Shown piece after piece: positions 1-34,673 of a stretch of 34,673 bases of DNA. Under the pieces are notes generated by a model. It was not told the origin of the DNA. It ran no database searches and was given only the letters and a program-made list of their open reading frames with translations. Position 1 is the first letter of the stretch. Every line of letters begins with the position of its first letter. Position numbers and translations under genes: made by a program. Source of the stretch: Streptomyces coryli (GTDB taxonomy: Bacteria; Actinomycetota; Actinomycetes; Streptomycetales; Streptomycetaceae); contig NZ_JAAKZV010000065.1 of assembly GCF_011044975.1 (NCBI RefSeq), positions 1-34,673 of the forward strand, given 5' to 3'.

Positions 1-35
1 CTCCTAGAGGGTGGGGGAGGGGCGGGTGCGCCGGC

Positions 36-1325
36 TCAGCTGTGGATGCCGGAACGCACCACGTGCGTGGGCGACTTGAGGACGCCGAGGTCCTTCAGGG
101 GGTCGCCGGAGAGGACCAGGACGTCGCCGGCGTACCCGCGGGCCAGCCGTCCCGCGGTGCCGTCCAGGCCGAGCAGGCGGGCGGCGCCGGTGGTGGCGGT
201 GCGGAGCGCGTCGAGCGCGGTCAGGCCGCTGGCGTGCATCAGCTCGACCTCGCCGCCGATCGGCTTGACCTTGCCGCCGGAGGAGTCGGTGCCGGCGGCG
301 AGCGGGACGCCGAGCTCGTGCGCGGCGAGTACGGCCTTCTTGAGGACCGGGAGGTAGGCGCGGCCGCGCTCGGCGAGCACCGGGTCGGAGGAGTTGGCGA
401 GCCCGGCGATGGCGCTGAGGGTGGGGGTGAAGTACGTACCGCGGCGGCGCATCTCGTGCAGGGTGCGCTCGCCGACGAAGACACCGTGCTCCAGGGAGGC
501 GATGCCCGCGGTGACCGCGTCGTGGCAGCCCTTCTCGCTGTAGCTGTGGCACAGCACGCCCTTGCCGCCGCGGCGGGCCGCCGCGACCACCTCGGAGAGC
601 TGCTCGTGCGAGTAGACCTGCTTCAGCGGGTCCTGCTCGGGCAGTCCGGCGCGCTCGTTGACGCGGGTCTTGATGGCGTCGGCACCCCGGGCGAGGTTCA
701 CCTCGACGACGCGGCGCAGCGCCTCGGCGGAGACGACGCCGTCCTCGAGGCGGGCCAGCGGGGTGAGGTCGGGGTCGGCGAGGACCGTATCGCCGAGGTC
801 GGGGGTGACGAAGACGCCGGCGGCCTTGAGCCGGGGGGCCCGCTCGGGTGCCTGGCGGGCCAGCTCCCGTACGGCGATGTCCTGGTAGAAGTTCGTCGAG
901 CCGCTGCGCGCGGTGGTGGCGCCCTGTCGGACGGCGTCGCGGGTCTCGGTGGCGGTGTTCAGGTGGATGTGCGCGTCGACGAGGCCGGGCAGCACCCAGC
1001 GGCCGTGGGCGTCGAGGCGCTCGATGCCGGCGGGTAGCGCGACGCGGTTGCGGGGGCCGGCGGCGGCGACCACGCCGTCGCGGATGACGACTGCGGCGTC
1101 CTCGGTGACGTCGCCGGTCGCCGGGTCGAGGAGGGTGCCGCCCTCGATGACCAGGTCACCGCCGCGGCCGTGGCCGCGGGCCGGGCGGCGCGGGGCGGCC
1201 TCCCGGGCGGAGGCGGCGGAGCCCGTGCCGAGCGCGGTCGCGGTGCCGGCGAGGGCCGCGGAGGCCGCGAGGACACCGCGGCGGGTCAGTCGGCCGGGCG
1301 GGGGCTCGGCGGGGTCGACGCACAT
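36..1325 (-). CDS. Tat-exported amidohydrolase family protein
   Basis: A 429-residue metal-dependent amidohydrolase (TIM-barrel family that includes imidazolonepropionase- and prolidase-like enzymes); the substrate cannot be told from sequence. Seen: an N-terminal twin-arginine signal (LTRRGVLAAS, about residues 14-23) followed by an Ala-rich hydrophobic stretch; an N-terminal beta-sandwich strand; the metal motif DAHIHLN; later metal-ligand candidates in HSYSEKG and LEHGVF; and the Asp of AGTDSSGG near the C terminus. I chose the ATG at 1325 because AAGGAG lies 7 bases upstream; the frame is open a further 22 codons but those residues are not signal-like. It lies downstream of, and on the same strand as, a GntR regulator, and a GTATAC-centred palindrome sits about 40 bp before its start, so control by that regulator is likely. 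Family assignment is firm, substrate unknown. Confidence 0.88.
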   Translation of the reverse strand: MCVDPAEPPPGRLTRRGVLAASAALAGTATALGTGSAASAREAAPRRPARGHGRGGDLVIEGGTLLDPATGDVTEDAAVVIRDGVVAAAGPRNRVALPAGIERLDAHGRWVLPGLVDAHIHLNTATETRDAVRQGATTARSGSTNFYQDIAVRELARQAPERAPRLKAAGVFVTPDLGDTVLADPDLTPLARLEDGVVSAEALRRVVEVNLARGADAIKTRVNERAGLPEQDPLKQVYSHEQLSEVVAAARRGGKGVLCHSYSEKGCHDAVTAGIASLEHGVFVGERTLHEMRRRGTYFTPTLSAIAGLANSSDPVLAERGRAYLPVLKKAVLAAHELGVPLAAGTDSSGGKVKPIGGEVELMHASGLTALDALRTATTGAARLLGLDGTAGRLARGYAGDVLVLSGDPLKDLGVLKSPTHVVRSGIHS

Positions 1326-1362
1326 GGGCAGCTCCTTGCGGGCAGGCGGCCTGGTCCGACTT

Positions 1363-1375
1363 TTTGTATACCAAA
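1363..1375. promoter_or_regulatory. Candidate GntR operator upstream of amidohydrolase gene
   Basis: TTTGTATACCAAA is a near-perfect palindrome around GTATAC (1366-1371), 38 bp upstream of the amidohydrolase start. The related CGGTATACAAAG occurs at 1472-1483, within the 3' end of the GntR gene, 108 bp away centre to centre. GntR/FCD regulators commonly bind short palindromes of this kind; the assignment to the neighbouring regulator is inference. Confidence 0.5.
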
Positions 1376-1460
1376 CGGAGAGTCGGGGCAAGGGTGGCCC
1401 GAGGGATCTGCCTGCTGAGATGCGAATATGTGCAATATGTCCGATGGTTTAACTCAAGTG

Positions 1461-2159
1461 TCACGCACTTTCGGTATACAAAGCCGCGTCGCCGAAGAGA
1501 GACTTGAAGGCGACCGCCCGGCTGTCCCTGACATGCAGCAGCGTGCTCGCCGCCGCCGACTCCTCATCACCGGCCGCGATGTACCGGAACACGGCCGCGT
1601 GCTGCGCCCGCATGTGCGCCGGCTCCTCGCGCATGCCGAACAGCAGCTGCAGCTGCCAGCTCAGCTGCTCCATGGTGCGGGCCAGCAGCGGATTGCCGCC
1701 GAGCGCGACGATCTCCTCGTGGAACGCGGTGTGCGCCGCCACCTCGGCCGCCCCCTCGCCGTCCGCGGCCGCCCGCTCGGCCGACCCGAGCAGCCGCCGC
1801 AGCTCGGCAAGGCCGGCCGGCTCCTCGGGTGCCGCCTCCGCGACCCGCCGCGCCGCGATCCGCGATGCCTGTACGGCGAGCGGCTCCCACACCTCGTAAA
1901 GGTGCCGCACATCGGTCCGGTCCAGGCTGCGCACCCGCACCCCGCTGTGCGGCAGCAGCTCGAGGAGCCCCTCGGACACGAGCGCGCGCAGCGCCTCGCG
2001 TACCGGCACCCGCGACATGCTCAGCTCCTCGGCGATCTCCCGCTCGACGAGCCGCGCCCCCATCGGATAGCGCCGGTCGATGATCCGCTGCCGCACGGCA
2101 TCCCGCGCCCGCACACTCAGCGAGGTCCGCCCCGCGTCCGCCCCGCCACTGCCCGCCAC
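1461..2159 (-). CDS. GntR family transcriptional regulator, FCD (FadR) subfamily
   Basis: A DNA-binding regulator of about 232 residues. The N-terminal winged helix-turn-helix shows the usual GntR run of features: GARLVEREIAEEL, then SRVPVREALRAL as recognition region, then LVSEGLLELLPHSGVRV as wing. The rest is an all-helical FCD ligand-binding domain with the expected acidic and histidine positions (VWEPLAVQASRIAARR, AHTAFHEEIV, HAAVFRYIAAGD). Such proteins usually sense a carboxylate or sugar acid and de-repress adjacent catabolic genes. The start is uncertain: GTG codons at 2165 and 2159 are both possible, and the GAGG at 3 versus 9 bases upstream favours 2159. The amidohydrolase 135 bp downstream on the same strand is the likely target, through the GTATAC palindrome between them. 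Confidence 0.88.
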   Translation of the reverse strand: MAGSGGADAGRTSLSVRARDAVRQRIIDRRYPMGARLVEREIAEELSMSRVPVREALRALVSEGLLELLPHSGVRVRSLDRTDVRHLYEVWEPLAVQASRIAARRVAEAAPEEPAGLAELRRLLGSAERAAADGEGAAEVAAHTAFHEEIVALGGNPLLARTMEQLSWQLQLLFGMREEPAHMRAQHAAVFRYIAAGDEESAAASTLLHVRDSRAVAFKSLFGDAALYTESA

Positions 2160-2180
2160 GTGCACCGTCCTCAAGCCCGT

Positions 2181-2201
2181 CGTATCCCGGGCGAGGATAC
2201 G
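2181..2201. promoter_or_regulatory. Inverted repeat upstream of the GntR gene
   Basis: CGTATCC (2181-2187) and GGATACG (2195-2201) form a perfect 7-bp inverted repeat with a 7-bp spacer, 15-20 bp upstream of either possible GntR start. Its position suits autoregulation or a stem-loop. It does not share the GTATAC core of the site at 1363-1375, so a different binding mode or protein is possible. Confidence 0.35.
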
Positions 2202-2220
2202 TGCGGCGTACCGGGGGCGT

Positions 2221-3000
2221 TTACGCGGAGGCGGAGGCCACGAAGAACGGAATGGCGATGAGGAGGCGGCCGGTCTCGGCGCGGCGGCGCTGCTCGGCGA
2301 GCCACTCGTCGGCCTGGTCCCGGGTGATGGCGCCGCCGGCGCAGGCCGGCTCGGCGAGCCTTGTGAGCAGCGACAGCATCGCGGGGTCGGTGAACACGCT
2401 CGTGTGCACCTCGACCGTGACATGGTCGAAGCCGCCGTCCAGGAGCAGGCCGCGGTACTGGCGGCCGGCGCGGGGTGTGCCCAGAAGGTCGGCGCGGGCG
2501 TGCACGATCGTGCGGGTGAGCGCCGCGTCAGCCGAGTCGATCATGATGGCGTCCCAGTCCTGGCCGACCAGGACGATCCTGCCGCCCGGGCAGAGGACCC
2601 GTCGCGCCTCCGCCACCGCGCGCCCCGGCTCCTGAAGTACGTGGAAGACCTTGTCGGCGCGGTAGCCGCGGACGCTGCCGTCGGCGAACGGCAGATCCTC
2701 CGCCCCCGCCTCCCGGAACCCGGCCTCCGGCCACCGCTGCCGGGCCGCGGCCAGCATCCGCGGGTCGGGGTCCACGCCCACCGCGTGGACGCCGCGTTCG
2801 GCGAGTTCGGCGACGGCGCGGCCGGCGCCGCAGCCGACGTCCACGACGGTCGAGTCCGGGACGAGAGACAGCAGTTCGTAGGAGCGGTCCCGTAGACGGG
2901 TGGCGCTCGGCATCCGGTCCGCCGCGTCGAGGACGGCCAGCAGGGCTTCGGTGTCGCGGTGTTCATCCACCGCTTCCTGGTGCTTGGACATGCGCGTCAT
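2221..3000 (-). CDS. Class I SAM-dependent methyltransferase
   Basis: A soluble methyltransferase of 256-259 residues with the Rossmann SAM-binding fold of the Methyltransf_11/25 type. Motif I is VVDVGCGAGRA, followed by the acidic strand end VGVDPDPRML, then AGAEDLPFADGS (motif II region) and the LCPGGRIVLVG strand (motif III). The acceptor is unknown. Starts at 3000 and 2991 are both ATG and neither has a clear ribosome binding site, which would fit a leaderless or near-leaderless transcript. It is divergent from a MerR regulator whose start is only 19 bp away, and an inverted repeat fills that gap, so MerR control is likely. The family is secure; the function is not. Confidence 0.85.
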   Translation of the reverse strand: MTRMSKHQEAVDEHRDTEALLAVLDAADRMPSATRLRDRSYELLSLVPDSTVVDVGCGAGRAVAELAERGVHAVGVDPDPRMLAAARQRWPEAGFREAGAEDLPFADGSVRGYRADKVFHVLQEPGRAVAEARRVLCPGGRIVLVGQDWDAIMIDSADAALTRTIVHARADLLGTPRAGRQYRGLLLDGGFDHVTVEVHTSVFTDPAMLSLLTRLAEPACAGGAITRDQADEWLAEQRRRAETGRLLIAIPFFVASASA

Positions 3001-3005
3001 GCTGC

Positions 3006-3027
3006 GACTTAATGTCGGCATGAAGTC
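3006..3027. promoter_or_regulatory. Candidate MerR operator in the divergent promoter
   Basis: GACTTAATG and CATGAAGTC are inverted arms (8 of 9 matched) around the 4-bp spacer TCGG. The repeat covers the merR start codon at 3020 and the space between the two divergent genes. A TTGGAC at 2984-2989 followed 19 bp later by TTAATG (3009-3014) could be the long-spacer promoter typical of MerR targets, giving a leaderless merR transcript. The promoter reading is inference. Confidence 0.45.
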
Positions 3028-3433
3028 AAGCGATGACGGCGGCGCCGGCACGTTGCGCATCGGCGCCCTCGCGGCCCGGTTCGGCCTGGCCACGCACGTG
3101 CTGCGGCATTGGGAGACGATGGGCCTGCTGCACCCCGGACGGGACGCCGCCGGACGCCGCCGCTACGGTGCGGACGACCTCACCCGCGTAGCGGCGATCC
3201 TCACCATGAAGGAAGCAGGCCTCAGCCTGACTACCATCAGGAGCCTGTCCGCAACCGCCGACCGCACCACCCGACACGAGCTCCTGCGCCCCGCGGCCGA
3301 AGAACTCCGGTCGAGAATCGCAGCAGCCCAGGCTTCATTGACGCTCATCGAGAGCGGCCTGAACTGCACGCACGAGGACGTCACCCAGTGCCCGAACTAC
3401 CTGAGGCGCATCGCATCACGCCTGGGCGATTAG
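3020..3433 (+). CDS. MerR family transcriptional regulator
   Basis: A 137-residue MerR regulator. The N-terminal winged helix-turn-helix is clear: LRIGALAARFGL, THVLRHWETMGLLHPGR, GRRRYGADDLTRV. It is followed by a dimerisation coiled coil (about residues 70-115) and a short effector end with NCTHEDVTQCPNY, whose Cys, His and Cys could bind a metal or be redox active, as in related actinobacterial MerR proteins. The start at 3020 is chosen because the protein then begins just before the DNA-binding domain; an upstream extension in the same frame is antisense to the methyltransferase gene. There is no Shine-Dalgarno sequence, consistent with leaderless expression. Its 3' end overlaps the convergent next gene by 18 bp. 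The likely target is the divergent methyltransferase gene. Confidence 0.9.
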   Translation: MKSSDDGGAGTLRIGALAARFGLATHVLRHWETMGLLHPGRDAAGRRRYGADDLTRVAAILTMKEAGLSLTTIRSLSATADRTTRHELLRPAAEELRSRIAAAQASLTLIESGLNCTHEDVTQCPNYLRRIASRLGD

Positions 3434-3790
3434 CTGTTCCAGCTCGAACCGGCGGGTCTCGACCTCATCGTCGTAGACATCCGTGAAGTCGCGCAGGTCC
3501 TTGCGGCGCCCACGGCTGAGCAGGTGCTGGACTTCAAAGAGGGTCCCGGCGGAAATTCCGAAGAGCCACACCTCGTCGCAGATGTCGATGAGCCGGCAAC
3601 ACCATTCCAGTGTTCGTTCGCGGCCTGGAGGGCCGCCCTCGAAGAGCGGATACGGGAACGCCAGGAAGGGGTTGAGCGGTGCGTGCCCACCCTCGACGAC
3701 CACGTTCTGGAACTCGTCCGCGCGGCTCGCCATCCTGCTCGGGCAGGCGACGTAGACGAGCAGGGGTGAAGCTGGCTTGGCCTCGATCAC
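3416..3790 (-). CDS. Small nucleoside 2-deoxyribosyltransferase-like (DUF4406-type) protein
   Basis: A 124-residue soluble protein. The N-terminal strand LVYVACPSR and the strand-loop CDEVWLFGISAGTLFEV match the general pattern of small nucleoside deoxyribosyltransferase-like Rossmannoid proteins, in which a Ser-Gly/Ala-x-x-x-Glu segment carries the active-site Glu. The central HAPLNPFLAFPYP is also typical of this group. True activity (base exchange, nucleotide cleavage or mere binding) is unknown. The GTG at 3790 is used as start; its ribosome binding site is weak. It lies 42 bp downstream of a small membrane-protein gene on the same strand and probably shares its transcript. The pair sits in DNA with visibly lower GC than its surroundings. 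The family call is from motif memory, so moderate. Confidence 0.6.
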   Translation of the reverse strand: MIEAKPASPLLVYVACPSRMASRADEFQNVVVEGGHAPLNPFLAFPYPLFEGGPPGRERTLEWCCRLIDICDEVWLFGISAGTLFEVQHLLSRGRRKDLRDFTDVYDDEVETRRFELEQLIAQA

Positions 3791-3832
3791 GCCAGCAGCC
3801 TACAACCGCTGCCGGAGCACACCTTCGTCGCG

Positions 3833-4333
3833 TCAAACGATCAGCCGGACAAGGCCGTAGGCCTCAATCGTCAGCATCGCCACGCCAAAGGCGGTGACGA
3901 CTTCGGAGACACGTGGTCGTTTGATGACCTGCAACTGCCGCACGCGCTGCATCGTCGTCATGGACTTACGGGCATTGCTGAAACCGCGGTAGTGCTGCAT
4001 GTCGAGGCCGGGTATGGCTTCGCTCAGCCGCTCCTCGATCTCGGCAAGACGATCGTTTCGCATTTCGCCGTAGCGGTTCAGCGGCATGAAGACGCCCAAG
4101 TACCAGAAGATGATGGGGACCGGGGCGATGAGTTCAATATGGCTGCCCTTGCCCAGAGTCAGCAGGCCCGCACCGATGGCCGCGAACAGGCCGCTGGCCT
4201 GCCAGATGGTGGCGTAGGTGTGCCGGTAGCTCTCCATGCACTGCTGGTACTCCACCAGATAGGCCTGGATGGCCTCCGCGGATATCGCGGGAACAGGTGG
4301 TGGCGGGTCCGGTCCTCCTGCGGCACTGGCCAT
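3833..4333 (-). CDS. Small three-TM membrane protein of unknown function
   Basis: A 166-residue membrane protein I do not recognise with certainty. Seen: a Pro-rich N terminus, an amphipathic helix (about residues 20-42, IQAYLVEYQQCMESYRHTYA), two closely spaced hydrophobic helices (about 43-62 and 65-85), a charged cytoplasmic helical segment (NRYGEMRNDRLAEIEERL, about 86-103) and a last hydrophobic helix (143-163). The helix-2TM-helix layout recalls SLATT-type or RipA-type small membrane proteins, without a diagnostic motif. The ATG at 4333 has a good GAGGAGAGG ribosome binding site 7 bases upstream. It is the first gene of a two-gene unit with the deoxyribosyltransferase-like gene. A membrane effector with a nucleotide-sensing partner is an attractive inference, not shown. 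Confidence 0.7.
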   Translation of the reverse strand: MASAAGGPDPPPPVPAISAEAIQAYLVEYQQCMESYRHTYATIWQASGLFAAIGAGLLTLGKGSHIELIAPVPIIFWYLGVFMPLNRYGEMRNDRLAEIEERLSEAIPGLDMQHYRGFSNARKSMTTMQRVRQLQVIKRPRVSEVVTAFGVAMLTIEAYGLVRLIV

Positions 4334-4610
4334 GCGATGTCCTCTCCTCGGACCGACCTGCCGGGCAGAATTCCGCGGTTACATTCTGCATCGCTCAGGG
4401 CCGGGCGCGTTGTGCCCTTCGGGCCTGTCGGTGCATCGGCGGTGCATCGGGTCGCGGGCCAGGCTGATCGCCTGACGCTGTGGTACGACGTCGCCGGAGG
4501 CGAGGACGCGCCCGCCATCGTCTTCCCTGCTCGATTTCGTGCCGAATTCGCAGCCCTGGGCTCAGGCCAGTGATCCCGTGAAATAACTCGCACAGGGCGG
4601 CTGAGCGCAC
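4334..4610. other. 277-bp stretch without a convincing gene
   Basis: Lower GC than the flanks and with EcoRI-type GAATTC sequences at both ends. It contains a perfect tandem 11-bp repeat, a short GCCCTTCGGGC hairpin near 4414-4424, and a plus-strand reading frame ending near 4573 that has no ribosome binding site and no recognisable family. It holds the promoter of the membrane-protein gene at its left end and may be decayed DNA. Confidence 0.5.
4429..4450. repeat. Perfect tandem 11-bp repeat
   Basis: CGGTGCATCGG occurs twice back to back (4429-4439 and 4440-4450) in the gene-free stretch between the membrane-protein gene and the ACT gene. No function is evident. Confidence 0.8.
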
Positions 4611-4847
4611 TCACGTCACGTCGGTGACGTCCACCATGCGTCGCAGTTTTGCCTGGGCGCGGGCGGCGTTGGCGCCCGGGACCAGGATCTCCGCGGTGGC
4701 GTGGCCGCCGGGGGTCGTGGCGTAGGTGAGGGCGACGACGCCGACGCTGTTCAGGACGGCGGTGATCCGGCAGAGCGTGCCGTGGTTGTGGTGGAGGGTC
4801 ACCGTGAGGGTGCGGTGGAGCTGTTCGTCAGACGTGGCCTCTCGCAT
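4611..4847 (-). CDS. Small stand-alone ACT-domain protein
   Basis: A 78-residue protein consisting of a single ACT domain. The diagnostic first strand and turn are visible (LTVTLHHNHGTLCRITAVLNSVGV), resembling the N-terminal ACT of the acetohydroxyacid synthase small subunit, where the His-x-His-Gly turn binds a branched-chain amino acid at a dimer interface. The remainder supplies the second half of the ferredoxin-like fold. The start is taken at the ATG at 4847; a TTG six codons upstream is possible, and neither has a strong ribosome binding site. No catalytic domain or amino-acid synthesis gene is adjacent, so a role as a small amino-acid sensor or a remnant of a larger gene are both possible. 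Confidence 0.7.
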   Translation of the reverse strand: MREATSDEQLHRTLTVTLHHNHGTLCRITAVLNSVGVVALTYATTPGGHATAEILVPGANAARAQAKLRRMVDVTDVT

Positions 4848-4935
4848 GCCACGAAGTCTTCGCAAACGACCGGTGCTTGCGCTTCGTCCGCCGCGCAGAG
4901 CCCCGCCGCCTCGCGTCGTCGCCGGCGACGAAGCC

Positions 4936-5691
4936 TCACGGGTGGCCGGACTTGCTGCACCCGCCGGGCTCGGTCCGCGCCTCCGTCGTCTGCCAGTCGC
5001 CCTCCTCGCCCTTGCGGAGCTTCGTCGTGAGGCGCGGGTACGTGCCGGGCTCGGCCAGGGCGTAGCGGACGTGGCCGTTCGTCTCCTGGCTCGCCTCGAA
5101 GACGTTCAGGTCCGCGCAGTACGCCAGCGACGCGTGCGCGCCGTCGTCCGCGACCGTGACCCGCGGGTCGTAGAAACGGGCGGTGCCGCTCAGTGCGAGG
5201 CGGGACTGGAACTGCTCGGCGTAGCTCTTGCGGCACTTCCAGGCCGCGGAGCCCTTCGCGTAGTACTCGTCGAAGTCCGGCTGCACCGGCGGCGCGTCCT
5301 CGCCCGGGTGGTCGTCGAGGGCCAGCGAATAGGTCTGCCGCTCGGCCTGCGCCGCGGCGTCGAGCACCTGCTGCTCGGCCTTGTCCTCGGCCTCCCAGTC
5401 GGCGAAGCGCATCTGGACGCTGCGGGGCAGCGAGGCCGAGGTGCTGGGGGGCGCGCCGCGCTTGTGCGAGTCGGGCCCCAGCGGCGGATCGGTGGGCTTG
5501 GCGGACGACCGGTTGTGCGGCTTGCCGTAGCCCCGCGGGTCGCCGCCGCAGTCGGCGGCCGGGCCGGACGGGCTCACCTCGGCCACCGGTGGCTTGTCCC
5601 GGCCGGCCACCTCCTCCCCGCAGGCCGCCAGCAGCGGGAGGGCGGCGACGGCGGCGGCAGCGGTGCGTACGGTCCGGGTGCGGCGGATCAC
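4936..5691 (-). CDS. Secreted lipoprotein of unknown function
   Basis: A 251-residue predicted lipoprotein. It has a basic N terminus (MIRRTRTVRT), a hydrophobic core and the lipobox LLAAC with the lipidated Cys at residue 24. The mature part begins with a long Pro/Ser/Gly-rich, probably disordered linker (to about residue 90), followed by a domain of about 160 residues with Cys pairs but no family I recognise. The GTG at 5691 is supported by a GGAG 8 bases upstream. It is 58 bp downstream of a large membrane-protein gene on the same strand, so the two may be co-transcribed. No function is assigned. Confidence 0.85.
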   Translation of the reverse strand: MIRRTRTVRTAAAAVAALPLLAACGEEVAGRDKPPVAEVSPSGPAADCGGDPRGYGKPHNRSSAKPTDPPLGPDSHKRGAPPSTSASLPRSVQMRFADWEAEDKAEQQVLDAAAQAERQTYSLALDDHPGEDAPPVQPDFDEYYAKGSAAWKCRKSYAEQFQSRLALSGTARFYDPRVTVADDGAHASLAYCADLNVFEASQETNGHVRYALAEPGTYPRLTTKLRKGEEGDWQTTEARTEPGGCSKSGHP

Positions 5692-5749
5692 GATCAGTCT
5701 CCTGCTCGGGTGCGAGGTGCCCGACCCAAGCTAGTTGACCAAGCCGCGC

Positions 5750-7129
5750 TCACCAGCCGGTCACCAGAAGATGGTTGACGACCAGCGCCACCAGGCCCTG
5801 CGCCGCCAGCCACCAGCGTGCCGACCGCGGCGGCAGCAGCGCCGCCGCGGGCAGCAGCCACAGCGTGAACGGCAGCCAGATCCGCTCCGTCTCCGCCTTG
5901 CTCATGCCCGACAGATCGGCCGCCGCGATGGCCAGCGCGGCGGCCAGCGTCAGCGCCACCAGCGGGTTGCCGCAGCCCCGTACGGTGGTATCCCGCCAGG
6001 ACCGCAGCCCCCGCCCCGCCGAGACCACCGCGCGGCGCAGCCCCGCCATCGACGCGAGGCCCGCGCTCGCCACCACCGTTGCCAGGTTCGCCCAGAGGAA
6101 ATAGCGGTACGGGCGGTCCGCCGCCACCCCCTCGTAATAGCGGTCGTACAGCTCCCGATAGCCCTCCCACCACCAGAACCCGGCGGCGGTGAAGACCGCC
6201 ACGACCACCCCGGCCCCCAGCGCCGCCCACGGCACCGGACGCAGCGTCCTGGCCGACCACAGCACCGCCGCCACCAGCACCACCAGCAGCGTCAGCCCGT
6301 ACGAGAGATACAGCGCCCACCCCAGCAGCAGCCCGGCGCCGAGACCCGCCCACCGCGACCCGTGCACCGCGCACATGGCCAGCAGCGCCAGCGCCCATGC
6401 CGCCACCGCCGCGAAGTAGCCGTCGGCCGACACCCCGGCCCACACCGCCCAGGGCGTGAGCACCAGGAAGGGCGCCGCCCGCCGGGCCGCCGCCTCGGCG
6501 CCCAGCGTGCGCAGCGTGACCAGCACCGCCGCGGCCGCCGAAGCCGCGGCGGTGAGGACGAGGACAGCGGCCCAGGCGCCGCCGCCGAGGCCGATGCGGT
6601 CGAGGCCGACGAAGGTGGTGATGGCGCCCGGCGGGTGGCCGGCGATGTGGGCGGGCCAGTTGTCGGGGGCGGTCGACTTGGAGATGTAGCGGGTGTACGT
6701 GCGCAGCGCCTCGCCCAGGTCGTCGAAGCGGTGGATGCCCTGGTCGCCGCCCGCGTACAGGTACTCGTTCTTCGCGGTGAGCCGCCCGGCCACCCCGTCC
6801 CGCCAGCCGTCGACGAGGGCGAGGGACCACAGCCAGGCCATCGACGCCAGCCAGCTGCCCAGCAGCAGCCACCGCCACGACAGCCGCGCGGCCAGCGGCG
6901 GCCCGTACGCGATGATGGCCACGGCCAGCGCGACCGCGGCCACGGTGCCGGGGCCGGTGTGCGGGTCCCAATAGGCGTACAGCGGCGGCCAGTCCAGGAA
7001 GAGCGGTGCCCGGCCGTTCGGCTGCCGCATGCCCCAGCCGACCGCGCTCGCCAGCGCGAAGAGTCCGGCGCAGAGCAGTGCGGTCAGCACATCCGCGCGG
7101 TGGCAGGGGGCAGAGTTCGCCGTGGGCAT
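5750..7129 (-). CDS. Polytopic integral membrane protein, possible GT-C-like transferase
   Basis: A 459-residue membrane protein with roughly ten to twelve hydrophobic helices spread over its length (for example about 15-35, 62-78, 88-106, 185-208, 225-245, 255-300, 305-325, 395-415, 425-455). The large extracytoplasmic loop between the third and fourth helices carries AKNEYLYAGGDQGIH and WPAHIAGHPPG. That layout, with a conserved loop containing His and acidic residues, recalls GT-C membrane glycosyltransferases using lipid-linked sugars, but I see no definitive motif. The ATG at 7129 is used. The gene is divergent from the molybdopterin oxidoreductase gene and adjacent to a block containing a GT2 enzyme and a sugar epimerase, which mildly supports a role in surface glycan assembly. 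Confidence 0.8.
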   Translation of the reverse strand: MPTANSAPCHRADVLTALLCAGLFALASAVGWGMRQPNGRAPLFLDWPPLYAYWDPHTGPGTVAAVALAVAIIAYGPPLAARLSWRWLLLGSWLASMAWLWSLALVDGWRDGVAGRLTAKNEYLYAGGDQGIHRFDDLGEALRTYTRYISKSTAPDNWPAHIAGHPPGAITTFVGLDRIGLGGGAWAAVLVLTAAASAAAAVLVTLRTLGAEAAARRAAPFLVLTPWAVWAGVSADGYFAAVAAWALALLAMCAVHGSRWAGLGAGLLLGWALYLSYGLTLLVVLVAAVLWSARTLRPVPWAALGAGVVVAVFTAAGFWWWEGYRELYDRYYEGVAADRPYRYFLWANLATVVASAGLASMAGLRRAVVSAGRGLRSWRDTTVRGCGNPLVALTLAAALAIAAADLSGMSKAETERIWLPFTLWLLPAAALLPPRSARWWLAAQGLVALVVNHLLVTGW

Positions 7130-7243
7130 GGCTCCACCGTAGGCAGAGTTGATCAGTGCACCGGGCCGGCAGCCGCGGACGTCACGGTTTCGTCAGGTGT
7201 CACACGGCCCTGCCGGACCCCGGGCGCTCATACGGTCGAGGAC

Positions 7244-8449
7244 ATGAACGGCAACAAGCGCGGCTTCTGGCGCAGTCCGCTGCGCGGTCCGTGGTTCACC
7301 TCGGTGCTGGGACTGGTGCTGCTGATCGGCCTGCCCGTCCTCTTCGTCACCGGACTGCTGTCGTACGCCGCGTACAACCCGGATCTGGGCCGCGGCAACG
7401 ACCACACCCCGGACCGCGGCATCCTCGGCTTCTTCCTCTTCCCCTGGCCCACCTCGCCGCACTGGCTCTACCGCGTCACTCAGGGCATCCATGTGATCGG
7501 CGGCTTCGTGCTGATCCCGGTGGTGCTGGCCAAGCTCTGGTCGGTGTTCCCGCGGCTGTTCCAGTGGCCGCCGGTGCGGTCGCTGACGCATGCGCTGGAG
7601 CGCGGGTCGCTGCTCCTGCTCGTCGGCGCCACGCTCTTCGAACTCGTCACCGGCGTGCTGAACACCCAGCTCGACTACCTCTTCCCCGGCTCGTTCTACC
7701 GCGTGCACTACTACGGCGCCTGGGTGTTCTTCGCCGCGCTCGTCGTCCATGTCGCGCTGCGCCTCGGCAAGCTGCGCCGCGGCCTGAGGGACGAGGGAGG
7801 TGAGGAATTGCGCGCGCCGGACCCCGCACCATCCACCATCAGCCGGCGCGGTGCGGTGGCGCTGGTCGGCGCCGGGTCGCTGACGCTGTTCGCCGTCACC
7901 GCCGGGCAGGTGACCGGCGGCCCGCTGCGGCGCACCGCCCTGCTCGCGCCGCACGGCGGCGCGGACCCCGGACCGGAGCAGAACGGCTTCCAGGTCAACA
8001 AGACCGCGGCCGGGCGCGGCATCCGGGCCGCCGATACGGGCGAGCACTGGCGGCTGCGGCTGCGCGGTCCTGGCGGCGATCTCGCCCTCAGCCGGGCCGA
8101 GTTGCTGGAGCTCGAGCAGCACACCGTCCGCCTCCCCATCGACTGCGTCGAGGGCTGGTCCACCGGCGACCAGACCTGGACGGGCGTACGGCTGAAGGAC
8201 CTCGCGGCGCTGGCCGGCGCGGAGCCGGACCACATGTACGTCGAGTCGCTGCAGCGCGCCGGCGCCTTCCGCCAGGTGTGGCTGCGCGCCAATCAGGTGC
8301 GCGACGGACGCTCGCTGCTGGCGCTCGGCGTCAACGGCGCCCCGCTGTCGAAGGACCACGGCTTCCCGGCACGGATCGTCGTCCCGAACAACCCGGGCGT
8401 GCACCAGACCAAATGGGTCGAGCGCCTCACCATCGGGAGGCCGGTGTGA
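7244..8449 (+). CDS. Cytochrome b561-like / sulfite oxidase-fold molybdopterin oxidoreductase fusion
   Basis: A 401-residue two-part redox protein. The first about 190 residues are a four-helix membrane module with His residues inside or beside helices (SPHWLYRVTQGIHVIGG, HYYGAWVFFAALVVHVALR), as in di-haem cytochrome b561-like subunits. After a linker with an SRRGAV segment and a fifth hydrophobic stretch comes a sulfite oxidase-fold molybdopterin domain (about 245-400) with the expected cofactor-ligand Cys301 in PIDCVEGWS and the conserved PARIVVPN...YxxxKWVxRL-like C terminus. The Mo-cofactor dimerisation domain of true sulfite oxidases is absent. The protein is therefore likely a membrane-anchored YedY-like reductase or oxidase fused to its own electron donor; substrate unknown. 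The ATG at 7244 begins right at the first basic and hydrophobic segment. It overlaps the next gene by GTGA. Confidence 0.88.
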   Translation: MNGNKRGFWRSPLRGPWFTSVLGLVLLIGLPVLFVTGLLSYAAYNPDLGRGNDHTPDRGILGFFLFPWPTSPHWLYRVTQGIHVIGGFVLIPVVLAKLWSVFPRLFQWPPVRSLTHALERGSLLLLVGATLFELVTGVLNTQLDYLFPGSFYRVHYYGAWVFFAALVVHVALRLGKLRRGLRDEGGEELRAPDPAPSTISRRGAVALVGAGSLTLFAVTAGQVTGGPLRRTALLAPHGGADPGPEQNGFQVNKTAAGRGIRAADTGEHWRLRLRGPGGDLALSRAELLELEQHTVRLPIDCVEGWSTGDQTWTGVRLKDLAALAGAEPDHMYVESLQRAGAFRQVWLRANQVRDGRSLLALGVNGAPLSKDHGFPARIVVPNNPGVHQTKWVERLTIGRPV

Positions 8450-8859
8450 AACTCCTGCTGCTGCTCGCCTCGTTCGCGCTGACCGCGTATGCCGGGATCC
8501 GGATGCTCGACGGCGACTGGTTCCTGATCGCCCTGTGGGTGGTGGGGGCGGCGGTCGCGCACGATCTGCTGCTCATCCCGCTGTACGCCGCCCTGGACCG
8601 GGGCGCGCAGCGCGTGCTCGGGCCCGGGCTGATCAACTACGTGCGCGTCCCCGCCTTCCTCTCCGGGCTGTTGCTGCTGGTCTTCGCCCCGCTGATCCTG
8701 CGCGGCAGCGCGGGTTACGAGCCGGCGACCCTGAAGTCCCCCGATGTCTTCCTGGGCCGCTGGCTGCTCCTCACCGGCGTGCTGTTCGCCCTGTCGGCTC
8801 TGGTGTACGCAGTGCGGCGAAGCACCGGCCGTCCGCGGTCCACGTCTCCCGAGCGCTGA
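8446..8859 (+). CDS. Small membrane protein coupled to the molybdopterin oxidoreductase
   Basis: A 137-residue membrane protein with four predicted hydrophobic helices (about residues 2-18, 24-50, 62-85 and 102-122). It begins with GTG at 8446, whose last two bases are part of the TGA stop of the oxidoreductase gene, so translation is coupled and a partner role in that complex is likely. I recognise no cofactor motif. Its last 89 bases overlap, tail to tail, the 3' end of the methyltransferase gene on the other strand. Confidence 0.82.
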   Translation: MKLLLLLASFALTAYAGIRMLDGDWFLIALWVVGAAVAHDLLLIPLYAALDRGAQRVLGPGLINYVRVPAFLSGLLLLVFAPLILRGSAGYEPATLKSPDVFLGRWLLLTGVLFALSALVYAVRRSTGRPRSTSPER

Positions 8860-9463
8860 ACCGGCCGGTCGCGCGGGCGTGCCGCAGCAGCGCGTCCGTG
8901 CCGACCCGCGCCCACGGGAAGTCCGGGCCCGGCGCGCTGCCGGTGCCGTCGTCCACATGCACCAGCACCTGCTCGTCGACCTCGTACGGCAGCGCCTCCA
9001 CCAGCAGCAGCCCGCCGGGCGCCAGCAGCCCGGCCACCCGGGCCAGCAGCGCGGCCGGGTCGCCGCCGATGCCGATGTTCCCGTCCATCAGCAGGGCGGT
9101 GCCCCAACGCCCCTCGCCGGGCAGGTCGTCGAAGACCGAGCGGAGCAGCGCGCTGCCGCCGCCCGCGTTCGTACGGTCCACCGCCTCGGCGCTGACGTCG
9201 ATGCCCAGCGCCTGGCGCCCGAGACCGGCCAGCGCGGCGACGAGGCGGCCGGGTCCGCAGCCGATGTCGAGTACGGAGCCGGTGCACTGCCGCAGCACCG
9301 ACCAGTCGGCCGGGTCGGGCAGCCCGCACCAGCGCTCGATGTCCAGCGGCAGCAGCCAGCCGTCGGCACGGCGCAGGAACAGCGGCCCGCGCCCGGTGCG
9401 GACGGCCGCCGCGTACGGCTCGGTGACGGGCCAGGCGGCCGCGTCGGTGAGAGTCGGCTTCAT
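8771..9463 (-). CDS. Class I SAM-dependent methyltransferase
   Basis: A 230-residue methyltransferase with motif I VLDIGCGPGRLV (about residues 64-75), the acidic strand end ALGIDVSAEAV, and the motif III strand LLAPGGLLLVEALPYE. The N terminus (ADGWLLPLDIERWCG) resembles that of actinobacterial methyltransferases found beside GT2 and DUF2064 genes. It is the last gene of a three-gene unit; its ATG at 9463 overlaps the preceding stop (ATGA), indicating translational coupling. The acceptor is unknown; a sugar nucleotide or glycosylated product made by the neighbours is a reasonable inference. The 3' end overlaps the convergent membrane-protein gene by 89 bp. Confidence 0.87.
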   Translation of the reverse strand: MKPTLTDAAAWPVTEPYAAAVRTGRGPLFLRRADGWLLPLDIERWCGLPDPADWSVLRQCTGSVLDIGCGPGRLVAALAGLGRQALGIDVSAEAVDRTNAGGGSALLRSVFDDLPGEGRWGTALLMDGNIGIGGDPAALLARVAGLLAPGGLLLVEALPYEVDEQVLVHVDDGTGSAPGPDFPWARVGTDALLRHARATGRFSARETWTADGRCFAALRTPEPTGRTARR

Positions 9464-10326
9464 CGTCGGCCTCCGGCGGGTGGGGTCGGTGAGGTCGGCG
9501 CGAACGGCGAAACGGGCGCGGACGGCGAAACGGGCGCGGACGGCGGATCGAGCGCTGACGGCGGATCGAGCGTGGACGGCGAAGCGGGCGTGGACGGCGA
9601 AGTGGGTGTGGACGGCGAACTGGGTGCGGACGGCGGAACGGGCGTGGACGGCGGAACGGGCGTGCGCTGCGGCACCGTCGCCCCCGCCGCGCCGAGCCGG
9701 CGCGCCTCGGCGGCGAACTCCCCGTCACGCGGCGCCTCGGCCGCCACCAGCGGCACGTCCTGCGGATGGTCGACGTCCCGCAGCGCCGGCAGCCCGCCGA
9801 CCCGCAGCCCCGCCGCCCGCAGCCGCCGCAGCTGCTCCGCCCCCGTCTCCGGCACCGACATCGGCACCCCGCGCAGCAGCGCCGGATCGGGCTCGGCGAG
9901 CCCCAGCGCCCAGAAGCCCCCGTCGAGCGCGGGCCCGAAGTAGGCGTCGGCCCGCTCCCACGCGTCCGGCCGGGTGGCCGGGGCCAGCAACTCCGGTGAG
10001 ACCTGCGGGGTATCCATGCCGATCAGCAGCGCCGGCCCGCCCGCACCGGCGAAGGCCGCGGCGAGCCGCTCGTCCAGCCCGCCGGCGACCTGCGGCCACA
10101 CCTCGTAACCCGGCGGCAGCCAGTCACCGGGCCGGCCGTCGAGGACCAGGACCCGTCGGCGTACGGGAAGGAGCAGCCCGGCGCGCAGCGTGTCGGCGAG
10201 CGCCGCGCGGGCGAGGGCAGCGGCCTGCCCGGGGGAGTAGGCGGCGGTGAGCCGCGTCTTCACCCGCCCGGGCACCGGCTCCTTGGCGATGACCAGCAGC
10301 GTCGTGCTCGTAAGGCCATCCGTCAT
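9460..10326 (-). CDS. DUF2064 / TIGR04282-type nucleotidyltransferase-like glycosyltransferase with Ser-Pro repeat tail
   Basis: A 288-residue protein. Residues 1 to about 205 form a GT-A-like domain of the DUF2064 family: LLVIAKEPVPGRVKTRL (nucleotide-binding start), LLIGMDTPQVSPELL (acidic metal-binding strand) and PALDGGFWALGL. Databases often call such proteins arsenosugar biosynthesis glycosyltransferases by analogy; arsenic chemistry is not supported by anything else here. The remaining about 80 residues are a low-complexity tail built of a six-residue Ser-(Thr/Ala)-Pro-x-x-Pro-like repeat, unusual for this family. The ATG at 10326 overlaps the GT2 stop by four bases, and its own stop overlaps the methyltransferase start, so the three are coupled. 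Confidence 0.85.
   Translation of the reverse strand: MTDGLTSTTLLVIAKEPVPGRVKTRLTAAYSPGQAAALARAALADTLRAGLLLPVRRRVLVLDGRPGDWLPPGYEVWPQVAGGLDERLAAAFAGAGGPALLIGMDTPQVSPELLAPATRPDAWERADAYFGPALDGGFWALGLAEPDPALLRGVPMSVPETGAEQLRRLRAAGLRVGGLPALRDVDHPQDVPLVAAEAPRDGEFAAEARRLGAAGATVPQRTPVPPSTPVPPSAPSSPSTPTSPSTPASPSTLDPPSALDPPSAPVSPSAPVSPFAPTSPTPPAGGRR
9500..9661 (-). repeat. Nine in-frame 18-bp tandem repeats in the DUF2064 gene
   Basis: Nine imperfect copies of an 18-bp unit (plus-strand form GTGGACGGCGGAACGGGC with substitutions) run without interruption and encode a six-residue Ser/Thr-Pro repeat. The length is a multiple of three, so gain or loss of units would keep the frame. Confidence 0.9.
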
Positions 10327-10994
10327 CGCGCACCGCCCGCGGCCGGCGGCGCGCTCAGCACGGCCCGCATGTCGCGCACCGCGTGCCAGGTGCCGCGCCA
10401 GGTGCCGGTCACCTTGGACTTGCCGGTGCGGGGGAGGTACGGGACGTCCTGCTCGGCGATCAGCCAGCCCCGGTCGGCGGCCCGTACCACCATCTCCAGC
10501 GGGAAGCCGCTGCGGCGGTCGGCGATGCCGAGGGCGATGAGCGGCTCGCGCCGGGCCGCGCGCATCGGACCCAGGTCGTGCAGGCGCAGGCCGGTGCGCC
10601 GGTGCAGCATCCGGGACAGCGCCAGGTTGCCGGCGCGGGCGTGCAGCGGCCAGGCGCCGCGGCCCTGCGGGCGGCGGCGGCCGAGCACCAGGTCGCGTTC
10701 GCCGGAAAGCACCGGCTCCGCGATCCCGGGCAGCAGCCCCGGGTCGAGGGAGGCGTCGCAGTCGCAGAAGCAGACCACCTCCGCCGTGGCCGCCGCCAGC
10801 CCGGCCGCGCAGGCGGCGCCGAAGCCGCGGCGCGGCTCGGTGACCACCGTGGCGCCCAGCGAGCGGGCGAGGTCTGCGGAGCCGTCGGTGGAGCCGTTGT
10901 CGACGACGATCGGATGCCAGCCGGACGGCATCCGCGCGAGCACCCAGGGGAGGGCTTCGGCCTCGTTGAGACACGGCAGGATTACATCGGTCAT
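10323..10994 (-). CDS. Family 2 glycosyltransferase (dolichol-phosphate-mannose-synthase-like)
   Basis: A 223-residue GT2 enzyme: N-terminal strand VILPCLNEAEALPWVL, nucleotide-binding VVDNGSTDGSADLA (about residues 30-43), the CFCDCDASLDPG strand carrying the DxD-like metal site, and the later LEMVVRAADRG acceptor-side segment typical of DPM1/GtrB-like proteins. It has no C-terminal membrane helices, so it is cytosolic or peripheral. Two ATGs (11000 and 10994) compete; TAGGG lies 3 versus 9 bases upstream, favouring 10994. It is first in a coupled unit with DUF2064 and methyltransferase genes and divergent from a two-component system that may control it. Confidence 0.88.
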   Translation of the reverse strand: MTDVILPCLNEAEALPWVLARMPSGWHPIVVDNGSTDGSADLARSLGATVVTEPRRGFGAACAAGLAAATAEVVCFCDCDASLDPGLLPGIAEPVLSGERDLVLGRRRPQGRGAWPLHARAGNLALSRMLHRRTGLRLHDLGPMRAARREPLIALGIADRRSGFPLEMVVRAADRGWLIAEQDVPYLPRTGKSKVTGTWRGTWHAVRDMRAVLSAPPAAGGAR

Positions 10995-11003
10995 GCCCAT
11001 ACA

Positions 11004-11039
11004 CCCTACGAGCGCATAACGGGCATAAGTGGCGTAGGG
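11004..11039. promoter_or_regulatory. Inverted and direct repeats between GT2 operon and two-component genes
   Basis: CCCTACG (11004-11010) and CGTAGGG (11033-11039) are perfect inverted arms lying just upstream of the GT2 start. Between them GCATAA occurs twice (11014-11019 and 11023-11028), a 9-bp spaced direct repeat of the general type bound by OmpR-family regulators. Binding by the adjacent response regulator is inference. Confidence 0.4.
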
Positions 11040-11119
11040 ATCTTACGAAATGCGAACGGCGCCCCGCTCCCGGGATCCGGTGCGGCGGTGCACCGGGCGC
11101 TCCGTGCGAGGCTGAGCGC

Positions 11120-11857
11120 ATGGACAAGCAGCAGGCCCGCATCCTCGTCGTGGACGACGACCCGACCGTCTCCGAAGTGATCGCGGAATACCTCGGCGGC
11201 TCGGGTTACACGGTCGACCGGGCGGCGGACGGCCCCGCCGCGCTGGAGCGGGCGGCGGACGCCTGGCCCGACCTGGCGGTGCTGGACCTGATGCTGCCGG
11301 GCATGGACGGCTTCGCGGTCCTGGCCGCGCTGCGCTCCCGCGGCCCGCTGCCGGTGATCATGCTCACTGCCCGCGGCGACGAGGACGACCGCATCGCGGG
11401 CCTGGAGCTCGGCGCGGACGACTACGTCACCAAGCCCTTCAGCCCGCGCGAGCTGGTGCTGCGGGTGGAGTCGGTGCTGCGCCGCGCGGGCGGCGAGACC
11501 CGCGGCCGCACCGGCGTGCTGCACGCCGCGGGCATCCGGCTGGACCCGGCGGCGCGGCGGGCGGTGCGCGGCGATACGGAACTGGCGCTCACGCAGCGCG
11601 AGTTCGACCTGCTCGCGCACTTCATGGCGCATCCCGGCGAGGTGTACGGCCGCGAGGAGCTGATGCGCCAGGTGTGGGGCTGGGACTTCGGGGACCTGTC
11701 GACGGTGACGGTGCACATCCGGCGGCTGCGGGCCAAGATCGAGCGGGATCCGGCGCAGCCGCTGCTGATCACGACGGTGTGGGGAGTGGGATACCGGTTC
11801 GACGCCGAACCGGACCAGCAGGCGCGGCAGACCGGGGCCACGGAGGCCGGCCGGTGA
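11120..11857 (+). CDS. OmpR/PhoB-family response regulator
   Basis: A 245-residue two-component response regulator. The receiver domain (about residues 5-120) shows the acidic pocket VDDDP, the phospho-acceptor Asp56 in LDLMLPGMDG, the Thr of MLTARG and the Lys of YVTKPFSPREL. The winged-helix output domain (about 140-235) has LTQREFDLLAHFMAHPGEV, MRQVWGWDF and TVTVHIRRLRAKIE. The ATG at 11120 starts immediately before the first strand. It overlaps the histidine kinase gene by GTGA, so the pair is coupled. It is divergent from the GT2 operon, a plausible target. Confidence 0.95.
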   Translation: MDKQQARILVVDDDPTVSEVIAEYLGGSGYTVDRAADGPAALERAADAWPDLAVLDLMLPGMDGFAVLAALRSRGPLPVIMLTARGDEDDRIAGLELGADDYVTKPFSPRELVLRVESVLRRAGGETRGRTGVLHAAGIRLDPAARRAVRGDTELALTQREFDLLAHFMAHPGEVYGREELMRQVWGWDFGDLSTVTVHIRRLRAKIERDPAQPLLITTVWGVGYRFDAEPDQQARQTGATEAGR

Positions 11858-12966
11858 CGAAGGATCTCCTCCTCATCGCCCTCTTCGCCTTCCTCGGCGC
11901 CGCCGTGGCCGGGCTGCTCGGCGCGCTCGCGCTGCGCAAGCTGCGGCACCGCTCGCTGCAGGTCTCGATCGGCGTGGTGGCCGCGACCTCCGTGCTGGCG
12001 ATGCTCTTCGGCACCCTCGCCGTCGCGTGGGAGATGCTCATCAACCCGCACGACCTCAACACGGTCGTCATCGTCTGCCTGATGGCCGCCGTCGTCGCGA
12101 TGGTGATGGCGGTGCTGCTCGGCCGCTGGGTCGCCGCCCGCAGCGAGGACCTCGCCCGGGCCGCGCGCAGCTTCGGCGAACAGGGCAGCTACGCCCCGCC
12201 GGACGGCGAGGCGAGCGCCGAACTGGCCGCCGTCAGCCGCGAACTGGCCACCACCAGCGCCAAGCTCGCCGAGTCCCGGGAACGCGAACGCACCCTGGAG
12301 TCCTCCCGCCGCGAACTGGTCGCCTGGATCTCCCACGACCTCCGCACCCCGCTGTCGGGCCTGCGCGCCATGGCCGAGGCCCTGGAGGACGGCATGGCCG
12401 CCGACCCGGCGCGCTACCACCGCCAGATCCGTACCGAGGTCGAACGCCTCAACGGCATGGTCGGCGACCTCTTCGAACTCTCCCGCATCCACGCCGGCGC
12501 CCTGCAGCTGACCCGGTCCCGGCTCTCGCTCTACGACCTGGTCGGCGACGCGCTCGCCGGCGCCGACCCGGTGGCCCGCGAGCACGGCGTCCGCCTCGTC
12601 GGCGCCCGCGTCGCCGAGATCCCGGTCGAGGTCGACGCCAAGGAAATGACCCGGGTCCTGGGCAACCTCCTGGTCAACGCCATCCGCCGCACCCCGGCCG
12701 ACGGCACGGTGGCGGTGGCCGCGGAGACCCGCGCCGACGGCACCGTGGTCCTGTCGGTCACGGACGAGTGCGGCGGCATCCCGGAGGAAGACCTCAGCCG
12801 CGTCTTCGACACGGGCTGGCGCGGCACGAGCGCCCGGACACCACCGGCGGGGGCGGGCCTTGGGCTGGCGATCGTACGCGGCATCGTGGAGGCCCATGCG
12901 GGCCGGACGACGGTACGGAACGAGGGCCGCGGCTGCCGCTTCGAGGTGATCCTGCCGACGGGCTGA
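11854..12966 (+). CDS. HAMP-type sensor histidine kinase
   Basis: A 370-residue membrane sensor kinase. Three hydrophobic stretches (about 5-25, 36-58 and 68-90) leave very little extracytoplasmic sequence, so sensing is probably within the membrane or by a partner. They are followed by a HAMP-like linker and a coiled coil (about 95-150). The H-box is WISHDLRTPLSGLRAM with phospho-acceptor His161. The catalytic domain has the N box NLLVNAIRRTP, where Arg-Arg replaces the more usual Lys/Arg-His/Tyr pair, the G1 box DECGGIPEEDL, FDTGWRG (F box) and GAGLGLAIV (G2). The GTG at 11854 overlaps the response-regulator stop. It ends 3 bp from the convergent epimerase gene. Confidence 0.94.
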   Translation: MTKDLLLIALFAFLGAAVAGLLGALALRKLRHRSLQVSIGVVAATSVLAMLFGTLAVAWEMLINPHDLNTVVIVCLMAAVVAMVMAVLLGRWVAARSEDLARAARSFGEQGSYAPPDGEASAELAAVSRELATTSAKLAESRERERTLESSRRELVAWISHDLRTPLSGLRAMAEALEDGMAADPARYHRQIRTEVERLNGMVGDLFELSRIHAGALQLTRSRLSLYDLVGDALAGADPVAREHGVRLVGARVAEIPVEVDAKEMTRVLGNLLVNAIRRTPADGTVAVAAETRADGTVVLSVTDECGGIPEEDLSRVFDTGWRGTSARTPPAGAGLGLAIVRGIVEAHAGRTTVRNEGRGCRFEVILPTG

Positions 12967-12974
12967 GCCTCAGC
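12962..12974. terminator. Small palindrome spanning two convergent stop codons
   Basis: GCTGAG (12962-12967), one base, then CTCAGC (12969-12974): a perfect 6-bp palindrome that contains the kinase TGA and the epimerase TGA (TCA on this strand). It could form a short hairpin in either transcript, with no U-tract, so a terminator role is uncertain. Confidence 0.3.
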
Positions 12975-13968
12975 TCGCGTGCTTCGCCAACTCCGCCATC
13001 CCCGCCGCGAAGTCCACCTCCGCGCGCCAGCCCAGCTCGTCCCGCAGCCGTCGCGAGTCGGCGGTGATGTGCCGTACGTCGCCGAGGCGGTACTCGCCGG
13101 TGACCACCGGCCGCGGTCCGCCGCACGCCGTCGCCAGGGCCCCGGCCATGTCGCCGACGGTGCGGACGGTGCCGCTGCCCGTGTTGTACGCGGTGAGCGT
13201 GCCCGGCTCCAGCGCATCGGCGCCCACCGCCCGCAGCGCCACGGCATTGGCGGCGGCCACGTCGCGTACGTGCACGAAGTCCCGGCGCTGTCCGCCGTCC
13301 TCGAAGACCCGCGGCGCCTCGCCGCGGAGGAGCGCGGAGAGGAAGAGGGCCGCCACGCCCGCGTAGGGGGTGTCGCGGGGGAGGCCGGGGCCGTAGACGT
13401 TGTGATAGCGCAGCGAGACGGCGGTGCCGCCGGTGGCGCGGGCCCATACGGCGGCCAGTTGTTCCTGGGTGAGCTTGGTGATCGCGTAGACGTTGCGCGG
13501 GTCCGCGGGGGCGTCCTCCCCGACCAGTTCTGGCGCCAGCGGCTCCCCGCATGACGGGCACCGCGGCTCGAAGTTCCCCGCCTCCAGATCGGCGCTGCTC
13601 CGCGGCCCCGGCCGTACGTCCCCGTGCGCGCCGCACACGTAACGGCCCTCCCCGTACACCACCATCGACCCGGCCAGCACCAGCCGCCGCACCCCCGCCG
13701 CGGCCATCGCGGCGAGCAGTTCGGCTGTGCCAAGGCCGTTCACCGCGGTGTAGTCGGGGGCATCCGCGAAGTCCTTGCCGAGACCGACCTTTGCGGCCTG
13801 GTGGCAGACGGCGTCGACGCCCTTGAGTGCGGCGTCGAGCGCGGCGCGGTCGCGGATGTCCTGGCCCTCGGCGGCATCGAAGCCCACCGGCTCATGCCCG
13901 CCGGCCTCCAGTGCGTCGACGATCTGCGAGCCGATGAACCCGGAGGATCCGGTAACGAGAATGCGCAT
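12970..13968 (-). CDS. NAD-dependent epimerase/dehydratase with zinc-binding insertion
   Basis: A 332-residue extended SDR that should act on a nucleotide sugar. Seen: Rossmann motif VTGSSGFIGSQIV at the N terminus; AVCHQAAKVGLG; the active-site YAITKLTQE (Tyr-x-x-x-Lys); the substrate-side YHNVYGPGLPRDTPY; and QRRDFVHVRDVAAAN. An insertion between the GSMVVYGEG strand and the active-site Tyr holds Cys-x2-His (CGAH) and Cys-x2-Cys (CPSC), a probable structural zinc site seen in some actinobacterial dTDP-sugar epimerases. The start at ATG 13968 is set by the Rossmann strand; no strong ribosome binding site is visible. The neighbouring GT2 and membrane transferase suggest glycan or glycolipid assembly. 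Confidence 0.9.
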   Translation of the reverse strand: MRILVTGSSGFIGSQIVDALEAGGHEPVGFDAAEGQDIRDRAALDAALKGVDAVCHQAAKVGLGKDFADAPDYTAVNGLGTAELLAAMAAAGVRRLVLAGSMVVYGEGRYVCGAHGDVRPGPRSSADLEAGNFEPRCPSCGEPLAPELVGEDAPADPRNVYAITKLTQEQLAAVWARATGGTAVSLRYHNVYGPGLPRDTPYAGVAALFLSALLRGEAPRVFEDGGQRRDFVHVRDVAAANAVALRAVGADALEPGTLTAYNTGSGTVRTVGDMAGALATACGGPRPVVTGEYRLGDVRHITADSRRLRDELGWRAEVDFAAGMAELAKHAS

Positions 13969-14056
13969 GCCACGACCGTAGATCCGCGGCCCGCGGCAGT
14001 CCCGGGACCGCGCCTTGCCGTCACACTTCGGTAAGCCCCGCCATCGCGGCCCGCGG

Positions 14057-14770
14057 TCAACCGAGCGGGACGCCCGTATGGTTCGCCAGGCTCTCGACGA
14101 GGCGTGTCCGGAAGTCCGCGTCCAGCGTCGCCGGATGCGGCGTCTGCGTCTTCCGGTGGTACCAGTAGCCCCCGTCGGCCGGGACCACCTCGGGCTCGGT
14201 GGCGAGCCACACCTGGGTCCGGTGCCCGGCGACCAAGTCGTCCGGCGCGCCGGCGCCGCCCATCCGCGTGGGCACCCACCCGGGATCGACCGCGTGGCTC
14301 GACGTCCCGTCCCACCGCGATGCGCAGGCCATCGCGAGCGCGGTGACCCACAACTTGCTGTCGGAGTAGGAGACACCGCCCGTAGCCAGCCGGCGCAGCT
14401 CGGTGGAGCCGGAGCGATGCATGGAGCTGCTCAGATAGATCAGCTTGCCCGGCTTGGCCATCAGGGCCGTCAGCAGGTACGGCGCGACGACGTTGACCGT
14501 GGCCACATCGGAGCCGTGCATCACGCCGGCGTTGTGAATGACGGCGTCGAAGCGGCCGAACGCCTCCGCCTGCCGGGCGACATCGTGGATCTCCTCGACC
14601 TGGGCCAGATCCCCGGTCACGATGCCCTTCCACCGCCCCGCACCATCCGCGCGATCAAGGCGGCCACGGTTACGGACGTGGACCACCACATCGTGCCCGA
14701 CCCCTGCCAGCGCGCACGCCGCGTCCCCTCCGAGCCCGACGGCCGCCCCGGTCACCAGCACCAGCGCCAT
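14057..14770 (-). CDS. Short-chain dehydrogenase/reductase
   Basis: A 237-residue classical SDR: TGAAVGLGGDAA (cofactor motif TGxxxGxG), GDLAQVEEI, the NAG motif in AVIHNAGVMHG, the catalytic Ser in LIYLSSSMH and Tyr-x-x-x-Lys in SYSDSKLWV, then DPGWVPTRMGG. Thus the catalytic residues are intact; cofactor preference and substrate are unknown. The C-terminal YWYHRKTQTPHPA is typical of SDRs related to retinol-dehydrogenase-like proteins. It follows the VOC gene by 23 bp on the same strand with a GAGAGG ribosome binding site, so the two form an operon. Confidence 0.9.
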   Translation of the reverse strand: MALVLVTGAAVGLGGDAACALAGVGHDVVVHVRNRGRLDRADGAGRWKGIVTGDLAQVEEIHDVARQAEAFGRFDAVIHNAGVMHGSDVATVNVVAPYLLTALMAKPGKLIYLSSSMHRSGSTELRRLATGGVSYSDSKLWVTALAMACASRWDGTSSHAVDPGWVPTRMGGAGAPDDLVAGHRTQVWLATEPEVVPADGGYWYHRKTQTPHPATLDADFRTRLVESLANHTGVPLG

Positions 14771-14793
14771 GTCAGTCGCCTCTCGTCGTCAGG

Positions 14794-15540
14794 TCAGCGC
14801 GGGGTGAGAACGCAGAACTCGTTGCCCTCGGGGTCGGCGAGGACCTTCCACGGGACGTCGTCGCCCTGGCCCACGTCGGCGTCCGTCGCGCCGAGCGCCC
14901 GCAGCCGGGCCACCTCCGCCGCCTGGTCGTCGCCCGGGTACGGGCTGAGGTCGAGATGAAGGCGGTTCCAGCCGGTCTTCACGTCGGGCGTGCGGATGAA
15001 CTCGAGATACGGGCCGACCCCCTTGGCGGAGCGCAGCGCCGCGACGTCCTCGGTCGCCTTGTGCACGGTCCAGTCCATCGCCTCGCCCCAGAACCGGGCC
15101 ATGGCCCGCGGGTCCGCGCAGTCGACCACCACCGCGGCGATCGGCCCGGTGCCCTCGTAGACCGGGTGCGGCGCGAGCACGCAGAACTCATTGCCCGCGG
15201 GGTCGGCGAGGACCGTCCACGACACGTCGTCGCCCTGACCCACGTCGGCGTCCGTCGCGCCGAGGTCCTTCAGCCGCGCGACCAGCTCCGCCTGATGGGT
15301 GGCGGAGGTGGTGGCCAGGTCGATGTGCAGGCGATTCTTCACGGTCTTGGGTTCCGGCACGCGCATCACGTCGATGAAGAGCGTGCTCGGATCGGGATAC
15401 GGAACGCCCTCGGGCAGCACGTTGGTCACGACGCCGGGCACCTCGACCTCCGTGCCCCAGCCAAGGGCATCCGCCCAGAACCGGCCGAGCACGGAGTCGT
15501 CCCCGGCCTTCATCGCAATCTGCACCAGCCTCGTCGCCAT
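14794..15540 (-). CDS. Two-domain VOC (glyoxalase/bleomycin-resistance-like) protein
   Basis: A 248-residue protein made of two tandem VOC domains of the Glyoxalase_6 type (about residues 1-122 and 125-248), each ending with the near-identical block TDADVGQGDDV-W-VLADP-GNEFCVL. The repeat shows an internal duplication. Such proteins include dioxygenase-like and antibiotic-binding members, but metal ligands are not obvious, so enzyme activity is open. The ATG at 15540 has only a weak ribosome binding site, and a TAGAAT just upstream could be a -10 element for a nearly leaderless transcript. It is first in an operon with the SDR. Confidence 0.88.
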   Translation of the reverse strand: MATRLVQIAMKAGDDSVLGRFWADALGWGTEVEVPGVVTNVLPEGVPYPDPSTLFIDVMRVPEPKTVKNRLHIDLATTSATHQAELVARLKDLGATDADVGQGDDVSWTVLADPAGNEFCVLAPHPVYEGTGPIAAVVVDCADPRAMARFWGEAMDWTVHKATEDVAALRSAKGVGPYLEFIRTPDVKTGWNRLHLDLSPYPGDDQAAEVARLRALGATDADVGQGDDVPWKVLADPEGNEFCVLTPR

Positions 15541-15571
15541 GGCACCGATTCTAGGCCTGAAAAAGTTACGA

Positions 15572-15693
15572 GAAACTTCCGGACTCTCTGGGATCTCAAC
15601 CTAGGAACGCGGCCGTCGTTGGTCAAGGTCGTCAGCCGGTCTGGCCGTAAATAGCCCCTCCGGAAGTTTCGGCGAAGAGCAGAAAGTTTTTCT
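15572..15693. promoter_or_regulatory. GAAA/TTTC repeats upstream of the xylanase gene
   Basis: GAAACTTCCGG (15572-15582) and its exact inverse CCGGAAGTTTC (15660-15670) flank 77 bp, and a third element AGAAAGTTTTTCT (15681-15693) is itself palindromic. Repeats of GAAA and TTTC are known upstream of Streptomyces xylanase genes and act in xylan-dependent control. GTTGAC (15703-15708) and GTCAAC (15717-15722) form a further inverted repeat, and its TTGACG may be the -35 element. The 5' region of 248 bp between the VOC and xylanase genes otherwise holds no gene. Confidence 0.5.
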
Positions 15694-15707
15694 ACGGGAG
15701 GTGTTGA

Positions 15708-17213
<1,506 letters not shown>

Positions 17214-17224
17214 GGCAGGCAGGA

Positions 17225-18655
17225 TCAGCGCTGCGGAGCCGGGAAGGCGACCGGGCTCCGGTTGCCGGCCCGGTTCACGGCGCGGACGCCGAAGAAGACG
17301 TTGTCCTTGGACAGGTCCACGGTGTGCCGGGTCGCATCGCCCACCTTGATCACGTGGGTCCACTCCGGCGCGGTGGTCTCCCGCCACACCACCTCGTAGC
17401 CCGCCAGGTCCGGCTCCGTGCCGCGGTCCCAGACCAGCTCCGTGTCGTTCGTCAGGGAGCTGGTCAGGATCTTGGCATTGCGCGGCGTCCCCGGCGCCTG
17501 CGCGAGCGTCCACAGCGCCGCGCCGTTGACCCGCGCCACCCGCGCGATGTAGCCGAAGTCGCAGAACTCCGGCAGATCGCCGTACTGCTTGCCGTCCTCG
17601 ACCCGCACGTCCTGGTGCTGGTGCGCGTAATCCTCGGCCGGCTCGGTGAAGCGGGCGGCGGGATAGCCGCGTTCGAGGAAGGGGATGTGGTCGCCGCCGC
17701 GCAGATAGCGGTCGCGGCGGTAGATCACCCGTACGTCCATGCCGGTCGCGTCATTGACCGCCACATCGCGTACGAAACGGGCCAGCTGCCGCGACGGCGA
17801 GTCGTTCTCGCCGCCGACTGAGCGGCGGGTATTGGCCTCCTCCGGCGTCTCCGAGGTGGGCACGCCCTCCGCGAAGAGCCGGACCGTATACGGGTCGCGG
17901 GTGCCGTCGTCGGCGGTTGAGCTGCCGACGATGTCGTCGGTGAACATGCCCTGCACGTTCGTGCCCGCGGCCTTGAACCGCTCCGCCATGTGAGCCGCCC
18001 CGAGCAGCCCCTGCTCCTCGCCCGCGACCGCCGCGAAGACGATGGTCGCGGCCGGGCGGCGGGTGGCCATCACCCGCGCCAGCTCCATGGCCACCGCGAC
18101 ACCCGAGGCGTCGTCGTCGGCGCCGGGGGAGTCGGCGGTGGCGTTCATGACGTCGGTGACCCGGGAGTCGTAGTGCCCGGAGACCACGTACACGCGATCG
18201 GGGTCGGCCGAACCGCGCAGGGTGGCCACGACGTTGGTGATCCGGGTGGGCTCCGGGACGCGTGGGACGGGCTCCTGGATGTACGACTGGAGCTCCACGG
18301 TCATGCGGCCGCCGGAGGCCGCCGCATACCGCTTCAGCTCGGCATGGATCCAGTCGCGGGCGGCGCCGATGCCGCGCTTCGGGTCGTCCTGCGTGGACAG
18401 GGTGTGCCGGGTGCCGAAGGCGGCGAGGCGGCGGACGATCGCCTCGATCCGGCCGGGGTCGATCTCCTTGAGCAGCGCGCGCAGTTCCCGGCCCGGGCGC
18501 TGCGCGGTGGGCGGAAGGCCGGCGGACTCCTGGGCGGAGGCCGTGCCGGCGCCGCCGGCGAAGGTGGCGCCGGCCGCGGCCGTCACGGCGGCCGCGGCCA
18601 GTACGGATCTGCGGGGTGGGGTGGCGGGCTGCTGAGCCATGCGTGTCATGGTCAT
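17225..18655 (-). CDS. Tat-exported M28 family metallopeptidase with C-terminal FnIII-like domain
   Basis: A 476-residue secreted zinc aminopeptidase-like protein. The N terminus has a twin-arginine signal (PPRRSVLAAAAV, about residues 13-24) ending near ASAQES. The peptidase domain shows the M28 co-catalytic metal pattern: SGHYDSR (His), PGADDDASG (bridging Asp), AGEEQGLLG (catalytic and metal Glu), MFTDDIVG (Asp) and EDYAHQHQD (His). The last about 95 residues resemble a fibronectin type III fold (WDRGTEPDLAGYEVVWRET...). Several ATGs are possible; 18655 is used, with 18649 or 18640 as alternatives, none with a strong ribosome binding site. It converges on the xylanase gene 11 bp away. It may follow the epoxide hydrolase gene in one transcript. 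Confidence 0.92.
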   Translation of the reverse strand: MTMTRMAQQPATPPRRSVLAAAAVTAAAGATFAGGAGTASAQESAGLPPTAQRPGRELRALLKEIDPGRIEAIVRRLAAFGTRHTLSTQDDPKRGIGAARDWIHAELKRYAAASGGRMTVELQSYIQEPVPRVPEPTRITNVVATLRGSADPDRVYVVSGHYDSRVTDVMNATADSPGADDDASGVAVAMELARVMATRRPAATIVFAAVAGEEQGLLGAAHMAERFKAAGTNVQGMFTDDIVGSSTADDGTRDPYTVRLFAEGVPTSETPEEANTRRSVGGENDSPSRQLARFVRDVAVNDATGMDVRVIYRRDRYLRGGDHIPFLERGYPAARFTEPAEDYAHQHQDVRVEDGKQYGDLPEFCDFGYIARVARVNGAALWTLAQAPGTPRNAKILTSSLTNDTELVWDRGTEPDLAGYEVVWRETTAPEWTHVIKVGDATRHTVDLSKDNVFFGVRAVNRAGNRSPVAFPAPQR

Positions 18656-18711
18656 GCAAGAAGCGGACCCTGGCAAGACACGCAGGGCACGCGCGGCCGG
18701 CCCGTGTGGGT

Positions 18712-19866
18712 TCAGCCCGCCGTCCGGAAGAAGGCGCGCAGATCGGCGACGAGTTCGGCCGGCGCCTGCAGCGCGGCGAAGTGGCCGCCCGCGTCGATGT
18801 CGGTCCACCGGGTGATGCGGTGGGCGCCGGCGGCCAGGCCGCGGATGGCGCGGTCGCCGCGGAAGTTGACGACGGCGGTGGGCACGCCGGAGACGGTGGC
18901 CGGGACGCCCCAGCTTTCGCTGCCGGTCTCCAGGTAGAGGCGGGCAGCGGAGCCGGCGGTGTTGGTCAGCCACAGGATGGTGGTGTTGGTCAGCACCGTG
19001 TCGCGGTCGACGGGGGTCTGCGCGGTGGTCGTGGGGTCGTGGTCGACGTACCACTCCAGGTTCCAGGCCAGCTGCCCGGCCGGGGAGTCGGTCAGGGCGT
19101 AGGCGAGGGTCTGCGGGCGGGTGCTCATCTGGGTGGCGTAGCCGTTGTGGCCGTACCACCACAGCTCGTTCTCCTCCGCCTGGACCCGCTCGGCCTCGGT
19201 GAGGTTCGCCAGCTGGCCGGGATCGCCCGCGAAGGCCGCGTTGGCCAGGGCGTTGAGGTGCACGCCGAGGACGCGCTCGGGTGCGGCGCGGCCGACCTCG
19301 GCGGCGATGATCGAGCCGAAGTCGCCGCCCTGGGCGCCGTAGCGGCCGTAGCCGAGCCGGGCCATCAGCTCGGTGCAGGCCCGGGCGATGCGGGCCGGGC
19401 CCCAGCCGGGCGCGGTGGTGGGGCCTGAGAAGGCGAAGCCGGGCAGCGACGGGGCCACGACGTGGAAGGCGTCGGCCGGGTCGCCGCCATGGGCCGCCGG
19501 GTCGGTGAGCGGGCCGATGACGCCGGCGAAGTCGGCGATGGTGCTGGGCCAGCCGTGCAGGAGCAGCAGCGGGGTGGCGTCCGGCTCGGGCGAGGGCGCG
19601 TGCACGAAGTGCAGGTGCTGGCCGTCGACGGTGGTCGTGTACTGCGGCAGGGCGTTCAGGCGGGCCTCCTGGGCGCGCCAGTCGTAGCCGCTCGCCCAGT
19701 GGCCGACGAGGTTCTGCAGATACGGCCGGGCGACGCCGTAGTCCCAGCCGGTCCCGGGCAGCTGATCGGGCCAGCGGGTGAGTACCAGCCGCTGGGTCAG
19801 GTCGTCGAGCTCGGCCTGCGGGATGTCGATCTCGAAGGGCCTGATGTCCTGATGCGCGGTGTCCAT
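18712..19866 (-). CDS. Epoxide hydrolase (alpha/beta hydrolase with EHN domain)
   Basis: A 384-residue protein of the microsomal-type epoxide hydrolase family. The N-terminal EHN domain (about residues 8-115) has the family's [15 protein letters not shown] start and the [15 protein letters not shown] segment. The hydrolase core shows oxyanion-hole HGWP (104-107), the nucleophile Asp182 in GAQGGDFGS, and the C-terminal His in [10 protein letters not shown] pair of Tyr in the lid, which would polarise the epoxide, can be sought in LWWYGHNGY. The protein lacks a signal and is cytosolic. It is 20 bp downstream of the EEP gene on the same strand and likely co-transcribed. Substrate unknown. Confidence 0.92.
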
Positions 19867-19886
19867 ACTGCGACGGTAGGACGAGG

Positions 19887-20729
19887 TCAGGTCAGGTTCA
19901 GCTCGGCGCGCACCAGGTTGTGGTCCGAGTGCGCGCTGGTGTGCACGCGTTGCTTCTGCGGCTCGATGGCGCCGCGGGAGAAGATGTAGTCGAACTTGAG
20001 GTGCCAGTCGGTCGTCACCTCGCAGGCGGCGTCGGACGGGGGCCTGCACTGCGGGTCGGCGTCCGTGGCCACTTTCCACATCGGGGCGATCTCGGGGGAG
20101 TCGGGGACGGCGTTGAAGTCGCCGATGGCGATCGCGCGCTTGTGCCGGGCGAAGACCGCGGCGAAGCGGCGGGTCTGGTCGGCCCTGACCGGTTCCTGGC
20201 TCCGCTCGGCGAGGTGGGTGTTGAAGACCCGGACGGAGCGGCCGTCCACCTTGGTGGTGACCGCCAGGTACCCCCGGTCCTCGGAGCCGCCGTCGGGGTA
20301 TTCCGTGTTCGTCCGGTCCGTCATCGGCGCGGCCGAGAGGATCGCATTGCCGTACGCCCCGGGGCTCCACGGGGTGCCGCCGCAGCGGCCCATCTTCCGG
20401 AGCACCATCCCGTACTCGACGTGGTAGACCAGCCCGTGCCGGTGCTCCAGATACTCCCGGATCCGCTCGACATCGCGCTGGCACGCCTCCTGCAGTCCGA
20501 TGACCTGCGGCGCGTACTTGGCGATGTCCGCCGCCCGGCCGGCGTTCTGCTCACTGCCGCAGGGATTGCAGATGTTCCAGGTCATGACCCGGTTCGCTAC
20601 GACGTCCCGGGCGGGCTCGACGGGCTGTGCCGTATTGGTGGGGGAACAGCTCGGCGCACTGGGGCCGAGGAGCATCAGGCAGCCCACGATCACGGCTCCG
20701 GTGAGCCACCGCGTGCCCCGTCCGAACAC
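19887..20729 (-). CDS. Secreted endonuclease/exonuclease/phosphatase (EEP) family protein, copy 1
   Basis: A 280-residue DNase I-fold protein with an N-terminal signal or anchor helix (residues 5-25). Catalytic motifs are complete: TWNICN (metal Asn), IGLQEAC (Glu), FNTHLAE (His), AIGDFNAVP (Asp/Asn), KFDYIF (Asp) and HSDHNLV (Asp-His). Six Cys in the mature region (CNPC, QEAC, GRCGG, PQC, AAC) recur at the same places in the second copy at 23989-24888, suggesting disulfides and an extracellular site. It could cleave nucleic acid, a phospholipid or an inositol phosphate. The GTG at 20729 is set by a strong GGAGGAGGAG 3 to 12 bases upstream. It is divergent from the PF04672 methyltransferase gene. 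Confidence 0.9.
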
Positions 20730-20801
20730 CTGCTCCTCCTCCGCGTGGAGATCGCGTCTAACATGCAGCCTAACCGGCAGAGTTGAGGGCGTGAGAGCTG
20801 G

Positions 20802-21623
20802 ATGACGGACAGACCGGACGACACGGGGCACGTAGATCTCCGGGTGGATGTGCCGCACTCCGCGCGGGTGTACGACTACCTCCTCGGCGGCAAGGACAAC
20901 TACGCCGCCGACCGCGCCGCGGGTGACGCCTCGGCCGCCGCCTGGCCGAGCCTGCCGACCTCGATGAAGCAGACCCGGATCTTCATGCACCGGGTGACGC
21001 GCACCCTCGCCGCGCAGTACGGAATGCGCCAGTTCCTCGACATCGGCACCGGCATCCCGACCCCGCCGAACCTGCACGAGGTCGCCCAGGAGGTCGCCCC
21101 CGAATCGCGGGTGGTCTACGTCGACAACGACCCCATCGTGCTCGCCCACGCCCGCGCGCTGCTGCAGAGCAGCCCCGAGGGCAGGACCGGCTACATCCAG
21201 GCGGACATGCGCGACCCCGAGGCGATCCTGAACGACCCGAAGCTGCACAAGGTCCTCGACCTCAAGCAGCCGGTGGTGCTCTCGGTCATCGCCGTCGTCC
21301 ACTTCATCCTCGACAAGGACGACCCGCAGGGCCTCGTCGCGCGCCTGCTGCGCGAGCTGGCGCCGGGCAGCTTCCTGGCGCTCACCGTCTTCACCGGGGA
21401 CACCGACCCGGAGCGGGTCGCCGGGGTGGGCCGGGAGTACAACGAGCGCGGCATCCCGCTGCAGATCCGCGACCGGGCGGAGGCCGAGCGGTTCTTCGCC
21501 GGCCTCGAGCTGATCGAGCCGGGCGTCAGCCTGGTGCACCACTGGCGGCCGGACGGGATGAGCGAGCAGGTGCCCGACTCGCACATCGCGATGTACGGCG
21601 GCGTGGCCCGTAAAAATGCCTGA
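20802..21623 (+). CDS. S-adenosyl methyltransferase of the PF04672 (DUF574) family
   Basis: A 273-residue member of an actinobacteria-specific SAM methyltransferase family. Diagnostic family segments are SARVYDYLLGGKDNYAADR near the N terminus, FLDIGTGIPTPPNLHEVA as the SAM-binding loop, VYVDNDPIVLAHARALL and FTGDTDPE. Targets of this family are mostly unknown; members often lie next to regulators or secondary-metabolism genes. The ATG at 20802 is used with only a modest GAGAG upstream. A TGACG-rich repeat starts at its stop codon. It sits between a divergent EEP gene and two co-oriented beta-propeller genes. Confidence 0.95.
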   Translation: MTDRPDDTGHVDLRVDVPHSARVYDYLLGGKDNYAADRAAGDASAAAWPSLPTSMKQTRIFMHRVTRTLAAQYGMRQFLDIGTGIPTPPNLHEVAQEVAPESRVVYVDNDPIVLAHARALLQSSPEGRTGYIQADMRDPEAILNDPKLHKVLDLKQPVVLSVIAVVHFILDKDDPQGLVARLLRELAPGSFLALTVFTGDTDPERVAGVGREYNERGIPLQIRDRAEAERFFAGLELIEPGVSLVHHWRPDGMSEQVPDSHIAMYGGVARKNA

Positions 21624-21667
21624 CGCTACGTCAGATTCGCGACACAACTGATGCAGCGTATGACGTA
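21621..21667. promoter_or_regulatory. TGACG repeats in the leader of the propeller operon
   Basis: TGACG-CTA-CGTCA (21621-21633) is a perfect 5-bp inverted repeat that includes the methyltransferase stop codon. A further TGACGTA (21661-21667) is the exact inverse of TACGTCA (21627-21633). The three TGACG half-sites could be an operator for the downstream genes or a weak terminator. Confidence 0.35.
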
Positions 21668-21724
21668 TGTTCATGCCGGGTGCATGCCAATAGGCTGAGC
21701 GACCTTCGCGGCCTGGGGGGTCTC

Positions 21725-22807
21725 GTGAACGGTCTCCGTGCGCTCGTCGTCAGCCTAGTGATCGCGTGTACGGCGGTGGTGTGCCCGGCCGCGCAGCCGG
21801 CCACCGCCGCCGTGGCGCCGAGCTGGTCCGCGCTGCCGGTCCCGCCGGCGGCACCGGACGCGTGGGTGAGCGATCTCGCCGCCCGCGGGGCGGGGGAGGC
21901 GTGGGCGACCGGGTCCGAGCCGACCGCCGAGGGGCGGCGGCCGCTCCTGTACCGCGGGGACGGCGCGGCGTGGAGCCGGGACACCACCTTCCCCGGCGCC
22001 GACGGGCGCGGCTATCTCGGCACGGTGCAGTTCGTCGGCGACGAGGTGTGGATTCTCCGCGGCCTCGAAGGACCCGCGGAGATTCTGCGCCGGTCGGCGG
22101 GCGGATCGTGGAGCACCATCCCGGTGCCCCAAGAACTGTGGTGGTACCAGGGGTTCACCGCGGTGCCGGGCGCCGCCTGGGTGACCGGCGAGGACAGCAC
22201 CGGGATGAAGCTGCTGCATTACGACGGTTCCGGCTGGACCGACCAGGCCGTCCCGGACGGGGTGCTGTCCCTGATGGGGATCACCGCCCGTACCGCCACT
22301 GACGCCTGGGCCTGGGCGAACAGCGCCACCGGCGGCGGGGACATCGTCCTGCACTGGAACGGCAAGGCGTGGCGCGACGCGAAGGTGCCGCTGCCGCCGA
22401 GCAGCAGCGTGCACCAGATGCTCCTCGAACCGGGCGGCCGGGTCACCATCAGCGGCCGGCACTCCCTGGGCGACGGGGCCGGGTACCGCACGTTTGTGAT
22501 GACCGGGGACGGGCGCACCTGGCGCACCACCTACCCCGTGCTGCCGGACAACGCCTACACCGAGAACATGGCCCGCGGCCCGGACGGCGCGCTGTGGCTG
22601 CCGCTGATCAGCGACCGCGCCTTCCAGTCCAAGTACGCGCGGATCGACGGCCGCCGCGTCTCGTATTCCTACGGCCCCGAGCGCACGAACGCGATCGAGG
22701 TGAGCCCGGATGTGCTGGCGCGGGCCGGATCCTCGCTGCTGTCCTTCGGAACCGTCGAGATCTACGGCTCGAAGCCGAATCTGATGAGCGAGCGGCTGGG
22801 AGGCTGA
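21725..22807 (+). CDS. Secreted beta-propeller-like repeat protein, copy 1
   Basis: A 360-residue exported protein with a signal peptide (residues 1-27, ending QPATAAVAP). The mature part is built of roughly 45-55-residue repeats, each with an Ala/Val-Trp strand and then a Trp-containing strand (GEAWATGSE / GAAWSRDTT; DEVWILRG / GSWSTIPVP; GAAWVTGED / SGWTDQAVP; DAWAWANS / KAWRDAKVP), as in blade-forming propeller proteins with Asp-box-like turns. No catalytic residues are evident, so binding of a polymer or a partner is likely. The GTG at 21725 follows a GGGGGG run by 5 bases; the longer start at 21680 lacks one. The second copy starts 2 bp after its stop. Confidence 0.8.
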   Translation: MNGLRALVVSLVIACTAVVCPAAQPATAAVAPSWSALPVPPAAPDAWVSDLAARGAGEAWATGSEPTAEGRRPLLYRGDGAAWSRDTTFPGADGRGYLGTVQFVGDEVWILRGLEGPAEILRRSAGGSWSTIPVPQELWWYQGFTAVPGAAWVTGEDSTGMKLLHYDGSGWTDQAVPDGVLSLMGITARTATDAWAWANSATGGGDIVLHWNGKAWRDAKVPLPPSSSVHQMLLEPGGRVTISGRHSLGDGAGYRTFVMTGDGRTWRTTYPVLPDNAYTENMARGPDGALWLPLISDRAFQSKYARIDGRRVSYSYGPERTNAIEVSPDVLARAGSSLLSFGTVEIYGSKPNLMSERLGG

Positions 22808-22809
22808 CC

Positions 22810-23916
22810 ATGGTGCGCCGATTCTGCGTCGCGGCCCTCGCCGCCGCCACGACCCTCGTGACCCTCATGGCCTCGGCCGTGGCGGACACCCAGTCCTGGG
22901 AACACGTTCCGGTCCCGTCCTCGGTGCGCCCGCAGGCCGGGCTGAACGAGGCCGTGGCGCTCGGCCCCGACCGGGCGTGGGCGGTGGGCACCGACGCCGT
23001 CGGCCGCTCGGCGCCCGGCTTCCCGCTGGTGCTGCGCTGGGACGGCACAGCGTGGCAGCGCCAGGGCCTGCCCGGGACCGGCTGGCAGGGCGAGCTGCTG
23101 TCCGTCGCCGCCGCTTCACCGAGCTCCGTCTGGGCCGTCGGCCGCGACACGGCGGGCGCCACCCGGCTGCTCCGCCACGACGGGACCGCCTGGTCGGAGA
23201 GCCGGGCGCCGCGCGGCGTCGCGCTGACCAAGGTCGTCGCCGGCGGCGGGGAGACCTGGCTGATCGGCACGCGCGACGGCGCGCAGGCCCTGCTGCGCAG
23301 GGACGGGCGCGGCTGGCAGGATGTGCCGGCGCCACCGGGAGCCGTGTACGGGCTGCACATCCTGGCCGCCGACGACGTGTGGGCCGCGGGCGAGTACAAC
23401 GGCGCCGCCGTGTCCCATTGGAACGGCAAGGAGTGGCAGCAGACGCTCGTGGACGGGTTCCCGCGCTCGGCCGTGGGCAGCGTGCTGGCGGTCTCGCCGA
23501 CCGAGGTGTGGGCGGGCGGCACGGCCGGATTCGTCGGCGGTCCGGTGGGGCGGCCGATTCCGCCGCTGCTGGCCCGCTGGGACGGGCAGGCGTGGAGCAA
23601 GGTGACCATGCCGACCGACTTCGGCGGTGTCACCGCACTGACGCCCACCACGTCAGGAGAACTGGGCTGGGTCGCCGTGGCCCGCTCGCAGAAGTGGGGC
23701 CCGCCGGGCAGCTACCCGCCGCTCGTCCCCGGACCTGACTTCCTCGCCTGGAACGGCCAGACCTTCACCGAGCACAGCGAACCGGCGGTGGCAGGCGAGG
23801 GCGACTCCCAGACGCTGCGGCTGGCGCCGGTGCCGGGCACGTCGACCGTGTGGTCGGTCGGCCGCGCGGCCGGCCCCGAGGGCACCTTCGCGCCGCGCAT
23901 TCTTCGCTTCGGCTGA
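22810..23916 (+). CDS. Secreted beta-propeller-like repeat protein, copy 2
   Basis: A 368-residue exported paralogue of the preceding gene. The signal peptide spans about residues 1-25 (ending ASAVADT). Repeats are clearer than in copy 1: DRAWAVGTD / LVLRWDGTAWQ; SSVWAVGRD / LLRHDGTAWSE; ETWLIGTRD / LLRRDGRGWQD; DDVWAAGEY / SHWNGKEWQQ; TEVWAGGTA / ARWDGQAWSK; then STVWSVGRA near the end. This gives about seven blades. Its ATG is 2 bp from the upstream stop, so the two are co-translated from one transcript. The function is unknown; a scaffold or glycan-binding role is inference. A secreted EEP gene follows 72 bp downstream. Confidence 0.84.
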   Translation: MVRRFCVAALAAATTLVTLMASAVADTQSWEHVPVPSSVRPQAGLNEAVALGPDRAWAVGTDAVGRSAPGFPLVLRWDGTAWQRQGLPGTGWQGELLSVAAASPSSVWAVGRDTAGATRLLRHDGTAWSESRAPRGVALTKVVAGGGETWLIGTRDGAQALLRRDGRGWQDVPAPPGAVYGLHILAADDVWAAGEYNGAAVSHWNGKEWQQTLVDGFPRSAVGSVLAVSPTEVWAGGTAGFVGGPVGRPIPPLLARWDGQAWSKVTMPTDFGGVTALTPTTSGELGWVAVARSQKWGPPGSYPPLVPGPDFLAWNGQTFTEHSEPAVAGEGDSQTLRLAPVPGTSTVWSVGRAAGPEGTFAPRILRFG

Positions 23917-23988
23917 ACAGATTGCAATCGAGAACCGTACGAGAGGGGGAGTGTGCCTGGAACCAGCCGATAGAGAAGGGAAATGGGC

Positions 23989-24888
23989 ATGATTCGGGGG
24001 AAACGCAACACGGGCGCCGCGTCCCTGCTCGCACTGGCGGCGGTGGTGCCGGCCGCGATCCTGCTGCCGCAGAGCGGGCAGCAGGAGGCCGAGGGAACGG
24101 CGGACCGGCCGGCCCGCGCCGACGTGGGTGACGGCGTCCGGGCGGCGGCGGGTAAAGCGCCACAACGCGCTGCATTCGCAAACCGCGTGGCCACGTTCAA
24201 CGTCTGCAACCCGTGCGACCAGCTGACGAAGGCCGAGGTCATAGCCGCCGAGATCGCGACATACCGCCCGCAGGTCATCGGCCTCCAGGAGATCTGCGTA
24301 CGGCAGTCCGCCCGGGTGCGCGACATCCTGCGCAGCGGGTACGGCCTGCGCTACCACCTCCAGCACGGCAGCGTGGTCGAGCACCTCGGCCGCTGCGGCG
24401 GCACCCCGTGGGACCCGGGGAACTTCGGCAACGCGGTGCTCTCCGCCGCGCCGATTTCCAGCCCGGTGGTGCAGAAGTATCCTCGCGGCGGCAGCGAGCC
24501 CCGCGGCTACGTCGCCGTCACCACCAGCGTCGCCGGCCGCCAGGTCCGCGTCTTCACCACCCACCTCGCCGAGGCCGCACAGGCCGCGGTCCGCGCCGAA
24601 CAGGTCCGCTTCCTGGCCGACCGGGCCCGCCAACACCCGGGCGCCATCGTGCTCGGCGACCTCAACGCCACCCCGGACGCGCCGGAGCTGACGCCGCTGT
24701 GGAACGGCTTCCGCGACGCCGACCCGGCCTGCGAGCCGCCCGGGAGCGGCGGATGCCAGGCCACCCATCCCGGGGTCCGGAAGAAGTTCGACTACGTCTT
24801 CCTCGACCGCGGGCGCTACACCCCGCGCGGCGTGGGCGTCCACGACACTTACTCCGACCACAGCCTGGTCCACGCCGACCTGAGCTGA
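23989..24888 (+). CDS. Secreted endonuclease/exonuclease/phosphatase (EEP) family protein, copy 2
   Basis: A 299-residue paralogue of the EEP protein at 19887-20729. It has a signal peptide (about residues 1-28) and a longer disordered spacer before the catalytic domain. Motifs are complete: [50 protein letters not shown] and YSDHSLV. All six Cys of the mature first copy are conserved. The ATG at 23989 is preferred over 23983 because AAGGG is 8 bases upstream of it. It is the last gene of a same-strand series (methyltransferase, propeller 1, propeller 2, EEP 2). An external hydrolase of DNA, phospholipid or phosphate esters is likely; the substrate is not determinable. Confidence 0.9.
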   Translation: MIRGKRNTGAASLLALAAVVPAAILLPQSGQQEAEGTADRPARADVGDGVRAAAGKAPQRAAFANRVATFNVCNPCDQLTKAEVIAAEIATYRPQVIGLQEICVRQSARVRDILRSGYGLRYHLQHGSVVEHLGRCGGTPWDPGNFGNAVLSAAPISSPVVQKYPRGGSEPRGYVAVTTSVAGRQVRVFTTHLAEAAQAAVRAEQVRFLADRARQHPGAIVLGDLNATPDAPELTPLWNGFRDADPACEPPGSGGCQATHPGVRKKFDYVFLDRGRYTPRGVGVHDTYSDHSLVHADLS

Positions 24889-24897
24889 CGTCGAGAG

Positions 24898-24990
24898 CCG
24901 GATATCCGGACCCCGTTCGAACGGGCTGAGCCCATGGCCGAGGATGAGAGGGACTCATGGGACGGGCGTGGCACCTGCCGCGCCCGTCCC
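24898..24990. promoter_or_regulatory. Two perfect palindromes and a 10-bp hairpin in the NRPS leader
   Basis: CCGGATATCCGG (24898-24909) and CCCGTTCGAACGGG (24912-24925) are adjacent perfect palindromes of 12 and 14 bp between the EEP stop (24888) and the NRPS operon start (25024). Further down, GGGACGGGCG (24959-24968) and CGCCCGTCCC (24981-24990) are a perfect 10-bp stem with a 12-base loop, 33 bases before the carrier-protein start. The palindromes may be operators and the hairpin a terminator or attenuator; function is inference. No clear -35/-10 pair is seen. Confidence 0.5.
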
Positions 24991-25023
24991 CGCCGCCGCC
25001 CATTCGCCGAAGGAGCCCAGCCG

Positions 25024-25236
25024 ATGATCGAGGACATTGTCTCCGCCGTGGTCGGCAGACCCGTAGCCGCCGAGGACAATTTCTACGATCTCGGCGGCAC
25101 CTCGCTGCAGGCCATCCGGATCTGCACCCGCATCCGGAAGGAGGCGGGGGTGCGGATATCCCCGGAGGCGTTGTTCAACAGCGAGAACATCGGCGAGTTC
25201 GCGGCCGCCGTCGCGGAACTGCGGCATGCGTCCTGA
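25024..25236 (+). CDS. Free-standing peptidyl carrier protein (T domain)
   Basis: A 70-residue carrier protein. The phosphopantetheine site is DNFYDLGGTSLQAI with Ser27 as attachment point; GGTS instead of the common GG(D/H)S. Helices II and III follow in the usual order (IRICTRIRKEAGVRI, PEALFNSENIGEFAAAVAEL). It should be loaded by the next gene's adenylation enzyme and hand the aminoacyl group to the condensation domain of the large synthetase. The ATG at 25024 is set by AAGGAG 8 bases upstream. An in-frame ATG at 24934 would add 30 charged residues across the leader hairpin and is less likely. It overlaps the adenylation gene by 11 bp. A short first helix is the only oddity. Confidence 0.9.
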   Translation: MIEDIVSAVVGRPVAAEDNFYDLGGTSLQAIRICTRIRKEAGVRISPEALFNSENIGEFAAAVAELRHAS

Positions 25237-26737
25237 CGCGGCGGCGGTGCCCCGCCTGATCCACCACGCGGTGACGCGCCAGGCCCGGCTGCACCCGGAC
25301 AGCTGCGCCGTGATCGACGGCCCGCTGCGGGTGTCGTACGACACCCTTGACCGCGCCGCCGACGCCTACGCCGCCGACCTGGCCGCCGCCGGGGTCAGGG
25401 CCGGTGACCTGGTGCCGGTGGCGCTGCCGCGCGGCGCCCGCCTGATCGTCGCGCTGCTCGCCGTGCTCAAGTGCGGCGCCGGCTATGCCACCCTGGACGT
25501 CGCCCGGCCCGCCGGACAGCTGCGCCGCAGCGTCGAGCAGCTCGGCGCCCGCGTGGGCATCGGCCGGCCGCTGGCCGAGCACGCCGCCGCCGTATGGTGC
25601 CCGCCCGAGGAGCCCTTGGCCGAGACGGCCGCGGGCGCCTCGCAGCCGATCGAAGCCGACGTCGACGAACACGCCGTCGCCGCCGTGTTCTTCACCTCCG
25701 GCACCACCGGCGCCCCCAAGGCGGTGGCTTCCCCGCATCGCGCCGCCATGCGGCTGTTCGTCCCCGCCCCGCTGCCTGGTTACGGGCCGGGCCGCACCAT
25801 GGTCCAGGCGGCCCCGGTCGGCTGGGACGCCTTCACCCTGGAGGTGTGGGGGCCGCTGATCACCGGCGGCACCTGCGCCATCGCCGGCGGAGGCGGCCTG
25901 CTGCCGGATGAGCTGCGCGAGCTGATCGATGAGGCGGGGGCGCGCACCCTGTGGCTCACGTCGGCGCTGTTCAACCTGTTCGTGGATGAGGACCTCGACG
26001 CATTCACCGGCCTGGAGACCGTCTACACCGGCGGCGAGGTGCTCTCGCCCGGCCACGTGCGCAGCTTCCTCGACCGGCACCCCGGCATCGCGCTCTTCAA
26101 CGGCTACGGACCGGTGGAGAGCTGCGGCTTCGCCACCACCCACCGCATCCGCCCGGCCGACTGCGACAACCCGGCCGGCATCCCCATCGGCAGCCCGGTG
26201 CCGGGCACCGGGGTCCATCTGGCCGACGGCGAGATCTACTTGACCGGCGCCGGGCTGGCCACCGGCTATCTGAACAACCCGGCCGAGAACGCGGCCCGGT
26301 TCACTACCCTGGCCACCGCCGCAGGAGCCGAGCGCGCCTACCGTACGGGAGATCGCGCCGAGGTCGACGCCGACGGCGTCTGGCACTTCCGCGGCCGCAC
26401 CGACCGCCAGGTGAAGATAGCCGGCCACCGGGTGGAGCCGGCCGGCATCGAGGCGGTCGCCCGCACCGCCCCCGGCGTACGGCACTGCGCCGCGGTGCCG
26501 GTCCCGGGCCCGGGCGGGGCCCCTGATCGTCTCGCGCTGTTCTACACCGCCGCCGCCACCGCCGCCGAAAGCACGCCGGCCGCGCTGCGCGGGCACCTGC
26601 AGCAGCAGCTGCCCCGCCCCTGGGTGCCGGCCGTGCTGCATCCACTGCCCGCACTGCCGACGACGGCCAACGGCAAGGTCGACCACGCGGCACTGCTCGC
26701 CCTTCTCCGCGCAACCCCGGCCAGGAGCACGTCGTGA
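25226..26737 (+). CDS. Free-standing NRPS adenylation enzyme
   Basis: A 503-residue amino-acid-activating enzyme with all core motifs: A3 FFTSGTTGAPK (155-165), A4 WDAFTLEVWG (200-209), A5 NGYGPVES (292-299), A7 YRTGDRAEV, A8 GRTDRQVKIAGHRVEP and A10 TTANGKVD with Lys484. It lacks its own carrier domain; the free carrier protein just upstream must serve. Aligned by eye to GrsA, the ten pocket positions read D-A-L-W-Y-G-G-G-F-K. Seven match a classic valine code (DAFWIGGTFK), and Asp at position 235 argues for an alpha-amino acid rather than an aryl acid. A valine-like or other aliphatic substrate is therefore inferred. Its stop overlaps the synthetase start by GTGA. Confidence 0.92.
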   Translation: MRPDAAAVPRLIHHAVTRQARLHPDSCAVIDGPLRVSYDTLDRAADAYAADLAAAGVRAGDLVPVALPRGARLIVALLAVLKCGAGYATLDVARPAGQLRRSVEQLGARVGIGRPLAEHAAAVWCPPEEPLAETAAGASQPIEADVDEHAVAAVFFTSGTTGAPKAVASPHRAAMRLFVPAPLPGYGPGRTMVQAAPVGWDAFTLEVWGPLITGGTCAIAGGGGLLPDELRELIDEAGARTLWLTSALFNLFVDEDLDAFTGLETVYTGGEVLSPGHVRSFLDRHPGIALFNGYGPVESCGFATTHRIRPADCDNPAGIPIGSPVPGTGVHLADGEIYLTGAGLATGYLNNPAENAARFTTLATAAGAERAYRTGDRAEVDADGVWHFRGRTDRQVKIAGHRVEPAGIEAVARTAPGVRHCAAVPVPGPGGAPDRLALFYTAAATAAESTPAALRGHLQQQLPRPWVPAVLHPLPALPTTANGKVDHAALLALLRATPARSTS

Positions 26738-29700
26738 ACCACCCCATGTCGTACGAGCAGGAATCGATCTGGCTCAACGACCAGCTGCAGGACGGCGCCT
26801 CGCGCTACGTCGAGTCCTGGAACCACTGGCTGTCAGGACCCGTCGACCACCTGGCCGTCGAGGAGGCGCTGACCGGCATCGTGGCCCGGCACGCCACGCT
26901 GCGCAGCCGCCTGGCGATGGCCGACGGCGAGCCGGTGCAGCAGGTGCTGCCGCCGATGCCGGTCCGCGTGGACAAGCAGTCCGTGACCGCCGACGAGCTC
27001 GACGCCGCCCTCCGCGAGGCCGTCGGCCGGCCGCTGCCGCTCAACGAACCGCCGCTGCTCCAGGCCACCTTGCTGCACACCGGACCCGCCGAGGCCGTCC
27101 TGGTCGTACGGCTGCACCACGCCGTGGTCGACGGCTGGTGCTTCCGCCTGCTCGACCTGGAATTCAGCGAGCGCTACCGGGCCGCGGTGGCAGGCCGCCC
27201 GCCCCAACTGCCTGAGCTGCCGACGACCTTCACCGGCTACGCCGCCGCCCAGCGCCGCCGCCCTGCGGCCGAGCTGGAGGAGCTGCTCGCCCACTGGCGC
27301 GAGGTGCTGGACGGTGCGCCACGCGAGTCCGCCATCCCCGCGCCGCGTCCGCGCCCGGAGGCGCTCAGCCATCGCGGCGGCCAGACCCGCTTTCGCATCA
27401 GCGCACAGCTCGCCGAACAGGCCCGGCGGCTGGCCCGCGACCTGCGCACCACCCCGTTCAGCGTGTTCGCCACCGCACTCAGCGGTCTCGTCGCCCGCTG
27501 GTCCGGGCAGGACGACGTGGTCATCGGCACCCCCATCTCGCGCCGCGATGAGCCCGAGCTCGAGCCCGTGATCGCCTGCCTCACCGACGTCCTGCCGCTA
27601 CGGCATCAACTGCCGCCCGCCGCGCCCTTCGCCGAGCACGTCACCGCCACCCAGCAGAGTCTGTGGGAGGCCATCGCCTGCCGCGACATACCCTTCGGCC
27701 ACCTGGTCAATGAGCTCGATACGGACCGCACGCTGGCCCGCTTCCCGCTGTTCCAGATCGTGTTGACCGTCGACGACGCCGCCGCGCCCGGCCTGGACCT
27801 GCCCGGCATCGAGGCCGAGCGGCTGCATCTGCACAACGGCACCGCCAAGTTCGACCTGTTCCTCCACCTCGTCCCCGACGGCGACGGCGGCTATCTCGGG
27901 CTGCTGGAGTACGCCACCGACCTGTACGAGGCCGCCGACGCGGACCGTATCGCCACCGGCTTCACCACCCTGCTCGCCGATGCCGTCGCCCACCCGCGGT
28001 GGCCGCTCAGCGACCTGGAGACCGTGTCCGAGGCGGACCGGCGGCTGGTACGTGGCTGGGCGCGCGGCCCGGACCACGCCGCTGAACCGCCGCTGGTGCA
28101 CCAGGCCGTCACCCGCCGGGCGCGCAGCACCCCCGACACCATCGCCGTCACCGATGGCACCCGGGCGATGACGTATCAGGAGCTGGACACCGCCTCCGAC
28201 GCCCTTGCCGCCCATCTGGCCGCGACCGGGATACGGCCCGGCGACCGGGTCGCGGTGAGCGTGACCCGCTCGCCCGAGATGCCCGTCGCCGTACTCGCCG
28301 TGGCCAAGGCCGGCGGCTGCGTGGTGCCGATCGACCCCGGCTACCCGGCCGCCCGCGCCGACTTCATGCTCGCCGACAGCGATGCCTCCATGGTGCTCAC
28401 GCACAGCGGCCTGGCCGACCGCTTCGCCGCCTCGGACGCGGTCACGGTGGTGGCTCTCGACGAGCTGCCCCCGCCGCCCGCAGGCGACTTCACCCCGCCG
28501 GAGACGGCCGGCGACGACCTGCTGTACCTGATCTACACCTCGGGCTCCACCGGCACCCCCAAGGGCGTGCCGATGCCGCACCGTTCCCTGGCCTCGCTGA
28601 CGGCCTGGCAGCAGCAACGCTCCGGCGCCGCCCGCACGTTGCAGTTCGCGCCGCTCAGCTTCGACGTCGCCTTCCAGGAGCTGTTCGCCACCCTCGCCGC
28701 CGGCGGCACCCTCGTGCTGGCAGGGGAGGAGGAGCGCAGGGACCCCGAGCGGCTGCTGGACCTGCTGACCAGCCAGCGTGTGGAGCGGCTGTTCCTGCCG
28801 TTCGTCGCCCTGCAGCAGCTCGCCGAGTACGCGACCGCCGCCCGAAAGACCTGCCCCGTGCCGGAGGTGATCACCGCGGGCGAGCAGCTGCACATCACCC
28901 CTGCCATCCGCGCCTTCTTCGCCGGTACTGGCGCGGTGCTCGAGAACCAGTACGGCCCGTCGGAGACCCACGTGGTCACCGCCCACCGGCTGACCGGCGA
29001 CCCGGCCACCTGGCCCGAACGGCCGCCGATCGGCCGCGTCGTCGACGGCGCCCGCGTGTACGTACTCGACCGCCATCTGAACCCGATGCCGCCCGGCCTC
29101 CCCGGCGAGATCTGCATCGCCGGCGGGGTCGTCGCCGAGGGCTACCACCGCCGGCCCGAGAAGAGCGCGCACAAGTTCCGCGGCATCACCGGCCCGTACC
29201 GAAACCGGCTCTACCGCAGCGGCGACCTGGGCCGCTTCCTGCCCGACGGCACGCTCGAATTCCTCGGCCGGGCCGACAGCCAGGTGAAGATCCGCGGTTT
29301 CCGGGTGGAGCCCGCCGAGACCGAGGCGGCACTGCGCCGCCTGCCCGGCATCGCCGACGCCGCCGTGGTCGCCGCCCCGGCACCCACCGGTGGCCTGCGG
29401 CTGGCCGGTCATTACGTAGGCGACCGGCTGGATCCGGCCGCGCTCCGCGACGCCCTCGCCGAACGGCTCCCGGAGCACCTGGTGCCGCAGGTGCTGGTGG
29501 CGCACGACCGCTTCCCGCTCACGCCCAGCGGCAAGCTGGATCGCAAGGCCCTCGCCGGGCATTCCGCGGGCAACGAGTCCTCGCCGTCCTCCATCGCGTG
29601 GACGCCGCAACAGCAGCCGGTGGTCGACGCTTGGCAGCTCGTCCTGGGCGCCGCGCCGGCCGCCCCGGAGGCCGACTTCTTCGCCGCCGGCGGCGATTCC

Positions 29701-30993
29701 CTGACCGCGGTACGGCTGGTCCTGGCGCTGAAGGACGCCACCGGCATCCGGCTGCCGATGAACGCCGTGTTCTCCGCCCCGACCGTCACCGGCCTGAGCG
29801 CCCGACTGGCCGTCACCACCTACGACGACGCTCCCACCCTCGCCACCGACGCCCAACTGCCAGCACACATCCAGCCCGCCGCGCAGGTCGCACCGATGCC
29901 CGCCGATCCGGGCCTTCTGCTGCTCACCGGCGCCACCGGCTTCCTCGGCGCCCACCTGCTGCAGCAGTTGCTCACCGGCACCCGGGCGACCGTGGCGTGC
30001 CTGGTGCGCGCCGCCACTGAACTGGAGGGCCACGACCGGATCGTCGCCGCCCTGCGCCGCTACGACCTGTGGCAGCCCTCGTGGGCCGGCAGGATCCGTG
30101 CCCTACCCGCGGACCTCGCCGCGCCCCGCCTCGGCCTCACCGATGAGCGTTTCCACCGCCTCGCGCAGGACGTCGACGCCGTCTACCACTGCGGCGCGGC
30201 GGTCAACCTCGCCCACGCGTACCCCCAGCTGAGGGCCGCCAACGTCACCGGCACCGCCGAGATCCTGCACCTCGCGGCCGCCCACCGCACCGTTCCGATG
30301 CACCACGTCTCCACGGTCGGCGTGCTGACGCCCACCCCGGGGATCACCCGAATCGGCCCCGACACCCCGCTGCCGCCCCCGGACGGACTCCAGCACGGCT
30401 ACGCCCAGTCCAAGTGGGCCGCCGAAGCCTTGATCAACCAGGCCCGCGAACGCGGCCTGCCGGTCACCGTCTACCGGCCCACCCGCATCAGCGCCAACAG
30501 CACCACCGGCATCTGCCAGGAAGGCGACTTCTTCTGGCTGCTGCTGAAGAGCTGCGTCGAAGCCGGCATCGCCCCCACCGATGCCGGCCTCGCCTTCGAC
30601 CTGGTCCCCGTCGACTACACGGCCGCCGCCATCGTCCGGCTGTCCACGCAGCAGGCCGCGGCCAACCGCACCTTCCACCTGGCCGGCGAGCGGCATCTGC
30701 ACCTGCGGACCGCCGTCGACTGGCTACGGGCTCGCGGCCACCGCATCGAAGCCGGCCCCGCGGAGGCCTGGGCCGCCCGCATCGAGGAGCGGCAGCTGCC
30801 CACCGGTCTTGCGCTGCTCGCCACCTTCCGCACCGGAACCGACGCCGAAGGCACCCACCTCTACGACGCCGCCACCACCCGCGCCCTGCTGCCCGACCTG
30901 GACTGCCCGCCCTTCGACGCCGCCCAATTCCACGCCTGCGCGGATCACTTCACCGCCACCGGTTTCCTCCCCGCGGCGGACCCCGCCCGGTGA
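26734..30993 (+). CDS. NRPS with C-A-T-R domains (reductive release, predicted proline module)
   Basis: A 1419-residue synthetase. Order: condensation domain (about 1-440) with HHAVVDG at 128-134; adenylation domain (about 455-950) with A3 YTSGSTGTPKG at 601-611, A4 FDVAFQE at 643-649, YGPSETH, and A10 LTPSGKLDRK; carrier domain with FFAAGGDSL and Ser989; and a C-terminal thioester reductase (about 1060-1410) with LTGATGFLG (1064-1072), HHVSTVGV and catalytic Tyr1223/Lys1227 in YAQSK. The pocket read by eye is D-V-Q-F-I-A-Q-V-V-K, one change (H to Q) from the classic proline code. Release should be NAD(P)H-dependent to an aldehyde (two- or four-electron reduction is not decided). No thioesterase, MbtH, PPTase, exporter or regulator is in the window. 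GTG start overlaps the previous stop. Confidence 0.95.
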   Translation: MNHPMSYEQESIWLNDQLQDGASRYVESWNHWLSGPVDHLAVEEALTGIVARHATLRSRLAMADGEPVQQVLPPMPVRVDKQSVTADELDAALREAVGRPLPLNEPPLLQATLLHTGPAEAVLVVRLHHAVVDGWCFRLLDLEFSERYRAAVAGRPPQLPELPTTFTGYAAAQRRRPAAELEELLAHWREVLDGAPRESAIPAPRPRPEALSHRGGQTRFRISAQLAEQARRLARDLRTTPFSVFATALSGLVARWSGQDDVVIGTPISRRDEPELEPVIACLTDVLPLRHQLPPAAPFAEHVTATQQSLWEAIACRDIPFGHLVNELDTDRTLARFPLFQIVLTVDDAAAPGLDLPGIEAERLHLHNGTAKFDLFLHLVPDGDGGYLGLLEYATDLYEAADADRIATGFTTLLADAVAHPRWPLSDLETVSEADRRLVRGWARGPDHAAEPPLVHQAVTRRARSTPDTIAVTDGTRAMTYQELDTASDALAAHLAATGIRPGDRVAVSVTRSPEMPVAVLAVAKAGGCVVPIDPGYPAARADFMLADSDASMVLTHSGLADRFAASDAVTVVALDELPPPPAGDFTPPETAGDDLLYLIYTSGSTGTPKGVPMPHRSLASLTAWQQQRSGAARTLQFAPLSFDVAFQELFATLAAGGTLVLAGEEERRDPERLLDLLTSQRVERLFLPFVALQQLAEYATAARKTCPVPEVITAGEQLHITPAIRAFFAGTGAVLENQYGPSETHVVTAHRLTGDPATWPERPPIGRVVDGARVYVLDRHLNPMPPGLPGEICIAGGVVAEGYHRRPEKSAHKFRGITGPYRNRLYRSGDLGRFLPDGTLEFLGRADSQVKIRGFRVEPAETEAALRRLPGIADAAVVAAPAPTGGLRLAGHYVGDRLDPAALRDALAERLPEHLVPQVLVAHDRFPLTPSGKLDRKALAGHSAGNESSPSSIAWTPQQQPVVDAWQLVLGAAPAAPEADFFAAGGDSLTAVRLVLALKDATGIRLPMNAVFSAPTVTGLSARLAVTTYDDAPTLATDAQLPAHIQPAAQVAPMPADPGLLLLTGATGFLGAHLLQQLLTGTRATVACLVRAATELEGHDRIVAALRRYDLWQPSWAGRIRALPADLAAPRLGLTDERFHRLAQDVDAVYHCGAAVNLAHAYPQLRAANVTGTAEILHLAAAHRTVPMHHVSTVGVLTPTPGITRIGPDTPLPPPDGLQHGYAQSKWAAEALINQARERGLPVTVYRPTRISANSTTGICQEGDFFWLLLKSCVEAGIAPTDAGLAFDLVPVDYTAAAIVRLSTQQAAANRTFHLAGERHLHLRTAVDWLRARGHRIEAGPAEAWAARIEERQLPTGLALLATFRTGTDAEGTHLYDAATTRALLPDLDCPPFDAAQFHACADHFTATGFLPAADPAR

Positions 30994-31008
30994 ATCCGGG
31001 GATTCACC
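30989..31008. terminator. Perfect 9-bp-stem palindrome spanning NRPS and cyanase stop codons
   Basis: GGTGAATCC (30989-30997), GG, then GGATTCACC (31000-31008). The left arm contains the NRPS TGA and the right arm the cyanase stop (TCA on this strand). A hairpin here could end both convergent transcripts, although there is no U-tract on either strand. Confidence 0.55.
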
Positions 31009-31456
31009 AGGTGCGATACGGCAGGAACTTGCCGTTCAAGGTGACCTTGACGCGGTCGCCGCGCGGGTCGTCCACGCGGTCGATGTCCATGGAGAAGTCG
31101 ATGGCGGACATGATGCCCGACCCGAACTTCTCCTCGATGACAGCCTTGAGGGTCGTCCCGTAGACCTGGACGATCTCGTGGAAGCGGTAGATCAGCGGAT
31201 CGGTGGGCACGGCGGCCGGCAGGCTGCCGCGGGCGGCGTCGCGGCTGAGGGCGGCGACCGTCGCCTCGTCCAGGGCCAGCGCCTTGCCGGCCGCGGCGGC
31301 CTGCTCGCTGCTCATGGTGTTCTGCCCGAGGAGTGCGGACGCGACCCACACCTCGTGCGCGCCCACCACCTGCGCGAGTTCCTCGAAGCTGAGCCCGGCC
31401 CGCTCCTTGGCGGCCAGGATGCGGCGGGTCGCCTCGGCTCGATCTATGTAGTCCAT
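31004..31456 (-). CDS. cynS: Cyanate hydratase (cyanase)
   Basis: A 150-residue cyanase (E. coli CynS is 156). It decomposes cyanate with bicarbonate to ammonia and two CO2 in the cytosol, as a decamer. The N-terminal DNA-binding-like fold (SFEELAQVVGAHEVWVASALLGQ) is followed by the highly conserved catalytic domain: PTDPLIYRFHEIVQVYGTTLK with catalytic Arg91 and Glu94, and EKFGSGIMSAIDF with Ser117. The start ATG at 31456 gives the normal length. The gene is divergent from a formate/nitrite-family channel gene (229 bp away), which may import or export its substrate or product, and convergent with the NRPS operon. Confidence 0.97.
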   Translation of the reverse strand: MDYIDRAEATRRILAAKERAGLSFEELAQVVGAHEVWVASALLGQNTMSSEQAAAAGKALALDEATVAALSRDAARGSLPAAVPTDPLIYRFHEIVQVYGTTLKAVIEEKFGSGIMSAIDFSMDIDRVDDPRGDRVKVTLNGKFLPYRTW

Positions 31457-31473
31457 GCCGGTACGTGTATCGC

Positions 31474-31506
31474 CCGGATGTTGCACCGGGACACGGCCGG
31501 TGTTGC
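31474..31506. promoter_or_regulatory. Direct repeat in the cynS/FNT divergent promoter
   Basis: CCGGATGTTGC (31474-31484) and CCGGTGTTGC (31497-31506) are imperfect direct repeats 23 bp apart, close to the cynS start in the 228-bp intergenic region shared with the channel gene. They could be regulator half-sites. I see no convincing -35/-10 boxes in the rest of the region. Confidence 0.3.
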
Positions 31507-31684
31507 GCGCGGATGACCACGCGGCTCCTCCCAGCCGGCCGACGGCGGCGGTGAGGCTTTCGAGTCGGCGCGCTAACAAGGTCGTCACTGCCCGGACACC
31601 TTCTGCCCGCACCCTCGTGCCTTGGCCCGGCACCGTCGTGCTGCCACCCGTACCCCCGCGCAGCCCCTGCTCGAGGAGCTCTTC

Positions 31685-32542
31685 GTGTCCTATCTCAGCC
31701 CGCCCGAGTTCGTCCGCAAGATGATCGACGCGGGCGAGTCCAAAGCCGCCATGTCGACGCGCGACACGGTCATCCGCGCCTACATGGCCGGCGCGATTCT
31801 CGCCCTGGCGGCCGCGTTCGCCGTCACCATCACCGTGCAGACCGGCAACGCGCTCGTCGGCGCGCTGCTGTTCCCCGTCGGCTTCTGCCTGCTCTACCTG
31901 CTCGGATTCGACCTGCTCACCGGGGTGTTCACCCTGGTGCCGCTGGCCTGGCTCGACCGCAGGCCCGGCGTCACCGTGCGGAGCGTGCTGCGCAATTGGG
32001 GCTGGGTCTTCGTCGGCAACTTCGCCGGCGCGCTGACGGTCGCCGCGATGATCTCCGCCATCGTCACCTTCGGCTTCTCCGTCGACCCCGACGAGGTCGG
32101 CCGCCGGCTGGGCGAGATCGGGGAGAGCCGGACGGTGGGCTACGCCGAGCACGGCGCGGCGGGCATGTTCACCCTTTTCCTGCGCGGCGTGCTGTGCAAT
32201 TGGATGGTGTCGACCGGCGTCGTCGCCGCGATGATGTCCTCGTCCGTGTCCGGCAAGGTCATCGCGATGTGGATGCCCATCATCGTCTTCTTCTACATGG
32301 GCTTCGAGCACTCGGTCGTCAACATGTTCCTCTTCCCCTCCGGCCTGATGCTCGGCGGCGGCTTCTCCATCGGCGACTATCTGCTGTGGAACGAGATCCC
32401 CACCGTCGTCGGCAACCTCGTCGGCGGCCTCGCCTTCGTCGGGCTCACCCTGTACGCCACCCACGCCCGCACCGCGCCGGAACGCGGCGTCGAGGCGGAC
32501 GAACCGACCGCGAAGCGGGCCGTACGGCTCGGTGGCCCGTAA
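31685..32542 (+). CDS. Formate/nitrite transporter (FNT) family channel
   Basis: A 285-residue integral membrane protein with six hydrophobic helices and the FNT family segments: SPPEFVRKMIDAGESKAAMS at the N terminus, GFDLLTGVFTLVPL after the second helix, the WGWVFVGNFAGAL half-helix repeat, and LCNWMVSTGV and GFEHSVVNMFLFP with the pore His and conserved Asn-Met. FNT pentamers conduct small monovalent anions such as formate, nitrite, hydrosulfide or lactate. Being divergent from cyanase suggests cyanate or bicarbonate as cargo, which is inference. The GTG at 31685 is placed by GAGGAG 6 bases upstream; a longer frame from 31622 is not supported. The helicase gene follows about 130 bp downstream. 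Confidence 0.92.
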   Translation: MSYLSPPEFVRKMIDAGESKAAMSTRDTVIRAYMAGAILALAAAFAVTITVQTGNALVGALLFPVGFCLLYLLGFDLLTGVFTLVPLAWLDRRPGVTVRSVLRNWGWVFVGNFAGALTVAAMISAIVTFGFSVDPDEVGRRLGEIGESRTVGYAEHGAAGMFTLFLRGVLCNWMVSTGVVAAMMSSSVSGKVIAMWMPIIVFFYMGFEHSVVNMFLFPSGLMLGGGFSIGDYLLWNEIPTVVGNLVGGLAFVGLTLYATHARTAPERGVEADEPTAKRAVRLGGP

Positions 32543-32669
32543 GCCCTGACCTGTGCCGGAAGGGGTGCCGGGATGCCGGTGTGCAGGGCACCGCTTACCA
32601 TGGCCACCGGTGGAAGGTCGCCTTCGACGTTGCGCCGTGGACTACCCGGCCCAGGAAGGCTTCCAGTAC

Positions 32670-34289
32670 ATGACCAGCACCGGCAGCGGGGGCCGTACTC
32701 CCCGCAAACGCCCCACGCGCTCCCGCGGATCGGCGCCGCGCAAGCGTGCCGCGAAGCCCTCGGGGCAGGGCGGGGGAGCGGCGCCGGCGAGCGGCGACTT
32801 CGCCGTTCCCGAGTCAACGCCCCCCGCGCTGCCGCCCGTCGAGAATTTCGCGGACCTCGGCCTGCCCGCCGCGCTGCTGAAGGCGCTCGCGGCGCAGAGC
32901 GTAACGGAGCCCTTCCCGATCCAGGCCGCGACACTGCCGAACGCGCTGGCCGGCCGCGATGTCCTGGGCCGCGGCCGGACCGGCTCCGGCAAGACGCTCG
33001 CCTTCGGGCTTGCGGTCCTCGCGCTCACCGCGGGGAAGCGGGCGGAGCCGCGGGCTCCGCTCGCGCTCGTGCTGGTCCCGACGCGCGAGCTGGCGCAGCA
33101 GGTGACCGACGCCCTCACGCCGTACGCGACCGCCGTGAACCTGAAGCTGACCACGGTCGTCGGCGGCCTGTCGATCACCAAGCAGGCATCCGCGCTGCGC
33201 CGCGGCGCCGAGGTGCTGGTGGCCACGCCGGGGCGGCTCGCCGACCTCATCGAGCGGGGCGACTGCCGACTGGGCGACGTCGGCATCACGGTGCTGGACG
33301 AGGCCGACCAGATGGCCGACATGGGCTTTCTGCCGCAGGTGACGAAGCTGCTCAAGCAGGTGCGTCCCGGCGGTCAGCGGCTGCTGTTCTCCGCCACCCT
33401 GGACCGCAATATCGACCGGCTGGTCAAGCAGTTCCTGACCGATCCGGTGACGCACTCGGTGGACCCGTCGGCCGCCAGTGTGACGACGATGGACCACCAC
33501 GTGCTCTACGTGGCCGACCCCACCGACAAGCGCGCGGTGGCCACCCGGATCGCGGCCCGCGAGGGGCGGGTCATCCTCTTCCTGCACACGAAGCGCTCCG
33601 TGGACCGCTTCACCAAGCGGCTGCTGGCCAGCGGCGTACGGGCCGCGCCGCTGCACGGCGGCCGCTCCCAGCCGCAGCGCAACCGGACGCTCGACCAGTT
33701 CAAGAGCGGCCAGGTGACGGTGCTGGTCGCGACCAATGTCGCGGCCCGGGGCATTCACGTCGACGCCCTCGACCTGGTGGTGAACGTCGACCCGCCGAAG
33801 GACCACAAGGACTACCTCCACCGCGGCGGCCGCACCGCCCGGGCCGGCGAGTCCGGCAGCGTGGTCACGCTGGTGCTGCCGGAGGAGAAGCGCGACATGG
33901 CGCGGCTGATGTCGGACGCGGGCATTACGCCGCAGACGGCCCGGGTCACGTCGAGCGACCCGGAACTGGCCCGTATCACCGGAGCCCGGGAACCCTCCGG
34001 CGTGGCGGTCACGATGGAGCCGGCCCAGCCGCAGCCACAGCGAAAGCCGAAGGCGCGGGCGAAGCCCCAGTCGAAGCCTCAGTCGAAGCCTCAATCGAAG
34101 CCCAAGGCCAAACCGGCGGCAGCGGACAAATCAAAGCCGACCGGGAGCCCGCGCAAGAAGTCCCCCGCGTCCGCCCAGCCCCAGCGCCGCCGCACCAAAA
34201 CAACCCAGTCCGACACCGCCGCCGGCGGCAACCGCACCCGCCAGCCCCGCAAGACCGACGGCGCCCGGCGGCCACGCCGGGCGGCCTGA
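32670..34289 (+). CDS. DEAD-box RNA helicase with basic Lys/Pro/Gln-rich tails
   Basis: A 539-residue ATP-dependent RNA helicase. A basic, disordered N terminus (about 1-45) leads to the core. Motifs in order: F-(x)-L plus Q motif EPFPIQAATLP, motif I GRTGSGKT, Ia PTRELAQQV, Ib TPGRL, II DEAD, III SAT, IV ILFLHTKRS, V ATNVAARGIHVDALD, VI HRGGRTARAG (the usual Ile and second Gly are Gly and Ala). The C terminus (about 435-539) is a Lys/Arg/Pro-rich RNA-binding tail. It probably remodels RNA in ribosome assembly or cold adaptation. Start ATG 32670 has AGGAAGG upstream; the frame is open upstream without family similarity. A 12-bp repeat lies in the tail. Confidence 0.95.
   Translation: MTSTGSGGRTPRKRPTRSRGSAPRKRAAKPSGQGGGAAPASGDFAVPESTPPALPPVENFADLGLPAALLKALAAQSVTEPFPIQAATLPNALAGRDVLGRGRTGSGKTLAFGLAVLALTAGKRAEPRAPLALVLVPTRELAQQVTDALTPYATAVNLKLTTVVGGLSITKQASALRRGAEVLVATPGRLADLIERGDCRLGDVGITVLDEADQMADMGFLPQVTKLLKQVRPGGQRLLFSATLDRNIDRLVKQFLTDPVTHSVDPSAASVTTMDHHVLYVADPTDKRAVATRIAAREGRVILFLHTKRSVDRFTKRLLASGVRAAPLHGGRSQPQRNRTLDQFKSGQVTVLVATNVAARGIHVDALDLVVNVDPPKDHKDYLHRGGRTARAGESGSVVTLVLPEEKRDMARLMSDAGITPQTARVTSSDPELARITGAREPSGVAVTMEPAQPQPQRKPKARAKPQSKPQSKPQSKPKAKPAAADKSKPTGSPRKKSPASAQPQRRRTKTTQSDTAAGGNRTRQPRKTDGARRPRRAA
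34061..34108 (+). repeat. Four 12-bp in-frame repeats in the helicase tail
   Basis: Four near-identical 12-bp units (GAAGCCTCAGTC type) encode a Lys-Pro-Gln-Ser repeat in the basic C-terminal tail. The unit keeps the reading frame, so copy-number change would alter only tail length. Confidence 0.85.
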
Positions 34290-34307
34290 TCCTGACACTG
34301 CGGCCGG

Positions 34308-34505
34308 TCAGCGGCGCCGCCACCAGCGGCGAGGGCGGCTGAAGAACCACCCGGCGGGCGGCTCGTCCGCCCGCCACGGCTGCGGCTCGGGCGCCCGCCC
34401 CTGCCGCCGCCAGCGGGCGGCCAGCATGCGGCTCCGGGCGGACGGCTCGGTGACCGTCGCCGCCTGAATGAATTCGTCGTCGAGTACGGGATTGTCATCG
34501 CTCAT
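34308..34505 (-). CDS. Short Trp/Arg-rich protein of unknown function
   Basis: A 65-residue protein with an acidic N terminus (MSDDNPVLDDEFIQAATV), a central SARSRMLAARWRRQG and a Trp/Arg-rich end (PQPWRADEPPAGWFF, RRWWRRR). I recall similar short proteins as conserved in Streptomyces but know no function; membrane or nucleic-acid contact by the C terminus is possible. The ATG at 34505 has AGGAGG 11 bases upstream; a GTG at 34517 would overlap that site. It converges on the helicase gene with an 18-bp gap. The promoter region upstream is AT-richer than the rest. Confidence 0.72.
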   Translation of the reverse strand: MSDDNPVLDDEFIQAATVTEPSARSRMLAARWRRQGRAPEPQPWRADEPPAGWFFSRPRRWWRRR

Positions 34506-34531
34506 GTGACGTGACACCTCCTGACCGTCTT

Positions 34532-34559
34532 AACGCATGAATTCCCCTTTTGCGTTCCC
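34532..34559 (-). promoter_or_regulatory. Possible ECF sigma-type promoter of the short-protein gene
   Basis: On the minus strand GGGAAC (34559-34554) is followed after 18 bp by CGTT (34535-34532), resembling GGAAT-N18-GTT type promoters recognised by SigR-like ECF factors, though the spacing is one base long. GAATTCCC also recurs in this region (34539-34546 and 34591-34598). Confidence 0.3.
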
Positions 34560-34612
34560 GTGCCGGAAAGTGAATCGGGCCGCATGTGTTGAATTCCCGT
34601 AAAGAGAAATGC

Positions 34613-34673
34613 TCAGCGCCCGGTATTGTCCTGCCGGCATTGCAGATAGAGGTGGGGCTCGGGGGTGGCGTCG
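34613..34673 (-). CDS. 3' end of a gene cut by the window edge
   Basis: A minus-strand frame open from the window edge ends with TGA at 34615-34613. Its last residues (DATPEPHLYLQCRQDNTGR) have the codon bias and composition of coding sequence here. Too short to identify; the rest lies outside the window. Confidence 0.35.
   Translation of the reverse strand, partial: DATPEPHLYLQCRQDNTGR

Follow-up and report, generated by a model that had tools for sequence, protein, structure and literature searches.

Three overlapping genes at 25024..30993 on the forward strand of the window (the whole 34,673-nucleotide stretch of Streptomyces coryli DNA analyzed here) encode a free carrier protein (T), a free adenylation enzyme (A1), and a condensation-adenylation-carrier-reductase (C-A-T-R) synthetase, each complete and with its motifs intact. 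It is moderately probable that they form a complete minimal two-module synthetase, making an X-Pro (probably Val-Pro) aldehyde that cyclizes to a bicyclic imine or pyrazinone. The cassette recurs as a three-gene unit at unrelated chromosomal places. This recurrence, together with a window lacking pyrrolobenzodiazepine (PBD) precursor and resistance genes, extends an earlier sequence-only reading, which had proposed the split T / A / C-A-T-R organization with outer limits that proved exact. Should the bicyclic imine or pyrazinone be the product, then a complete peptide-synthetase cluster of very small size has escaped notice in Streptomyces. The prediction is a sharp one, naming two substrates and four masses, and is testable with three genes.

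The T gene (25024..25236), which has AAGGAG (25010-25015) ahead of its ATG, encodes a free-standing carrier protein of 70 amino acids (Pfam PP-binding, E-value 1.4e-14). It shares 11 bases (25226-25236) with the gene for A1 (25226..26737), a free-standing enzyme of 503 amino acids with AMP-binding and AMP-binding_C domains. The stop codon of A1 in turn overlaps the GTG start of the C-A-T-R gene (26734..30993) by four bases (GTGA, 26734-26737), and AGGAG (26723-26727) lies ahead of this GTG. The domains of the 1419-residue C-A-T-R protein follow the Pfam order Condensation, AMP-binding, PP-binding, NAD_binding_4, and with the two overlaps they confirm the split organization. The condensation domain (aa 4-437, 26743..28044; E-value 8.9e-72) contains the motif HHAVVDG, of which HHA..DG is conserved across 21 aligned sequences. 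It is followed by the adenylation domain A2 (aa 460-934, 28111..29535), the carrier domain T2 (aa 963-1025, 29620..29808; E-value 2.1e-13), and the terminal thioester reductase domain R (aa 1063-1412, 29920..30969; E-value 1.4e-65). In the translations, the carrier serines lie in GGTS and GGDS, the GKxD lysine is present in A1 and A2 alike, and the R domain has the motifs TGATGFLG and GYAQSK. The set thus has the two A-T units, single C domain, and terminal R domain with catalytic motifs of a reductase-terminated dimodular NRPS, distributed over a free A, a free T, and a separate C-A-T-R protein as in a tilivalline-type split synthetase. A consensus scan, which carries little weight, found no sigma-70-type promoter or intrinsic terminator.

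Proline is strongly predicted as the substrate of A2, as the sequence-only reading had proposed. The A2 pocket code, DVQFIAQVVK, differs at one site from DVQFVAQVVK, which is tabulated as a proline code (PMC9113097, in part). Among relatives of the cassette, the second A code reads DVQ...QVVK in 35 of 35 tabulated rows (the window included), and is exactly DVQFVAQVVK in 11 of these rows, or 10 of 34 distinct loci. Among single-domain PDB entries, A2 is matched best by gramicidin S synthase 2 (8p5o; 265.6 bits) and tyrocidine synthase 2 (9bfd_B; 263.6 bits), both proline-specific.

By sequence, the starter is an alpha-amino acid, probably an aliphatic one, in place of anthranilate, and valine is predicted with moderate confidence. 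The A1 code obtained by motif-guided alignment, DALWYGGGFK, is two sites away from DALWIGGTFK, one of the codes most often found in Leu/Ile/Val domains (PMC12283262, in part). In all 35 rows the A1 code begins with Asp, and A1 scores 144.4 bits against the A domain of NpsA, as compared to 287.4 bits against its best PDB match; judged by sequence, A1 is not an anthranilate starter domain. These data agree with the substitution of an aliphatic amino acid for anthranilate that had been suggested earlier. The two departures from DALWIGGTFK favor a somewhat unlikely alternative, in which some other small residue (isoleucine, 2-aminobutyrate, alanine, or a polar amino acid) is the starter, or the free A and T proteins act in a tethered modification before condensation. 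No other row of the 35 has the window code (Y299, G330). The nearest solved relative of A1 by sequence is 4gr5 (SlgN1), which has G330/F331 in common with A1 and a Gln where A1 has W278; SlgN1 acts on a polar amino acid. For tethered modification speak two relatives (L134 and L135) with Trp_halogenase-family and flavin reductase genes in line with the cassette. Against it, the window cassette has no adjoining tailoring enzyme, and no tailoring-type family recurs across lineages among the 35 loci clustered, with Pfam run on part of the relatives' neighbors.

In the proposed pathway, the free A enzyme would activate a small aliphatic amino acid with a branched side chain, most likely valine, and load it onto the free T protein. 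This starter would be coupled by the C domain to proline, which A2 would load onto T2, and the R domain, with NAD(P)H, would set free an X-Pro aldehyde whose amine is unblocked. The amine would be expected to close on the aldehyde to give a six-membered cyclic imine of the hexahydropyrrolo[1,2-a]pyrazin-4-one type, and this imine may oxidize to a bicyclic pyrazinone. With an alpha-amino acid as starter, the expected ring would be six-membered and not a diazepine. The computed m/z values of the valine series are 199.144 (aldehyde), 181.134 (imine), and 179.118 (pyrazinone). A reductase domain for release had been claimed before, and it is borne out at the level of sequence by NAD_binding_4 and by the NCBIfam thioester-reductase model TIGR01746, which gives the C-A-T-R protein 307.2 bits against a cut-off of 213.35. 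Release as an aldehyde and its cyclization are the likely sequel, since in an engineered bimodular synthetase the tilivalline reductase domain is described as giving an aldehyde that goes on to a cyclic imine and then a pyrazinone (PMC7586950, in part).

The R domain might instead reduce twice, yielding an X-prolinol dipeptide alcohol (Val-prolinol, m/z 201.160) and no imine. Of the full-length NCBIfam models, MxcG (myxochelin), whose reductase goes beyond the aldehyde, comes closest to the C-A-T-R protein, and the R-domain PDB matches include the structure 4u7w of the MxaA reductase, a four-electron enzyme. However, both resemblances are those of reductase domains in general, and the MxcG equivalog (NF038078) scores 717.6 bits, far under its cut-off of 2300. 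Bimodular C-A-T-R systems of known product, tilivalline and aureusimine, lead to aldehyde and imine (PMC5875774 and PMC7586950, both in part), and the alcohol is an unlikely outcome.

Relatives of the cassette were gathered in three sets. The first search gave 76 loci, of which 28 were mapped and 20 full-length actinobacterial ones form the family used; the second set comprised 16 regions, with the cassette in L116, L118, and L122; and the third comprised 17 new regions, 13 with the cassette (L132 duplicates L021, and L137 duplicates L006). The tabulation retains L116, a duplicate of L010, so that its 35 rows represent 34 distinct loci including the window. The 33 distinct relatives come from Streptomyces and other actinobacterial genera, and all have the DVQ...QVVK second code. 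In 35 of 35 rows the T, A, and C matches keep a constant order on one strand. R accompanies them in 34 of 35; it is missing from L133 because the protein there runs off the contig start. The arrangement is therefore more than chance. The T/A split is not universal: in L126 and L127, a single open frame contains both the T and the A match. Trees of A1 and C-A-T-R with 21 tips (the window and the 20 full-length loci) have 9 of 18 splits in common, against a maximum of 3 in 500 label shuffles. When called genes were clustered, only C-A-T-R (35), A (33), and T (27) formed families in more than 8 of 35 loci; this clustering omitted L115 and L140, in which few genes were called; L139, L141, and L142, which have no full C-A-T-R; and the duplicates L132 and L137. 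At least 26 of 392 sampled Streptomyces-genus genomes have a C domain of the cassette family, and in 23 of these 26 an A1 match lies directly beside it, by comparison of two listings by eye. The locus table is partial: five genomes with the family C domain (G164, G305, G348, G352, G358) and the second copies in G053 and G257 are outside it. A strict search with the C-A-T-R protein in a phylum sample found it in 1 of 396 genomes, the seed genome itself. A plasmid search gave as its best match a divergent C-A-T-T-R from a plasmid of Streptomyces cadmiisoli; the 28.7 kb examined there contained neither a free A nor a free T that matched.

In the window, the cassette stands alone (33 of 33 predicted genes scanned with Pfam), and no neighbor gene, of tailoring or other type, is common across lineages among the 35 loci clustered. 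It adjoins isocitrate dehydrogenase in one lineage. Tailoring-type genes are in line with it in L134, L135, L021, L136, and L118, and further NRPS genes adjoin it in L012, L058, L126, L127, and L138, so the bare dipeptide is perhaps not the final product everywhere. A broader and distinctly tentative proposal is that a horizontally moving three-gene cassette, as sole maker of an alpha-aminoacyl-prolinal (bicyclic imine or pyrrolopyrazinone), defines an undescribed actinobacterial class of proline-peptidase inhibitors or signals, to which some lineages would add decorations through a halogenase or through a HisRS-like and FemAB-like pair.

The likeliest roles would be inhibition of proline-directed peptidases and signaling by a small imine or pyrazinone. 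X-prolinals inhibit prolyl peptidases, and an open X-Pro aldehyde could block proline-specific serine peptidases. In L118, the region upstream of T/A/C-A-T-R has genes for an S9 prolyl oligopeptidase (5524-7443), an MFS protein, and a PGA_cap protein, the first placed as a self-protection copy might be. Protease inhibition is described for small peptide aldehydes of Streptomyces (PMC10548850, in part). Yet the S9 gene has a BLAST match in 1 of 35 gene sets, that of L118 itself, by which it was rejected as a general self-resistance gene, and the free amine would favor ring closure over inhibition. That the product acts as such an open aldehyde inhibitor is rather improbable.

A uvrA-family gene lies just upstream of the cassette in L002, L003, L014, and L130 (by clustering, and by Pfam for L003, L014, and L130), and UvrA-like genes are the resistance genes of PBD clusters (PMC5958127, in part). 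The cassette is flanked by uvrA and uvrC in L003 and L014. The L003 uvrA is the only full-length match in its genome (100%; the other three are partial and 41-45% identical), which suggests that it is the housekeeping copy; UvrA as self-resistance was rejected for L003 and is unlikely for L014, where uvrA and uvrC are both present. A PBD synthetase, intact or decayed, with A1 activating anthranilate and a DNA-binding product, shares with the cassette the free A, free T, and C-A-T-R proteins of tilivalline (PMC5875774, in part), but is hardly credible and was rejected for the window, given the aliphatic-like A1 code, the distance of A1 from NpsA, the housekeeping-like uvrA setting, and the lack of any recognized anthranilate, 4-alkylproline, or UvrA-type resistance gene (the cluster content given in PMC5958127) among the 33 of 33 predicted genes scanned with Pfam in a window that may not span a larger cluster.

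The sequence-only reading named no described Streptomyces product matching the cassette; likewise, no description of the gene set, or of an X-prolinal or pyrrolopyrazinone from such a cluster, was recognized in the open-license PMC literature. AusA-type synthetases are single A-T-C-A-T-R proteins, unlike the window set, and the window protein scores 488.8 bits against the AusA equivalog NF047350, whose cut-off is 2500. The aureusimine synthetase AusA and related pyrazinone synthetases resemble the cassette in joining two amino acids and in R-domain release of a dipeptide aldehyde that becomes a cyclic imine and then a pyrazinone (PMC7586950, in part); proline in the predicted window product would, in contrast, give a fused bicycle. 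Livipeptin of Streptomyces lividans is likewise a very small Streptomyces system with a predicted dipeptide aldehyde, but it lacks a C domain and is described with a tRNA-dependent L/F transferase and arginine (PMC10548850, in part). From the actinobacterial PBD synthetases (TomA/TomB, Lim1/Lim2, ORF21/22, SibE/SibD) the window set is distinguished by its separate T and A genes and by the lack of recognized 4-alkylproline genes, anthranilate genes, or uvrA in the window. These synthetases have, like the cassette, two activating units and a proline-type second substrate, and their dipeptide then cyclizes internally (PMC5958127, in part). The tilivalline/tilimycin system (NpsA, ThdA, NpsB) likewise has its A and T proteins free beside a C-A-T-R synthetase, takes proline as second substrate, and forms an imine after reductive release (PMC5875774, in part). 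The window differs in its amino-acid-type starter A domain, in its order T, A, C-A-T-R, and in having no aroX-type precursor operon or UvrX. The tilivalline- and PBD-like logic proposed earlier therefore holds for the architecture and not for a PBD cluster: as judged from its sequence, the cassette works like the tilivalline line but is a different kind of cluster from those of the pyrrolobenzodiazepines.

The split synthetase occupies three forward-strand genes, each overlapping the next: a free carrier (T) gene at 25024-25236 (70 aa), a free adenylation (A) gene at 25226-26737 (503 aa; A1), and a GTG-initiated gene at 26734-30993 (1419 aa) encoding condensation, adenylation (A2), carrier (T2) and terminal thioester reductase domains (C-A-T-R). 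Pfam confirmed all three genes and this domain order, and the R domain exceeds the NCBIfam thioester-reductase cut-off. The A stop and the C-A-T-R start share GTGA; AAGGAG lies upstream of the T start codon, and AGGAG upstream of the C-A-T-R GTG. The translations contain the carrier serines, the C-domain HHxxxDG, the A-domain lysines, and the R-domain glycine loop and YxxxK. Domain order, reductase score, junctions and motifs thus bear out the overlapping T / A / C-A-T-R architecture proposed by the sequence-only reading. An endonuclease/exonuclease/phosphatase-family gene (Pfam; 23983-24888, forward strand) lies 135 bases upstream of this cassette, and a convergent cyanase gene (31004-31456) ends 10 bases beyond the C-A-T-R stop. 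Among all 33 predicted genes of the window, Pfam recognised no partner for the cassette. The cyanase gene is divergent from a formate/nitrite-family transporter gene (together 31004-32542), possibly for cyanate handling, and a GH10 glycosyl hydrolase carrying a ricin-B lectin domain is encoded at 15762-17213.

Pocket codes, located via conserved motifs with a position numbering that we assume, read DVQFIAQVVK for A2 and DALWYGGGFK for A1. The top single-domain PDB matches of A2 are 8p5o (gramicidin S synthase 2, 265.6 bits) and 9bfd_B (tyrocidine synthase 2, 263.6 bits), both of which we take to be proline domains. A1 best matches 4gr5 (287.4 bits), presumably SlgN1 with a polar substrate, and position 278 in their alignment is W in A1 versus Q in 4gr5; NpsA, of the tilivalline synthetase, scores 144.4 bits. 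Proline codes in PMC9113097 include DVQFVAQVVK, DVQFVSQVMK, DVQYVAHVVK and DVQYIAHVVK, and DALWIGGTFK ranks with the most frequent Leu/Ile/Val codes (PMC12283262). Taken together, the codes and scores predict with good confidence that A2 activates proline, the second residue originally proposed, which the A2 code and PDB matches support. With moderate confidence, A1 is predicted to activate a small branched aliphatic amino acid; its code and low NpsA score likewise favour the proposed aliphatic residue in place of anthranilate, an unlikely A1 substrate.

A1 would load this starter amino acid (X) onto the free T, C would join X to prolyl-T2, and R, using NAD(P)H, would reduce the resulting thioester. 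When its amine is free, a dipeptide aldehyde can cyclise to an imine and be oxidised to a pyrazinone; PMC7586950 describes this route also for an engineered synthetase that carries the tilivalline reductase domain. An X-Pro aldehyde would then give a bicyclic pyrrolopyrazinone-type ring. Where X is valine, the calculated [M+H]+ values are 199.1441 (aldehyde), 181.1335 (imine), 179.1179 (pyrazinone) and 201.1598 (alcohol).

A single scan of a collection of genome contigs, with the C-A-T-R protein as query, gave 76 loci, 20 of which (L001-L017, L020, L021, L058) are full-length actinobacterial relatives, from records titled Streptomyces, Stackebrandtia, Paractinoplanes, Micromonospora and Actinosynnema. 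Identity to the window is 45-61% for A1, 46-64% for C, 51-59% for A2 and 47-57% for R, and all 20 have T, A and C-A-T-R matches in three adjacent open frames. With further fetched regions added, the final set comprises 35 rows (34 distinct loci, window included). T, A1 and C matches are ordered on one strand in every row and R in 34, the remaining protein running off its contig; the A2 code DVQ...QVVK is present in 35/35, and the C-A-T(-R) order is seen within the relatives' proteins. T and A matches share one open frame in L126 and L127, where they may be fused. Among 392 genomes sampled from the genus to which the S. niveus locus belongs, at least 26 have a family-like C domain, a lower bound because the C-domain limit overlooked at least G025, home of the L004 locus. 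An A1 match directly adjoins that domain in 23 of the 26 (listings compared by eye), and A1-like enzymes occur in 57 of the 392 genomes, some within other cluster kinds. Overall, the initial observation was confirmed, and its interpretation was partly supported and extended to a recurring cassette.

The cassette is inherited as a unit, at different genomic places. The A1 tree and the C+A2+R tree (21 tips) have 9 of 18 splits in common, whereas label shuffles (n=500) gave 0.23 on average and never more than 3. In both trees a Streptomyces anulatus copy clusters with those from Micromonospora okii and Paractinoplanes (support 0.998 and 1.000), a placement suggestive of transfer between families. 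Clustering of the surrounding genes gave just three families present in more than 8 of 35 loci, namely C-A-T-R (35), A (33) and T (27 called). The next most frequent neighbour is a 739-aa protein (8 rows, 7 distinct loci); in L006 and L131, the loci tested, it is a monomeric isocitrate dehydrogenase. A uvrA-family protein lies near the cassette in four loci; uvrA and uvrC flank it in L003 and L014, and the L003 genome has a single full-length 100% uvrA match, the adjoining gene.

Pfam scans took in part of the relatives' neighbour genes. In L134 (4096-14238) and L135 (6258-16564) the cassette is in line with genes for a Trp_halogenase-family protein, a flavin reductase and a Na/H exchanger. 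MFS, HisRS-like and FemAB-like genes flank it in L021 (6904-17131) and L136 (4415-14438), which hints that an amino acid is added in a tRNA-dependent way. Further NRPS genes adjoin the cassette in L012, L058, L126, L127 and L138; that of L126 looks like a separate line because it has its own terminal thioesterase. Given these decorated and NRPS-adjoining relatives, some strains may modify the core product or put it to further use. Directly upstream of the cassette in L118 (4185-8663) are MFS, S9 prolyl oligopeptidase and PGA_cap genes. The product shape and this S9 neighbour make a proline-peptidase inhibitor an attractive idea, but the S9 gene was found in only one of 35 gene sets.

Other arrangements were also seen. 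The free A enzymes of L107-L112 (e.g. L109, 683-10482) resemble A1 (52-54% identity; code DALW[YFH]GGVFK) and lie in similarly laid-out gene sets; L109, the one scanned, has a T-TE didomain, a radical SAM enzyme, a Cys/Met-type PLP enzyme, a methyltransferase, a TrmO-like protein and an MFS transporter. L124 (11971-16758), on a Streptomyces cadmiisoli plasmid, encodes a divergent C-A-T-T-R protein in which two tandem carrier domains stand ahead of R; the stretch read showed no free A or T to match it. In L139, L141 and L142, T and A1-like genes adjoin a C-domain or C-A protein without a full C-A-T-R.

No published description of the cassette gene set was found in the open-licence literature. 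C-A-T-R falls below the NCBIfam cut-offs of the aureusimine (AusA) and myxochelin (MxcG) synthetases, and the livipeptin system, as described in PMC10548850, lacks a C domain, unlike the window cassette. The cassette is not a pyrrolobenzodiazepine (PBD) cluster: by sequence it has no A domain of the anthranilate type, and none of the precursor and UvrA genes that PMC5958127 lists for PBD clusters was recognised in the window. The tilivalline-like architecture of the proposal does stand: a free A, a free T and a C-A-T-R are common to tilivalline (PMC5875774) and the window cassette, which, as judged from its genes, is tilivalline-like in its predicted working.
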